From Spongiibacteraceae bacterium (lineage in GTDB: Bacteria; Pseudomonadota; Gammaproteobacteria; Pseudomonadales; Dasaniaceae): a DNA stretch of 64,000 nt. The notes beneath the pieces are model-generated. The model had not been told where the DNA came from. It saw only the letters and a program-made list of their open reading frames with translations, and searched no databases. The stretch covers positions 1 to 64,000 of the forward strand of contig JANQLG010000047.1 in NCBI GenBank assembly GCA_028280715.1, read 5' to 3'. Position numbers and translations under genes: made by a program. This document shows, piece by piece, positions 1 through 64,000 of this stretch (the stretch's first letter is position 1; each line of letters begins with the position of its first letter).

Positions 1-417
<417 letters not shown>

Positions 418-442
418 TTTTGTTTACTAATTTGTTGAGCAG

Positions 443-1297
443 ATGATAAAGGAAGTTGCTACAAATAAAATCTTTGGCGGTTGGCAACGTCGATTTCAAC
501 ATTACTCCTCCGTGTTGAACTGCGACATGGTTTTTTCTATTTATTTGCCACCGAATTATGATGAACAAGCTAATAAGCAAAAAACTCCCGTATTGTTTTG
601 GCTGTCTGGTCTTACTTGTAATGATCAGAACTTTGTAACCAAGGCTGGCGCTCAGCGATATGCTGCAGAATATAACATTGCGATTGTTGCGCCAGACACG
701 AGCCCGCGAGGCGAAAGTGTACCTGATGATGATGCCTGGGATTTTGCTCAAGGTGCCGGTTTTTATCTTAATGCCACTCAGGAACCCTGGTCACAACATT
801 TTCAAATGTACGATTATATTGTCGATGAGTTGCCTAGCTTAATTGCTGAAAATTTTTCAATTTACACTAATAAAATAGGTATTTTTGGTCACTCAATGGG
901 AGGGCATGGCGCAATAACTATTGCGTTAAAGAATCCTGAGAAATTTACCTCTGTTTCTGCTTTTTCGCCAATTTGTTCGCCCATTAATTGTCCGTGGGGA
1001 AAAAAAGCTTTTACGCATTATTTAGGTGAGGATCAATCCCGGTGGTCACACTATGATAGTTGTGAATTAATTACAGCAGCGACTGATCGCTTACCGTTGT
1101 TAGTTGATCAAGGTGAGGAAGATGAATTTTTGCAAGAGCAACTGAAGCCTGAGTTATTGCTTCAAGCCTGTAATAAATACAACCATCCTCTGAATTTGCG
1201 TCGTCACCAAGGATACGATCATAGTTATTATTTTATTGCCAGCTTTATTGGCGATCACATTCATCATCATGCACAGGCATTAACTAAAACAAGTTAA
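443..1297 (+). CDS. frmB: S-formylglutathione hydrolase
   Basis: This 284-residue alpha/beta hydrolase splits S-formylglutathione into formate and glutathione, the last step of formaldehyde detoxification. The nucleophile elbow GHSMGG puts the catalytic Ser at 151. The oxyanion-side motif LSGLTCNDQNF at 54-64 and the DHS motif near 260, which carries the catalytic His, are typical of the esterase D family. Length matches the family (about 280). It follows frmA directly and is probably co-transcribed with it. The symbol fghA is also used for this enzyme. Confidence 0.95.
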   Translation: MIKEVATNKIFGGWQRRFQHYSSVLNCDMVFSIYLPPNYDEQANKQKTPVLFWLSGLTCNDQNFVTKAGAQRYAAEYNIAIVAPDTSPRGESVPDDDAWDFAQGAGFYLNATQEPWSQHFQMYDYIVDELPSLIAENFSIYTNKIGIFGHSMGGHGAITIALKNPEKFTSVSAFSPICSPINCPWGKKAFTHYLGEDQSRWSHYDSCELITAATDRLPLLVDQGEEDEFLQEQLKPELLLQACNKYNHPLNLRRHQGYDHSYYFIASFIGDHIHHHAQALTKTS

Positions 1298-1309
1298 GAT
1301 CGAAATTTA

Positions 1310-1684
1310 ATGAGCTACCGAATTATTAAAAAAGATTCCGGATTAATTTGGGAATTTTATGGTGTTGTTGTTAATGAAGATGTTATTAACTGCAACCTAG
1401 AGTCTAGTGTTGACAAAGATTTTGAGAATTTTAAATTTACCATCATACATTTTACCGATATTGAAGATATACGATTAACTGATCAGACGATTCGTAAGCT
1501 GGCCAGAATGCATAAAACAGCTTCTGAAAAAAATAAAAAGATAAAGCTTGCCCTTGTTTGTAAATCTTATTTTATAAAAATATTAGCCAACACTTACAAA
1601 GCTTCCGGTGGTGATGATATTTGGCAGATGAAAATATTTGATAACATTGACGATGCTTTTTTGTGGATTGAATCAACGCACTAA
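1310..1684 (+). CDS. small STAS/SpoIIAA-like protein of unknown function
   Basis: A 124-residue soluble protein starting 12 bases after frmB, so possibly in the same transcript. It has no signal peptide or membrane segment. Alternating strands and helices, an early hydrophobic strand (GLIWEFYGVV) and a C-terminal F..DDAFLWIE element resemble single-domain STAS/SpoIIAA-like proteins seen in marine gammaproteobacteria. The protein at 51953-52336 has the same length and the same layout (a GLV/GLI strand near residue 11 and a C-terminal FD..E.A..WL), so the two look like diverged paralogues. The function is unknown. The family assignment is from layout only. Confidence 0.6.
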   Translation: MSYRIIKKDSGLIWEFYGVVVNEDVINCNLESSVDKDFENFKFTIIHFTDIEDIRLTDQTIRKLARMHKTASEKNKKIKLALVCKSYFIKILANTYKASGGDDIWQMKIFDNIDDAFLWIESTH

Positions 1685-1700
1685 AAGTTTTTAAAACGCA

Positions 1701-3353
1701 TTAGTTAATTTTTCTAAGCTCTCTGCGTAAAATTTTACCTACGGTAGATTTAGGCAACTCTTCAATAAATTGAACTTGTTTAGGTACTTTGTAGGCTGCC
1801 AATTCTTTACGGCAATATTCAATCACAGTATTCGCATTCAGATCATTATCATTTTTCACAACGAACAACATAACAGCTTCACCGGTATCGTCATTTGGAA
1901 TACCCACACAAGCACATTCAGTAACCTGTGGTATTTCTGCAACCACTCCTTCAATTTCGTTGGGATAAACATTAAAGCCCGACACTAAAATCATATCCTT
2001 TTTTCGATCGACGATTTGAAAGTAACCCTCTGCTGTCATTGTCGCCACATCACCGGTACGAAAATAACCATCGGCCGTCATTGCTTTTTCAGTTGCCTCC
2101 GGGCATTGCCAATAACCCGGCATAACCTGAGGGCCACGTGCACATAATTCGCCTGCTTCACCTATAGGCACTTCATTATCGTTATCATCAAGCAGCTTAA
2201 TCTCTGTTGAAGGAATCGGGATACCTATAGTGCCATTGAAATCATTTTTACTTAGTGGGTTAGCATGCAGTACCGGCGACGTTTCAGATAAACCATAGGC
2301 CTGGGTAATATGTTGGCCAGTTGCCTGCTGCCATTTATTCGATACCGCTTCTTGTACCGCAGCACCACCACCGATACAAATTTTCAGCCGGCTAAAATCT
2401 AAATCATCAAATCCTTCTGTGCGCAATAAACCGTTATACAGCGTATTAACGCCGGTAAAAACCGTAACTTGCCACTTTGACCACTCCGCCACAAACGAAG
2501 CCATATCTCGAGGGTTAGTGATCAGTATATTAGTGGCACCGTAACGAAAATAAGTCAGTGTATTCACCATCAGCGCAAAGATGTGGTACATCGGAATAGC
2601 CGTCATCACGACTTCATTACCCCATTCGGTAATCTCCTGTGCCATCGCTTCATACTGCAAAATATTCGCCACTAAATTTCGATGACTTAGCATTGCACCT
2701 TTAGACGGCCCGGTGGTACCACCCGTATATTGCAGGAATAATAAATCCTCACCTGTTATCTCAATGTCATTAACCGTTAAGTGTTTCCCTTCTTCAATAG
2801 CAGCGTCGAAACCAACATAATTACTAAGTCTAGAATCAATTTCACTTGAATTTATACCACTAACAAAGTCACTTAGCTGTAACACAACAATGTGTTTTAC
2901 ACTGGTATTTTCAATGATATCGGCCAGGGTTTTAGTCGCAGCTGCAAAGATGACAACAGTATCCACCTGAGAATCATTAAGTTGATGCTGTAATTCCCTG
3001 GGCGTGTATAACGGATTAACATTAACTTGAATGGCACCGGCACGCAGTATACCGAACATCGCCACTGGAAAGGCCAACATATTGGGCGCCATCAATGCCA
3101 CTCGATCACCTTTTTTAATGCCTATTTTATGTTGTAACCAAGCGGCAAAATTTTTCGAAAGCTCTAATGTCTGTTGATAGGATAGGGTGGAACCAAAATT
3201 ACTATAGGCTATTTTTTCAGGAAATTGCTCGCAGGCTTCATCTACCATAGAAATTAAATTTGGATATCGATCTGCATCGATACTATGCGGAATGCTACCG
3301 TAATCAGACAACCAAGGCTTGGATGCATAGGGTGATGTATCTACACTGGCCAT
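1701..3353 (-). CDS. fadD: long-chain fatty acid--CoA ligase (AMP-forming)
   Basis: A 550-residue member of the adenylate-forming superfamily that activates fatty acids to acyl-CoA with ATP, for beta-oxidation or lipid synthesis. The P-loop-like motif YTGGTTGPSKG is at 209-219. The adenine-binding motif YGLSETSP is at 353-360. GYFRTGDVA is at 429-437. The hinge and A8 region DRKKDMILVSGFNVYPNE is near 449-466. The catalytic Lys of PKSTVGK is at about 540. The set is intact and the length is typical of FadD. The start fits a GAGG-like site just upstream. The exact chain-length preference cannot be read from sequence. Confidence 0.9.
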   Translation of the reverse strand: MASVDTSPYASKPWLSDYGSIPHSIDADRYPNLISMVDEACEQFPEKIAYSNFGSTLSYQQTLELSKNFAAWLQHKIGIKKGDRVALMAPNMLAFPVAMFGILRAGAIQVNVNPLYTPRELQHQLNDSQVDTVVIFAAATKTLADIIENTSVKHIVVLQLSDFVSGINSSEIDSRLSNYVGFDAAIEEGKHLTVNDIEITGEDLLFLQYTGGTTGPSKGAMLSHRNLVANILQYEAMAQEITEWGNEVVMTAIPMYHIFALMVNTLTYFRYGATNILITNPRDMASFVAEWSKWQVTVFTGVNTLYNGLLRTEGFDDLDFSRLKICIGGGAAVQEAVSNKWQQATGQHITQAYGLSETSPVLHANPLSKNDFNGTIGIPIPSTEIKLLDDNDNEVPIGEAGELCARGPQVMPGYWQCPEATEKAMTADGYFRTGDVATMTAEGYFQIVDRKKDMILVSGFNVYPNEIEGVVAEIPQVTECACVGIPNDDTGEAVMLFVVKNDNDLNANTVIEYCRKELAAYKVPKQVQFIEELPKSTVGKILRRELRKIN

Positions 3354-3423
3354 GATTAACCTCTTTATTATTTTCTGTAGATTAGAAGGTGTTTTTAAAA
3401 GCTATGTTTTTTAATAGCAGTGT

Positions 3424-3476
3424 AATAGTACCGGTTCTACTATTAAAGCCCCGTGAAATAGATAAATTCTAGAACC
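3424..3476. repeat. two overlapping inverted repeats upstream of fadD
   Basis: AATAGTA (3424-3430) and TACTATT (3438-3444) form a perfect 7-base inverted repeat. GGTTCTA (3433-3439) and TAGAACC (3470-3476) form a second one. The arms overlap, so the two hairpins cannot form together. They lie in the 224-base gap between the KAP gene and fadD, both minus strand, about 70-120 bases before the fadD start. Nothing else was recognised in this gap. They could be an operator, a terminator of the KAP gene or an attenuator. Confidence 0.4.
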
Positions 3477-3577
3477 AAGACTTCACTACTAATATAGCCA
3501 AAAATTAAGTTTATCATTTCGATACACGACAGACGCTAAAACAGTTGGATCCTGTATACTTAATGATGCCTCAGCAA

Positions 3578-5959
3578 TTATTGTTTGTCGTCCAATAAAC
3601 TAGGATCACTTTCCACTGCGGGTAGGGAAAAGGTTTTTACTTGCTGATACAATGAATTAAGCTGCTCTTCTTCCTCTGTATCCAAATAATCAAGCAATAA
3701 TTGCCAATTTTTACTAATATCGGTATGTAAAAGATTATCCGTATTTCCTTCCCTATCTTCGTTTTCTAATCGACTCTTAATAGGTAACTGTTTATTCCTA
3801 ATTCTTTTCTTAACTTCATCACGTTGAGTCAAAGGCAATTCATTGATGTATTCAACCCATAACAGCATGGTCAATCGACGGAAGGGTTCACCATTATCAT
3901 CTTCATCGGGGTAACGATGGCGTATAAGCGTATAAGCATTATTCAAACGTTTAATATGACGAGGGTTAGCTAAACCAAAACATTTAGTCCATTGTACAAA
4001 GGCTTCTTTTTGTAAATCACTCAAACCTTGTAATGCGATTGACTTATTATTTTTTTGTTCAGGTGTCTCTTCTAATGTTTGCTTTTTAGAACGATTTCTT
4101 ACTATGTTTTGATTTTTAAGCTCAGCGTTTTCATTAGTTTCTTTATTTTTTTCTGATTGTAGTTCTTCTGAAGAATTTTCACTACGTATTTTATTATTAT
4201 CTGTATTGGGTTTAGTGCTGAACACACGTTCGCTACTTTGTTCCCAAAGATGATTGTCTAAATAGGTTTTTATATCTTCCTGTGAAGGATCTTCTAATAA
4301 TATAGGGACATGGATTACCTTACCTATATAATCCCTGGCAATACTTTTAGGGTCCGCTGTATGATGCTCTGACAGCTCCTTATAATGCTTGGCTAAAGAA
4401 GCAAGCGCAATTTTTTGATCAATAGCAATTATCACTATTACTTGTTCCAGATCCATAACTAAACGAACCGCTTCTAAAGTTTTTACCACGGTCTCGGGGC
4501 TGCAGCGATCCAAATCATCAATGACAAACAGTAGGCGCTGCTTTTCTTTCTTAGGGTTTAACCTAGGAAAGAACTCTGATCGAATCTCTACCAACGTTTC
4601 AATCTGTTCTCTCATCCTGGGAATATCGCCAATTTTGTCGCTAAAGTCAGGACCTTTAAAAAAACTTTTGGCTTCCTTAACTAGGGGATGTATCGATGCA
4701 ACATGTAAACGATTTAAGAAATAAGCAGAAACTACAACAAAGGGAATAATGCCTGCTGCACTATTTGAAGCATAATAAAGAGATAAAAATAATGACAATG
4801 CAAATATGTATAATTGTGCGCGTTTTCTATGCAAGGAAAATTTAAATGCAATAATCCACCGGTCAAAAAACGATAACCCTTGCAATAACCCAACAACCAC
4901 TTCCTGTGCCAAGCCAGCTTGGATATTATCAGAATGCTCATAACGCCAAGCATTAAACTCACCTGCTATATAATTGTTGCGAATAAATTGTTTTTTTGCA
5001 GCATCGTCATTTAATTTTCTTGAATCAAGAATACCTAACTCATTTTTTATAAGATTTACAAAAGTCGATTTGCCCACACCCCAATCGCCGAATAGCCCTA
5101 TAGTCCAATGTGATTGCCGCTCCTGATTATTTAGCCAACAGGCCAAAGCTTTGGCCAATGGCTGACGATTTAGATAGTCATTATTACTTACCGTATCGGC
5201 ATGTAAATAATCCCAGGGGGCAAATTGTTTAGAAGCACTGGTTTTTTCTCTTGATACTTTTTCCCACAGAGCTTCGTATTTGTCCCAAGGCTCTTCTTCT
5301 AACCAATGCCCATTAACTAGTTGCTGATAGTCCTCAAATGCTCTTGTATCCCATTGACCTAAAATGGTACTTAAAGTTTTTACATAGCGTTGATTTTCAT
5401 CTGGTACGGATTCTGTCCATAGTGGCTGTTGATCAAGTTTCTTACCTAAAGCTAGATAATGAACATCCCTCTCACATTCTCTGGCTACAATTTTATTACC
5501 ATTGGCATGATAATAAGCTATATCAGCATCAAAGGCTGCTTGGGTTGCATTTTCGGCAGCATGTAGTTCGTCATGGTAAAGGATATTTATAACAGTAGCG
5601 GAGGCATAGTAAGTAACATCATACCTGTTGTCTGCATTTCCAACTTTGTAAAAAGAAGAATTAGCATCTTTTAAAATTTTTATAAAATCATTTGCTCGAA
5701 TTAGATTTTTAGAAATAAGAACATTACGTATTCGGCTAATTATCCACATCACCCGCCACGCTGCTATTACAAATTTTTCTTGGTTTTTTTGATTGTGATA
5801 TATCAAGGGACAAACGCGTAGAGCTATCCGTAAGGCAAACACTAGCACTTGATCGCTATGTTCAGGCAAGAGATTCACTAAAAAGTATTTCAGAGCTTTG
5901 AAATCAATTTTTCCATCATCCTTAATAATATTGGCAGGCGAAGACTTTTCCATATCCAT
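3578..5959 (-). CDS. KAP-family P-loop NTPase, membrane-anchored
   Basis: A 793-residue protein with the KAP NTPase core. Walker A GDWGVGKS is at 291-298. The family motif FNAWRYEH is at 335-342. Two hydrophobic segments at about 381-415 lie between the Walker motifs, as in many KAP proteins. Walker B LLFVIDDLDRC is at 476-486. A late NPRHIKRLNN element at about 665-674 carries candidate sensor residues. Residues 1-270 are a helical region with no domain I can name. Residues about 578-640 are a polar, low-complexity insert rich in Asn, Glu, Lys and Ser. KAP proteins are membrane-associated, and some bacterial members sit in anti-phage loci. No partner gene is adjacent here, so the role is unknown. 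Confidence 0.85.
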   Translation of the reverse strand: MDMEKSSPANIIKDDGKIDFKALKYFLVNLLPEHSDQVLVFALRIALRVCPLIYHNQKNQEKFVIAAWRVMWIISRIRNVLISKNLIRANDFIKILKDANSSFYKVGNADNRYDVTYYASATVINILYHDELHAAENATQAAFDADIAYYHANGNKIVARECERDVHYLALGKKLDQQPLWTESVPDENQRYVKTLSTILGQWDTRAFEDYQQLVNGHWLEEEPWDKYEALWEKVSREKTSASKQFAPWDYLHADTVSNNDYLNRQPLAKALACWLNNQERQSHWTIGLFGDWGVGKSTFVNLIKNELGILDSRKLNDDAAKKQFIRNNYIAGEFNAWRYEHSDNIQAGLAQEVVVGLLQGLSFFDRWIIAFKFSLHRKRAQLYIFALSLFLSLYYASNSAAGIIPFVVVSAYFLNRLHVASIHPLVKEAKSFFKGPDFSDKIGDIPRMREQIETLVEIRSEFFPRLNPKKEKQRLLFVIDDLDRCSPETVVKTLEAVRLVMDLEQVIVIIAIDQKIALASLAKHYKELSEHHTADPKSIARDYIGKVIHVPILLEDPSQEDIKTYLDNHLWEQSSERVFSTKPNTDNNKIRSENSSEELQSEKNKETNENAELKNQNIVRNRSKKQTLEETPEQKNNKSIALQGLSDLQKEAFVQWTKCFGLANPRHIKRLNNAYTLIRHRYPDEDDNGEPFRRLTMLLWVEYINELPLTQRDEVKKRIRNKQLPIKSRLENEDREGNTDNLLHTDISKNWQLLLDYLDTEEEEQLNSLYQQVKTFSLPAVESDPSLLDDKQ

Positions 5960-6117
5960 ATTCTTTTCTATTCTTTAGGTTGTTCAGATCCGCAATCAGT
6001 GGATAACTGATATTGCATTACACACTAAAGCAAGCGGGGTTGTCATGAATAATGTCAGACAAGTGCTTAGTGGGATAGATGAAGAACTTTTTGCTAACCG
6101 TAGCAAAAGAAGACGTT

Positions 6118-6161
6118 ACCAACACTCTTCTCTCGAATCCGAAAAGCTGAAGGGTGTTGGT
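6118..6161 (-). terminator. imperfect hairpin just downstream of gyrB
   Basis: Arms 6118-6130 (ACCAACACTCTTC) and 6149-6161 (GAAGGGTGTTGGT) pair over 13 bases with one G-T wobble. The hairpin begins about 20 bases beyond the gyrB stop on the minus strand. It is not followed by a clear run of T, so it is a weak terminator candidate. It may instead protect the 3' end of the transcript. Confidence 0.4.
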
Positions 6162-6179
6162 GTGACACAACATTATTTT

Positions 6180-8609
<2,430 letters not shown>

Positions 8610-8639
8610 TTATGTTTCCACAGAAATTGTTCAATTAGT

Positions 8640-9764
8640 CTATTGTTTTGCTATTGCCATTGGTTTTTGGGCAATAATTTCTCCATGTTTCACGTGAAAC
8701 ATGGAGACTTCTTGTTTGTCGGGCCAGCATTCCAAAGTATCAGCTGCATCCACACACGTAATAAATACTTGGCAACCTAGCTCATCAAGCAGGCCGCACA
8801 ACTGTTGCCTTCTTTCGGTATCGAGTTCAGAAGGTAAATCATCTAACAGAAAAACACTTTGCTTGCCTGTTAATTGGGACAGTAAATAGCCCTGAGATAC
8901 TCTTAGAGCACATATGAGCATTTTCTGCTGCCCGCGAGATAGTATGTCAGCAGCATTGCTTCCTTTATAACGTATTTTTAAATCTGCCCGCTGAGGCCCA
9001 TATAACGTGTGCCCCTGTTCTTTTTCTCGCTGTTGCTGGACTGCAAATACATCGGATAGATGTTGATCCTTGTCCCAACCTCGGTAATAACTCAAACTTA
9101 TTCCATCAAGCTTAATTAGCTTACCTAGCGTCAATTCAAATATCGGAATTAACTGCTCTAGATAGCGCTTGCGATAGCCATCAATTTCGTCGCCAAGCCT
9201 TGCCAGCTCTGAGGTCCAGACCATTAATTGCTGGTCGTCGATTCTACCATGTCGTAGCAAACTATTCCGTTGTTTTAAGCATCGTTTGGCGCTTTTCCAG
9301 GCTTGATGGAAACGATGTTCCACGTGAAACACTCCCCAATCCAGAAACTCTCGCCTATTCGTTGGGCCGCCTTCTAGTAACTTGAATGTATCCGAATAAA
9401 TAACTTGTAATGGCAGATTCTCAGCTAAAGATGCTGAAGAACTTAACGACTGCCCCGCTACACGTATAGTAGCTGTCTTACTGTCCGACTTATGTCGCTC
9501 AACACCTACGGGCTGATAACCTCTCTCTTCTAAATTAATCTCCCCAAATGCTAAACAGCTGTCTTCATCATGGTTTATTAGGGGTTTCAACTTGTGGCTT
9601 CGAAAGGAACGGGCAGAGGAGAGGAGATGTATTGATTCAAGAATACTAGTTTTGCCAGCACCATTATCGCCATAGAAGACATTAACTCTGGAAAGTGATG
9701 ATAAAGAAGCGTGCTTTAGGTTTCGCACTCCTCGTATATCAAGCCTTCTAATGACTACTGTCAC
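8640..9764 (-). CDS. recF: DNA replication and repair protein RecF
   Basis: A 374-residue SMC-like ATPase that helps load RecA at gapped DNA and acts in replication fork repair. Walker A GDNGAGKTS is at 32-40. The ABC signature LSRGQQK and Walker B VFLLDDLPSELD lie in the C-terminal third. Length is typical (about 360). It stands between dnaN and gyrB as in most gammaproteobacteria. Unusually, two parS-like palindromes are embedded in its coding sequence and force the peptides MFHVKH (near the C-terminus) and VFHVEH (mid-protein). Confidence 0.97.
   Translation of the reverse strand: MTVVIRRLDIRGVRNLKHASLSSLSRVNVFYGDNGAGKTSILESIHLLSSARSFRSHKLKPLINHDEDSCLAFGEINLEERGYQPVGVERHKSDSKTATIRVAGQSLSSSASLAENLPLQVIYSDTFKLLEGGPTNRREFLDWGVFHVEHRFHQAWKSAKRCLKQRNSLLRHGRIDDQQLMVWTSELARLGDEIDGYRKRYLEQLIPIFELTLGKLIKLDGISLSYYRGWDKDQHLSDVFAVQQQREKEQGHTLYGPQRADLKIRYKGSNAADILSRGQQKMLICALRVSQGYLLSQLTGKQSVFLLDDLPSELDTERRQQLCGLLDELGCQVFITCVDAADTLECWPDKQEVSMFHVKHGEIIAQKPMAIAKQ
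8681..8706. promoter_or_regulatory. parS site 1 (perfect consensus, extended palindrome)
   Basis: Bases 8686-8701 read TGTTTCACGTGAAACA, the exact consensus centromere site bound by chromosomal ParB. The palindrome extends by CTCCA on the left and TGGAG on the right, giving 26 bases of perfect symmetry. It lies in the 3' end of recF, about 12.5 kb from the parB gene, whose product should nucleate on it. Confidence 0.95.
9316..9331. promoter_or_regulatory. parS site 2 (one mismatch)
   Basis: The sequence TGTTCCACGTGAAACA differs from the consensus parS by one base (C for T at position 5). The invariant CACGTG core is kept. It is inside recF, 630 bases from the perfect site. Variants with C at this position are known among Pseudomonas parS sites. 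Confidence 0.85.
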
Positions 9765-9804
9765 AGTCTATACAGTGAGTGACTATATATACCAAAGCGC
9801 CTAC

Positions 9805-10911
9805 TTATAGGCGCATCGGCATTACTACATACATTGAATCGCCTTCCTCAGCTTCTTCAAGTAGGGCACTGCTATTGGCGTCCGAGAGAGAGATCTTTAC
9901 ATTCTCACTGGAAAGAACCCCTAAAACATCCAGTAAGTAACTGACATTAAAGCCAATTTCTAAAGATTCTCCCTGATAATCTACCGATACTGACTCTTCA
10001 GCTTCCTCTTGCTCAGGGTTATTAGCAAGTATCTTTAATAAGCTATCTGACAGAACCAATCTAACACCGCGATACTTTTCATTCGATAAAATTGCAGCAC
10101 GAGAAAAAGATTGGCGTAGCTCCTCACGCGACCCAAATACCGATTTGGTGCTGCTCTTTGGTAATACTCTCTCGTAATCTGGAAATTTCCCATCGACCAA
10201 TTTAGACGTAAAGGTAAATTCAGTAGTGTTGGCACGAATGTGGTTACTGCCGATGGCAACTTCTACATCATCGTTCTCATCCATCATCAATCTGGCCAGC
10301 TCTATCACACCCTTTCGCGGCAGGATAACCTGCATTTTTTCTGGTGCTTCAATACCTGCTGATAATGTACACACAGCCAGTCTATGTCCATCCGTTGCCA
10401 CTACTCGAAGCTGGTCAGACTGAACCTCCCACAGCATGCCATTGAGATAGTAACGCACGTCCTGCTGAGCCATAGCAAAACTGGTGCGATCAATTAAGCG
10501 CTTTAAATCACCCTGTTTAATGGTGAACTGCTGGCTGCCCTGACCTTGTTCCACATTTGGAAAATCGCTGGCTGAAAGGGTAGAGAGGGTAAAACGGCTA
10601 CGACCACTTTTTACTGTAACCTTTTGATCCTTAAGGGAAAACTCTATCTCACTCGATTCCGGTAGCGACTTACAGATATCAGCCAGTTTTCGCGCCGGCA
10701 CCGTTATTTCACCTTCTGCTTCCGGTGCTTGATCCAATTGAACACGCCCGACTAGTTCTACTTCCAGGTCTGTCCCTGTAATCGACAAACAGTTACCTTC
10801 CAGCACTAACATAACATTGGAAAGGATGGGTAGCGTTTGTCGTCTCTCAACAACACCAGCAACCAAATTGAGAGGCTTAAGTAACGCTTCGCGGGAAATG
10901 ACAAATTTCAT
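9805..10911 (-). CDS. dnaN: DNA polymerase III beta subunit (sliding clamp)
   Basis: A 368-residue clamp protein made of three similar domains. It begins MKFVISREALLKPLNLVAGVVERR and ends in MYVVMPMRL, both hallmarks of DnaN. It holds polymerase III on DNA and stimulates DnaA inactivation together with Hda. It lies 30 bases after dnaA and 40 before recF, so the three are probably co-transcribed. Confidence 0.98.
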   Translation of the reverse strand: MKFVISREALLKPLNLVAGVVERRQTLPILSNVMLVLEGNCLSITGTDLEVELVGRVQLDQAPEAEGEITVPARKLADICKSLPESSEIEFSLKDQKVTVKSGRSRFTLSTLSASDFPNVEQGQGSQQFTIKQGDLKRLIDRTSFAMAQQDVRYYLNGMLWEVQSDQLRVVATDGHRLAVCTLSAGIEAPEKMQVILPRKGVIELARLMMDENDDVEVAIGSNHIRANTTEFTFTSKLVDGKFPDYERVLPKSSTKSVFGSREELRQSFSRAAILSNEKYRGVRLVLSDSLLKILANNPEQEEAEESVSVDYQGESLEIGFNVSYLLDVLGVLSSENVKISLSDANSSALLEEAEEGDSMYVVMPMRL

Positions 10912-10941
10912 ATTTTGGATAATCCTTGGCTTATCAATGCG

Positions 10942-12441
10942 TTAGGTTGTTAATGAGCGTAGCAGATTCTTGCGATCTTCCCGGATATCTGCGTCTGACT
11001 CTTCCAATTCTTTAATCTTTCTACAGGCATGTAGTACAGTTGTATGGTCGCGACCACCAAAACTTTCTCCTATCTCTGGCAAGCTGTGGTTGGTCAACTC
11101 CTTTGCCAATGCCATAGCAACCTGACGCGGCCTTGCAACGGAACGGCTTCTGCGCTTTGACATCATGTCAGAGATTTTGATTTTGTAATACTCTGCTACT
11201 GTTTTCTGGATATTCTCCAAACTAACTTGCTTATCCTGCAGAGCCAGCAAATCCTTTAGTGATTCTTTTATCAATGAAATATCGATTGCACGGCCTGTAA
11301 AGTGAGCACTCGCTATCACTCTCTTTAATGCGCCTTCAAGTTCACGAACGTTTGAGCGAATTCTCTGAGCAACAAAGAAGGCTGCATCCGCAGGCAACGT
11401 TATATTCGCCTGGTCAGCTTTTTTCATCAGGATGGCTACACGGGTCTCTAACTCAGGTGGCTCTACCGCCACGGTTAGCCCCCAGCCAAAACGCGACTTC
11501 AGACGCTCTTCTAAGCCATTGATTTCCTTAGGATATCTATCACAAGTCAAGATCATTTGCTGACCACCTTCCAGCAAGGCATTGAAGGTGTGAAAGAACT
11601 CTTCCTGCGACCGTTCTTTACCAGCAAAAAACTGAATATCATCGATTAACAAAGCATCAACCGAGCGGTAATAACGTTTGAACTCATTGATGGCATTGAG
11701 CTGTAACGCCTTTACCATATCAGCAACAAAACGCTCGGAATGCAGATACACAACTTTAGCTTCAGGATTTTGTTGCAGCAAAGAGTTACCAACCGCATGC
11801 ATTAAATGTGTTTTACCCAGACCAACACCACCATAAAGAAATAATGGGTTATAGGCACCACCTGCATTTTCAGCCACCTGCATAGAAGCGGCACGAGCCA
11901 ATTGGTTCGATTTACCTTCAACGAAGGTATCAAAGGTATAATTTTCGATCAAAAAACTGTTGTGCTTAATAGAACCTTCTACCTCAACTTTTCTTGAAGC
12001 CGGGGAAGTTACGTTTATCGATGAAGTAATGGCTATTTCTTTGGGCTTTGATACCGGCGATAGCCCTTCGCCGTCAGTATCTTTTATAGAGGAAGATATA
12101 GAGCGTGCTTCGATCTCTCTGCGTTCTGCTAAATTAATCCGAGAAGTATTAGTGTTGGAACTGGAACCAGAATTCGGCTTACGACCAATCTCTAACGATA
12201 TATCAATACCCATATCAGGTGACAACTCACTGACAATCTCAATAATACGCTCAAGAAATTTATCATTTACCCAATCTTTGACAAAGCGATTGGGAGCAAG
12301 CAGCTTCAGCTGCCCACTACTATTGCCTGTTTTGGCAATCTCAGCCTGTAAAGGTCGTATCCAGGTATTAAACTGCTGTGATGGCAATTCATCCTGCAGA
12401 CAGTGAATACATTGTTGCCAGGTAAGCTCAGGCAAGGGCAT
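10942..12441 (-). CDS. dnaA: chromosomal replication initiator DnaA
   Basis: DnaA binds DnaA boxes and opens the origin. Domain I begins [28 protein letters not shown]. Domain II is a Ser-rich linker. The AAA+ domain III has Walker [11 protein letters not shown] and Walker [11 protein letters not shown]. Domain IV ends with the DnaA-box-binding signature [16 protein letters not shown] chose the ATG at 12441 (499 residues), because the only other start is a TTG two codons upstream at 12447 with no better ribosome site. Minus strand, first gene of the dnaA-dnaN-recF-gyrB run. Confidence 0.96.
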
Positions 12442-13081
12442 CCCCAATAAAATAGATGTGCTTATAGTTGCTGTTCTTTATATGTTCTTAAATAAACAAT
12501 AAATGCTGTCGCTAAATCTTTACTGCGCTTATCCAGATAGATGCTCTGGGTAGAAGTTGCCGGTTCTCACGTTAATATTCTAATTTTCTCAGCAATAGTT
12601 TTTCTTAAATACTTGTGCCTAAGCCTAAATTTAAGAATCCTAATAATCATTGCTGTTCGTAGAACCAGCATCGACAGTAGCTGTGCATTGTACTCGCAGA
12701 ATTCTGACTTATCCACAGAAAAAGACAACTATTTTAAAAACCTTTACAGTAATGATTAGTTTTTAATAATCAGTAAGTTACATAATTATTGGTTATCGTA
12801 ATAAGAAATTTTTCCAGAGAAACAAGAATTGTGGATAACCAATAAAATTAGCTGTGGATAACCTATGCGTTAATTGTAAAAATTTATGAATAAGCACTTT
12901 TCTCTGCTCGAAAAGTCTTTCTTCATTTATATAGGTAAAATCATCGCCCGAATATCCAAGAAACGAATTGCTATTATTAGCCAAATTCTCTAGAATTCGC
13001 GGTCCAAAATTACACGGGTGGAAGTCTTACGGACTTTTACCTGGCAGAGATCCAGTTATTTAAATATCGGAATTTTTTGTC
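12442..13081. other. dnaA-rpmH intergenic region with DnaA boxes (origin candidate 1)
   Basis: This 640-base AT-rich gap holds three perfect DnaA boxes: TTATCCACA at 12709-12717, and TGTGGATAA at 12830-12838 and 12853-12861. A near-match, TTATCCAGA, lies at 12529-12537 close to dnaA. A/T-rich stretches at 12720-12830 could serve as an unwinding element. Pseudomonas-type origins lie in exactly this position. The boxes may instead mainly autoregulate dnaA, because strand composition favours the mnmE-mnmG gap as the origin. Confidence 0.6.
12968..12996 (+). promoter_or_regulatory. rpmH-rnpA promoter
   Basis: TTGCTA (12968-12973) and TAGAAT (12991-12996) are separated by 17 bases and fit a sigma70 promoter about 85 bases before rpmH. 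A small hairpin (AAGTC-TTAC-GGACTT) follows in the leader. Confidence 0.6.
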
Positions 13082-13216
13082 ATGAAAAGAACATTTCAAC
13101 CCAGCGTCCTTAAGCGTAAGCGCACTCACGGCTTTCGTGCTCGTATGGCCACTAAAAGCGGTCGTGCTCTTATCAACCGTCGTCGCGCAAAAGGCCGTAA
13201 AGTTCTGTCCGCCTAA
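13082..13216 (+). CDS. rpmH: 50S ribosomal protein L34
   Basis: A 44-residue very basic protein, [20 protein letters not shown] at the start and [12 protein letters not shown] at the end, matching L34 over its whole length. It is part of the large ribosomal subunit. It heads the rpmH-rnpA-yidD-yidC-mnmE run and is divergent from dnaA. Confidence 0.98.
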
Positions 13217-13277
13217 TCTTTGGCTACATCAGCGATTGTGGTGACGATGTCCGGTAAGCAGCCTGGTACCTGGTCTA

Positions 13278-13688
13278 GTGACTATACACATGACAAATCA
13301 CGGATTTGATAAATCACTGCGATTGCTGAATTCCTCCGATTACAAAACTGTATTTGACGACGCGACATTAAAAGTATCCAATCCCAATATTCTCATTCTG
13401 GCCAGAGCCAATGATAAAGGTCATCCTAGATTGGGCTTGGTTGTAGCAAAAAAGAATGCCAAACTTGCGGTCCAGCGCAATCGTATCAAGCGTATAGCTA
13501 GAGAAAGCTTCCGCCTGCAACAAGATCAAATGGGTAATTTAGACACTATTGTTCTTACCCGAAAAGGTATAGATCAATTAGATAATGCTACCTTGCAGCA
13601 AATGTTTTCTCAGCTTTGGTATCAATTGCAGAAAAAAGCCAAAAGACAGATGGCACCCAAGCAAGAAAGATCTGACTCGAGAAGCTGA
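13278..13688 (+). CDS. rnpA: ribonuclease P protein component
   Basis: The protein partner of RNase P RNA, which matures the 5' ends of tRNAs. It has the RnpA signature [13 protein letters not shown] at about 73-85 and the motif [12 protein letters not shown]. Length is 136 residues from the GTG at 13278. An in-frame ATG at 13290 would give 132 and is equally possible. It follows rpmH and ends two bases before yidD. Confidence 0.95.
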
Positions 13689-13690
13689 TC

Positions 13691-13936
13691 ATGCGTCAAT
13701 TACTGATATTCCTTATTAAATGTTATCGCTATTTCATCAGTCCATTGATGGGAAACAATTGCCGTTTCCAACCCACCTGCTCAAGTTACGCTATCGAAGC
13801 CATTGAAACTCACGGTGCTATAAAAGGTAGCTATCTTGCAATACGACGTCTGTTAAGATGTCACCCCTTTAACCCCGGTGGCTATGACCCGGTACCGGAT
13901 AATCACTCTAAAACTGAAAGGCCCGCTACGCGATAA
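13691..13936 (+). CDS. yidD: membrane protein insertion efficiency factor YidD
   Basis: An 81-residue protein with the family core [17 protein letters not shown] and the C-terminal [14 protein letters not shown]. YidD is an inner-membrane-associated factor that helps YidC-dependent insertion. It fits tightly between rnpA (2-base gap) and yidC (2-base gap). Confidence 0.96.
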
Positions 13937-13938
13937 TT

Positions 13939-15642
13939 ATGGATTTCCAACGTTATATACTTATTGCCGCTATTGCTGCACTGTCATTTATGTTGTTGAC
14001 GGAATGGGTGCAATTTAGACAAGAAAGAACTGAAACTGATGTCGTTGCCGCTTATCAAGAGCAACAAGCTAATCACACTAATGGCAATCAAAGCACCACT
14101 GCTATTACTACCGATATAGAAGAGGAAGATTTAGGCAACACCGATGACTTACCCTCTGTAGTACCGGAAGAAACACCTGAAGCCGATACAGCCACTGTAC
14201 TGACAACATCGACTATTCGCGTTCGTACCGATGCTTTGGAAATGAACATCAGCACCAAAGGTGGCGATATCGTTTTTGCTGCCTTGCCCAAACATTACGC
14301 AAAAATTGATACCCCTGATGTGCCTTTCACATTATTAGAACAATCCAATCGCCGTACCTACATTGCTCAAAGCGGCTTGATAGGCAGCAATGGCATTGAT
14401 ACCTCTAAAGGCCGAGCTCAATTTACCTCTGCCGCTGAAGAATATGTTATGGCGGATGACCAAGATCAACTGGTTGTTGATTTATATTATGTCTCCGATT
14501 CTCCTGTGAAGATCACCAAGCGCTTTACCTTCACACGAGGCGAATACTTGGTCAATGTTGAATACCTAGTCAATAACCAAAGCAGCCAAGCATGGAAAGC
14601 AGCTATGTTTGGTCAAATCAAGCGTGATAATTCGCCTGACCCATCTTCAGAAACTTCCGGCGGAATGGGAATGCAACCTTATCTGGGTGCAGCAATCAAC
14701 CTACCCGATGAACCCTATAAAAAGATCAGCTTTGAAGATATTCGCGAAAAGAAATTTCCCCAGCAAAATATAGAAGGTGGCTGGATTGCAATGCTCCAAC
14801 ACTATTTCACCAGTGCCTGGATTCCCAACCCCAATCAAACTCACAGCTACTCGACCGTTAGAGCTAGCGATGATGGCAATATCATTCGTTTTACCAGTCC
14901 ATCATTAACCGTAGAACCGGGCCAAACTGGCATCACTTCAGCAGGTTTTTATGCAGGGCCAAAAGATCAGTACAGCCTGCAGGAAATCTCGCCTGGCTTA
15001 GAACTTACCGTTGATTACGGTTGGTTATGGTGGATAGCTCAACCCTTATTCTGGCTACTGTTTAAATTGCATGGCTTTTTAGGGAACTGGGGCTTTGCCA
15101 TCATCGCTGTCACACTCTTGGTGAAAATTGCCTTCTTTAAACTCAATGCCATTTCCTTCACCTCAATGGCCAACATGCGCCGGGTACAGCCTAAACTGGC
15201 TGAAATCAGAGAGCGCTACGCAGACGATAGACAAAAACAATCTCAGGAAATGATGAATCTCTATAAAAAAGAGAAAATAAATCCCATGTCTGGTTGTTTC
15301 CCGATTCTGTTACAAATGCCAGTTTTCATCGCCTTATACTGGGTATTAATGGAAAGTGTCGAATTACGCCATGCACCCTTTATTGGTTACATCCAGGATT
15401 TATCCGTAATGGATCCCTATTTTATCCTGCCATTAATCATGGGGGCATCCATGTTTATTCAGCAGAAGTTGAATCCACCTCCGCCAGACCCCATGCAAGC
15501 TAAAATTATGCAATGGATGCCTGTGGTATTTACGTTCTTCTTCCTGTTCTTCCCTGCAGGATTGGTACTGTACTGGGTGGTCAATAATGTACTCTCGATT
15601 ATTCAGCAATACATTATTACCAAGCGTTTAAATGCGGTCTAA
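13939..15642 (+). CDS. yidC: membrane protein insertase YidC
   Basis: A 567-residue inner-membrane insertase of the Oxa1 family. An N-terminal anchor (about 5-22) is followed by a linker rich in Glu and Thr and a large periplasmic domain (about 65-350). The conserved five-helix core starts near WLWWIAQPLFWLLFKLHG, and NPMSGCFPILLQMPVFIALYWVL is in it. It inserts Sec-dependent and independent proteins, including ATP synthase subunits a and c, which are encoded 7-8 kb downstream. Confidence 0.97.
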   Translation: MDFQRYILIAAIAALSFMLLTEWVQFRQERTETDVVAAYQEQQANHTNGNQSTTAITTDIEEEDLGNTDDLPSVVPEETPEADTATVLTTSTIRVRTDALEMNISTKGGDIVFAALPKHYAKIDTPDVPFTLLEQSNRRTYIAQSGLIGSNGIDTSKGRAQFTSAAEEYVMADDQDQLVVDLYYVSDSPVKITKRFTFTRGEYLVNVEYLVNNQSSQAWKAAMFGQIKRDNSPDPSSETSGGMGMQPYLGAAINLPDEPYKKISFEDIREKKFPQQNIEGGWIAMLQHYFTSAWIPNPNQTHSYSTVRASDDGNIIRFTSPSLTVEPGQTGITSAGFYAGPKDQYSLQEISPGLELTVDYGWLWWIAQPLFWLLFKLHGFLGNWGFAIIAVTLLVKIAFFKLNAISFTSMANMRRVQPKLAEIRERYADDRQKQSQEMMNLYKKEKINPMSGCFPILLQMPVFIALYWVLMESVELRHAPFIGYIQDLSVMDPYFILPLIMGASMFIQQKLNPPPPDPMQAKIMQWMPVVFTFFFLFFPAGLVLYWVVNNVLSIIQQYIITKRLNAV

Positions 15643-15652
15643 CATTATAGCC

Positions 15653-15670
15653 GGGTAGCAAAGACTACCC
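15653..15670 (+). repeat. hairpin between yidC and mnmE
   Basis: GGGTAG (15653-15658) pairs with CTACCC (15665-15670) around the loop CAAAGA. It sits 11 bases after yidC and is not followed by a T run, so it may be a weak terminator, an attenuator or a processing site before mnmE. Confidence 0.4.
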
Positions 15671-15696
15671 AGCCATTTATTATCCTGAATCACAAT

Positions 15697-17106
15697 ATGG
15701 CCACGCTTGATACTGATACCATTGCTGCCATAGCTACGGCACCAGGCCGAGGTGGTATTGGTATTATTCGAGTATCTGGCCCTAACACTAAATCTATATC
15801 TCAATCTATTACACAAACTGTTCTAAACCCCAGATACGCACATTATGGCGATTTTTTTGAAACCGAAAACAACATAAAAAAATCGTTAGATAGTGGAATT
15901 GCTATTTTTTTCCCGGGTCCACATTCTTTCACTGGCGAAGATGTACTAGAAATACAGGCTCATGGTGGGCCTGTTTTACTTGATTTATTGCTAACAGAAA
16001 TTATTAGCTGCGGCGCAAGATTAGCTCGTCCCGGTGAATTTTCTGAGCGCGCTTTTTTAAATAACAAAATTGATTTAGCACAAGCTGAAGCGATAGCCGA
16101 TCTAATTGACAGTGTGTCAGAACAATCGGCAAGGAATGCCTTTCGATCACTTCAAGGTGAGTTCAGTAAAAAAATTCAAACATTAATCGATGCTTTGATA
16201 GATCTTCGCATGTATGTCGAAGCGGCTATTGATTTCCCGGAAGAAGAAATCGACTTCCTCGCTGACAGTAAAGTCAGTAACGACCTGAAAGCCATTCAAG
16301 AAAAACTGCAAGAGGTTTTCACCCAAGCAAAACAAGGCGCATTGCTCCAGGAAGGTATGACGGTGGTAATTGCTGGTAAACCCAATGCCGGAAAATCCAG
16401 CCTGTTAAATGCACTCTCAGGAAAAGACAGTGCTATCGTAACGCAAATCGAAGGAACTACACGTGATGTATTGAGGGAAACTATTCAAATCGATGGTATG
16501 CCATTGCATATTGTCGATACCGCTGGTTTAAGAGAAAGCCCCGATATCGTCGAAAAAGAAGGTATTCGGCGCGCCTGGAATGAAATTGAAAATGCCGACC
16601 GAATATTGCTAGTGGTCGATAGCAATGAGGAAAAGGAAAAAGTGGCAAGAGAGGGTGAGAAAGAACAGCCCACAGCAATGCTTGCCAAACTGGCACCCGA
16701 GCTAGGCAAACAACTCAACCGCCTGGACCATATTACAGTGATCCACAATAAATGTGATCTTGTGGCTAAGCCAGCCCAACTCATCGACAGTGATCCCACA
16801 CATATCCATCTCTCGGCAAAACAGGCTGAAGGTATTGAGCTGTTACAGGAACATCTTAAACAAGTGATGGGTTATAACGAGGCAGGAGAAGGCGGTTTTA
16901 CTGCCCGCCGTCGTCATTTATTAGCCTTGGAACAGGCTGAGCACTATCTAAATGCCGGTGAACGACAGCTAACCCAATATGGCGCCGGTGAATTACTGGC
17001 TGAAGATTTGCGGCTGTGCCAACAAGCCCTGGCTGAAATCACCGGTGAATTTACCCCCGATGATCTTCTCGGCAAAATTTTCTCCAGCTTTTGTATCGGA
17101 AAATAA
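15697..17106 (+). CDS. mnmE: tRNA modification GTPase MnmE
   Basis: A 469-residue GTPase that works with MnmG to make 5-carboxymethylaminomethyl-uridine at the tRNA wobble position. The N-terminal formyl-THF-binding domain has [15 protein letters not shown]. The G domain has G1 GKPNAGKSS at 227-235, TTRD at 254-257, DTAG at 274-277 and NKCD. The C-terminal FCIGK, with its essential Cys, is intact at 465-469. Sampled lines show less G than C on its coding strand, unlike mnmG next door. Confidence 0.97.
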
Positions 17107-17673
17107 GCATCAGATGAGTTTTACGCAGTAATTCAGCTTAAACACCCACTTTATTAAGGTTTTACCCACAGAAAGTTAAACAAATATCCATTTATTCTCG
17201 TTTTTAAGTAAGCATTTACTGTCGTCTGTGGATAAGCTGTTGAAGTAGGTGCATAACAGAACGTGGAAAAGCCATGCATAAAAACAGCCGTCATTGAGCT
17301 AAAACACACTGCTGTGTATATCCCTAGTTTTTATCCACGGCTTTATACGGCTATTTCAGCAGGCTTTACGGTTTTTATCCCTAACCTTATCTTTATAATA
17401 ACTCTTTGTTTTATTTATACTTTTTTCAGTTATCCCAAGATAATCAGTTGACCATTAATAACAATATCTATAGAAAACACTATATACATATATATAAATA
17501 ACTTTATATTTTAATTTCTCTAGTTAACGTTCTTTTTAACATTAAAAATAATTTCTTTTTCACTGAACAAATTTCAATCAGGTTTTGCTACATTTCGAAG
17601 GCTGACTTATAATCCCCGCCCTTTTCAAAACTTTTAGCCAATTTCTTTCAGTAAACGACTCATTGAGGTTAGC
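17107..17673. other. mnmE-mnmG intergenic region, probable oriC (origin candidate 2)
   Basis: A 567-base gap with no gene. It contains TGTGGATAA (17227-17235, perfect DnaA box), TTATCCACG (17331-17339, one mismatch), TTACCCACA (17162-17170, one mismatch) and weaker ones at 17375-17383 and 17430-17438. An A/T-rich tract with T-rich runs, at about 17385-17560, lies on the mnmG side and could be the DNA unwinding element. This order, boxes then unwinding element then mnmG, matches E. coli oriC, which is next to mnmG (gidA). G+C strand bias appears to switch here. Confidence 0.65.
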
Positions 17674-19566
17674 GTGAATTACCCAGAGCAGTTTGATGTC
17701 ATCGTTGTCGGTGGTGGCCATGCCGGCACTGAAGCGTGTTTAGCAGCTGCCCGGATGGGCTGCCGGGCACTGCTGCTCAGTCATAACGTGGATACTCTGG
17801 GTCAAATGTCCTGTAACCCGGCCATTGGTGGCATCGGTAAAAGTCATCTGGTAAAGGAAATTGACGCCTTAGGTGGCGCGATGGCCAAGGCCACTGATCT
17901 CGGTGGGATCCAGTTTCGTACCTTGAATGCCCGCAAAGGGCCAGCGGTGAGAGCGACACGGGCCCAAGCAGATCGAGCCTTGTACAAAGCAGCTATTCGT
18001 GAAATGCTGGAAAACCAACCTAATCTTTCCATTTTCCAACAGTCAGTTGATGACTTGATTGTTGAAGCTAACAAGGTCACGGGTGTTGTTACGCAAATGG
18101 GCCTGCGCTTTTTTGCTCCAACAGTCGTGTTGTGTACCGGCACTTTTCTGGGCGGAAAAATTCATATTGGTCTGGAAAACCACAGCGGTGGTCGCGCCGG
18201 TGACCCTCCTTCCATTGCGCTGGCCAATCGTCTGCGTGAATTGCCTTTCAATGTCGAGCGTTTAAAAACCGGTACACCGCCTCGCATCGATGCGCGTTCA
18301 GTCAATTTTGAATCGCTGGAGCAACAGTGGGGTGATAAGCCTGAACCGGTAATGTCCTTTTTGGGTTCAGTAGATCAGCACCCTGAACAAATGTGTTGCT
18401 GGATAACCCACACTAATGAAAAAACCCATGACATTATTCGCTCAGGTTTGGATCGCTCGCCCATGTATACCGGTGTGATCGATGGTGTTGGTCCGCGTTA
18501 CTGCCCGTCAGTTGAAGATAAAATTCATCGTTTTGCCGATAAAAGTTCGCACCAGGTATTTATCGAACCGGAAGGTTTGAAAACACATGAGCTTTATCCG
18601 AATGGGATTTCAACTAGCCTGCCCTTTGATGTGCAATTTGATTTAGTGCGTTCGATAAAAGGATTTGAAAACGCACATATCACACGTCCAGGTTATGCCA
18701 TTGAATATGATTTTTTTGATCCTCGCGATTTAAAATATTCCTTAGAAACTAAATTTATCGAAGGTCTATTTTTTGCCGGGCAGATTAACGGTACCACCGG
18801 TTATGAAGAAGCTGGCGCTCAAGGTTTATTAGCAGGTTTAAATGCTGCGCTAAAAGTACAGGAGAAAGAAGCTTGGTGTCCACGTCGCGATGAGGCCTAT
18901 ATTGGTGTGATGATTGATGACCTGATCAGTATGGGAACGATGGAACCCTATCGCATGTTTACATCGCGGGCTGAATACCGTTTGTTATTAAGAGAAGATA
19001 ATGCTGATTTGCGTCTAACTGAAAGGGGCAGAGAGTTGGGTTTAGTTGATGATCAACGTTGGCAGGTATTCAGTGAAAAACGTGAAGCGATAGAAAAAGA
19101 AACACAACGTTTGTCCACTACTTGGATACAACCTGACACCGAACAGTCAAACATAGTTAATTCGTTAGTAGATAAACCGCTTACACGTGAATACAGTTTA
19201 TTGGATTTGGTGAAACGCCCTGAATTAAATTATTCCGCTGTTGCTTCGCTAAAAGGTGAAGCCATTACTGATTCAGCGGTTGCAGAACAGGTTGAAATTC
19301 AAATCAAGTACTCCGGTTATATCGATCGCCAATCGGAAGAAATTGAACGTTTAAGACGTTATGAAAATACCTTGATTCCCGATGAATTTGATTACCAATC
19401 GGTGGAAGGTCTTTCCAATGAAGTGAAACAAAAACTCAGTGATGCCAGACCAGAAACCTTAGCGCGTGCTTCACGTGTTCCCGGTGTTACACCGGCAGCC
19501 ATTTCATTATTGCTAATATTTTTAAAAAAACATGGCGCTCTGGAACGACTAAATCAAAGCGCATGA
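17674..19566 (+). CDS. mnmG: tRNA uridine-5-carboxymethylaminomethyl modification enzyme MnmG
   Basis: A 630-residue FAD protein, partner of MnmE in wobble uridine modification. The dinucleotide-binding motif GGGHAGTEA is at 13-21. The family signatures [12 protein letters not shown] and [17 protein letters not shown] are present. Length matches GidA (about 629). The start is GTG at 17674 with GAGG six bases upstream. It is the first gene rightward of the candidate origin and leads into rsmG, 20 bases on. Confidence 0.98.
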
Positions 19567-19586
19567 TGGTTTGAGTTTTTGATATT

Positions 19587-20234
19587 TTGAATACGCCTTA
19601 CCGACAATTATTGCAGGATGGTATTAATCAATTATCGTTATCCATCAACGATCATGCGCTTGATAAGTTGTTGCAATATCATCAACTGTTAGTCAAATGG
19701 AATAAAGCCTATAACCTGACAGCGGTGAGAGATCCAGAGCAGATGCTTACTCGTCATTTGCTGGATAGCTTAAGCATAGTGCCACTTCTCAAAGGCAAAC
19801 GATTTATTGATGTCGGCACTGGGGCGGGTCTACCAGGAATTGTGTTGGCTATTGTTTTCCCTGAAAAACAATTCGATTTGCTGGACAGTAACGGTAAAAA
19901 AACGCGCTTTCTGTTTCAGGTAAAAACTGAATTGGGTTTAACTAACGTAAATGTACACAACTGCCGTGTGGAAAGTTTACAACCGGAGATTCCCTATGAA
20001 GGTGTTATCTCCAGAGCCTTTGCAACCTTGGCAGATATGGTGCGGGGTTCACATCAATTACTGATCGAAACAGGTGTGTTTTACGCCATGAAGGGGGTCT
20101 ACCCAGAGGAAGAAATAGACGCGTTGAAAAGCTTGAGCGTCTCGGGAAAAACCTTTAAGGTCGAAGCTAGTCAAAACCTGCTTGTACCCGGTGAAGCAGG
20201 CGAGAGACATTTAATTATTATCGGATCACAATAA
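19587..20234 (+). CDS. rsmG: 16S rRNA (guanine527-N7)-methyltransferase RsmG
   Basis: A 215-residue SAM-dependent enzyme (GidB) that methylates G527 of 16S rRNA. The SAM motif DVGTGAGLPG is at 75-84, and KWNKAYNLTAVRDPEQML precedes it. It starts with TTG at 19587, the only start that gives the complete family N-terminus. It lies between mnmG and parA in the standard order. Confidence 0.96.
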   Translation: MNTPYRQLLQDGINQLSLSINDHALDKLLQYHQLLVKWNKAYNLTAVRDPEQMLTRHLLDSLSIVPLLKGKRFIDVGTGAGLPGIVLAIVFPEKQFDLLDSNGKKTRFLFQVKTELGLTNVNVHNCRVESLQPEIPYEGVISRAFATLADMVRGSHQLLIETGVFYAMKGVYPEEEIDALKSLSVSGKTFKVEASQNLLVPGEAGERHLIIIGSQ

Positions 20235-20281
20235 GCATAGCGAAAAGATTATCAGTGCGAGTAGCTGAGGGATGTAAACCA

Positions 20282-21088
20282 TTGAGTAGATTGGGGAGAG
20301 TTATTGCAGTTACCAATCAAAAAGGGGGAGTCGGAAAGACTACCACCTGCGTTAATTTGTCTGCATCCCTGGTAGCTACCAAAAAGAAAGTGCTGATGAT
20401 TGATCTCGATCCCCAAGGGAATGCCACCATGGGAAGCGGGATTGATAAAAACGATGTCGATGCTAGTATTTACGATGTACTGGTGCACAATAAACCTATC
20501 GCAGAAGTGAGTGTGTTTGCCGAAACTGCCGGCTACGACATCATTCCCTCTAATGCGGATGTAACAGCAGCTGAAGTGGAATTACTGGAAATCGAAGGTA
20601 AGGAATTCAGACTGAGAGATGCCCTGGCGATAGAAAAAGCCGAGTATGATTACATCATCATTGATTGCCCGCCCTCACTGAATATGTTGACAGTCAATGC
20701 CTTGGCTGCAGCCGGTGGAGTATTGATCCCCATGCAGTGCGAGTACTATGCCCTGGAAGGGCTTTCGGCTTTGCTGGATACCATCATCAGGATCCAGCAA
20801 GTGCTTAATCCCCAGCTGCAAATAGAGGGGTTGCTGCGGACGATGTACGACCCGCGAAATAGCCTTACCAATGATGTTTCCCAGCAACTCTCAGAACATT
20901 TTGGTGACAAGTTATATCGCACGGTAGTGCCAAGAAATATTCGTTTGGCAGAAGCCCCCAGCCACGGTATGCCGGTGTTGTATTATGACAAGCAGTCCAA
21001 GGGTGCTATGGCTTATCTCGCGCTAGCCGGTGAAATACTGCGTCGTAGCGATCACAAGGAATCGGAAGAAGTCGCTCTCGCTGAGTAA
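20282..21088 (+). CDS. parA: chromosome partitioning ATPase ParA
   Basis: ParA is a nucleoid-binding ATPase that moves ParB-parS complexes apart. The deviant Walker A KGGVGKTT, which includes the signature Lys, is at 14-21. DPQGNATMGSG and DCPPSLNMLTVNAL follow. I chose the TTG at 20282 (268 residues), because GAGGGA at 20267-20272 is spaced 9 bases from it and the protein then begins MSRLGRVIAVTNQKGG. A GTG at 20255 would add nine residues. It precedes parB by 135 bases. Confidence 0.95.
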   Translation: MSRLGRVIAVTNQKGGVGKTTTCVNLSASLVATKKKVLMIDLDPQGNATMGSGIDKNDVDASIYDVLVHNKPIAEVSVFAETAGYDIIPSNADVTAAEVELLEIEGKEFRLRDALAIEKAEYDYIIIDCPPSLNMLTVNALAAAGGVLIPMQCEYYALEGLSALLDTIIRIQQVLNPQLQIEGLLRTMYDPRNSLTNDVSQQLSEHFGDKLYRTVVPRNIRLAEAPSHGMPVLYYDKQSKGAMAYLALAGEILRRSDHKESEEVALAE

Positions 21089-21223
21089 GCATGTTTTATC
21101 TTTGAACTCATACTTGTAATGGAAAGCTTTCCAGCCATTGACTGTATCTTTGCAGGAGTTTGAAGGTAAGATAACCCGCATTAGATAACAGTAAACCATT
21201 TTCAAATTAAGTTGGAATCATTC

Positions 21224-22114
21224 ATGGCAGCAAAAAAACGCGGCTTGGGTCGTGGCCTTGACGCCCTGTTAAGTACAGGTGCAATCCAAACAACCGAAAC
21301 CCCTCAACCGGCCACACAAGCTCCAAGCAAGGACGGCGAGTTAAGAACCTTGCCAGTAGATATGGTGCAACGTGGTAAATACCAGCCACGTCGCGATATC
21401 CAACCAGAGGCACTGGAAGAGCTGGCTGACAGTATTAAGGCCCAGGGGGTAATGCAACCTATCGTAGTGCGTCCAATTAGCGCCGATAAGTATGAAATCA
21501 TTGCTGGCGAACGTCGCTGGCGAGCAACTCAGCTGGCGGGACTGGACACAATTCCTGCATTGATAAAACCTGTTCCTGATGAAGCTGCAATTGCCATGGC
21601 GTTGATTGAAAATATCCAGCGCGAAGACCTTAATCCTATGGAAGAGGCCTTGGCCTTATCTCGTCTAAAGCAGGAGTTTGACCTTACCCATCAGGAAGTT
21701 GCCGAAGCCGTTGGCAAATCCCGTAGCACGGTGACTAACTTATTGCGGCTGATGTCACTGAAAGAAGATGTGCAACGCATGTTAGAACACGGTGATCTGG
21801 AAATGGGGCATGCTCGTGCGCTGTTGTCTTTACCCTTAGAGCAGCAATCTTCTATTGCTAATACTATTGTGGGCAAAGGGATGTCAGTACGTCAGACCGA
21901 AACCCTGGTAAGAAAGACTCTGGCAGAAAATGAAGCGCCTAGACAGCAAGCGAAACAAGCAATCGATCCTGATATCAAGATCTTGCAGGATCAGTTATCC
22001 GAGAAGGTAGGAGCGCCTGTGTTGATTCAGCACTCAGCGAAGGGTAAGGGTAAGTTGATTTTCAAGTACAGTAACTTGAATGAGCTGGATGGTATTCTGA
22101 ATCATATTAAATAG
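21224..22114 (+). CDS. parB: chromosome partitioning protein ParB
   Basis: The CTPase and DNA-binding clamp that loads at parS. The N-terminal MAAKKRGLGRGLDALL is the ParA-stimulating patch. The ParB/Srx domain has RDIQPEALEELADSIK and AGERRWRA. The helix-turn-helix EVAEAVGKSRSTVTNLLRL recognises parS. A dimerisation region ends the protein. I chose the ATG at 21224 (296 residues) over a TTG four codons upstream. Its targets are the two sites inside recF. Confidence 0.96.
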   Translation: MAAKKRGLGRGLDALLSTGAIQTTETPQPATQAPSKDGELRTLPVDMVQRGKYQPRRDIQPEALEELADSIKAQGVMQPIVVRPISADKYEIIAGERRWRATQLAGLDTIPALIKPVPDEAAIAMALIENIQREDLNPMEEALALSRLKQEFDLTHQEVAEAVGKSRSTVTNLLRLMSLKEDVQRMLEHGDLEMGHARALLSLPLEQQSSIANTIVGKGMSVRQTETLVRKTLAENEAPRQQAKQAIDPDIKILQDQLSEKVGAPVLIQHSAKGKGKLIFKYSNLNELDGILNHIK

Positions 22115-22271
22115 AGTATCTCTCTATAATTAACACATCATATTGTGGTCCATATCCAGTTTGTTTCTATATCGTGTGCTTTTCACAATAAATAGCGTAA
22201 TTGTTGTAAATATGCTGACTTATGTGGGTGAAATGACTTCAAAATTTAATAACCCCACACCCACTTTAAAG

Positions 22272-22300
22272 TTGAATAGATTGGTTGGAATCCCTATAAT
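22272..22300 (+). promoter_or_regulatory. promoter of the ATP synthase operon
   Basis: TTGAAT (22272-22277) and TATAAT (22295-22300) stand 17 bases apart, a strong sigma70 arrangement, 105 bases before atpI. The start region is followed by a GC-rich leader. The rest of the 290-base gap after parB shows nothing else that I can name. Confidence 0.75.
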
Positions 22301-22404
22301 GCGCCCCGCCTTAATAGACGAAATATTAAGCTGCCCCGGGAGATAAGCGCGAATAAGTATCGGCTTAGCCTAACCGGTCAAGTTCAGGTAAGTCAGGTAA
22401 AAAA

Positions 22405-23758
<1,354 letters not shown>

Positions 23759-23821
23759 TTTTTGGTTTTATTGGCTTTAAAATTTTAGCTTTTTAACTTC
23801 ACTTTACGTTGTCTTAATTAG

Positions 23822-24058
<237 letters not shown>

Positions 24059-24150
24059 TTATCCGCTTTACCCCTATTCGAGTAGTTGACGGCTTGTTAG
24101 TTACTCGATAACCCCAGGTATTGACTTGAATTTTTTAAGAGGAACGTGGC

Positions 24151-24621
24151 GTGAATATTAATCTTACGCTTATTGGGCAGATGATTTTCTTTGCCCTGTT
24201 TGTGATGTTCTGTATGCGTTTTGTATGGCCTCCTATCATCAACGCCATGAAAGCACGCGCAGAGAAAATCGCCGACGGCCTTGAAGCAGCAGACCGTGCC
24301 AGCAAAGATCTTGAGTTAGCTAAGGAAAAGGCTGTATCCCAATTGCATGAAGCGAAAGAACAAGCTGCTAGCATCATCGATGCAGCCAACAAACGTGCTA
24401 ACCAAATCGTTGACGAAGCCAAAGATCAGGCTCGCGAAGAGGGTGAGCGTTTGAAAGCAGCGGCGCAGGCTGAAATCGAACAGGAAATGAACCGTGCTAA
24501 AGAACAATTACGTGGCCAGGTCGCTGCGTTAGCAATTGCCGGTGCGGAGAAAGTTCTGGAAGCTTCGATTGATGAGAACGCGCATAAAGAGTTGGTTGAA
24601 AAACTAGCTGCGGGTTTGTAA
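24151..24621 (+). CDS. atpF: ATP synthase subunit b
   Basis: A 156-residue peripheral stalk subunit. One N-terminal membrane helix (about 5-27) is followed by a long charged coiled coil ([20 protein letters not shown] and onward). It dimerises and links Fo to F1. The start is GTG at 24151 with AGAGGA upstream. Confidence 0.97.
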
Positions 24622-24633
24622 GCGAGGTAACTC

Positions 24634-25170
24634 ATGGCTGAATTAAGTACTCTGGCAAGACCCTACGCAAAAGCAGCATTTGAATTTGCTGTTGCTGCAG
24701 GTGATCTGGCAGGTTGGTCAAAGCAGTTAAATGTAGCAAGTGCTGTTTCTCAAGCAGAGGCCATGATCAAGGTGTTAGCTTCACCATCATTAACCTCTGC
24801 ACAGCAGGCTGAACAGTTTTTATCGGTATGTGGTCAGGAGCTGACAGAAAAAGTTCAAAACTTTGTCAAAGTGTTAGCTGAAAATAAGCGTTTGATCTTA
24901 TTGCCACAGATTGCAGAACTATTCGAACAGTTCAAAGCAAATCGTGAAAAGAGTGTCGATGTCGAAGTTGCTACAGTTTATGAGCTTGACGAAGCACTCC
25001 AAGGTAAATTGGCTGCAACACTGAAAGCTAAGTTAGAGCGTGAAGTGAATTTGCAAACCACTATTGATAAAGACTTGATTGGCGGAGTCGTTGTTCGCGC
25101 TGCAGATGTTGTGATTGATGGCAGCATACGTGGTCGATTGGCAAAACTTGCCGAAGCGATGGGCGCATAA
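24634..25170 (+). CDS. atpH: ATP synthase subunit delta
   Basis: A 178-residue F1 subunit that joins the b dimer to the alpha3beta3 head. It begins [19 protein letters not shown] and has the C-terminal signature [23 protein letters not shown]. It lies 12 bases after atpF. Confidence 0.97.
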
Positions 25171-25184
25171 ACCAAATAAGCGAG

Positions 25185-25201
25185 ATCCTAATTTTTAGGA
25201 T
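25185..25201 (+). repeat. hairpin between atpH and atpA
   Basis: ATCCTAA (25185-25191) and TTAGGAT (25195-25201) form a 7-base stem with a loop of three T. It lies inside the operon, 14 bases after atpH, so it is more likely an RNA processing or stability element than a terminator. Confidence 0.4.
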
Positions 25202-25242
25202 TTAAACACTCCTGAATAAACAACAGGATTGAGGAAACGAAA

Positions 25243-26787
25243 ATGCAACAGCTGAATCCATCCGAGATTAGCGAAATTATCAAAGGCCGCATCGATCAAC
25301 TCGATGTGTCTAGCGAAGCTCAAAATGAAGGCACCGTCGTTTCGGTAACTGACGGTATCATTCGTATCCACGGTCTTACCAACGTAATGTATGGTGAGAT
25401 GATCGAGTTTGAAGGCGGCGTCTATGGTATGGCGTTGAACCTGGAACGCGATTCAGTTGGTGCGGTAATTCTGGGTGATTACCAAAGCTTGGCTGAAGGC
25501 CAAACCTGTAAATGTACTGGTCGCGTACTGGAAGTACCGGTTGGGCCAGAACTGCAAGGCCGTGTTGTTGATGCTTTGGGTAATCCCATCGACGGCAAAG
25601 GACCTGTTAACGCATCACAGACTGATTTGATTGAAAAAGTTGCACCGGGTGTAATTGCTCGTCAATCAGTTGATCAGCCAGTACAGATTGGTCTGAAGGC
25701 GGTTGACTCAATGGTGCCCATTGGCCGCGGTCAGCGTGAGCTGATTATCGGTGACCGTCAGATTGGTAAGACAGCAATTGCTGTTGACGCTATCATCAAT
25801 CAAAAAGGTTCCGGCATTAAATGTATCTATGTCGCGGTTGGTCAAAAGGCTTCTTCGATTGCTGCGGTTGTGCGTAAGTTAGAAGAGCACGGTGCAATGG
25901 AACATACCATTGTGGTTGCTGCTACTGCTTCTGATCCTGCTGCAATGCAATTCCTGGCCCCTTTCGCTGGTTGTACCATGGGTGAGTACTACCGTGATCG
26001 CGGTGAAGATGCGCTGATTATTTATGATGACCTGACCAAGCAAGCTTGGGCTTATCGTCAAATTTCTCTGTTGTTACGTCGTCCACCGGGTCGTGAAGCA
26101 TATCCAGGTGATGTTTTCTACCTCCACTCTCGTTTGTTGGAGCGTGCGGCACGTGTTAATGCTGACTACGTTGAGAAATTCACCGATGGTGCTGTTAAAG
26201 GTCAAACCGGTTCTTTAACAGCCCTACCGGTTATCGAAACTCAAGCAGGTGACGTATCGGCCTTCGTACCGACCAACGTAATTTCGATTACCGATGGGCA
26301 GATCTTCCTTGAAGCTGACATGTTTAACGCCGGTAACCGCCCTGCAATGGACGCTGGTATTTCAGTTTCTCGTGTTGGTGGTGCAGCGCAAACAAAAGTT
26401 ATGAAGAAACTGTCTGGTGGTATTCGTACTGCATTAGCACAGTATCGCGAATTGGCGGCGTTCTCTCAGTTTGCTTCTGACCTTGATGATGCAACTAAAG
26501 CTCAGCTGGATCACGGTGAACGTGTTACTGAATTGATGAAGCAAAAGCAGTACGCGCCACAAAACGTTGCTGAAATGGGTTTGATGGTTTTCTGTGCGAA
26601 CGAAGGTCACCTCAACGACGTTGACGTTGAAAAAGTAGGTGATTTTGAAGCCGCTTTATTGTCATTTGCTAACAGTGAATATGCTGACACAATGAATGCC
26701 ATAGCGGCTTCAGGTGATTGGAATGACGACTATAAGGCCAAGTTCGTTGAGTTGGTTGAAAAATTCAAAGCGACTCAAACTTATTAA
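25243..26787 (+). CDS. atpA: ATP synthase subunit alpha
   Basis: A 514-residue regulatory F1 subunit. The P-loop GDRQIGKT is at 170-177. The family signature [17 protein letters not shown] is present, as is the [29 protein letters not shown] region. The length is the same as in E. coli to within one residue. Confidence 0.98.
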
Positions 26788-26816
26788 TAAAAAGGTTGAA
26801 TGCTTTTTTATTAATA
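26782..26816 (+). repeat. AT-rich hairpin between atpA and atpG
   Basis: TATTAATAAAAAG (26782-26794) pairs with CTTTTTTATTAATA (26803-26816) with a single bulged T. The left arm overlaps the atpA stop codon. Ribosomes ending on atpA would open it, so it may influence expression of the genes after it. Confidence 0.45.
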
Positions 26817-26871
26817 GGGGACAGATCTTTATCTCTTTCCCCACTGGAGAAAATTAACTCAGGTTAAATTC

Positions 26872-27738
26872 ATGGCAAGCGGAAAAGAAATACGGACTCA
26901 AATATCGAGCATCCAAAGTACGCAAAAAATTACTAGCGCAATGGAAATGGTTGCCGCTAGTAAAATGCGTAAGGCACAAGACCGTATGCAGGTCGGCAAG
27001 CCTTATGCTCAGCGTATTCGCTCAGTGGTTGGTCATATTGCAAATGCCAATCCTGAATATAAGCACAAATTTATGTTGGAGCGTGAAGTAAAACGCGTTG
27101 GTTTTATTATCGTTTCAACGGATCGTGGTTTATGTGGTGGCTTAAACATCAATTTGTTTAAAGCTGCGATTAAATCGATGAAGGAATTCGATGATCAGAA
27201 TATTGAAATCGATTTGTGTTTAGTAGGCGCTAAGGCTGCTGCATTTTTTAATAGTTATGGTGGTAATGTAGTTGCAGCTATTCGCGACATGGGCGAAGAA
27301 CCTACACTGGCAGACTTGATTGGCGGCGTAAAGGTAATGTTAGATGCCTTTAGTGATGGAAATATCGATAAACTATTCTTGGTGGGTAATGAATTTGTTA
27401 ACACCATGACTCAGAACCCTACTGTACAGCAACTACTGCCTCTGCAAGCTGAAGATGATGATTCCATGAAACATCATTGGGATTATGTCTACGAAGAAGA
27501 TGCTGAGCAATTACTGGAAGGTTTATTGACACGTTATATCGAATCACAAGTTTACCAAGCAGTCGTTGAAAACGGCGCTTGTGAGCAGGCTGCACGTATG
27601 TTGGCAATGAAAAATGCCACCGACAATGCAGGTGATTTAATTGATAACCTGCAGTTGGTATATAACAAGGCTAGACAGGCAGCAATTACCCAAGAGTTAT
27701 CTGAGATTGTGGGTGGTGCTGCAGCGATTGCTTCCTAG
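26872..27738 (+). CDS. atpG: ATP synthase subunit gamma
   Basis: A 288-residue central shaft subunit. It begins [36 protein letters not shown] and ends with the second long helix [36 protein letters not shown], the two halves of the rotor coiled coil. Length matches the family. Confidence 0.98.
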
Positions 27739-27745
27739 TAAGTAA

Positions 27746-29209
<1,464 letters not shown>

Positions 29210-29259
29210 GAGCGGTTGCTCTTACATCCTGTTCTTAACTAGCAAGAGCGATACAATAT

Positions 29260-29682
29260 ATGGCTATGACTATTCATTGCGACATTGCCAGTGCTGAAGA
29301 AGCCATCTTTTCTGGATTGGCTGAATTAGTAGTGGCTACTGGCGAGTTGGGGGAGCTTGGTGTAGGTTACGGCCACGCTCCGCTGCTAACTAATTTGATT
29401 CCAGGACCTGTTCGTGTGGTTAAACAGGGTGGAGAAGAAGAGATCTACTACGTATCTGGCGGTTATCTGGAAGTTCAACCCGGTACCATAAGCATTTTGG
29501 CGGATACGGCGATTCGCGCTAACGATATCGACGAAGCCGCTGCTGCTGAAGCACAGAAAGAAGCCGAACATGCGTTGGCCAATCAAACCGGTGATTTTGA
29601 TTATGGCCGTGCGGCTGCTCAATTGGCTGCCGCTGCCGCCCAGTTGCGCACACTTCAGCAAATCCGCAAGAAGATGGGTTAA
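29260..29682 (+). CDS. atpC: ATP synthase subunit epsilon
   Basis: A 140-residue F1 rotor subunit that inhibits ATP hydrolysis. The N-terminal beta sandwich has [22 protein letters not shown] and [21 protein letters not shown]. The C-terminal helices are Ala-rich. It is the last gene of the operon, 38 bases before the terminator. Confidence 0.97.
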
Positions 29683-29720
29683 TCTTACAGGCTAACTTGC
29701 TGATAACGTTCAGTAATTAC

Positions 29721-29753
29721 AAAAAAAGGGGTAGCTTTTGCTACCCTTTTTTT
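29721..29753 (+). terminator. terminator of the ATP synthase operon
   Basis: GGGTAGC (29729-29735) and GCTACCC (29740-29746) form a stem with a TTTT loop, followed by seven T. A run of A before the stem extends the pairing. This is a classic intrinsic terminator and could work in both directions. Confidence 0.92.
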
Positions 29754-29809
29754 ATTACTCTGAAAACCTCATACTGCATTGACCGGACAGTTTAAAAAAG
29801 GAAAGCTCA

Positions 29810-31174
29810 GTGAATCTTGAAGTCATTATCCTAGCAGCGGGTCAGGGAACCCGAATGAGATCTAACTTTCCTAAAGTTTTGCACAAATTGGCTGGCAAGC
29901 CGATGCTGTCGCATGTCATTTCAGCTGCCAACAAACTGCAAGCTTCATCTATTCATGTTGTTGTAGGTCATGGTGCAGAAACAGTTAAACAGGAGATTAC
30001 AGAAGAAGATATTCAATGGGCTCTACAAGCTGAGCAATTGGGCACTGGTCATGCTGTCGCACAAGCAATGCCGGGAGTTTCGGCTGACGCTACCGTATTA
30101 ATTTGTTATGGCGATGTGCCATTGGTTAAAGATGACACGCTTACCAAACTCGTTAATCAAGTTGATGAAAACGCAATGGCATTACTTACGGTTAACCTTG
30201 ATGACCCAACCGGTTATGGCCGGATTGTTAGAAACGAAAAGGATGAAGTTACATCAATTGTTGAGCAAAAGGATGCTTCAGCTGAAATCTTAACGATCAA
30301 GGAAGTGAACACAGGCATACTTGCGGTCTCAGCTAAAAAACTCAATCAATGGTTGCCGCAACTATCTTCTGAAAATGCCCAAGGTGAATATTATCTAACG
30401 GATATTATTGCTATGGCGGTAAAAGAAGGAATGATTGTGCAAACGCATCAACCAGAATCTGAATGGGAAGTACAGGGCGTTAACAACCGACAACAACTCA
30501 GTGAACTCGAAAGAGTTTTTCAAACGCAACAAGCCAATAAACTGATGGAAAATGGAGCAACATTAGCCGATCCAGCACGTGTTGATATCAGAGGTGAGCT
30601 TACCGTAGGCAAAGATGTTTTCATCGATATTAATTGTTTATTTATTGGTGATGTCACTTTGGCTGATAACGTTGTTATCGGACCCAATTGTGTTATTGAG
30701 AGCACATCCATTGGTCAAGGTTCTATCATTAAGGCGAATTGTGTTTTAGAAGATGCCGTCATAAAAAGTCGCTGCGATGTTGGTCCTTACGCCAGACTAA
30801 GGCCTGGCACAATGCTTAGTGATACCGCAAAAGTTGGCAATTTTGTTGAAACCAAAAAAACCAATGTTGGTGAAGGCAGCAAAATTAATCATCTCAGTTA
30901 TGTCGGTGATAGTGAGCTTGGTTCAAACGTAAATATTGGCGCTGGAACTATTACGTGTAATTACGATGGAGTTAATAAATCAAAAACCATTATTGGTGAT
31001 GATGCTTTTATTGGTTCTAACACGGCTCTCGTTGCGCCAGTTAATGTTGGCAAAAAAGCAACAATAGGCGCTGGATCAACAATTACATCTGATGTTGCTG
31101 AAGAACAGTTGAGTGTAACTAGAACCAAACAACAAAATATAGATGGCTGGAAAAGGCCAACTAAAAAGCAATAG
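29810..31174 (+). CDS. glmU: bifunctional GlmU: glucosamine-1-phosphate acetyltransferase / UDP-GlcNAc pyrophosphorylase
   Basis: A 454-residue enzyme making UDP-N-acetylglucosamine for peptidoglycan and lipid A. The N-terminal uridyltransferase has LAAGQGTRMRSNFPKVLH. The C-terminal left-handed beta helix carries the acetyltransferase with LRPGT, VGNFVETK and YDGVNKSKT. The start is GTG at 29810 with AAAGGAAAG upstream. glmS follows after 21 bases. Confidence 0.97.
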   Translation: MNLEVIILAAGQGTRMRSNFPKVLHKLAGKPMLSHVISAANKLQASSIHVVVGHGAETVKQEITEEDIQWALQAEQLGTGHAVAQAMPGVSADATVLICYGDVPLVKDDTLTKLVNQVDENAMALLTVNLDDPTGYGRIVRNEKDEVTSIVEQKDASAEILTIKEVNTGILAVSAKKLNQWLPQLSSENAQGEYYLTDIIAMAVKEGMIVQTHQPESEWEVQGVNNRQQLSELERVFQTQQANKLMENGATLADPARVDIRGELTVGKDVFIDINCLFIGDVTLADNVVIGPNCVIESTSIGQGSIIKANCVLEDAVIKSRCDVGPYARLRPGTMLSDTAKVGNFVETKKTNVGEGSKINHLSYVGDSELGSNVNIGAGTITCNYDGVNKSKTIIGDDAFIGSNTALVAPVNVGKKATIGAGSTITSDVAEEQLSVTRTKQQNIDGWKRPTKKQ

Positions 31175-31195
31175 TAAATATATAACGGAAAAATT

Positions 31196-33028
31196 ATGTG
31201 TGGAATTGTTGGTGCAGCAGCACGAAGAGAAGTTTCAGCCATATTGATAGAAGGCCTGCGACGTTTGGAATACCGCGGCTATGATTCCGCTGGTTTAGCA
31301 GTTATTAATAGCCAGAGTGAAATAGGTTGTCACAAGCGTTTAGGCAAAGTGGAGATGCTAGCAGAAGCGCAAAGCGACAATCCTTTACAGGGTTCAACAG
31401 GTATTGCACATACTCGTTGGGCAACACATGGACAACCATCAGAAAAAAATGCACACCCGCATCTATCCGATAATCAAATAGCCTTGGTGCACAACGGCAT
31501 TATTGAAAATCACGTAAAACTTCGCGAGTTTTTACAGTCAAAGGGCTATCAGTTTGAATCACAAACCGATACGGAAACCATTGTTCATCTTATACATTTC
31601 CATTTAACAACGGAAAAAGATTTAAAAACTGCTGTTAAAAAAACAATACCAGAATTAGAAGGTGCTTTTGGTCTGGCTGTTATTAATAAAAATGAACCGG
31701 AAAAAATATTTTGTGCCCGTAGCGGTAGTCCATTGGTATTAGGTTTGGGACTCGGTGAAAATTTTCTCGCTTCTGATCAGCTGGCGCTTCGTCAAGTAAC
31801 GGACCGTTTTGTTTATCTTGAAGAAGGCGATTTTGCAGAGATAACTCCTGATAGCTACAACATCTGGGATAAAGATTTCCAAGCGGTTGAACGAGAAGTT
31901 GTTAAGCTAACAGAGGCTGCTGAATCTGCTGATAAAGGCGAATATCGCCATTACATGTTGAAAGAAATTTATGAACAACCAAAAGTTATTCGCAATACCC
32001 TGCAAGGCCGTTTGTCATCCAATCGAATTTTAGAGCAGGCCTTTGGCACGGAAGCAGAAAAAATTCTTGATCAAACCAAAGCCGTACAAATCGTAGCCTG
32101 TGGAACGAGTTATCATTCCGGCATGGTAGCTAAGTACTGGATCGAGGGTTTAGCCGGAGTTCCCTGTCGGGTAGAAGTAGCCAGCGAGTTTCGCTATCGA
32201 AAATTTGTGGTTCAGGATAATACTTTGCTAGTTACTATTTCCCAGTCAGGAGAAACGGCGGATACCTTGGCTGCCCTTCGGCTGGCTAAAAACCTGGGTT
32301 ATACCTCTAGCATGACCATATGCAATGTTGCGCAGAGTTCGTTGGTTAGAGAATCAGATCTGGCATTAATGACGGAAGCGGGCCCAGAGATAGGTGTGGC
32401 ATCAACCAAGGCCTTTACCACCCAGCTAGTTGCACTGATGTTATTAACTATAGCGCTAGGAAGGCGACATGGGCTTGGTGATGATCAAGAGGAAAGTATT
32501 GTAGAGGCCATGCATGCCTTACCTGAACTACTTGAACAAGCCTTAGCTTCGGATGAAGCAATTTTTAAAATGTCAGAATCCTTTGCAGATAAACACCATT
32601 CGTTGTTTCTTGGTCGTGGTGCGATGTGGCCTATAGCAATGGAAGGCGCTCTAAAATTGAAGGAAATCTCTTACATTCATGCCGAGAGCTACCCTGCAGG
32701 AGAGTTGAAACATGGTCCCTTGGCATTGGTTGATGCGGATATGCCCGTTGTAGCGGTAGCGCCAAATGATCAACTGTTAGAAAAATTAAAATCGAACCTG
32801 GAAGAAGTTCAGGCCCGAGGTGGTGAGCTATTCGTATTTGCCGATAAAGCTTCTGGCTTTAGTAGTAGTGAAACTGTTCATGTGATCAATGTACCCCATG
32901 TGATCGATGCTATTGCGCCAATTATCTATACCATACCTTTGCAGTTATTGTCCTATCATGTAGCTGTGTTGAAAGGCACGGATGTAGATCAACCACGTAA
33001 CTTGGCTAAGTCTGTAACCGTAGAGTAA
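31196..33028 (+). CDS. glmS: glutamine--fructose-6-phosphate aminotransferase (isomerizing)
   Basis: A 610-residue enzyme that makes glucosamine-6-phosphate from fructose-6-phosphate and glutamine. Cys2 after the initiator Met ([11 protein letters not shown]) is the glutaminase nucleophile. [15 protein letters not shown] and [18 protein letters not shown] are conserved. Two SIS sugar-binding domains follow, with CGTSYHSG and STKAFTTQ. The C-terminal AKSVTVE is the family ending. With glmU it supplies the UDP-GlcNAc pathway. Confidence 0.98.
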
Positions 33029-33051
33029 AGGTTTCAGTATAAAATTTGGGG

Positions 33052-33489
33052 ATGAATAGCAAACCTCAAAAAAAGATCTTATTCCTTTGCACGGGTAATT
33101 CCTGTCGTAGTCAGATGGCTGAAGGTTGGCTCAGGCATTTAAAAGGAAATCAGTACCAAGCCCTTTCTGCAGGGATTGAAGCCCACGGTTTGAACCCTAA
33201 CGCCGTTCAAGTGATGCAGGAGGTGGGCGTTGATATCTCCAACCAGCAATCACAAATTTTTTCTCAATTAAATATTGAGCCAGATATTGTTTTTACTGTT
33301 TGTGGTCATGCAGACGAAACCTGCCCGATGTTACCTGTGGCGACACAGAAAATTCATATGGGTTTTGATGATCCGCCCAAATTAGCAGCGACGGCAAAAA
33401 CAGAGGAAGAAGCGTTGCAACATTACCGGCGAGTACGCGATGAAATTCGTCAGTTTGTTGAAAATATTGATGATTACCTACCCAATTAA
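33052..33489 (+). CDS. arsC: arsenate reductase, low-molecular-weight phosphatase (thioredoxin-linked) type
   Basis: From the ATG at 33052 it is 145 residues. A TTG two codons earlier is the other possible start. The phosphatase loop CTGNSCRS holds the nucleophilic Cys13. Two further Cys at 84 and 91, spaced by seven, match the redox pair of the plasmid pI258-type arsenate reductase. This suggests reduction of arsenate to arsenite with thioredoxin. A protein tyrosine phosphatase role is less likely because of the extra Cys pair. The next gene encodes a MIP channel. Confidence 0.85.
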   Translation: MNSKPQKKILFLCTGNSCRSQMAEGWLRHLKGNQYQALSAGIEAHGLNPNAVQVMQEVGVDISNQQSQIFSQLNIEPDIVFTVCGHADETCPMLPVATQKIHMGFDDPPKLAATAKTEEEALQHYRRVRDEIRQFVENIDDYLPN

Positions 33490-33507
33490 TTTGTGCAGGT
33501 GTGGTAG

Positions 33508-34191
33508 ATGAACAAACAGGAACTGACAAAATCCCTGCTAGCTGAATGCTTGGGAACTTTTATGTTGGTATTCGCCGGCACCGGCGCCATCATTATTAAC
33601 GATGTGCATGGTGGTGTTATAACGCATATGGGGATCGCGTTAGCCTTTGGCTTAGTTGTTGCCACAATTATTTATACCTATGGTGATATTTCGGGAGCCC
33701 ATGTCAATCCGGCGGTAACAATTGCCTTTGCTATTGCCAAGCGTTTTCCGGTCGCATCGGTTGCACCTTATATTGCAGCTCAAATAACGGGTGCGTTATT
33801 GGCTTCATTGTCGCTGGCAGCACTTTTCCCATCCCATGAAAACCTGGGGGCGACGTTGCCAGCAGGTACTGTAATCCAATCCTTTATTTTTGAATTTATT
33901 TTAACCTGGTGGTTAATGGCGGTGATTCTTGGCGTATCAACGGGTGCTAAAGAAAAGGGTTTTATTGCAGGCATCGTCATTGGTGGTGTGGTGGCACTGG
34001 AAGCACTATTTGCTGGTCCCGTCAGTGGGGCTTCGATGAATCCAGCCAGATCCATTGGTCCAGCTGTTGTCTCTGGCCATTTACAACATTTGTGGATTTA
34101 TTGCATTGCTACGGTGATGGGTGCAGTTTTTGCTGTTTACAGCTGTCGTTTGATTAAAGGCGATGATTGTTGCGCTGAACCGTTACGTTAG
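33508..34191 (+). CDS. MIP-family aquaporin / aquaglyceroporin
   Basis: A 227-residue channel with six membrane segments and both signature half-helices, NPA at 67-69 (SGAHVNPAV) and NPA at 178-180 (GASMNPARS). Arg181 forms the selectivity filter. Because it follows arsC by 18 bases, it may let arsenite leave the cell, as AqpS does beside arsC in Sinorhizobium. Water or glycerol transport is the alternative. No arsB, acr3 or arsR is visible nearby. Confidence 0.85.
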   Translation: MNKQELTKSLLAECLGTFMLVFAGTGAIIINDVHGGVITHMGIALAFGLVVATIIYTYGDISGAHVNPAVTIAFAIAKRFPVASVAPYIAAQITGALLASLSLAALFPSHENLGATLPAGTVIQSFIFEFILTWWLMAVILGVSTGAKEKGFIAGIVIGGVVALEALFAGPVSGASMNPARSIGPAVVSGHLQHLWIYCIATVMGAVFAVYSCRLIKGDDCCAEPLR

Positions 34192-34226
34192 CTGAGCCTC
34201 TAAGTTAGATAGTCGAGTAAAAAATA

Positions 34227-34631
34227 ATGGATGAAGTCATTGATGAATTGAGAGCCTGTAATGAGCAAGTTCCCGTGCCACTGGAATTACCGGACATGGA
34301 TGACATCATCGACGCAGAAGAGCAGCTCTTAGTTTCCCTGGACGGTGCTTTTCGTGAATTTCTGCTGGCGGTTAGTGATGTCATTTATGGCAGCTTGGAA
34401 CCAGTGACTGTGGCAGACCCACATTCCCATACCTATCTTCCCGAAGTGGCAGCGATGGCTTGGTCCTTGGGAGTACCCCGTAACTTAATCCCCATTTGTG
34501 AAGACCGTGGTAGTTACTATTGTGCTGATGAACAGGGTCAAATTGTTCATTGGAAAGATGGAAGCTTGGTTGAGGAAGAACCCTGGGAAGATATCTGGCA
34601 GTGGACTCAGGATGTGTGGTTACACAGTTAA
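34227..34631 (+). CDS. SMI1/KNR4 (SUKH)-like protein
   Basis: A 134-residue acidic soluble protein with the order LP...(E/D)xLLVSLDGAFREFLL, then MAWSLGVPRNLIPICEDRGSYYCADEQGQIVHW and a Trp-rich end. This fits the SUKH fold, in which a strand carrying the carbohydrate- or toxin-facing residues follows the IPIxEDxxxYY segment. Some SUKH proteins are toxin immunity factors, but no toxin gene is visible, so this looks like the stand-alone housekeeping form. It lies 35 bases after the channel gene. Confidence 0.75.
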   Translation: MDEVIDELRACNEQVPVPLELPDMDDIIDAEEQLLVSLDGAFREFLLAVSDVIYGSLEPVTVADPHSHTYLPEVAAMAWSLGVPRNLIPICEDRGSYYCADEQGQIVHWKDGSLVEEEPWEDIWQWTQDVWLHS

Positions 34632-34645
34632 GTTATAGATCGGCA

Positions 34646-34861
34646 TTATTGACTTAAGACGAGTTTAACTAACAAAAATATACTGCCATACCAAACAGCC
34701 GTCATGACAATTGCAACAGCGATAAATTGATGGGCTTTGCCGCGCGCAAAGTCGCGGCGCCGGTTTTTCGAGCTTTGTACACCAAAAAATGATGCCAGCA
34801 CACTGTTAATCATCTGTAACAGCGACAATGATTTTCGGTTTTCTGGTTCAGAATTCGTCAT
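34646..34861 (-). CDS. DUF2970 family small membrane protein
   Basis: A 71-residue protein with one or two hydrophobic stretches. The central MINSVLASFFGVQSSKNRRRDF, followed by HQFIAVAIVMTAVWYGSIFLLVKLVL, is the DUF2970 pattern. The function is unknown. The gene follows fpr on the minus strand and may be co-transcribed with it (27-base gap). Confidence 0.8.
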   Translation of the reverse strand: MTNSEPENRKSLSLLQMINSVLASFFGVQSSKNRRRDFARGKAHQFIAVAIVMTAVWYGSIFLLVKLVLSQ

Positions 34862-34888
34862 ATATTAAGACATCATTTTCCGTGAAGA

Positions 34889-35659
34889 CTATTCAACAAA
34901 AGCGCGTTCGATCACGTAGTGACCGGCCTTACCGTGGCGAGCTTCCCTAAAACCTCCTTTGTCTAGAATCTGGCAAGTGTCCTTCAACATACTGGGACTA
35001 CCACAAATCATAAAGCGATCATCCTCGAGATTGATGGGTGGCAGGCCGAGATCTTCTGATAATTTGCCATTGGCCAGTAAATCAGTAATGCGTCCATTGT
35101 TGCGGAAAGGCTCCCTGGTTACAGTTGGATAATAAAGTAACTGATCGCTGACCTGCTCACCAAAGAACTCATTATTGGGTAGATGTTCATTAATGGTATG
35201 TTGGTAAGCCAGTTCTTCCTCATAGCGACAGCCATGAGTCAAAATAACTTTATCAAACTGTTCGTAAGTTTCCGGATCTTTGATGATACTCATAAAAGGG
35301 GCAAGCCCAGTTCCCGTGCTAATCAGGTAAAGATTCCTGCCGGGAAGCAAATTATCCAATATCAAAGTGCCAGTGGGTTTACTGCTAACCAGGATTTTGT
35401 CGCCCGGATTAATATGTTGTAGTTTCGATGTCAGAGGGCCGTCGGGAACTTTGATGCTAAAAAATTCTAGCTCTTCTTCGTAGTTGGCACTTACTATGCT
35501 GTAAGCCCTCATCAATGGACGACCTTCCTGTTCAAGGCCAATCATAGTGAAGTGGCCATTTTTAAATCGAAAACCAGGATTACGAGTTGTCTTAAAGCTG
35601 AATAGCGTATCAGTCCAGTGGGTGACATCAGTGACTTGCTCTTGCAGTAAATTACTCAT
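34889..35659 (-). CDS. fpr: ferredoxin--NADP reductase
   Basis: A 256-residue FAD enzyme that passes electrons between NADPH and ferredoxin or flavodoxin, and supports oxidative stress defence. The FAD motif RAYS is at 51-54. The NADP motif GTGLAPF is at 116-122. CGSPSML and the C-terminal HYVIERAFVE are of the bacterial subclass I type. It is divergent from a LysR gene, as in Pseudomonas. Confidence 0.95.
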   Translation of the reverse strand: MSNLLQEQVTDVTHWTDTLFSFKTTRNPGFRFKNGHFTMIGLEQEGRPLMRAYSIVSANYEEELEFFSIKVPDGPLTSKLQHINPGDKILVSSKPTGTLILDNLLPGRNLYLISTGTGLAPFMSIIKDPETYEQFDKVILTHGCRYEEELAYQHTINEHLPNNEFFGEQVSDQLLYYPTVTREPFRNNGRITDLLANGKLSEDLGLPPINLEDDRFMICGSPSMLKDTCQILDKGGFREARHGKAGHYVIERAFVE

Positions 35660-35720
35660 GACTTTTCCTTTAGCTTTTTGATTAGCTGTTTTCGATTAGG
35701 GGTAATTTAGCGTCTCTTGT

Positions 35721-35772
35721 TATATCTGTAAAAAGGGTTATTCTAATTTTTATAATCGGAAATACAGATATA
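35721..35772. promoter_or_regulatory. paired LysR-type operator between fpr and the LysR gene
   Basis: TATATCTGTA (35721-35730) and TACAGATATA (35763-35772) are perfect 10-base inverted copies whose centres are 42 bases apart, four helical turns. A TATAAT at 35751-35756 lies between them, directed at the LysR gene. This suits binding of a LysR tetramer that controls both genes. Confidence 0.6.
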
Positions 35773-35803
35773 GGATTCTATTTGTGTCCTGGGAGGAATA
35801 ATG

Positions 35804-36688
35804 ATGCGCTTTACCTTGAGACAGCTACAGGTATTCCTGGCAACGGCTCATTTTGAGAATGTCACTAAAGCGGCGGACAGCCTGGCAATGTCACAGTCTG
35901 CTGCCAGTGGTGCCCTCAAAGATTTGGAAAGTCAGTTTGACGTGCAATTATTTGATCGCGTCGGTAAGCGCTTACAGGCCAATGAATTGGCAAAGCTGAT
36001 AAGGCCAAAGGCAGAAGCACTACTTGAGCAGGCCGTAGAACTAGAGCAGGACTTGATACAGAAAAAGGAAGTAGGTCACCTTAGATTAGGCGCAACATTG
36101 ACCATAGGTAACTATTTAGCAGTAGGATTGATGGCCGAATTTCTACGGGAATCCCCCGGTGCCAAGGTTAGCTTGGAAGTCGCTAACACCGCTTCAATTG
36201 CGCGTCAGGTGCTTAATTTTGACTTAGATATTGGGCTTATTGAGGGGGAATTGCAGCATCAAGAGCTTGATGTTCAGCATTGGCGTGATGACGAGCTCGT
36301 TGTGTTCTGCGCCCCCCACCACCCCTATGCAAAGTTGAGGCAACTAGGTGATGAGGAGTTAGTGTCTGCACAGTGGATTCTGCGTGAACCGGGCTCCGGT
36401 ACCAGGCAGGGCTTTGATCGAGCCATGCATGGTTTGTTACCAGATCAGACCATCGCCTTGGAGCTGCAGCACACAGAAGCGATCAAACGTGCTGTTGAAG
36501 CAGGTTTGGGTATTTCCTGTTTATCGCGCATTACTTTGGAAGAAGCATTCAAGCATGGCACGTTGGTGCCGATAAAAGTACCAGGAAGGGACTTACAACG
36601 AGCTTTTTACTTCATTTTGCGCAAAGATAAATACTTGAGTGCAGGTGTGAAGCAGTGGATTCAGTTATGCAGGCGAACGGATGTATAA
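35804..36688 (+). CDS. finR: LysR-family regulator divergent from fpr (FinR-like)
   Basis: A LysR protein of about 294 residues. The winged helix-turn-helix spans about 3-62 (FTLRQLQVFLATAHFENVTKAADSLAMSQSAASGAL). The rest is the effector-binding domain. It is divergent from fpr, 141 bases away, the arrangement of finR in Pseudomonas, where FinR activates fpr under superoxide stress. GGAGG at 35792-35796 is spaced better from the second ATG (35804) than from the first (35801). The symbol is from context. Confidence 0.8.
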   Translation: MRFTLRQLQVFLATAHFENVTKAADSLAMSQSAASGALKDLESQFDVQLFDRVGKRLQANELAKLIRPKAEALLEQAVELEQDLIQKKEVGHLRLGATLTIGNYLAVGLMAEFLRESPGAKVSLEVANTASIARQVLNFDLDIGLIEGELQHQELDVQHWRDDELVVFCAPHHPYAKLRQLGDEELVSAQWILREPGSGTRQGFDRAMHGLLPDQTIALELQHTEAIKRAVEAGLGISCLSRITLEEAFKHGTLVPIKVPGRDLQRAFYFILRKDKYLSAGVKQWIQLCRRTDV

Positions 36689-36906
36689 GGGTTTATCCCT
36701 ACTGTGTCTCACTGAGTGTTTTGAAATAAAGCTTAGAAAACAAGGCGTAAGGATAAATTTTGCGCATTAAAAAGTAATAACGACGGGGAACTTGGTTTGA
36801 TTTTAGAGCGTTGACTGCTATAACTGAATATGCTGCCTTTCAAATAGATGGGCGAACTGAACTGTCCAATTTCAAGCATCCCCAAAAAAAATAGAGTCGC
36901 TGGATT

Positions 36907-38919
36907 ATGCCGAAAATAAGACTTAACGTTTCTACCCGTATTATTGGTGGTTACGCGATAGCACTACTACTCACGTTAGCAATTTTATTCACCAGCTTAA
37001 GTGGAATTAGTAGTATAAATAGAAGCCTGACCTCAGTAACTGATCAGGCACTGCCGATGGTCGACGAAGTATCGGCGTTGCTTTCCAGTCAGCTTGAAGC
37101 CCAAATCCAACTTATCGAATTTCAGAAAGCTGAAAATGAAGCAGCCTTTTCAGAGATAGAAGCTAGATATCGTGAACTGGTGAATAGTAATTCGCAGGAG
37201 CGAAAAACATTGTCGGCGCTGACTAAATCAGAGGCGGCAATGGCTAAAAAAATGAAGTTAATCAGTGATGCGCAGGATGCCATGTTTGCCGCTGGTGAAG
37301 AGGTGATGTCTCTACATCGGGCTTCCATATCCAATTACGATAGAGTCAATAATGAATTTGATACCTTTGCCAACATCGGTGATGAAGTGATTGGCCATGC
37401 CGCTGATTTGGAAGAAGAAACAAATGAAAGCATCGTTAAATCTTTATTGGGAACATTAACGCTTAGACTTGATAATACCAGTGAGTTATCGCTTGAAATA
37501 TTAGAATACCGAGATCTTGAAGATGTAATTGATGGGCAAGAGCGGCTGCAGTCTAATTTTGTTGCTATGAATAGAACATTCAACACGATGAATAATAGGG
37601 ATTCACTTAAAAATTCCAGTACCTATGCCAGTCTGAAACAAATGTACCAGCAATTCCAGGATGGCAGCACAGGCGCGGCCGGTATCGTGCAGGCGCAGCG
37701 CAATTACCTGCAAAACAGGGCCGATGCCCTAGCTGGTCTGCAGCGAGTATCAGAGTTTAGTTCCGAAGCAACGAATCAACTGAACGCCCTTAAGAATGAT
37801 ATTAGAAATTTTAGTGGCAACATTGCTGATCAAACGTCAGCAACCATTAGTTCCAGCCAAAGTTTCATTTCCATTTTTTCAATTATCGCACTCATTATTG
37901 TTGCAGCTATTGGCTGGATCGTAACGCAGTCCATTAGAAAGCCATTGCGTGAAACCATGGACGCTATCGAAGTCGTTGCACAGGGTGATTTAACTCAAAC
38001 CTTCAAAGCAGATCGCGACGACGAGCTGGGAGAACTATCCGCCAGTATGCAAATGTTGGTGTCGCAGTTGAGAAATATCATTGAAGACATCACCTTGAAC
38101 TCTACCCAGTTGGCGGCAACCGCAGAACAAACCGCAGCTATTTCAGAGAAGAGCTCTGAAAATATTAATCGCCAAAAAGATCAAACCAATATGATTGCCA
38201 CGGCCATCGAAGAAATGGCAGCAACGGTGGAAGAAGTATCACGCAGTATTAACAACACCTTGCATGAAGTTGAAAGTGCGCATAAAGATGTTAGTGAAGG
38301 CACAACAATTCTCAATGACAACATTCAGGCCATTCACCATTTGGCAGAAGAAATTGATAGCGCATCAGCCATAATCGAAAGACTGAACCAGGATACAGAA
38401 AATGTCGGTTCAGTATTGGATGTAATTCGTGGCGTTGCCGAACAAACCAACTTGCTGGCGTTAAACGCTGCGATTGAAGCAGCGCGTGCGGGTGAACAAG
38501 GCCGCGGCTTTGCGGTGGTAGCTGATGAAGTTAGAACGTTGGCCAGTCGCGCCCACGCCTCCACCGAAGAAATTCAGGAAATGATCACTCGTCTGCAGGC
38601 TGGTGCAACCGAAGCGGTGCAAGCCATGAATAAGAGTCGTGGTGAAGCCCAAGGCAGCGTAGAGGGTATTTCAAAAGCGGGAGAGATGCTGAACTTAATT
38701 GCTGAAGGCATAAACCGTATTAAGGATATGAGCCATCAGATTTCCAGTGCGGCGGAAGAACAGGCAGCAACAACCCAGGAACAAAATCGAAATGTTGCAT
38801 CCATCGCCGATGTGGCTGAAGAGACTGCATCAGCGGCTAAAGAAAACCATAGCGCCAGTGACGAGTTGGCGAAAATGGCGGATGCTCAGCTAACCTTAGT
38901 TGGTCGATTCAAAGTCTAA
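36907..38919 (+). CDS. methyl-accepting chemotaxis protein
   Basis: A 670-residue chemoreceptor. A first membrane helix (about 11-33) is followed by a roughly 290-residue periplasmic helical sensor domain, a second helix (about 318-340), a HAMP domain ([22 protein letters not shown]) and the signalling domain. The highly conserved tip [32 protein letters not shown] is present. No C-terminal CheR-binding pentapeptide is seen. The ligand cannot be told. No che gene is nearby. A possible promoter TTGATT-16-TATAAC lies at 36797-36824. Confidence 0.95.
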
Positions 38920-39144
38920 TCAGTGTTGACGGCAATGTCTGGACAGCGCCTGCTGTACGCAGTCATTGTCGATGCACTCGACAGCAGCGGCTTCACTCCA
39001 CTCAATCCATAACGGTGCTACCCGGCATTCAACAATGCAAGTAGCTACTGCTTCATCGACGCTGTCAAAAACACTTAGTGCGTGACCGTCTTCAGCGATT
39101 AACATCGCCCGTTTATCGATATTCTCACGAACAAAATATTGCAT
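38920..39144 (-). CDS. conserved small protein of unknown function
   Basis: A 74-residue acidic protein with five Cys and no signal peptide, MQYFVRENIDKRAMLIAEDG at the start. Its stop abuts the stop of the chemoreceptor gene tail to tail. I do not recognise the family. Real coding is supported by the lack of a better frame and a normal amino acid pattern, but this is not strong. The 109 bases between it and the next gene show nothing. Confidence 0.5.
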   Translation of the reverse strand: MQYFVRENIDKRAMLIAEDGHALSVFDSVDEAVATCIVECRVAPLWIEWSEAAAVECIDNDCVQQALSRHCRQH

Positions 39145-39253
39145 AGCAGTGCTCCAATAGTGATTGTCTACAACTGCGACGCCGCCAAATTACTTAAGTT
39201 TTATTACAACGGTATGACAAATAAAAGGAGCTTCTATGACTATATGAAAGAAT

Positions 39254-40039
39254 TTACTTGAAGTTTATCCAGCTATTTAATGCCGGCAATCGAAATTGTC
39301 TACCACGATATTCCAATACTACACTGTCATTTAAAATCGCAATCACTCGAATGCCATCTGAAAAACTATCGCCAGTTCGGCGCATACCATTATTAAGATT
39401 AACAACACCATTACCTAATTCTTCGTTATAGACGTGTACTGAATAATTGATATTAGGAACAGATGTCTGAAATCGTGATGACATAGTTGATAGTAACGGA
39501 ATACTAGCCAAAATTTGCTGACTAGTATCTTTAGCAGGAGTAACAACCGCTTGTGGTTCTTCGATAGTAGTGGCTTTTGGCGGCTCCTTTTTGGTTGTTG
39601 GGGTTTTAGTTGTCGGGGTATTGGTTATTGCAATAGAAGATTGCTGGTAAAGAGCAGCAACTTCAGCTTGATTATTTGCCACTGCTAATTTCGATGATGG
39701 TTTATGATTGGTATTGGTTACAGATTCAACTTCAACTTCAGTAATAGTGTTAGGTACAGTAACCGTATTGTTATTAACCGTTTCACTATTGTTTATAGGT
39801 ATTAGCTCCGCGCTTACTTTATTTTCAGAAACAATGCTTTCTGAATCATCATCCGTTGTGAATTGAAAATACAGCAACGTAATCAATATGCCAGTAATAA
39901 AAAAACCAATAAAAATCCATTGTTTAAAGGGGTTTCTTATATCAGAGTTACTCGCGTTTTCGGCAAGTGAAAAGTTGGTTTGAGCATCAGCATTGTGTTC
40001 TCGATCAGCCCGGTTTAATGCGTCTAAAATTAAAGACAT
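39254..40039 (-). CDS. gspB: GspB-like general secretion assembly protein
   Basis: A 261-residue protein starting MSLILDALNRADREH, the common GspB N-terminus. One membrane helix (about 46-63) follows, then a Thr/Pro-rich periplasmic linker. The C-terminal GspB domain is INYSVHVYNEELGNGVVNLNNGMRRTGDSF...VLEYRGRQFRLP. With GspA it helps carry the type II secretion secretin through peptidoglycan. It starts two bases after exeA, so they are translated together. Confidence 0.85.
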   Translation of the reverse strand: MSLILDALNRADREHNADAQTNFSLAENASNSDIRNPFKQWIFIGFFITGILITLLYFQFTTDDDSESIVSENKVSAELIPINNSETVNNNTVTVPNTITEVEVESVTNTNHKPSSKLAVANNQAEVAALYQQSSIAITNTPTTKTPTTKKEPPKATTIEEPQAVVTPAKDTSQQILASIPLLSTMSSRFQTSVPNINYSVHVYNEELGNGVVNLNNGMRRTGDSFSDGIRVIAILNDSVVLEYRGRQFRLPALNSWINFK

Positions 40040-40041
40040 AC

Positions 40042-41715
40042 TTAGCTTCCTCCAACTTTGTTAGCGCTTAACAAGTTAGCGGAATCCTGATTAACAATAA
40101 TGTCGGCGTTTATTAGCGGCGTGGCAATACCCAAATGTTCGTTCAGCTTAAGTAAAGTTTTTAAGCCAACAACACCATCGGCCGTTAATGCATTGGCCTG
40201 TTGAAACATAACCACTCGTTGTTCGAGCGCTTGGTTAAAAAGATTATTGGCTAATGGTGAAGATTGTCCATCGAGTTTAGCAAATTGATCCGCTAACCAG
40301 GTAACCATCGGGCCATGAGCATTTAAACCAAAGCTACCAGCATAATATTGGTTGCTTAACCAGAAGAACAGAAATTCACCCGTCCATTGTTGGCCTAATT
40401 CTACTAATGGCAAGGTAAGCGATTCACCGTGGTAACTAACAACGGCCTGATCATCAACGATCGCGATTAGTGTTACAAAACGCTGTAGTTTGCCAGGGCC
40501 AACAATGGTCAATACCGCAGGTCGATTATAAGTCATCAGTTGCTGCCAACTATCAACACGCAATTGTTCACAACGAAGAGCCGTTGCTAGTTGATTGTTG
40601 CAGCCAATATCTTCCTCAGAAGCCGTCCAACCTTGGCTGGCGGCCAATTCGATAATGGCCTGTTGACGATTGGCCATTAAAGGTGGCGGCAACTGAAATT
40701 CCGGTTTATTGATAGCGGCGATAGATGATGGGGTATCGGATATTTCTGGCGATGCCCGTTCTGATTGCACTATGGATGCAGTAGCAAAATCGTAAATACG
40801 AGGCCATTGCCAAACAGTTAGCAATATCGCCAGTATTGCTACCGCGCTAGTAGCTAAGGGCATTCTGTAGTTGGGTGGTGATGGTATTAGCTCTTTTTCT
40901 TCTCCCATTACTTCCGCAATTGCCTGTTTGAAAATGCGGCTATTAACCTGGCTCTTGTTTTGCCCATAGGCGCCTAGCAACATACGATCACATAGCACAT
41001 TGATGATACGTGGTATGCCTTTGCTGGCTTTGTAAATGCGTTTAACGATAGCCGAGGGAAATGGACGCTGATTGCCGGGTAAACCAGCAATTTGCAGGCG
41101 ATGACGAATGTACTCGTCAGTTTCTTGGAGATTGAGAGGCTTGAGTTGATAACGAGCGGTAATCCGTTGCGCTAATTGGCGCAGTGCGGGTTTATTTAAT
41201 AGAGTACGTAATTCTGGTTGGCCAATTAGGATAATCTGCAGTAATTTCTTAGAGTTAGTTTCCAAATTGGTGAGTAAACGGATTTGCTCCAGTACTTCAT
41301 ATTGCAGATGCTGGGCTTCATCGATTAGCAAAACCGTGCGCTTGCCCTCGGCGTGGGAGGCAAGCAGATAATCATGCAGTTTGTCTGTTAATGTCTTAAG
41401 GCTTTGTTGTTCGGTTTTGTCATAGCCGACGCCGAGCTCATCGCAAACGGTGGCCAATAGTTCCAAGGCATTTAATGCCGGGTTGAGTACCAATGCCAGA
41501 TTGATATGGGAGGGCAGCTGTTCCAGCAGGCAGCGGGTGACGGTGGTTTTGCCTGTGCCGACTTCGCCCGTCAATAGAATAAAGCCACCGCCTTCATCGA
41601 CACCGTATAGTAAGTGTGCGAGAGCATCGCGATGCCTGGCGCTCATAAATAAATAGCGCGGGTTTACCGCAATGGAAAAGGGTGCCTCAGCGAGGCCAAA
41701 GTAGCTCAGGTACAT
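40042..41715 (-). CDS. exeA: ExeA/GspA-type AAA ATPase with peptidoglycan-binding end
   Basis: A 557-residue inner-membrane ATPase. Walker A GEVGTGKT is at 50-57 and Walker B TVLLIDEAQHL near 127-137. A single membrane helix lies at about 288-305. A periplasmic domain follows, and a peptidoglycan-binding repeat (ALTADGVVGLKTLLKLNE) ends the protein. ExeA with ExeB (GspB) remodels the cell wall so that the ExeD secretin can assemble. No other gsp gene is in the window. Confidence 0.9.
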   Translation of the reverse strand: MYLSYFGLAEAPFSIAVNPRYLFMSARHRDALAHLLYGVDEGGGFILLTGEVGTGKTTVTRCLLEQLPSHINLALVLNPALNALELLATVCDELGVGYDKTEQQSLKTLTDKLHDYLLASHAEGKRTVLLIDEAQHLQYEVLEQIRLLTNLETNSKKLLQIILIGQPELRTLLNKPALRQLAQRITARYQLKPLNLQETDEYIRHRLQIAGLPGNQRPFPSAIVKRIYKASKGIPRIINVLCDRMLLGAYGQNKSQVNSRIFKQAIAEVMGEEKELIPSPPNYRMPLATSAVAILAILLTVWQWPRIYDFATASIVQSERASPEISDTPSSIAAINKPEFQLPPPLMANRQQAIIELAASQGWTASEEDIGCNNQLATALRCEQLRVDSWQQLMTYNRPAVLTIVGPGKLQRFVTLIAIVDDQAVVSYHGESLTLPLVELGQQWTGEFLFFWLSNQYYAGSFGLNAHGPMVTWLADQFAKLDGQSSPLANNLFNQALEQRVVMFQQANALTADGVVGLKTLLKLNEHLGIATPLINADIIVNQDSANLLSANKVGGS

Positions 41716-41919
41716 GGCTGACCGTTATCTTTACTGGTACAAAACCGACAGCCATTATGCATAAAGCCGAGATTGAAATCTAATCCACAAAACGGTAATC
41801 ATTGCCTCTTCCAGGTAAGCCAGGTGGCAAAAAAGGGTGATTTGAAACAAATTATGAATCCAGGGCTCAAATAGCTAAACAATAATGACTACGCAATAAA
41901 TACTAGGGTGAGATCAGTA

Positions 41920-42228
41920 ATGAAAGAAGAAAAAATCTATATGCTGAATGCACTGTGGTTTAAACCTAATGGCGGAGAACAGCGCTACCGGGAATATTTG
42001 CAAGCGGCAGGGCCGTTAACAGCAGCGTTAGGCGCAAAATTTCTGGAAGGTTACAAACCGGAGCAAGCATTGATCGGTGAATGGAACCCGGACATGTTTT
42101 TTGTTGTTGAGTGGCCGAATAAATTGGCCTTTGAACAACTCATCCATAACCCAGAGTACAACAAGATACGTCATCTGCGTGAAGAGGCATTGGAAAAATC
42201 ACTACTCATACAATGCCAAAAAATATAA
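41920..42228 (+). CDS. DUF1330 family protein
   Basis: A small ferredoxin-fold protein (102 residues from the ATG at 41920). MLNALWFKPNGGEQRYREYL, GAKFLEGYKP and FFVVEWPNKLAFEQLIHNPEY are the DUF1330 pattern. The function is unknown. I chose the ATG because AGGGTGAG lies a suitable distance before it. A GTG four codons upstream would extend the reading. It stands alone, divergent from exeA. Confidence 0.75.
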   Translation: MKEEKIYMLNALWFKPNGGEQRYREYLQAAGPLTAALGAKFLEGYKPEQALIGEWNPDMFFVVEWPNKLAFEQLIHNPEYNKIRHLREEALEKSLLIQCQKI

Positions 42229-42310
42229 CAGAAAAATAACAGTGAACATCGGTGGCTTTTTCTAGACGCGACCGGTCAATGATTTACAATAGCCAGCATC
42301 CATGTATTAA

Positions 42311-43045
42311 ATGGGATCCGTTGTGACAGAGCCAGCCCGTTCGGACAATCAATCAAGCTATACAGAGCCTTCACCCCAGTGCCCGGTGGGTGAACAACAG
42401 TGCAAATTTATTGATGAGTTGATGGATTTACGAGAAGAAGTCAATCAGCTTTCCGAGCAGGTACGTACCGATACCCTCACCGGCCTATATAACTATCATC
42501 ATTTAAATCTGGTGCTGCAACAGGAGATGGAACGGACTCGACGTACCTCTCAACCTACCTCTCTGATCATGGTAGATCTCGATCACTTCAAAAAGGTCAA
42601 TGACACCTGGGGTCATGAGGTTGGCAACCAGGCCTTAATTGCTGCGGCCAAAGTATTAGAGCGAACAACCCGGCAATTAGATGTTGTCTGTCGTTATGGT
42701 GGGGAAGAGTTTGCCGTGATTTTGCCATCTACCGAAATTGTGACGGCATCTCAGGTAGCTGAAAGAATTCGTCAGGCCATCGAAGATGAGCCAGTGTTGG
42801 TACATGGGCAGGATATTGGCATCACAGCGAGTTTGGGCGTAGATACTTTTTTTTCGCAGCTTGATGAAACACAGGAACAGTTTATCCAACGAGCCGATGA
42901 ACATTTATACCAAGCCAAACAGCAAGGGCGTAATTGTGTGTGTCATGGTGCCACTGTTCATCATCAACCTTCTGCCGTTAGTAAAGAAGAGCGTGATGTA
43001 CTGTTGGATATTTTTGGCAGCGACGAATCCGATGAAGAAGAGTAA
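42311..43045 (+). CDS. GGDEF diguanylate cyclase
   Basis: A 244-residue cytoplasmic protein that makes cyclic di-GMP. A short N-terminal region with a coiled coil (about 33-52) leads to a complete GGDEF domain. The active site GGEEF is at 130-134. The allosteric inhibitory site RQLD is at 121-124, five residues before it, so product inhibition is expected. No sensory domain is seen. A terminator follows. Confidence 0.92.
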   Translation: MGSVVTEPARSDNQSSYTEPSPQCPVGEQQCKFIDELMDLREEVNQLSEQVRTDTLTGLYNYHHLNLVLQQEMERTRRTSQPTSLIMVDLDHFKKVNDTWGHEVGNQALIAAAKVLERTTRQLDVVCRYGGEEFAVILPSTEIVTASQVAERIRQAIEDEPVLVHGQDIGITASLGVDTFFSQLDETQEQFIQRADEHLYQAKQQGRNCVCHGATVHHQPSAVSKEERDVLLDIFGSDESDEEE

Positions 43046-43051
43046 GAAACT

Positions 43052-43076
43052 AAGGTGCCCAAAGGGCACCTTTTTT
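43052..43076 (+). terminator. terminator after the diguanylate cyclase gene
   Basis: AAGGTGCCC (43052-43060) pairs with GGGCACCTT (43064-43072) around an AAA loop, followed by more T. It lies 6 bases after the stop and separates this gene from the convergent MFS gene. Confidence 0.92.
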
Positions 43077-43086
43077 AATTGAAACA

Positions 43087-44310
43087 TTAAGATTTAGTGA
43101 TCGCCGGTTGCTCAAATTCAATACGGTCTTTTTGGATATGCCGAGCTAATGGCAGCAACACACAGGCAATAGTTGGCAGGAACAAAACACCCAAACCAAT
43201 ATAGGCAAAATGTACTCCTTGGGTATCTGCCATAAATCCTAGTGCTGGTCCGCTGACGATAAACAACCCCCGTGTTGCCAGACTGACCACCGAATTAACC
43301 GTTGCCCGAAAGCCAGCTTCAACACGTTTATTCAATGCATCATAGAATACCACCACATTCAAGCCGCGGCATATTGGCAGTGTTAGACCAAAAATAATTC
43401 CGATAACACCACCAGTAACGCCCATGCCAATAAAACCGATAACAGGCAACAAGGCAGAAACAATAAATATCCGTTGCCAACCATAACGATTCTCAATGTA
43501 ATGGGCTTGATGTGCGGTAACTCCACGAATAATACAATGAAGAGCCCAAATATAGCCGAACCAAGTAATAGGTACACCCTGAAGCTCCCAGTACTTTTGC
43601 AGTAACCAAAAACCATTTAGCGCAGCAACATTGAACAGAACAATAGCCGCAGCAGTCCATAACACCAAGGGTTTTAGTACTAATGCTTTAATCACCTGTT
43701 TAAAATTTTCGGTGTGAGACCCAGCAGAGAGTTCTCTTGGCGCTTCAACCAGGAACAGCGAGCACAGCAGGGCTGCCAAGCTAATTACACATTGTGCCCA
43801 CAGCACCCAGTCTAGTGAGTACAACGTTAATAGGCTGGCTAGTAATGCAGCCGTGGCGCCGGCATAACCTTCAATAGCCACCAGGCGAGCAATATGTTTT
43901 CCCTGCGCAACGGCTGTTTCCGGCTTTTCCCTATTGATGGCCGATTGACTGTCGTAAAGCAGTGCCAAATCCGCTCCCGAGAACAAACTCATGCCAAGCC
44001 CCATCAGACCTTCGTAAATAAGAAAATCGATAAAGCTGTTGGCAACAGCTAACCAGATAAAGGCGACAAAACAAATTATCGAGCCAGTAATAATCGCATT
44101 TTTGCGCCCATACAAATCGGCAATATAACCACTGGGCACCTCTGTAGCGGTGATAACCATTGCAAATAATGACTGAGTTAGCAGAATTTCAGACATACTT
44201 AACCCATGCCGTTGTAACAAAGGTACAAACACAGCAGTGATGATCATGGCACTCTGAAAAAAAGTAAGCCCGTAAATCGTTTTAATATTGTTCTCAAGTC
44301 GTCTTTCCAT
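43087..44310 (-). CDS. MFS transporter
   Basis: A 407-residue inner-membrane protein with about twelve hydrophobic segments. The loop 2-3 motif GYIADLYGRKNAII fits the major facilitator GxLaDrxGrk motif. The substrate is unknown. I start at the ATG at 44310, because GGAGGA lies 6 bases before it. A TTG at 44328 would add six residues. It faces the diguanylate cyclase gene across the shared terminator. Confidence 0.88.
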   Translation of the reverse strand: MERRLENNIKTIYGLTFFQSAMIITAVFVPLLQRHGLSMSEILLTQSLFAMVITATEVPSGYIADLYGRKNAIITGSIICFVAFIWLAVANSFIDFLIYEGLMGLGMSLFSGADLALLYDSQSAINREKPETAVAQGKHIARLVAIEGYAGATAALLASLLTLYSLDWVLWAQCVISLAALLCSLFLVEAPRELSAGSHTENFKQVIKALVLKPLVLWTAAAIVLFNVAALNGFWLLQKYWELQGVPITWFGYIWALHCIIRGVTAHQAHYIENRYGWQRIFIVSALLPVIGFIGMGVTGGVIGIIFGLTLPICRGLNVVVFYDALNKRVEAGFRATVNSVVSLATRGLFIVSGPALGFMADTQGVHFAYIGLGVLFLPTIACVLLPLARHIQKDRIEFEQPAITKS

Positions 44311-44423
44311 GATGCGTCCTCCAAACACTATGGCTAATAAGAACTGTGGCTAATAAGGCCAGTGGATACAGCAAAGCTTCTGAGGAGCAGAACGGGTAGG
44401 TTTTAAAGGGGGTAAAACGAAAA

Positions 44424-44454
44424 AAGCCTCCGAGGTTCTGATCCTTGGAGGCTT
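44424..44454 (-). terminator. strong terminator after the 38-residue gene
   Basis: On the minus strand a 12-base stem (arms 44424-44435 and 44443-44454, with one G-T pair) is followed by TTTTTT. It serves transcription coming from about 44600 downward, where the only frame is the small gene at 44477-44593. Confidence 0.85.
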
Positions 44455-44476
44455 CTAAAAAATGTTTTAAGAGTTT

Positions 44477-44593
44477 TTAGCTAACTGCCCCCTGAATCCT
44501 GCGACCGGTTTTATGGCGCATACAAATACGCACCAACACAGTCGAAAACTGTGTCTTCGGTAGGTTGTACTTGGCGCGATTCAGGTTATTCAT
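44477..44593 (-). CDS. very small basic protein (38 residues)
   Basis: The frame begins MNNLNRAKYNLPKTQFSTVL and continues VRICMRHKTGRRIQGAVS. It has at least eight Lys or Arg. It is followed 22 bases later by a strong minus-strand terminator, so a transcript does end here. No clear Shine-Dalgarno site is seen. The rest of this 540-base gap, up to the lipoprotein gene, shows nothing else. I do not recognise the family. A small RNA using the same terminator is the alternative. Confidence 0.5.
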   Translation of the reverse strand: MNNLNRAKYNLPKTQFSTVLVRICMRHKTGRRIQGAVS

Positions 44594-44853
44594 GTTTAAG
44601 CTAAAAATGTTTTCTATCAGTTAAAAATGGCTTATGTGGTACAAGCTGTGTGGATAATGCGTTCTGATCAAAATTAAGTCAACAGTCAAGTGCGCAGATA
44701 TGAATACTTTTTTACTCAATCTCGATTATTGCCACACTTAACAAGCCACATTATCTATTGAAAGGAATATACTGTGGTTAAAAGGATGGGTTACCTTGCT
44801 TAAAATACGGCGATAATAATCGGCCAAAATTAGCTTTATCAAGGAGAGCAGTC

Positions 44854-45879
44854 ATGTCTCTAGTATGCAAAAAAACGCTATCGGCTGTTGCAGCCGCAGC
44901 AGGTTTAGCTGCCTGTGGCGGCGGCGGTGATGGTGGTGCCAACTTCACCGTCGGTGGTGGTAGCGTTAATAATCAAACAGGAATAATTTCGCTGGGAATC
45001 TCAGATGCACCGGTAGAAGATTTAAAACAGGTCAATATTGTTGTCGACAGCATTCGTCTACAAAAAGAAGGCGAGAGCGATGTAGTTATTGAAACATTTA
45101 CCAGCTCAGATCTAGGTATTACTGATCAGGAAACGTTTACTATTGATCTATTGGAATACCAAGGTGGTGAGCAAGCTATTGTTATTGAAAACCTGGAAGT
45201 CACTTCCGGTGAGTACTCTAATATTCGCCTGGAGATTCTGGATGAGAATAGTAATTTCTCTAATGTGCTGACGCAGTTGGATGAAACCAAGGAATTAAAT
45301 ATACCCTCCGATGAATTACAGCTGGGTGGTTTTACTGTCGATGCCGATGGCACACAAACCTTTACTATCGAATTTAATCTGCGCCAGGCTATGGTTTACC
45401 GGCCAGGCCCTGACGATTACATGATCAAACCGCGTGGCATATATGTGTTAGATAATTCTACAGCGTCTTCACTACAGGGTGAGATTAACGATATTACCCT
45501 CTTTGATACCGAAGCACCTTGTAATGCGAAAAGCGATCCGACTACTGGCAATGTGGTGTATTTGTATCAGGGGCATGAATTAGTCGTTGATAATTTGGCT
45601 GATACTTTTGATCCGGATACTTCCACAACTGATATTCCGGCTAATGCTATCGAACCCTATGCTTCGGAAACAGTTACCGATAGTACCGGTTATGAATTTG
45701 GCTTCCTGCCATCGGGAAATTATACATTGGTTTTTTCTTGTGACGCTGCTAATGATGATCCAGAAGATTTCGATGGCTTGAGTCTTCCGTTTCCTGAAGA
45801 TCAAATCATTGAACTGACGTTTACTGCCGGCGCAGGCGTTGTTTGTGACCTGCCAATTACAGCAGGTGCCTGTAACTAA
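44854..45879 (+). CDS. DUF4382 lipoprotein
   Basis: A 341-residue exported protein. A lipoprotein signal ends in GLAAC with Cys21, followed by Gly-rich sequence. The LGISDAPVEDLKQVNIVVDSIRL stretch is the start of DUF4382, a domain of surface or periplasmic lipoproteins with a beta-sandwich fold. Two Cys pairs in the C-terminal third may form disulfides. It has a GGAGAG ribosome site. It stands alone between divergent and convergent genes. The function is unknown. Confidence 0.82.
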   Translation: MSLVCKKTLSAVAAAAGLAACGGGGDGGANFTVGGGSVNNQTGIISLGISDAPVEDLKQVNIVVDSIRLQKEGESDVVIETFTSSDLGITDQETFTIDLLEYQGGEQAIVIENLEVTSGEYSNIRLEILDENSNFSNVLTQLDETKELNIPSDELQLGGFTVDADGTQTFTIEFNLRQAMVYRPGPDDYMIKPRGIYVLDNSTASSLQGEINDITLFDTEAPCNAKSDPTTGNVVYLYQGHELVVDNLADTFDPDTSTTDIPANAIEPYASETVTDSTGYEFGFLPSGNYTLVFSCDAANDDPEDFDGLSLPFPEDQIIELTFTAGAGVVCDLPITAGACN

Positions 45880-45946
45880 CAATATAGCTATAGGGTGAAG
45901 GGCCGAGTGTTTATAAATCCTCCATTTTCACCCAAATCATACAGCC

Positions 45947-46552
45947 TTAGCTTCTTCCTCGTTTACAGAGATAGTGATGCCATAGGAAATAAGTCGCCAA
46001 AGATCTTAACGGCTGCCACCGTTCTCCTATTTTGACAATCTCTTCGGTATCCATCTCGCCAAAAAATTCCTTGACCGTATTAACCAAGGCAATATCGCCG
46101 GTTGGGAAAATATCTTTGGCTTGAAGACAAAACATTAGATAAACATCAGTGGTCCAATTACCAATGCCTTTAATAGCGGTGAGCTTTTTTCTTACCTCTT
46201 CGGCGGGCATTTGTTGCAGCTCATCAAATACAAGCTCACGACTAAGAACAGCTTCTGCTAATGCTCGGAGATATTTGGTTTTTTGTCGACTGATTTGACA
46301 GCTACGTATTTCTTCATCGGAAAGTTTGATAAGTTCGGTTGGGGTAAATGCAGATAAATAAGCATTGAGTTTATCAAAATGTGCTCTTGCAGAAGCTAGA
46401 CTTACCTGTTGTTCCAGAATCATTTGACTAAGAGAAATAAAACCTTCGGGTCTGGCCCAAGAGGGAGGATTGCCATAATTTTTTTGGATTTGTTTGAAAA
46501 TGGAATCTTTCGTTATAAGACACTCAATGTCATTATGATTAACAATCTCCAT
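45947..46552 (-). CDS. DNA-3-methyladenine glycosylase II family (AlkA-like)
   Basis: A 201-residue helix-hairpin-helix base excision enzyme. The HhH segment is LTAIKGIGNWTTDVYLMF, and FPTGDIAL contains the catalytic Asp, as in AlkA-type glycosylases. It lacks the N-terminal domain of E. coli AlkA and so is the short type. It removes alkylated purines. It is the last gene of a minus-strand run and probably independent of the cupin gene 49 bases upstream. Confidence 0.85.
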   Translation of the reverse strand: MEIVNHNDIECLITKDSIFKQIQKNYGNPPSWARPEGFISLSQMILEQQVSLASARAHFDKLNAYLSAFTPTELIKLSDEEIRSCQISRQKTKYLRALAEAVLSRELVFDELQQMPAEEVRKKLTAIKGIGNWTTDVYLMFCLQAKDIFPTGDIALVNTVKEFFGEMDTEEIVKIGERWQPLRSLATYFLWHHYLCKRGRS

Positions 46553-46601
46553 ATTTCAGGTTCTCTTTATTGCATGATTAATTCATATATTTTAAATAAG
46601 T

Positions 46602-47249
46602 TTACTGTAAATGGCCCACTTTCACCCATATAAACGTGTCCTCCTGTACATAAGGATTATGTTTACTACCATGTGGACTTCTAATCCAAGTGCCAGCGGG
46701 GTAGCGACTGTGCTCGTCAATTAGTTCACCTTCTATTACAAAAATTTCTTCTCCTCCATGATGAATGTGTGGCTGAAAATGTTCTCCAGCGGGCCACTTA
46801 ACCAATGCTACTTGTTCAGTACCGAATTGATGTAATGACAACACTTTCAGATTGCCATTGCCCGGTGACCACTCTGCGGTGTTTGTATCAATCACCACAT
46901 GCTTGCGGTCATCGGGCTGAAATTGATGTAGCTTCACCAAAAGTACACAGCCCTCTTCACTAAAGGGTGCGTGACTAAAGCCTTCGGGGTTTCGAAAATA
47001 AGTCCCGGCATGATAGTCGCCGCTTTCGTCCGAGAAGGTACCTTCGAGTACCAGAATTTCTTCACCCAATGGATGACCGTGTTCGGAAAAACGCGCGCCG
47101 GGTTCGTAGCGTACAATACTGGTGGCATGACCGCGTTCAATGTCTTCCCGCGCCAGTGGCTTTCGCCAGACACCTGCCATGGGGCTGGCAGTCCAATCCA
47201 TAGTATTGGTATCGATCACCACTCGTTCAGTGAAATCCATATTTAGCAC
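46602..47249 (-). CDS. tandem ChrR-like cupin protein
   Basis: A 215-residue protein made of two similar cupin halves, each beginning VIDTNTxxW (about 11 and 119). Each half has a metal-ligand cluster (SEHGHPLGEE and QPHIHHGGEE) and a later His. ChrR-type cupins bind zinc and, when fused to an anti-sigma domain, sense singlet oxygen. No anti-sigma part or sigma gene is present here, so a metal-dependent stress sensor or enzyme is more likely. The GTG start at 47249 has GGGAGG nine bases before it. Confidence 0.8.
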   Translation of the reverse strand: MLNMDFTERVVIDTNTMDWTASPMAGVWRKPLAREDIERGHATSIVRYEPGARFSEHGHPLGEEILVLEGTFSDESGDYHAGTYFRNPEGFSHAPFSEEGCVLLVKLHQFQPDDRKHVVIDTNTAEWSPGNGNLKVLSLHQFGTEQVALVKWPAGEHFQPHIHHGGEEIFVIEGELIDEHSRYPAGTWIRSPHGSKHNPYVQEDTFIWVKVGHLQ

Positions 47250-47276
47250 AATGCCTGCCCTCCCGCCTAAACATTA

Positions 47277-47492
47277 TTACTGTTGTTGAGTCTGTTGTTG
47301 CCTGCGTAGTTCCGTGACTACTTTGCCGCCAACGCCCCAGTTGTCGGTATTCACCTCATCGATTACCACTACAGTTGTCGCAGGATTTTTATTTAGCACA
47401 TCCACCAGCATTTGCGTGCTGCGTTCAATCAATTGTTGCTTTTGCTCGGCGGTAACCTGCTCGTCGGTAATTTTAATATTGATGTAGGGCAT
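47277..47492 (-). CDS. 4-oxalocrotonate tautomerase family protein
   Basis: A 71-residue protein. After removal of Met, the N-terminal Pro (MPYINIKITDEQV) would be the catalytic base of this family. Arg and hydrophobic spacing fit the fold. The C-terminus is Gln-rich. The substrate is unknown. It lies in the gst operon, between the oxidase-like gene and the cupin gene. Confidence 0.85.
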   Translation of the reverse strand: MPYINIKITDEQVTAEQKQQLIERSTQMLVDVLNKNPATTVVVIDEVNTDNWGVGGKVVTELRRQQQTQQQ

Positions 47493-47503
47493 GAAGTTTC
47501 TCC

Positions 47504-48388
47504 TTAATGTTGTTTACGCCACAAACGTTTATTGATGATATCGATATGCACTTTTTGTCGCTGTTGATCCAGCTCGGCTTTGCCAGCCAGTTGTAACAGT
47601 GCGCCATTGTCAAAATTCAAAAACAGTAAACCACAAAAGGGGTACTGCTGTAGATTGCCCAGCGTATTAAATAAATTATTGCCGGGGAAATCGCTAAAGC
47701 TCAATTGATGCCCGCGCACCTGTACAAAACCTTTATCACCGCCGCGATGAGAAATATCCGCCCCCCAGGCATCAGGGCTGGTACTGCTGTCATCCAGTTT
47801 GGGCCCGCTAGACGTAGCGATAAAAAAAGTCTGGGCATTTTCAATCAATACTTTATCACAGGCCGTCAGTTGGCCACTTTCTACCTGCTCGTAGTTGCCC
47901 TTAAACCAATGCGATTGCCAATTGCGTTCAACAATATACTTGGGGCAATTACCATAGGCTTGTTGCACTGTTAATCGCAACTGATTTAAATCGTTAGTTT
48001 CGACGGTTGTATTAATCCTATTACGACGTCGGTTGGCAAAGTCGATGCCCAGCAGCGCTACTTCAGAACCAACAGCAAGTGCAATCTGCAATGGATTGTG
48101 CGCTTGCTGCCAGTCGACTTGTACTTCATTACTACCTTTCGCTGATAAAAAACCTGGACGGCCGACGATCAATCCTGCCCAGGGTTGGCCTGTCGAGTCA
48201 CTGTAGCCTGTCACCACAAAGGGTAAGTGTTGAAAGAACTCGCGATGCTGTTCCGACAGCTCTGGTTTGATCATGGCCAAGCCGCGGCGCTCTGCTTCCT
48301 CACGTACACCAGCGGCCAGTTGCACATTGCGTTCACCAGGATGAAAGGGGCTGAAATTGGCAGTGGTAGTTGGAGATTGATTCGTCAT
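47504..48388 (-). CDS. pyridoxamine 5'-phosphate oxidase family (FMN-binding) protein
   Basis: A 294-residue protein from the ATG at 48388, chosen because GAGGA lies 8 bases before it. The frame is open 13 codons further. VVTGYSDSTGQPWAGLIVGRPGFL and IDFANRRRNRINTTV are features of the PNPOx-like split-barrel flavoproteins that have a separate C-terminal half. It probably binds FMN or F420-like cofactors and reduces small electrophiles, but the substrate is not known. Confidence 0.75.
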   Translation of the reverse strand: MTNQSPTTTANFSPFHPGERNVQLAAGVREEAERRGLAMIKPELSEQHREFFQHLPFVVTGYSDSTGQPWAGLIVGRPGFLSAKGSNEVQVDWQQAHNPLQIALAVGSEVALLGIDFANRRRNRINTTVETNDLNQLRLTVQQAYGNCPKYIVERNWQSHWFKGNYEQVESGQLTACDKVLIENAQTFFIATSSGPKLDDSSTSPDAWGADISHRGGDKGFVQVRGHQLSFSDFPGNNLFNTLGNLQQYPFCGLLFLNFDNGALLQLAGKAELDQQRQKVHIDIINKRLWRKQH

Positions 48389-48427
48389 TGTATCGTCCTC
48401 TGTGCTGTCTACGTTACTTCCTATCAA

Positions 48428-49051
48428 TCACGCCACAGCTTTTACTTGTGTAGCAGGCATAGCAACAAAGTTGGGCAGGTGCTCAATACTGCGTAGCCAG
48501 CGACGGATATTGCTGTACTTATCTAGTGCTACACCGCCTTCCGGCGCGTGGGCGATATAACTGTAAGTTGCGATATCAGCGATGGTTGGTTGATTCAAAG
48601 CCAGCCAATCGCGTTCGGCCAAATGACGGTCAATTTTTTCCAGCAGAGAATGGCTCTGTTTAATCACAGCCTGATGATCAAAGTCGGCGCCAAACACTGT
48701 CACCAAACGTGCAGCGCCGGGTCCTGCAACCACTTCCTTGGTGGCGGTTGTCAGCCATTCCTGAATACCGGCAGCAGCGATAGGATCAACGGGATACCAC
48801 TCCGGTGCGTACTTGCGAGCCAAATATGCAATGATGGCATTGGAGTCACGGATCACCACTTTGTTCTTTGCGGCTTCGTCTACCAGTACAGGTACCTGGC
48901 CGAAGGGGTTCAGGGCCAGAAAGTCAGCCTCGCGTGGTTCGCCCTGGCTCAAATCAACGGTAACGGTTTTGTAGTCCAACCCCAGCAGAGACAGCATCAG
49001 TCGTACCTTATGAGCATGGCCAGAGAGTGGAAAGTCGTACAGTGTCATCAT
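48428..49051 (-). CDS. gst: glutathione S-transferase
   Basis: A 207-residue GST. The thioredoxin-like N-terminal domain begins LYDFPLSGHAHKVRLMLSLLGLDY, with the cis-Pro region QVPVLVDEAAKNKVVIRDSNAIIAYLA. The C-terminal helical domain has the N-capping PTIADIATYSYI. It conjugates glutathione to electrophiles. It is first in a minus-strand run with the PNPOx, tautomerase and cupin genes, under a promoter with two palindromic operators. Confidence 0.93.
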   Translation of the reverse strand: MMTLYDFPLSGHAHKVRLMLSLLGLDYKTVTVDLSQGEPREADFLALNPFGQVPVLVDEAAKNKVVIRDSNAIIAYLARKYAPEWYPVDPIAAAGIQEWLTTATKEVVAGPGAARLVTVFGADFDHQAVIKQSHSLLEKIDRHLAERDWLALNQPTIADIATYSYIAHAPEGGVALDKYSNIRRWLRSIEHLPNFVAMPATQVKAVA

Positions 49052-49080
49052 CGGTCAGTCCTCTTGGATAAATTTAGGAA

Positions 49081-49134
49081 GAGACAGATTTGTCTCCTTT
49101 AAATAGAATAAATATACAGATCTGTCTATGTCAA
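49081..49134 (-). promoter_or_regulatory. gst promoter with two TetR-type operators
   Basis: On the minus strand, TTGACA (49129-49134) and TATTCT (49105-49110) are 18 bases apart. A palindrome, TATACAGATCTGTCTA (49113-49128), exactly fills that spacer. A second one, GAGACAGATTTGTCTC (49081-49096), covers the expected start site. Both follow AGAC-N6-GTCT, and their centres are 32 bases apart. The pattern resembles the NemR operator of E. coli. Confidence 0.85.
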
Positions 49135-49267
49135 GCAGTTATTTTTGGTGAGGTTGTGTAAGGCGTTAAAAATTGCCTTATATAATTGTTTTTATTGAAT
49201 TTTTATCTTTAATAAAAATCTAAAGGCTAGAGTTTTAAATGAGCTATTCGCCAATAGGGAGACAGTT

Positions 49268-49366
49268 ATGTATACTTCAAAACAGCATTCCACTCAAAAA
49301 GGGCTATCGTCAGAGGTAACAACATGGCAAGCAGTCGACGTGACCATTTGGTCGACATCGCATTAA
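49268..49366 (+). CDS. possible 32-residue leader ORF overlapping the TetR gene start
   Basis: ATG at 49268 has AGGGAG six bases before it, a better site than many real genes here. The reading runs MYTSKQHSTQKGLSSEVTTW and ends at the TAA at 49364-49366. It overlaps the TetR start (49324) in another frame. It may couple or attenuate translation of the regulator. No peptide function is proposed. Confidence 0.35.
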   Translation: MYTSKQHSTQKGLSSEVTTWQAVDVTIWSTSH

Positions 49367-49902
49367 AGTTGTTCAGCAAACACGGTTTTCACGCCACAGG
49401 TATTGATACCGTATTGGCTGAATCTGGCGTTGCGAAAAAAACCCTCTATAACCATTTCAAATCCAAAGACGAACTGATCATCGCCGCCTTGCAAAAACGC
49501 GATGAGGATTTTCTGTCGATGATGCGCGAAGCGGTGCCAAGACTTGCAGCCCAACAGGAGGGCGATCCACGATTAGCACGCATCATGGGATTTTTAGATG
49601 CCATAAATGAATGGATGCAATCGGACGGCTTCTTTGGTTGTACCTTTATCAACGCGTCAGCTGAATTCCCCCGCAAGGAAGACCCAATCCACGTTGCTTG
49701 TAGCAGCCACAAAAAATTGGTGATGCAGTTTATACAAGAGCTTTTGTCAGAGCTTGAATTCGAAAACAGCTACTATGTGGCCAAGCAAATCGCGATCCTG
49801 GTCGATGGCGCGATTGTTAATGTCCATACCGCCTGCGACAAAGAGGCAGGGAAAGTTGCCAAGGTTGCGGCTAATAGCTTATTGCAAACCTATTTGAAAT
49901 AA
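49324..49902 (+). CDS. TetR-family repressor, divergent from gst
   Basis: A 192-residue regulator. The N-terminal helix-turn-helix is HLVDIALKLFSKHGFHATGIDTVLAESGVAKKTLYNHFKSKDEL (about 7-50). The ligand domain has the GCTFINASAEF segment with one Cys, in a place where thiol-sensing relatives carry a conserved Cys. AGAGG precedes the start by seven bases. It should bind the two palindromes in front of gst, 190-240 bases away, and be released by electrophiles. The effector is not known. Confidence 0.9.
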   Translation: MASSRRDHLVDIALKLFSKHGFHATGIDTVLAESGVAKKTLYNHFKSKDELIIAALQKRDEDFLSMMREAVPRLAAQQEGDPRLARIMGFLDAINEWMQSDGFFGCTFINASAEFPRKEDPIHVACSSHKKLVMQFIQELLSELEFENSYYVAKQIAILVDGAIVNVHTACDKEAGKVAKVAANSLLQTYLK

Positions 49903-49922
49903 TCACTCGGGAAGACGCGTTT

Positions 49923-50390
49923 ATGAACAGTTCTCTCTTCTATGCATTACTGATGCTCGTTGCAGGTCTGGGCATACCCGTTATGGCGACATTAAACGGC
50001 GGTTTGGGCACACGGCTACAAAGCCCAGCCTTGGCTGCGGTCATTTTGTTGGCTGTAGGTTTTGTGCTGGCGACTTCCTATCTTCTCACCACCGAAGGTT
50101 TACCCAGCAAACTCTATCAAGCTACTACTCAAGCCTCTGCGCCCTGGTACTTTTACACCGGTGGCTTTTTTGTGGTGTTTTATATTCTGACTATCACCTG
50201 GGTAGCACCACGTTTTGGTGTTGCCAATGCTGTGGCTTTTGTGTTGCTCGGGCAATTGATTGCCATGAGTATTATTGACCATTTTGGGTTGATGGGGGCT
50301 CAGCAGTTTTCGTTAAGTGTGCAGAGAGTAGTGGGGTTGTTGCTAATGGCTGTAGGGGTGTTTTTGGTACTAGACAGGTCTTCATCATAG
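49923..50390 (+). CDS. DMT-superfamily transporter (YdcZ/DUF606 type)
   Basis: A 155-residue protein with five hydrophobic segments, LMLVAGLGIPVMATLNGGLGTRL at the start and LLLMAVGVFLVL at the end. It is half the size of a normal EamA transporter and matches the DUF606 single-repeat form, which probably dimerises. It starts 20 bases after the TetR gene and is likely co-transcribed. The substrate is unknown. Confidence 0.82.
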   Translation: MNSSLFYALLMLVAGLGIPVMATLNGGLGTRLQSPALAAVILLAVGFVLATSYLLTTEGLPSKLYQATTQASAPWYFYTGGFFVVFYILTITWVAPRFGVANAVAFVLLGQLIAMSIIDHFGLMGAQQFSLSVQRVVGLLLMAVGVFLVLDRSSS

Positions 50391-50512
50391 TTTTGTTAAC
50401 TATTTAGACTTCATTACACAAGCAGATTTATTTTTACGTAGCAAAGAGAAATATATCTATCGCATTAGTTGGGCACAATGCTAATAAGTGAAGATGTTAG
50501 CGACTATTTGAT

Positions 50513-51052
50513 TTAGCAATCTTCAGTGATGAGAGTTACAGTGCAATCAATTACGCCGGATGAGTCGGCTTCTCCAAACGAATCATAAAGAACATAACAG
50601 CCTTCATCTGTTGGCGGTGACAGCGCTGAAAGCTCCAAGACATTATATCCGACTAATGTGTATTGATTACCGGTATTTGATGTTAGCCCACCAGCTCCTT
50701 GTAAGTTGATGAAATCAATCATTTCTAATCGATCGCCTAGCTCAGCTCTACTTTCTGGACATAGATTTCGCCAATCAATTTCAGCGCTAACACCACCAAA
50801 ATCAATCAGAAACCCTGTTTGAGTGCTAGGGCTGCTTGCTGCAGCAGTGATACCCTGAGCTGTTGCCTTTAATTTAACCAGATTAATAGTAGAGTTCATT
50901 GTGCCTTCTATGCCCCTAAGCACTTCAATTCTTGCTGAACGGGATATATCAAGAAATCTGGGAATGGCTACTATCGCTAGAGCTCCAATCAATACGATAA
51001 CTGCGATTAGTTCAATGAGGGTGAAACCGGTTGTTTTTGTTGCTTTAATCAT
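50513..51052 (-). CDS. type IV pilin / pseudopilin-like protein
   Basis: A 179-residue protein with a class III prepilin signal. It is cut after the Gly of TTGFTLIELIAVIVLIGALAI, leaving N-methylated Phe and Glu at +5. The hydrophobic helix is followed by a globular part with Cys at both a middle and an end position. It resembles MSHA-type or minor pilins. No other pilus gene is near. It needs a PilD-type peptidase encoded elsewhere. Confidence 0.88.
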   Translation of the reverse strand: MIKATKTTGFTLIELIAVIVLIGALAIVAIPRFLDISRSARIEVLRGIEGTMNSTINLVKLKATAQGITAAASSPSTQTGFLIDFGGVSAEIDWRNLCPESRAELGDRLEMIDFINLQGAGGLTSNTGNQYTLVGYNVLELSALSPPTDEGCYVLYDSFGEADSSGVIDCTVTLITEDC

Positions 51053-51261
51053 TGGCGAGAGGAGTGTCTACTTAAATACTTAGAAAATACAGTATAGTCA
51101 TAATTTATTGGTATGGAGAAAGTCGACGCTGAAAATGGTATTAATAGGCAGGATAAAAAAATCAGCGACACTATGACAAAAGACCATTAAAGCATTTTAA
51201 CTTTTCAATGGTTACGCATAATTAACTTAGGATAGCTTAGGAAAAACTGTAGGAGAAGCCT

Positions 51262-51834
51262 ATGACAGATATTAATCTGAGTTGTAATTGCAGCCAGGTA
51301 AAAGCTATTGTTCATGATGTCTCTCCTGGCAGTGGTAACCGTTTGACTTGTTATTGTGATGATTGCCAGAGTTTTGCCAAGCAGCTAAACCGTGCCGATG
51401 ACGTTCTGGACGAATACGGCGGCACTGATATTTACCAAGTCACTCCATCGCAAATAGAAATCACGCACGGGATAGACAATATCCGCTGCCTTCGATTAAC
51501 GTCTAAAGGTTTATACCGTTGGTATGCCGGTTGTTGTAATACGCCTATTGGTAATACAGTCAGTGGAAAAATGCCTTTTGTCGGCTTAATTCATAATTTT
51601 ATTGTCCAAGATGAATTATTGGATTCTAAAATTGGTCCGGTATTGGGGCCGGTATTTGAAAAATTTGCTACTAAACCTCTCCCACCATTAAGGTCTGGCC
51701 AGAAATCGCAATGGATAATGTTATTAAGAATGTTGGGTAAAATATTGCAATGGAAAATCCAAGGTAAGGAAAGACCCAATCCATTTTTTAATAGCGACAA
51801 TAAACCGGTTTGTGAACCAAAAATAGTGGATTAA
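51262..51834 (+). CDS. DUF6151 (GFA-like zinc-binding) protein
   Basis: A 190-residue soluble protein with zinc-type Cys clusters CNC (8-10), CYCDDC (30-35) and GCC (near 90), which resemble the glutathione-dependent formaldehyde-activating (GFA) fold. The family is uncharacterised. GGAGAAG precedes the start. The gene is alone. A link with the frm genes at the left end is possible but not shown. Confidence 0.7.
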   Translation: MTDINLSCNCSQVKAIVHDVSPGSGNRLTCYCDDCQSFAKQLNRADDVLDEYGGTDIYQVTPSQIEITHGIDNIRCLRLTSKGLYRWYAGCCNTPIGNTVSGKMPFVGLIHNFIVQDELLDSKIGPVLGPVFEKFATKPLPPLRSGQKSQWIMLLRMLGKILQWKIQGKERPNPFFNSDNKPVCEPKIVD

Positions 51835-51952
51835 TTTTTTATTTAAAGCAGGTCGCCAGCTATCGAATTTAAAATATAAAAATAATGGTAATCATTATTC
51901 TGCCAATCAGATATTTTTGTTTTCTATTGCAAAAAATTTAGGTAAAACAGAA

Positions 51953-52336
51953 CTAATGAAGGTGCTTGGCAAGCCATTGCCGAGCAGTTTCTTCAGTATC
52001 GAAGAACTCGATGATCCATTCGGTTTGATCTTCTACCATCATTTTATAAAGGCCTGATATTGCATTTATTTCTTCATCTGCTGATAGAATATGAGCAACA
52101 TAAATATGAGGATTAAATTTTGCGACTACTCGAGAAATGGCAACAAGCTTATCAGTATCTTCCATGCTGATGTCACCTCTTTTGCCTTCTGATGTATCGG
52201 AAATAATATACTGACAATCTTCAAACCGATAATCGCCGGTTAAGTTGAGTAGTGTATCTATCACTTCTTGAGTTTGAATTTCGCTGTGATATTTAATTAC
52301 CAGTCCCTGTTTTTCCCAGAGGATCTTCACTGACAT
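51953..52336 (-). CDS. small STAS/SpoIIAA-like protein, second copy
   Basis: A 127-residue soluble protein, MSVKILWEKQGLVIKYHSEI at the start and FFDTEETARQWLAKHL at the end. Its layout parallels the protein at 1310-1684. The C-terminal aromatic-D-T-E..A..WL is shared with many marine gammaproteobacterial proteins of unknown function. AGGTG lies about 11 bases before the ATG. The target is unknown. Confidence 0.6.
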   Translation of the reverse strand: MSVKILWEKQGLVIKYHSEIQTQEVIDTLLNLTGDYRFEDCQYIISDTSEGKRGDISMEDTDKLVAISRVVAKFNPHIYVAHILSADEEINAISGLYKMMVEDQTEWIIEFFDTEETARQWLAKHLH

Positions 52337-52482
52337 ATAAAAAAAGCACCTCTTGCACCTTTATATTAAAGGCAATATAGGCCTGTAAAAGATAAAAACA
52401 TATTACGGTAAATACCTATACTTGATACTTATCAATTATTTTCAGTGAGTAAGGCGTTAATTAAATAAAGAGAGAGATAAAA

Positions 52483-52938
52483 ATGTCCCTAGAGAGTATT
52501 TTTACAATTATTAGTAATATCATTTTGCCTTTTTGGTTATTGTTATTATTTGCACCGCATGCAAAAGTCACTAAGGTATTGGTACATACCGGCCTTATTC
52601 CAGCAGTTTACGCCATAGTTTATACATACTATCTGATTACGGGGCTATTTTTAGGTATGCCAGAGGGCGGTGGCATGGGTTCACTGGAAGCATTAATGAT
52701 AGCGTTTACAGAGCCGAATGCCGTTATCGCCGGATGGACTCACTATCTGGTCTTTGACCTCTTTATTGGCGCGTGGATAGTTCGCGATGCCAAGCGAGAA
52801 AGTATTCATCATCTGGCTGTCGTAATTCCTCTGGTTTTAACCTTTGTGGCGGGTCCACTAGGACTATTTGTTTATTTGATAATTCGCGGTGGTTTGAAGC
52901 GTAAATTCTCGCTAGCTGAAACAACAGTTACAACGTAA
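52483..52938 (+). CDS. ABA4-like family membrane protein
   Basis: A 151-residue protein with four hydrophobic helices. FWLLLLFAPHAKVTKVLVHTGLIPAVYAIVY and WTHYLVFDLFIGAWIVRDA are the DUF4281 (ABA4-like) pattern. The plant member is needed for neoxanthin synthesis. The bacterial role is unknown and need not involve carotenoids. AGAGAGAG precedes the start. Confidence 0.8.
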   Translation: MSLESIFTIISNIILPFWLLLLFAPHAKVTKVLVHTGLIPAVYAIVYTYYLITGLFLGMPEGGGMGSLEALMIAFTEPNAVIAGWTHYLVFDLFIGAWIVRDAKRESIHHLAVVIPLVLTFVAGPLGLFVYLIIRGGLKRKFSLAETTVTT

Positions 52939-53087
52939 CGGGTATTATTTTTGCTAAAGTAAACATAACCTCGATAAAAATGGTTAACGCAGGTGGATTA
53001 CCTGGATACTATTAAATAAGTCCATAGATAAATAAGCCCATAGGTTAGGCCAGAGATCAAGATGATAGTTGGATAAGGAGGTTGTTA

Positions 53088-54251
53088 ATGAAGTTGATAG
53101 GCAGTGTTTTCGTGCTGCTGGCATTGGTAGCCTGTTCAGCCACCAATAAAATGATTGTGGCGGACTATGACATAAGAATTGAAAAACAGCTTCCCACTAT
53201 TACTGTGTTTTTAAAGAGACCTACGGATGATTTTCGAGAACGCTGCTTAAATTTCGATAATGCTTCGGTATTAAATCATTGCCAACTTAATCAACTTAAT
53301 CTCAGTAAATTCGCTACAGAACTTAAACAATCGGGATTGTTTGAAGATGTGGAATATGCCAATAAAGACATTGGCTATCGATTGTTGGTGACCACTGGAA
53401 CCTACAATGCAGAAGGCGGTGAGGACATTGGCAATGCATTAATTGCCGGTGCGACCATGATGTTGGCACCAATAGTAGTTTCAACCGACATTAAAGTGGA
53501 TGCAGTTTTATTTTGGTATGGCTATGAGTTAAAGCGCTTTCAATATGAGCTGCCTTTTGAGGAGCGCAGATCAATATTGACGATGGGCCAGGATACCGAA
53601 AGGGATATTGCAAAAAGTATTGCCTCTCACATTCTCAGAGATATTCAGTCGAAAAAATTATTTACAGCAAACTATTTATCAAAAACTATAAAGTCCAGCG
53701 ATTACGAAAATACCCTAAAAGCACCAAAAGAAATGGGCAATTTTTTTCGTCAGGCAACAGTTATTTATAACCACCCTTTTGGTGGTGCCAGAATGAGATA
53801 TTCGCGGGAAACGTCATTGTCGGGTCATGTTGATGTTTTTGTTTATCCCATTCGTTCCGCTTTCTGGCAAAACGAAATGGATATCCTCGGTAAGGAAGTA
53901 GCCAATATTAAAAAAGATATTGAATGGGTTAATACGGAGAATGAAACTAAAACGCTTCGCATGGATGATCACGAACCAATAACAGTTTCTTCAACAAAGG
54001 GTGATATCAATGCCGTGATGTTTGAGAGTGAATTTTTGGATTCACTATCCAATGAATATCTATCACAGACCTATTTAATGATAATGAAAGATAAATTTGT
54101 GAAGGTGCGTCATACGGCGTTAAAGGGTGGCCCATCGCGTAAAGATATTAATACTTTTGTCAATCAGCTAGTCGATCAAATTACTGTGCCGGAAGAATCA
54201 TTATTTATGGCCAGGCTAAGAAAAAACTGGCGTGATGCAAAGCCGATGTAA
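53088..54251 (+). CDS. predicted lipoprotein of unknown function
   Basis: A 387-residue protein with a lipoprotein signal ending LVAC (Cys16). The part up to about 190 contains a LTLLVTTGTYN-like strand region and a hydrophobic stretch (IGNALIAGATMMLAPIVVST). The rest is polar. I do not recognise the family. The ATG at 53088 is preferred because AAGGAGG ends 6 bases before it. The next gene encodes a small cytochrome, 42 bases on, so co-expression is possible. Confidence 0.7.
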   Translation: MKLIGSVFVLLALVACSATNKMIVADYDIRIEKQLPTITVFLKRPTDDFRERCLNFDNASVLNHCQLNQLNLSKFATELKQSGLFEDVEYANKDIGYRLLVTTGTYNAEGGEDIGNALIAGATMMLAPIVVSTDIKVDAVLFWYGYELKRFQYELPFEERRSILTMGQDTERDIAKSIASHILRDIQSKKLFTANYLSKTIKSSDYENTLKAPKEMGNFFRQATVIYNHPFGGARMRYSRETSLSGHVDVFVYPIRSAFWQNEMDILGKEVANIKKDIEWVNTENETKTLRMDDHEPITVSSTKGDINAVMFESEFLDSLSNEYLSQTYLMIMKDKFVKVRHTALKGGPSRKDINTFVNQLVDQITVPEESLFMARLRKNWRDAKPM

Positions 54252-54293
54252 ACTGATAAACGTTTTCTTTAAGAGAGAATAAGGAGTCAAATA

Positions 54294-54614
54294 ATGTATC
54301 TTCGACAAAAAATATACACGGCTTTTTTCTTCTCTATCATATTTTGTTCAGTGAAGGTTTTTGCTTTAACACCTGAAGAAGTTTATAAAACTTATTGTGT
54401 GATGTGTCATGGTATGACTTCTACGGCACCACAATTTAGAGTAGCAGAAGATTGGGAAAAGCCTTTGTCACAGGGTATGGGTAAGGTTTATGAAAACGCT
54501 ATAAAAGGCCTTGCGGCACATCCGCCCAGAGGCTTATGTGCGTTGTGTAGTGATCAAGAAATTATTGATGCTACCGATTATATGATAGGTATTGATACTT
54601 CTGCATCAGAATAA
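54294..54614 (+). CDS. cytochrome c5-like protein with altered axial ligand
   Basis: A 106-residue exported protein. A signal peptide of about 24 residues leads to the haem site CVMCH at 35-39. The c5 family has a Met ligand in AMPPKGxCxxCSD. Here the segment reads AAHPPRGLCALCSD, so the Met is replaced by His76. The Cys pair 82/85, which forms the c5 disulfide, is intact. The change suggests bis-His haem ligation or an open site. Confidence 0.85.
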   Translation: MYLRQKIYTAFFFSIIFCSVKVFALTPEEVYKTYCVMCHGMTSTAPQFRVAEDWEKPLSQGMGKVYENAIKGLAAHPPRGLCALCSDQEIIDATDYMIGIDTSASE

Positions 54615-54781
54615 TAATCAAGTACAAATAATATTTAGTCATTGTCAGAATTGACGCATTATCGTGCGCCTGCAACCATTAACTAGTGCATTTATATTTA
54701 AATACACGTTGTCATCTGAATACTCGATAAGATATAAATACTAGTCGTTCGAATTACATGAAATAAAAAGAGAGTTTTCCA

Positions 54782-55996
54782 ATGTCGATTCAACCAATGC
54801 CGGTTAAACCAAAATCTATTCAAATAGGAACACCACTAAGTTTAACTGCCAAAAAAGTCATGCTTTGCGGCTGCGGTGAATTAGGTAAAGAAGTTGTTAT
54901 TGAATTGCAGCGATTCGGTGTGGAAGTAATTGCAGTAGATCGCTATGCCAATGCTCCTGCAATGCAAGTGGCACACCGATCTTATGTCATTAGCATGTTA
55001 GATGGGCAAGCATTGCGTGAAATCGTTGAGCGGGAAAAACCGAATTTAATTGTGCCGGAAATTGAGGCCATTGCCACTGATACTTTAGTGGAGTTGGAGC
55101 AGGAGGGCTTTACGGTTATTCCCACTGCCAAGGCAACAAAACTCACCATGAATCGCGAAGGCATTCGCCGTCTGGCAGTGGAAGAGTTGGATTTAACAAC
55201 CAGCACCTATCAATTTGCAGACAGCAAAGAGGACTATTTAGCGGCAATTGATGTTATTGGCCTGCCCTGTCTTATCAAGCCCATCATGAGTTCTTCCGGT
55301 AAAGGTCAATCGATGGTGCGCAGTGAAAGCGACATTGATACCGCTTGGGATTATGCACAACAGGGCGGTCGTGCTGGTAAAGGCAAAGTAATAGTCGAAG
55401 GCTTTGTTGATTTTGATTACGAAATTACATTGCTAACAGTACGCCATCGGGATGGTACATCGTTTTGTGCGCCCATCGGTCATCGCCAGGAGGGAGGAGA
55501 TTATCAGGAATCCTGGCAACCACAGCTAATGCCTGACACCGTGTTACAGGCGGCACAAGCTATGGCAGAAAAAATTACCTCTGCGCTAGGTGGTAACGGT
55601 TTGTTTGGTGTTGAGTTGTTTATTAAAGGAGATGAAGTCATTTTCAGTGAAGTATCACCACGTCCACACGATACTGGATTGGTGACATTAATTTCACAGG
55701 ATCTTTCAGAGTTTGCTTTGCACGCGCGTGCAATTCTAGGATTACCCATACCACAAATAAAACAGTTAGGGCCAAGTGCTTCCAGTGTCATTTTGGTATC
55801 AGGTGAAAGTCAAAATGTTGAATTTGGTAATTTAGAAGAAGCCTTAGCTGAACCAGATACCCAGTTGCGATTATTCGGTAAACCTGAAGTTGCTGGCTCT
55901 CGTCGGATGGGGGTGGCATTAGCTCAGGGTGATAATATTGAACAGGCTCGAGATAAAGCGAATAAATGTTCCAGTGCCGTTAATGTTAAATTGTAA
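54782..55996 (+). CDS. purT: formate-dependent phosphoribosylglycinamide formyltransferase (GAR transformylase 2)
   Basis: A 404-residue ATP-grasp enzyme using formate and ATP to formylate GAR in purine synthesis. The N-terminal part has [29 protein letters not shown]. The ATP-grasp part has [32 protein letters not shown] and [14 protein letters not shown]. The length matches PurT (about 392-400). It is alone with its own 167-base upstream gap, in which I found no PurR-type operator. Formate may come partly from frmB. Confidence 0.97.
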
Positions 55997-56028
55997 AATA
56001 TGCAACCAATGTCAACCGAAACGCCAAA

Positions 56029-56433
56029 ATGAATATGCAAATTGAAATGGGGAAAAAGCTACTCCAACATATTGGACGAGGTTTGCTGGGCCTATATTTT
56101 ATTATCCCCGGAGTTTTCAAAATTACAGGTTGGAGTGGCACAGTAGAATATATGGCTGCTCATAATGTTCCATTGATAACCCTATTGCTGGTTATAACCA
56201 TTTTTATACAAATAGGAGGAGGCGTCAGTTTACTGATTGGCTATCGCGCGCAATTAATGGCGTTCTTATTAGCGGTACTGACTTTGTCAATCAGTGTGTT
56301 TATGCATGATTTCTGGAATATGAAGCAGGGCATGGAGCGGGCTCATGAAATGCAAAACTTTATAAAAAATCTCGCCATTATGGCCGGGCTTATGTATGTG
56401 GCCGGTGTAACAGTGAAAAAGGAAACAAAATAG
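56029..56433 (+). CDS. DoxX family membrane protein
   Basis: A 134-residue protein with four hydrophobic helices. GLLGLYFIIPGVFKITGW and the later FMHDFW and NFIKNLAIMAGLMYV fit the DoxX/DoxD family. Some members act in sulfur or thiol redox chemistry. The role here is unknown. It starts 32 bases after purT. Confidence 0.85.
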   Translation: MNMQIEMGKKLLQHIGRGLLGLYFIIPGVFKITGWSGTVEYMAAHNVPLITLLLVITIFIQIGGGVSLLIGYRAQLMAFLLAVLTLSISVFMHDFWNMKQGMERAHEMQNFIKNLAIMAGLMYVAGVTVKKETK

Positions 56434-56511
56434 TTGGCGAGGTATCAAAAAATATTTAACTCGTAAGACTATTAAATACACTGTTAAATTTTACTTAAGA
56501 GAATTAAGTCA

Positions 56512-57369
56512 TTGATCTACTCATCAGGTCTTCACAATAATACTTCGACTGGCCAAAAAATGGTTGAATCCAGTTGGCTGGATGTACATTTTCAGGCCTC
56601 AAAAACTGAATATGAAGCAATGTTGCAATCTGCAGGCATGCAGCCTGGATGGAAAGTATTGGATGCTGGTGCGGGCAGTGGTAGCTATTTACCACTACTC
56701 AGCCATTTGGTTGGCGCGCAGGGTACTATTAGTGCACTCGATCTTGCTGAAGAAAATGTCGCTGCAATGAAACAACGGTTAGGCCAGTCTACGTTCTGTT
56801 GTCCAGTTGAAGTTTTTCAAGGGTCATTGCTCGATCTACCCTTTGAAGATAATTGCTTTGATGCGATTTGGTGTGCCAACACGGTTCAATATTTCAAGGC
56901 AACACAACTGGAAGAAATTCTTGATGAATTTAAAAGAGTATTAAAACCTGGTGGGTTACTGGCAATGAAGGAGTTTGATGATGTCGGTTTGCACTTTGGT
57001 CCATTTGATCCAGTTTTAAAATGGCATCTTCTCGAAGCATTGCAGAATAGTGATTTGTTGTTGGGTGCAGGTGCTCTGTTTACTGTTGATCTTGGTAGTT
57101 ATTTGCTTGCAGCTGATTTTAATGACGTTCGTTTTAAAACCTTTGTTGGAGACTTTCAGCATCCACTTCAGCCTGTACAAAAGGAGTTTCTCGCATCAGC
57201 TTTACAGCTCTATTATTCATTAGCGGAGCAAGTTGATTTGCCGGACAAGGAATTGGCAATATGGAGACAAAAATTGGGTAATCAAGATAACGAGGATTAT
57301 CTTCTCAACCAACCTGATTTTTACTTTCGGGAAGTGCATGGTCTAGTGACAGGTATTTTCCCCCATTAA
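56512..57369 (+). CDS. class I SAM-dependent methyltransferase
   Basis: A 285-residue enzyme. The SAM-binding motif VLDAGAGSGSYLPLL is at about 50-64. LDLAEENVAAMK follows, and CANTVQYF and RVLKPGGLLAMKEFD complete the Rossmann-type set. The substrate cannot be read. The TTG at 56512 is the only start that keeps the whole N-terminus, and the ribosome site there is weak. Confidence 0.9.
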   Translation: MIYSSGLHNNTSTGQKMVESSWLDVHFQASKTEYEAMLQSAGMQPGWKVLDAGAGSGSYLPLLSHLVGAQGTISALDLAEENVAAMKQRLGQSTFCCPVEVFQGSLLDLPFEDNCFDAIWCANTVQYFKATQLEEILDEFKRVLKPGGLLAMKEFDDVGLHFGPFDPVLKWHLLEALQNSDLLLGAGALFTVDLGSYLLAADFNDVRFKTFVGDFQHPLQPVQKEFLASALQLYYSLAEQVDLPDKELAIWRQKLGNQDNEDYLLNQPDFYFREVHGLVTGIFPH

Positions 57370-57423
57370 AAGTTGTATTCATGTATTATCATTACACAAA
57401 TAGCTAATCATTGTTTCGGAATT

Positions 57424-57651
57424 ATGAATATAGTTAACGTTGTTTCCAGGCGCTACAAGACTACCTTGCGTGAAAAAGCGATAAAGCGAGCAGAAACTCG
57501 TATTATCCTTGCAGGAAAAACACCTGAGGAATTCAAACATGAGGATTTGGAGATTGTTGTTCAGGAAGAGGAGGAAAAAATCAAATCTGAAATTAAGGAA
57601 AAAGGTTTATTAGCGATGCTTGCTTTGTTGGGTCTGAGTTGGTTTGGATAA
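57424..57651 (+). CDS. conserved small protein with charged helix and hydrophobic end
   Basis: A 75-residue protein, MNIVNVVSRRYKTTLREKAI and onward, with a Lys/Glu-rich helix and a short hydrophobic C-terminus (LLAMLALLGLSWFG). I chose the ATG at 57424, since the longer frame from 57373 begins in non-typical sequence. It ends one base before the next start, so the two are coupled. The family is not recognised. Confidence 0.65.
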   Translation: MNIVNVVSRRYKTTLREKAIKRAETRIILAGKTPEEFKHEDLEIVVQEEEEKIKSEIKEKGLLAMLALLGLSWFG

Positions 57652-58107
57652 ATGATTAAGAACCTATTTCGTATAACACTGGCAAGCTATATTTGGAAGC
57701 AATATAAAGCCATCATAATATCAACACTGATTTTATTTGTGTATTTTTGGCTAGTTGGCAAATTACATGCGGATTTTATTAGTTATAGTGAATTAAACAA
57801 TGATAAACGTTATATAGGTGCATCATTCATCGTTAAATGGTTGTTATTTATTTTTGGTGTGATTTTTTATTTCTTTGTCAACGTTCGATATAGTGATAGT
57901 AAAGGAAATAAACAAGGCAAGGAAGACAAGTACGGCAAGGAAAATCCAGAGAGTTCTATCAATACATTTGGAATAAATAAAAATAATTCACCAGATCTTC
58001 AATCAAATACGAAATCGCCCACCTCAAAAGATCCGTTTGAAGAAATTCGACGGAAGAATAAATTAAAATCGTCGGCCGATATTATTATCGAAAAAAATAA
58101 AAAATGA
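57652..58107 (+). CDS. two-helix membrane protein of unknown function
   Basis: A 151-residue protein with two membrane segments (about 21-42 and 62-82) and a polar Lys/Asn/Ser-rich cytoplasmic or periplasmic tail. It starts right after the previous stop. The tail looks disordered. I do not recognise it. It faces the signalling operon on the other strand. Confidence 0.65.
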   Translation: MIKNLFRITLASYIWKQYKAIIISTLILFVYFWLVGKLHADFISYSELNNDKRYIGASFIVKWLLFIFGVIFYFFVNVRYSDSKGNKQGKEDKYGKENPESSINTFGINKNNSPDLQSNTKSPTSKDPFEEIRRKNKLKSSADIIIEKNKK

Positions 58108-58145
58108 TTTAATAGATATAACATCATATATTATTATCTTGATTT

Positions 58146-59936
58146 TTAAATCAAGATAGTTTCACCATCATTGTTACGCAATGACTGACAAAGTAATTCA
58201 TCTATTGGTGTTGGCTTGGATAGATAAAAGCCTTGTAGAAAATCACAACCCAGCTGTTCTAAAATCGTCAGTTCTTCTTTTCGTTCAATACCTTCGGCGA
58301 CAACTTTCATATTCAGCCGGTGGGCCATTTCAATAATTCCAGCAGTTAGCGCCTGATTGCGTGTGTTTTTATCAATATGATCGACGAGAAGGCGATCTAA
58401 TTTTAAATAATCAATGGGCATTGATAATAGATGTGTTATTGAAGAATAGCCGGTGCCAAAATCATCTAATGCGACACAAAACCCATCATCTCGTAACATA
58501 GTAATTTGTTCGCTACATTGATCGGCATTTTTAACCATTTCACGTTCTGTTAATTCTAAACATAACAGTTGTGGTGAAATGTCATAGTCATCTAACCAAA
58601 TTAGCAATTGTTTACGAAACGAAGGATTGGTGAGCTGTGATGCTGTTACATTAATATTGATTCTTTCAACATCATGACCAATATCCACTAATGCTCGAAT
58701 AATACTTTTTGATTTTTTAAGTACAATATTTGTCAGTTCATTGATGATGGGACTATTTTCAATAACGGGTATAAATTCTTTGGCGCTAATATAACCAAGA
58801 GCGGGTGAATGCCAGCGCAGTAAGGCTTCAGCATGAAAGGGAGCCGGGCCGGATAAAGAATGTATGGGTTGAAATAAAACATCCAATTCGTTATTGCTTA
58901 ATGCATTGCCAATTTGTGATTCAATTTCAAGATTACGGGTATAAATAGCGCCCATTTGAGTGGTAAAAAAGCATACAGGTACATGTCGTTTAACCTTTGC
59001 TTCGTACATTGCACAGTCTGCCTGTTTTAGCAAAGAGTTTACATTATTAGCATCGGGGTAAAAGGCAACGCCAATAGAGGTGCTGCTCAATAATTTATGA
59101 GACTCAACAATGAAGGGCTCTTCAAAAGTTTCCAGTAGTCGATTGACTAAACTATAAACTTCACTTTTGCTTTCCAGTAGATCAGTGATTATGACAAATT
59201 CATCACCGCCGAGCCGGGCAATAAAATCGGTTTCTCGAGCAATGTCTTTGGTACGGTTGGCTACCTGACGTAACAGTGCATCGCCCGTAGCATGGCCAAA
59301 GTTATCATTGACCTTTTTAAAATTGTTTAAATCAAAATAGAGTAGGGCAACCTGCTTGTTAGACCGTGCTGCTCGATACAACATTTTAGTAGCGGCGCAT
59401 TCAAAATAGGCTCTATTGGGTAGAGAAGTTAAAAAATCATGTCGAGCCATTTTTTCCAACTGATGATTTCTGTCAGCGGAATCGTCGAGGGCTTTTTTTA
59501 ATTTTAGTTCGATACTTTTACGTTCCTGCGCATAACGCAGGCTTCGAGATAACACCTCAGGGGTGACATTGTTTTTTGTTAAGTAGTCCTGGGCACCACG
59601 TTTTAATGCTTCAACAGCAACCGAGAGATCATCTTGCCCGGTTAATACGACAATCGGCAGTTCGGGGAAATGGCAGCCGAGCTGGCTTACATTATCGATA
59701 CCTGATCGATCAGGTAGATTCATATCCAGGATAAGCGCTTCAAAAGTACCATTAGCCAGTGCTGTTTGTATTTTCTCAAATCGATCAACACAAACGACAG
59801 CGTATTCTTCATCAAAGGCTTGAGCGAGCATTTGTTTGACTAACTCTGCATCAGCAGGATCGTCTTCGGCCATTAAATACACCCGAGATATATCCTGTGA
59901 AATCGGAGTTAATGATACCGCGTTACTGGTGCTCAT
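58146..59936 (-). CDS. response regulator with GGDEF and EAL domains
   Basis: A 596-residue c-di-GMP enzyme. The receiver at 15-130 has its phospho-Asp at 71 (ILDMNLPDRSG). The GGDEF domain has GGDEF at 243-247 and the inhibitory RETD five residues before it. The EAL domain has EALLRW at 370-375 and LDDFGTGYSS. Both active sites look complete, so it could make and destroy c-di-GMP. It is the last gene of the operon. A short hairpin (CTTGATTT/AAATCAAG, 58138-58155) overlaps its stop. Confidence 0.95.
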   Translation of the reverse strand: MSTSNAVSLTPISQDISRVYLMAEDDPADAELVKQMLAQAFDEEYAVVCVDRFEKIQTALANGTFEALILDMNLPDRSGIDNVSQLGCHFPELPIVVLTGQDDLSVAVEALKRGAQDYLTKNNVTPEVLSRSLRYAQERKSIELKLKKALDDSADRNHQLEKMARHDFLTSLPNRAYFECAATKMLYRAARSNKQVALLYFDLNNFKKVNDNFGHATGDALLRQVANRTKDIARETDFIARLGGDEFVIITDLLESKSEVYSLVNRLLETFEEPFIVESHKLLSSTSIGVAFYPDANNVNSLLKQADCAMYEAKVKRHVPVCFFTTQMGAIYTRNLEIESQIGNALSNNELDVLFQPIHSLSGPAPFHAEALLRWHSPALGYISAKEFIPVIENSPIINELTNIVLKKSKSIIRALVDIGHDVERININVTASQLTNPSFRKQLLIWLDDYDISPQLLCLELTEREMVKNADQCSEQITMLRDDGFCVALDDFGTGYSSITHLLSMPIDYLKLDRLLVDHIDKNTRNQALTAGIIEMAHRLNMKVVAEGIERKEELTILEQLGCDFLQGFYLSKPTPIDELLCQSLRNNDGETILI

Positions 59937-59953
59937 AATTAATCCTCACTGTG

Positions 59954-60670
59954 TCATCCATCATGGTTGAATTCATAATTTACCGCTAGTCCGCCAATTG
60001 ACGACTGATTAAAACTTAATAAACCGCCATGTAGTTGCGCAACTCGATCGCAGTAGGCTAAGCCCATACCAATACCTGGATAGTCTTGTTCGCTCCACCC
60101 CCGCATAAATGGACGAGTTAGATTCAATCGCTGCTCAGAGGAAGCGCCTATACCATTATCTTCAATAATAATACGGGTGATGTTGTTGATCTTTTCCGAG
60201 TAAATATGGATATATGGAATATGCGCAGAGTCACTTAGAGGTTGATAAAGAAAAGCATTATCGATGATGCAGCTAAAGAATAAATACCAATGATTATAGC
60301 TACCGACAATGTCAGGAAGCGGTGATGTCACTTTGCATAGGCTAGAGGTATCCGCGTCATAATGACGTGGTAAATGTTTTCTTAGTTGTTCTTCAACGAC
60401 TGTCGATACCAATTGATTTAATACAATAGACTTTGGTGTATCCATTTGAGTAGCCAGGCGAGAATAACGCAATAGTGCATCTATCATCGCCTGGCCTTTT
60501 TCACCACTGTGTTGTACGAGCTGTAGCCAGTAGCGTTCAGTTTCGTCTAGCCGGCCGTCTAAACGTGTTTGCAATAGCTCACTAAAGCGTACCACTGACC
60601 GCAATGGTGCTCCCATGTCATGCGAAATTCCATACACTATTTGTTGCAGGGATTCCTGCTCGCGATTCAT
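59954..60670 (-). CDS. soluble histidine kinase
   Basis: A 238-residue kinase with no membrane segment. The dimerisation helix carries His17 in GISHDMGAPLRSVVRFSELL. The ATPase part has N box CIIDNAFLY, G1 EDNGIGAS and G2 GIGMGLAYCDRV. I start at the ATG at 60670, because GGGAGA is close upstream. The longer frame to 60739 would overlap the receiver gene before it. It probably phosphorylates or dephosphorylates the two receivers or the GGDEF-EAL protein. Confidence 0.9.
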   Translation of the reverse strand: MNREQESLQQIVYGISHDMGAPLRSVVRFSELLQTRLDGRLDETERYWLQLVQHSGEKGQAMIDALLRYSRLATQMDTPKSIVLNQLVSTVVEEQLRKHLPRHYDADTSSLCKVTSPLPDIVGSYNHWYLFFSCIIDNAFLYQPLSDSAHIPYIHIYSEKINNITRIIIEDNGIGASSEQRLNLTRPFMRGWSEQDYPGIGMGLAYCDRVAQLHGGLLSFNQSSIGGLAVNYEFNHDG

Positions 60671-60713
60671 GGTTGATCTCCCTTTGTTATCAAACACCAT
60701 TAATAGGAACTGC

Positions 60714-61145
60714 TTACAATTGATCCGGTAATCGAACAATATTGATCCAAAAGGATTCTATTACCTGCACAACATCCATAAAGGTTTCTAATTGAACAGG
60801 TTTGGTAACAAAACAATTGGCATGCAACTGATAACTTTCATCAATGTCTGCTGCTGCTTCAGAGCTGGATAGAATAATCACCGGAATACTTTTACGTAGT
60901 TCATCTTCTTTTAGTGCTTTTAAAATTTCTCTCCCTGACACCTTAGGCAAATTCAGATCTAACAGAATCATGTCGGGCAAGTTAGATTTTTCATGTTTGC
61001 CTCGCTGGAATAGGTAGTCCAGAGCTTCTTCACCATCCATTACCACCTGAAGTTTGTTGTTAATTTTTCCACTGTTGAGGGATTGTCGAGTAATTTCAAT
61101 ATCGCCAGGGTTATCTTCGATCAGTAGAATTTCTATTGCTTGCAT
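60714..61145 (-). CDS. stand-alone receiver (Rcp1-type response regulator) 2
   Basis: A 143-residue receiver with no output domain. EILLIEDNPGDIE begins it, phospho-Asp63 is in LLDLNLPKVSG, and the Lys is in VTKPV. It shares EDNPGDIE, DGEEA, LNLPKVSG and FW.. near the end with the next receiver, so it arose by tandem duplication. It acts by transfer of phosphate or by binding a partner. Confidence 0.92.
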   Translation of the reverse strand: MQAIEILLIEDNPGDIEITRQSLNSGKINNKLQVVMDGEEALDYLFQRGKHEKSNLPDMILLDLNLPKVSGREILKALKEDELRKSIPVIILSSSEAAADIDESYQLHANCFVTKPVQLETFMDVVQVIESFWINIVRLPDQL

Positions 61146-61146
61146 T

Positions 61147-61587
61147 TTAACAATAACTCCTATCGGCTGTTTGTTCTGAAGGAAGCTTTACAATGGTTAG
61201 CCAAAAATTCTCAATTGATTTCATTACCTCTAAAAATTTATTGATGTCGACGGGCTTGGTAATAAAGCTATTGGCATGTCCTTTGTAACTATTTGTGACA
61301 TCCGATTCCGATTCTGAAGATGTCAGCACTACAACGGGTATATTGCTTGATGCATCATTGCTACGAATGGCTTTTAGAACCTCAAAACCACTCACTTTAG
61401 GGAGATTGATATCCAGCAGAACTAAATCGGGAAGTTTTTCATCTCCATCAAAAAAGTTTATAGCCTCTTCGCCATCACTAATCACATTTAAACTGATAGC
61501 CATCCTTGCCTCATCAAAGCCTGCTTTAATCAGTTCAATATCCCCAGGATTATCTTCAATGAGTAAAATATCGATGATTTGCGTCAC
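61147..61587 (-). CDS. stand-alone receiver (Rcp1-type response regulator) 1
   Basis: A receiver of 146 residues from the GTG at 61587. AGGAGG lies eight bases before it, and a TTG one codon earlier is the other option. Phospho-Asp59 is in LLDINLPKVSG and the Lys is in ITKPVD. It starts immediately after the stop of the membrane kinase. Rcp1-type receivers commonly pair with phytochrome-like or PAS kinases with an E-P-V-R-type His motif, which that kinase has. Confidence 0.92.
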   Translation of the reverse strand: MTQIIDILLIEDNPGDIELIKAGFDEARMAISLNVISDGEEAINFFDGDEKLPDLVLLDINLPKVSGFEVLKAIRSNDASSNIPVVVLTSSESESDVTNSYKGHANSFITKPVDINKFLEVMKSIENFWLTIVKLPSEQTADRSYC

Positions 61588-61590
61588 CAA

Positions 61591-63765
61591 TCATTCCTCC
61601 TTTTCATAGAATGGTTCTGAATGTAATGTAGATATTTCTTCGGCAGGCCATCGCAAAATAAAAGTTGACCCACATTCCTCTTCCGATTGCACGCTAATCT
61701 CTGCATTATGCTGTTTGGCAATTTTCTTACAGATCGCTAATCCTATGCCGGTTCCCGGGAATTCGTTTTTTGCATGGAGGCGTTCGAAAATATCAAAAAT
61801 TTGTTGTTGATATTTGGGGTTGATACCAATGCCATTATCCTGAATCTGGATACGCCAATAGTCGCCTTCTTTTTCTGTTCGTAAAGAGACTGTAGGTGTC
61901 TGGTTGTTATTAAATTTGATGCCATTACTGACCAGGTTCAATAACAGTTGAAATATCTGTGATGGCACAGCAGTAAAAGTAGGTAGTGGATCATCCCACA
62001 AAAATAGGGCATTTTTTTCTTCTAATTTTTTTTCCAGTGTTTTATTCAGCTTTTCACAAACTTCGGATAGATTGACGAGTTCTCGTCGATCAACGGATTG
62101 TTCCAGGCGGCAAAACTGCAATATGTCGCTAATCATTTCTCGTGCTCTTTGAGCTCCGTCAGTCATATAGTGCAAGTATTCTTTGTCTTTTTCATCTAGT
62201 TTGCCTGTTAAACGTTTTTCTAGCAGTTCGCCAAAGCTTTGTACCATGCGAACAGGTTCTTGTAGATCATGTGAACAAACAAAGGCAAATCGTTCCAGTT
62301 GTTCATTGGATTGAGTTAAGTTAAAAATAGCTTTATCCATTTTTTCATTTTTCTGTTTTAAATCGTCAACGAAGTTTTTTCGCTCGCTAATATCGAGTAA
62401 AGAAACTAATGTGTGGTGCTTGCCTTCAAGTACGATAGGCCCCAAACCAATCTCTAGAGGAACGTGAGTGCCATCCCTGCAAACTCCCATCAAAAAGTCT
62501 ACTTCTGAAGCCATTTGACGGTTTCTCGGTTTTTGTTGGTATTTTTCGCGCAATGCTTTGTGATGTAGCCTGGTCTCGATCGGGACCAATGTATCGACAT
62601 TAAGCCCCGGCAGTTGGTCATTTAAGTAGCCAAATAATTTATGGGCATATTGATTAGCTCTGACGATGCAGCCATCGGCATTAACCAGTAATAAGCCAAC
62701 CGGTAGTAAGTCGTTAATCGTTTTCATCCGTTGCTCGGATTCGAGTAGAGATTGATTTAGCTCTGCCATTATCTCTTGCTCTTTTTGTCGCTGTAGAAAA
62801 ATGGCTCGATAATCGAGTAAAAACCCTAAACAAGGCAGGGCATAACTAAGAATTTTCAAGCCGTGAGCAGCATTAAAAGCATGGTCAAAGAGCCGCTCTG
62901 AATTAAACGACATATAAGCTTCTGAAAATGTATTCGCTAATAAGCTGAAGAGTACGGTAACCGTTAAATAATTTTTGTGCTGTCGAAAAATTAGCCAGTA
63001 AAGTGGTAAACAAGCGGAAAATACTACTAGAGGAAATACATCATAGGGGCGTGTAATGAGGCCACCAGGAAATTGGGTCTGCGGTAATTGTTCACTTGAG
63101 GTTATCCAATTAGCCAGGATATAAACTGCGGCTGATAATATGACGGCTATAAATAAAATACCTCTGATCTCAATCGTGAGATGTCTGCGCTTACTTAACG
63201 CAATAAGTACGCCGCCAATAAGTAATACAATGGCATTGAAACTGCGTGAAAGTGTCCAAGTAAATGAGATAAGGTCTTGATTCTCTGCAGTGGCATTGAT
63301 AACGCGAGTTGCTGTCAGAGTATGCAATGCATCCATCATGCCGCTCATGACTAATGCCAGACCCAACAGTGGCGCAGTAATATCCCGGTTTGTGCTGTAG
63401 TGAAAAAAGGCTATTACTACGAAAACAAAGGCGATAACTACTGCTGTCCATTCTAATAAAGCATGATGTATTCCACCCCGCAGCACATAATGCATTTGAT
63501 CCATTAAGTGAGGAGTAGAGAGTTGTTGCTGTGTCAGTTGTGTAACATCAAATGAACTTGGGACGCTGGCCAGATTAAATGCCCATGGGTGAACTCCCCA
63601 CATATGGAGTAGCGGAAATAAGCAACAAATCAGAGTTACCGCCAATAACCATTGAGGAAATTCGAACGATGGTAGTTTTCTGATGCTGATATTAAACGAA
63701 GGGTGACGAGTAAGAATACTTACCGAATGATGGGCTGTGCTTTCCTCCAAAGCAACATTATTCAT
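61591..63765 (-). CDS. membrane histidine kinase with MASE3-like sensor and PAS domain
   Basis: A 724-residue kinase. About eight membrane helices at 38-320 include HHALLEWTAVVIAF and GMMDALHTL, features of the MASE3 sensor. A PAS domain lies at about 345-460. The phospho-accepting His499 is in VCSHDLQEPVRMVQSFGELL. The ATPase part has NLVSNGIKF, QDNGIGINP and GTGIGLAICKKI. The signal is unknown. It leads the operon that ends in the GGDEF-EAL protein. Confidence 0.92.
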   Translation of the reverse strand: MNNVALEESTAHHSVSILTRHPSFNISIRKLPSFEFPQWLLAVTLICCLFPLLHMWGVHPWAFNLASVPSSFDVTQLTQQQLSTPHLMDQMHYVLRGGIHHALLEWTAVVIAFVFVVIAFFHYSTNRDITAPLLGLALVMSGMMDALHTLTATRVINATAENQDLISFTWTLSRSFNAIVLLIGGVLIALSKRRHLTIEIRGILFIAVILSAAVYILANWITSSEQLPQTQFPGGLITRPYDVFPLVVFSACLPLYWLIFRQHKNYLTVTVLFSLLANTFSEAYMSFNSERLFDHAFNAAHGLKILSYALPCLGFLLDYRAIFLQRQKEQEIMAELNQSLLESEQRMKTINDLLPVGLLLVNADGCIVRANQYAHKLFGYLNDQLPGLNVDTLVPIETRLHHKALREKYQQKPRNRQMASEVDFLMGVCRDGTHVPLEIGLGPIVLEGKHHTLVSLLDISERKNFVDDLKQKNEKMDKAIFNLTQSNEQLERFAFVCSHDLQEPVRMVQSFGELLEKRLTGKLDEKDKEYLHYMTDGAQRAREMISDILQFCRLEQSVDRRELVNLSEVCEKLNKTLEKKLEEKNALFLWDDPLPTFTAVPSQIFQLLLNLVSNGIKFNNNQTPTVSLRTEKEGDYWRIQIQDNGIGINPKYQQQIFDIFERLHAKNEFPGTGIGLAICKKIAKQHNAEISVQSEEECGSTFILRWPAEEISTLHSEPFYEKEE

Positions 63766-63768
63766 TGT

Positions 63769-64000
63769 TTAAGCATTCCATTCATTAAACTGTTGGTTAA
63801 TTGCGGATAACAGATCGTATTCTGTTGATAACCAAAAACTTAAAGCAGCATAAGTAACACTGGTTTTTAGATGCTTTTTGAATAAATGGTCAATCCTTTG
63901 AAGCTTAATCGCCAGTATGTTCACTGATACGGTAATGCCTGATAAATCAGATGACATAGGGTGGCTTTTTTTGCTTGCCAGCCTGTCTTTGATCGATATT
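63769..64000 (-). CDS. C-terminal part of an unknown gene (cut by window edge)
   Basis: On the minus strand the frame stays open from the window edge to the stop at 63769-63771, three bases before the kinase gene. The part after the ATG at 63957 is 62 residues, ending AINQQFNEWNA. The close spacing suggests that it belongs to the same operon. It may be a whole small gene or the end of a larger one. I do not recognise it. Confidence 0.4.
   Translation of the reverse strand, partial: ISIKDRLASKKSHPMSSDLSGITVSVNILAIKLQRIDHLFKKHLKTSVTYAALSFWLSTEYDLLSAINQQFNEWNA

Follow-up and report, generated by a model that had tools for sequence, protein, structure and literature searches.

The DNA analyzed here, a 64-kb stretch from a Spongiibacteraceae bacterium (hereafter the window), carries DnaA boxes in two intergenic gaps, one between dnaA and rpmH and one between mnmE and mnmG, and the question is which of these gaps is the chromosomal origin of replication. 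In Escherichia coli, oriC has its unwinding element on the mnmG side, has an IHF site beside box R1, and is under SeqA/Dam control. Pseudomonas origins are placed at dnaA–rpmH; these origins were reportedly studied by Yee and Smith in 1990 and by Jiang et al. in 2006. The dnaA gene cluster has long been assumed to mark the origin, as stated in PMC4285127. In the present case, the mnmE–mnmG gap is very probably the working origin (oriC), judging from GC skew, DnaA boxes, duplex stability, and a conserved layout, all of which are read from sequence. For this Spongiibacteraceae-type marine bacterium, the origin would then be set at mnmG and not beside dnaA; it is an origin of an ordinary kind, in a place that a dnaA-centered rule would miss.

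Genomic context of the two gaps

Contig C28 of a draft genome (G000; 3.83 Mb, 50 contigs, and 98% complete) begins with the window; by MnmG, the nearest named relatives are MAGs of Oceanicoccus (85%) and a strain of Dasania (84%). The genes gyrB, recF, dnaN, and dnaA, all on the minus strand, are followed by the first gap; then come rpmH, rnpA, yidC, and mnmE, all transcribed rightward, the second gap, and mnmG, rsmG, parA, and parB. With gene identities assigned by Pfam, mnmE ends at 17106, and mnmG starts at 17674 with GTG. The distance between the two gaps is 4.3 kb. An Rfam scan of the 64-kb window gave no matches, and in a DNA similarity search against plasmid collections, the matches listed (5 of 42 records) involved mnmG coding DNA only. 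Two parS-like sites lie in recF, to the left of the proposed origin, and parA and parB lie to its right (Table 1); the 16-mer TGTTNCACGTGAAACA is what we take to be the parS consensus.

DnaA boxes and the weakest duplex

The preliminary description had listed one perfect DnaA box, two boxes with one mismatch, and weaker ones over 17162–17438, followed by an AT-rich tract and then mnmG. The span proved to be exact, and the boxes are enriched above chance. That description did not mention the trio-like run behind the last box, the lack of GATC, the mnmG promoter-like site, or the two parS-like sites. The 567-bp gap contains three boxes with at most one mismatch, compared with a mean of 0.225 in 2000 mononucleotide shuffles (P = 0.001); a Poisson estimate for the same count (λ = 0.14) gives P = 0.0004. 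When up to two mismatches are allowed, eight boxes are observed versus 2.58 expected (P = 0.004), the two-mismatch boxes being located at 17248, 17262, 17313, 17375, and 17430–17438. As judged by eye from alignments, the perfect box at 17227 has a counterpart with at most one mismatch in 8 of the 10 relatives that cover this place, and relatives also have box-like sequence aligned with the box at 17331.

The AT-rich tract is likewise as described, with an AT content of 0.80 to 0.86 in 50-bp windows covering 17461–17570. Nearest-neighbor energies identify the 100 bp starting at 17454 as the weakest duplex of the 64 kb (0 of 63,900 windows were weaker). Downstream of this element, a promoter scan, which overall yielded sites no more numerous than in shuffles, picked up a promoter-like site for mnmG, the TATAAT column of which is largely conserved in relatives. 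Elsewhere in the genome, away from the origin, G000:C41:99272-99294 contains two perfect DnaA boxes in opposite orientation with starts 14 bp apart, possibly a DnaA titration or regulation site.

Table 1. Features of the two gaps and their surroundings (positions in the window)
Feature	Position	Strand	Basis or remark
parS-like 16-mer, perfect to consensus TGTTNCACGTGAAACA	8686–8701		inside recF
parS-like 16-mer, perfect on + strand	9316–9331		inside recF
dnaA (DnaA1), initiator	10942–12447	−	family models
Second DnaA-box cluster, dnaA–rpmH gap	12448–13081		boxes 12529, 12709, 12830, 12853
mnmE–mnmG intergenic gap, proposed oriC	17107–17673		sequence, ORFs, cumulative GC-skew minimum 17661
DnaA box TTACCCACA, 1 mismatch	17162–17170	+	read from sequence
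DnaA box TTATCCACA, perfect	17227–17235	−	read from sequence
DnaA box TTATCCACG, 1 mismatch	17331–17339	+	read from sequence
IHF-like site, 1 mismatch	17399–17411	−	starts 31 nt before box 17430
R1-position DnaA box TTATCCCAA, 2 mismatches	17430–17438	+	sequence; 1–3 mismatches in relatives
DnaA-trio-like run GAC CAT TAA TAA CAA TAT	17450–17467	+	after last box; 2 TAA/TAG trios
Putative unwinding element, weakest 100-bp duplex of the 64 kb	17454–17553		nearest-neighbor energies
mnmG promoter-like site TTGCTA-17-TATAAT	17585–17613	+	promoter scan

GC skew at the two gaps

Because rpmH, rnpA, yidC, and mnmE are all transcribed rightward, they would be leading-strand genes if replication started at dnaA–rpmH and lagging-strand genes if it started at mnmE–mnmG. 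Skew at fourfold-degenerate sites, in the coding sense, is −0.33 for rnpA (24 sites only), −0.42 for yidC, and −0.33 for mnmE, with values between −0.12 and +0.14 for the flanking gyrB, recF, dnaN, dnaA, mnmG, rsmG, parA, and parB. Among the window's ORFs at 23 to 58 kb, a value of −0.33 is reached by 0 of 19 leading and 2 of 9 lagging ORFs, the means being −0.09 for the leading and −0.19 for the nine lagging ORFs, a modest gap. The cumulative GC skew, calculated over the first 40 kb, has its minimum at 17661, a position to be read with the caution that the pyrimidine-rich mnmG leader draws cumulative minima to the start codon itself. The minimum and the lagging-strand skew of rnpA, yidC, and mnmE therefore argue for an origin to the right of mnmE, not at dnaA–rpmH.

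The whole-chromosome skew switch was sampled not in the window's own draft genome but in a closed congeneric genome (G004; 4,472,079 bp), from which 14 stretches of 20 kb were taken in addition to the locus. On the low-coordinate side, all seven sampled stretches have negative skew, out to −2.15 Mb, the weakest of them (L126) having 4 of 10 two-kb bins positive. The six stretches sampled in the opposite direction are all positive as far as +2.01 Mb; at +2.19 Mb, the skew turns negative again. These samples fit one origin no more than about 110 kb from the locus, with the terminus opposite. In 13 of the 14 stretches, the mean fourfold-site skew is −0.070 for leading ORFs (n = 133, SD 0.151) and −0.246 for lagging ORFs (n = 60, SD 0.181). 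The mnmE gene of this genome (−0.38) lies below 97% of leading ORFs; its yidC gene (−0.23) is not decisive, since 14% of leading ORFs are as low. The proposal that the mnmE–mnmG gap is the working origin, put forward in the preliminary description, thus gains support from the sign change at the locus in G004 and from the minimum at 17661.

Among eight close relatives, including the window, the cumulative minimum falls within the gap for four only; it lies in mnmE for L111 and L113, in mnmG for L114, and in yidC for L004. The Pseudomonadaceae had been considered as a clean control group in the skew comparison and were set aside, their values being mixed (about −0.01 to −0.03 for L010, L011, and L017, −0.23 for L009, and −0.11 for L166).

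A conserved box–spacer–trio module

In E. coli oriC, a perfect box TTATCCACA, which we take to be the one named R1, is followed by 14 nt and then by TAATAA toward mnmG, and the box–spacer–trio layout of the window agrees with this in position and spacing (the reference used was NC_000913.3, 3925744–3925975). The box at the R1 position in the window, TTATCCCAA, nevertheless has two mismatches. The same arrangement is shared with the basal unwinding system (BUS), for which PMC8287927 gives the rule of a DnaA box with at most two mismatches, a spacer no longer than 16 nt, and three or more NAN triplets. The sequence at 17430–17467 follows this rule weakly, with two mismatches in the box and only two TAA/TAG triplets, compared with up to seven in close relatives. 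The rule is also loose: 53 of the 260 boxes with at most two mismatches in the window are followed by at least three NAN triplets.

Twelve rows, including the near-identical pair G006 and L001, were anchored on the R1-position box as read from alignments. Eight of the 11 rows besides the window have three to seven TAA/TAG trios after the box, and the run in the window is shorter than in these eight. The remaining rows have one (G007), none (Litorirhabdus), and one (L005, which is probably misanchored). In 11 of the 12 rows, a sequence fitting what we take to be the IHF consensus starts at a distance of exactly 31 nt ahead of the R1-position box, perfect in seven and with one mismatch in four, including the window; such a fixed offset is partly expected, because the rows share descent. 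One-mismatch IHF-like sites are common (133 in the 64 kb), and the same scan recovered no site in E. coli's own oriC, which makes it a poor test of IHF binding. Binding of IHF near 17400 is thus presumed by analogy with E. coli. The layout common to the relatives consists of boxes, the IHF-like site, 31 nt, a box, about 14 nt, DnaA-trios, the AT-rich tract, and the mnmG promoter.

Regulation and a possible mechanism

The preliminary description had called the gap E. coli-like. This holds for its position next to mnmG, for the AT-rich unwinding element, which faces mnmG, and for the positions and spacing of the box–spacer–trio layout; it does not extend to GATC, which is missing from the gap, or to SeqA and Dam, neither of which was found in the genome. 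The E. coli origin has mioC on its other side and 12 GATC motifs between oriC and mnmG, whereas the window has mnmE on that side and no GATC in the 567-bp gap. On its own, the lack of GATC means little, because only about two would be expected in 567 bp (221 occur in the 64 kb), and the gaps of relatives contain between zero and three. Models for SeqA and Dam, both of which do find the E. coli proteins, gave no match in the 98% complete genome, so, taken together with the GATC-free gap, the sequestration switch of E. coli appears to be missing. Genes for Hda and IHF-alpha are present in G000. With an E. coli-like layout and apparently neither Dam nor SeqA, the timing of initiation must be set in another way.

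The gammaBOriS set of gammaproteobacterial oriC sequences, as reported in PMC7174414, has a DnaA-trio consensus TAATAATAA and GATC motifs restricted to taxa with Dam. Both features fit the present clade, and a GATC-free origin in a bacterium lacking Dam is, by that report, a known pattern. As to helicase loading, a DciA model (PF05258) gave no match in G000; absence of DciA is not claimed, because the model matches only 16 of 56 genomes of the order. Either the model is blind to these genomes, or their helicase loaders differ.

The enrichment of boxes, the weakest duplex, the skew switch, the conserved layout, and the lack of GATC and of Dam and SeqA matches were computed directly. The mechanism proposed next is modeled on E. 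coli and on the basal unwinding system as published. DnaA would bind the boxes at 17162–17339, and IHF would bend the DNA near 17400, bringing DnaA to the weak box at 17430. From there, DnaA would spread into the trio-like run at 17450–17467 and open the AT-rich element at 17454–17553, possibly assisted by transcription from the mnmG promoter-like site, after which forks would leave in both directions.

Two apparent placements of the unwinding module within the order

For an order-wide survey, 60 genomes were chosen from 145, spread over families, with up to 19.5 kb around mnmG (some stretches being shorter at contig ends). Together with six genomes of the family, nine named loci (of 80), and the window, this gave 76 stretches, of which 55 contain dnaA, rpmH, mnmE, and mnmG. 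A cumulative skew minimum was counted as being at mnmG if it fell between −1000 and +200 of the mnmG start and as being at dnaA–rpmH if it fell within 600 bp of the center of that gap. By these limits, 21 of the 76 stretches have the minimum at mnmG, and none of the 48 with a measurable dnaA–rpmH gap have it there; 14 of these 48 have it at mnmG, and in most surveyed stretches, it is at neither place. The comparison of the two gaps by skew minimum, proposed in the preliminary description, thus favors mnmE–mnmG, in the survey as in the window (17661). In two stretches, L135 and L139, about 5.2 kb separate mnmE from mnmG, the two candidate sites are more than 9 kb apart, and the minimum is still at mnmG. 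Such insertions were considered as a natural experiment and not used as general evidence, because, among the 17 stretches where mnmE and mnmG are more than 2 kb apart, only 4 have the minimum at mnmG.

The survey also covered the unwinding module, which was called strong if it had at least three TAA/TAG trios, a threshold set after a first look at the data. Boxes were allowed up to two mismatches, and G004, G008, and L004 were missed for this reason. Among the 48 genomes with both gaps measured, a strong module is found at mnmG only in 14, at dnaA–rpmH only in 4, at both in none, and at neither in 30, the window itself being one of these 30 at the three-trio threshold. Where a strong trio block exists (18 of 48), it thus occupies one placement and never both. 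In line with this split, the skew contrast of the middle genes has a mean of −0.198 in the mnmG group versus 0.00 in the dnaA–rpmH group (Mann–Whitney P = 0.0003) and −0.169 in the group with neither. In an MnmG tree, a single change, modestly supported (84), separates the 16 genomes with a strong module at mnmG (the 14 counted above and another 2 in which the dnaA gap was not measured) from the 4 that have it at dnaA–rpmH, 56 of the 76 rows being unlabeled.

Both origin placements appear to be present in the order, and the data point to, but do not prove, relocation of the unwinding module between the dnaA–rpmH and mnmG box clusters, which are 4–5 kb from each other in most cases. Two placements within one order make origin relocation directly testable. 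The four genomes L153, L175, L179, and L184 have a strong trio run at dnaA–rpmH and none at mnmG, the reverse of the 14 others.

The dnaA–rpmH box cluster and alternative readings

That dnaA lies beside a box cluster of its own, as had been described, is confirmed by the four boxes in the dnaA–rpmH gap (Table 1). Three are perfect and one has a single mismatch, so this gap has more perfect boxes than the mnmE–mnmG gap (three versus one). It is also the third-weakest duplex locus of the window and contains one six-trio run, located after a two-mismatch box. The spacing of the boxes is conserved among relatives; the box at 12709, the pair of minus-strand boxes that follows it, and an IHF consensus are largely conserved, the IHF consensus being perfect in several relatives. 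The box at 12709, on the plus strand, overlaps the first hexamer of a promoter-like site for dnaA (12715–12687, minus strand) from the same promoter scan, whose sites do not outnumber those in shuffles, and for this reason autoregulation is the simplest reading; the cluster is most likely the autoregulatory promoter region of dnaA. It is perhaps a retained, alternative, helper, or second origin.

Three other readings of the locus were weighed. One is a split origin, in which DnaA bound at dnaA–rpmH would loop or be handed over to the unwinding element at mnmE–mnmG, 4.3 kb away. In the family, each of the two clusters is conserved, boxes and IHF-like sites included, and split origins have been reported for Bacillus subtilis and Helicobacter pylori (PMC4403523). 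We regard this arrangement as unlikely: the promoter overlap makes autoregulation the simpler explanation of the dnaA–rpmH cluster, and in L135 and L139 the skew minimum stays at mnmG with the two sites more than 9 kb apart.

A working origin at dnaA–rpmH, as in the Pseudomonas class, with the mnmE–mnmG boxes as a relic, is less probable still, and we give it very little credence. It would account for the three perfect boxes, the AT-rich stretch, the conserved box spacing, and the IHF consensus in relatives, and in four other genomes of the order, a strong trio run is indeed located in this gap, with none at mnmG. Like Pseudomonas, the window has a conserved box cluster in this gap; unlike Pseudomonas, it has its skew minimum and its weakest duplex at mnmE–mnmG. 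An origin at dnaA–rpmH further predicts that rnpA, yidC, and mnmE are leading-strand genes, whereas in skew they resemble lagging genes more closely, and the cumulative minimum lies at dnaA–rpmH in none of the 48 stretches. That the boxes at mnmE–mnmG only regulate transcription of mnmG, the gap not being an origin, is extremely improbable: the promoter-like site with its largely conserved TATAAT would suit such a role, but the chromosomal skew switch, the lagging-strand skew of mnmE and yidC, the trio block, and the duplex minimum would all be left unexplained.

A second DnaA

The Hda search brought up a second dnaA-like gene in the draft genome, at G000:C50:24452-26170 on the minus strand (L194:4453-6171). 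Its product (DnaA2), 572 residues long, shares 61% identity with the DnaA of the window; against the DnaA equivalog model, it scores 581 bits (cutoff 343.9). Across 293 genomes of the order, strong matches to the DnaA C-terminal domain number two in G000 alone, one in 288, and none in 4; among 369 genomes of the class, only two others pass an E-value of 1e-190 when compared with DnaA2 (61% and 63% identity).

At the positions that we take to be functional, in E. coli numbering, the ATPase motifs and the arginine finger of DnaA2 are intact. Position 434, presumably a box contact in E. coli, is asparagine, compared with histidine in the other 50 of 51 rows, including E. coli and the window's DnaA; position 46, which we believe to be linked to helicase binding, is methionine. 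About 108 extra residues at the N terminus may be a worn second domain I; family models run on this extension gave no confirmation of domain I. In a tree, DnaA2 sits on a long branch outside the DnaA clade of the family, its exact placement having low support. A text search of the literature for second dnaA genes returned nothing relevant.

The neighbors of the gene do not form a dnaN–recF–gyrB cluster. Contamination was considered as its source and rejected, the tetranucleotide profile of the contig (0.60–0.68) being near the genome's own (0.64–0.70); for context, one of the genome's own pieces scores 0.40, and the same-genus G004 scores 0.63 to 0.65. A contaminant from the same genus is possible, and its DnaA would be expected to be nearer 78% identical. 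Conceivably, two DnaA proteins and two box clusters could together govern replication start, with DnaA2 working one cluster or tuning the other, a scheme that we consider unlikely. If true, two-DnaA control could explain the shorter trio run of the window at the mnmG origin. The relocation pattern and the second DnaA are the aspects that merit follow-up. In G007, three matches to the DnaA C-terminal domain at the cutoff (31.5 bits) were seen in short frames at C2:107410, 336632, and 338871; these are perhaps transposon-related.
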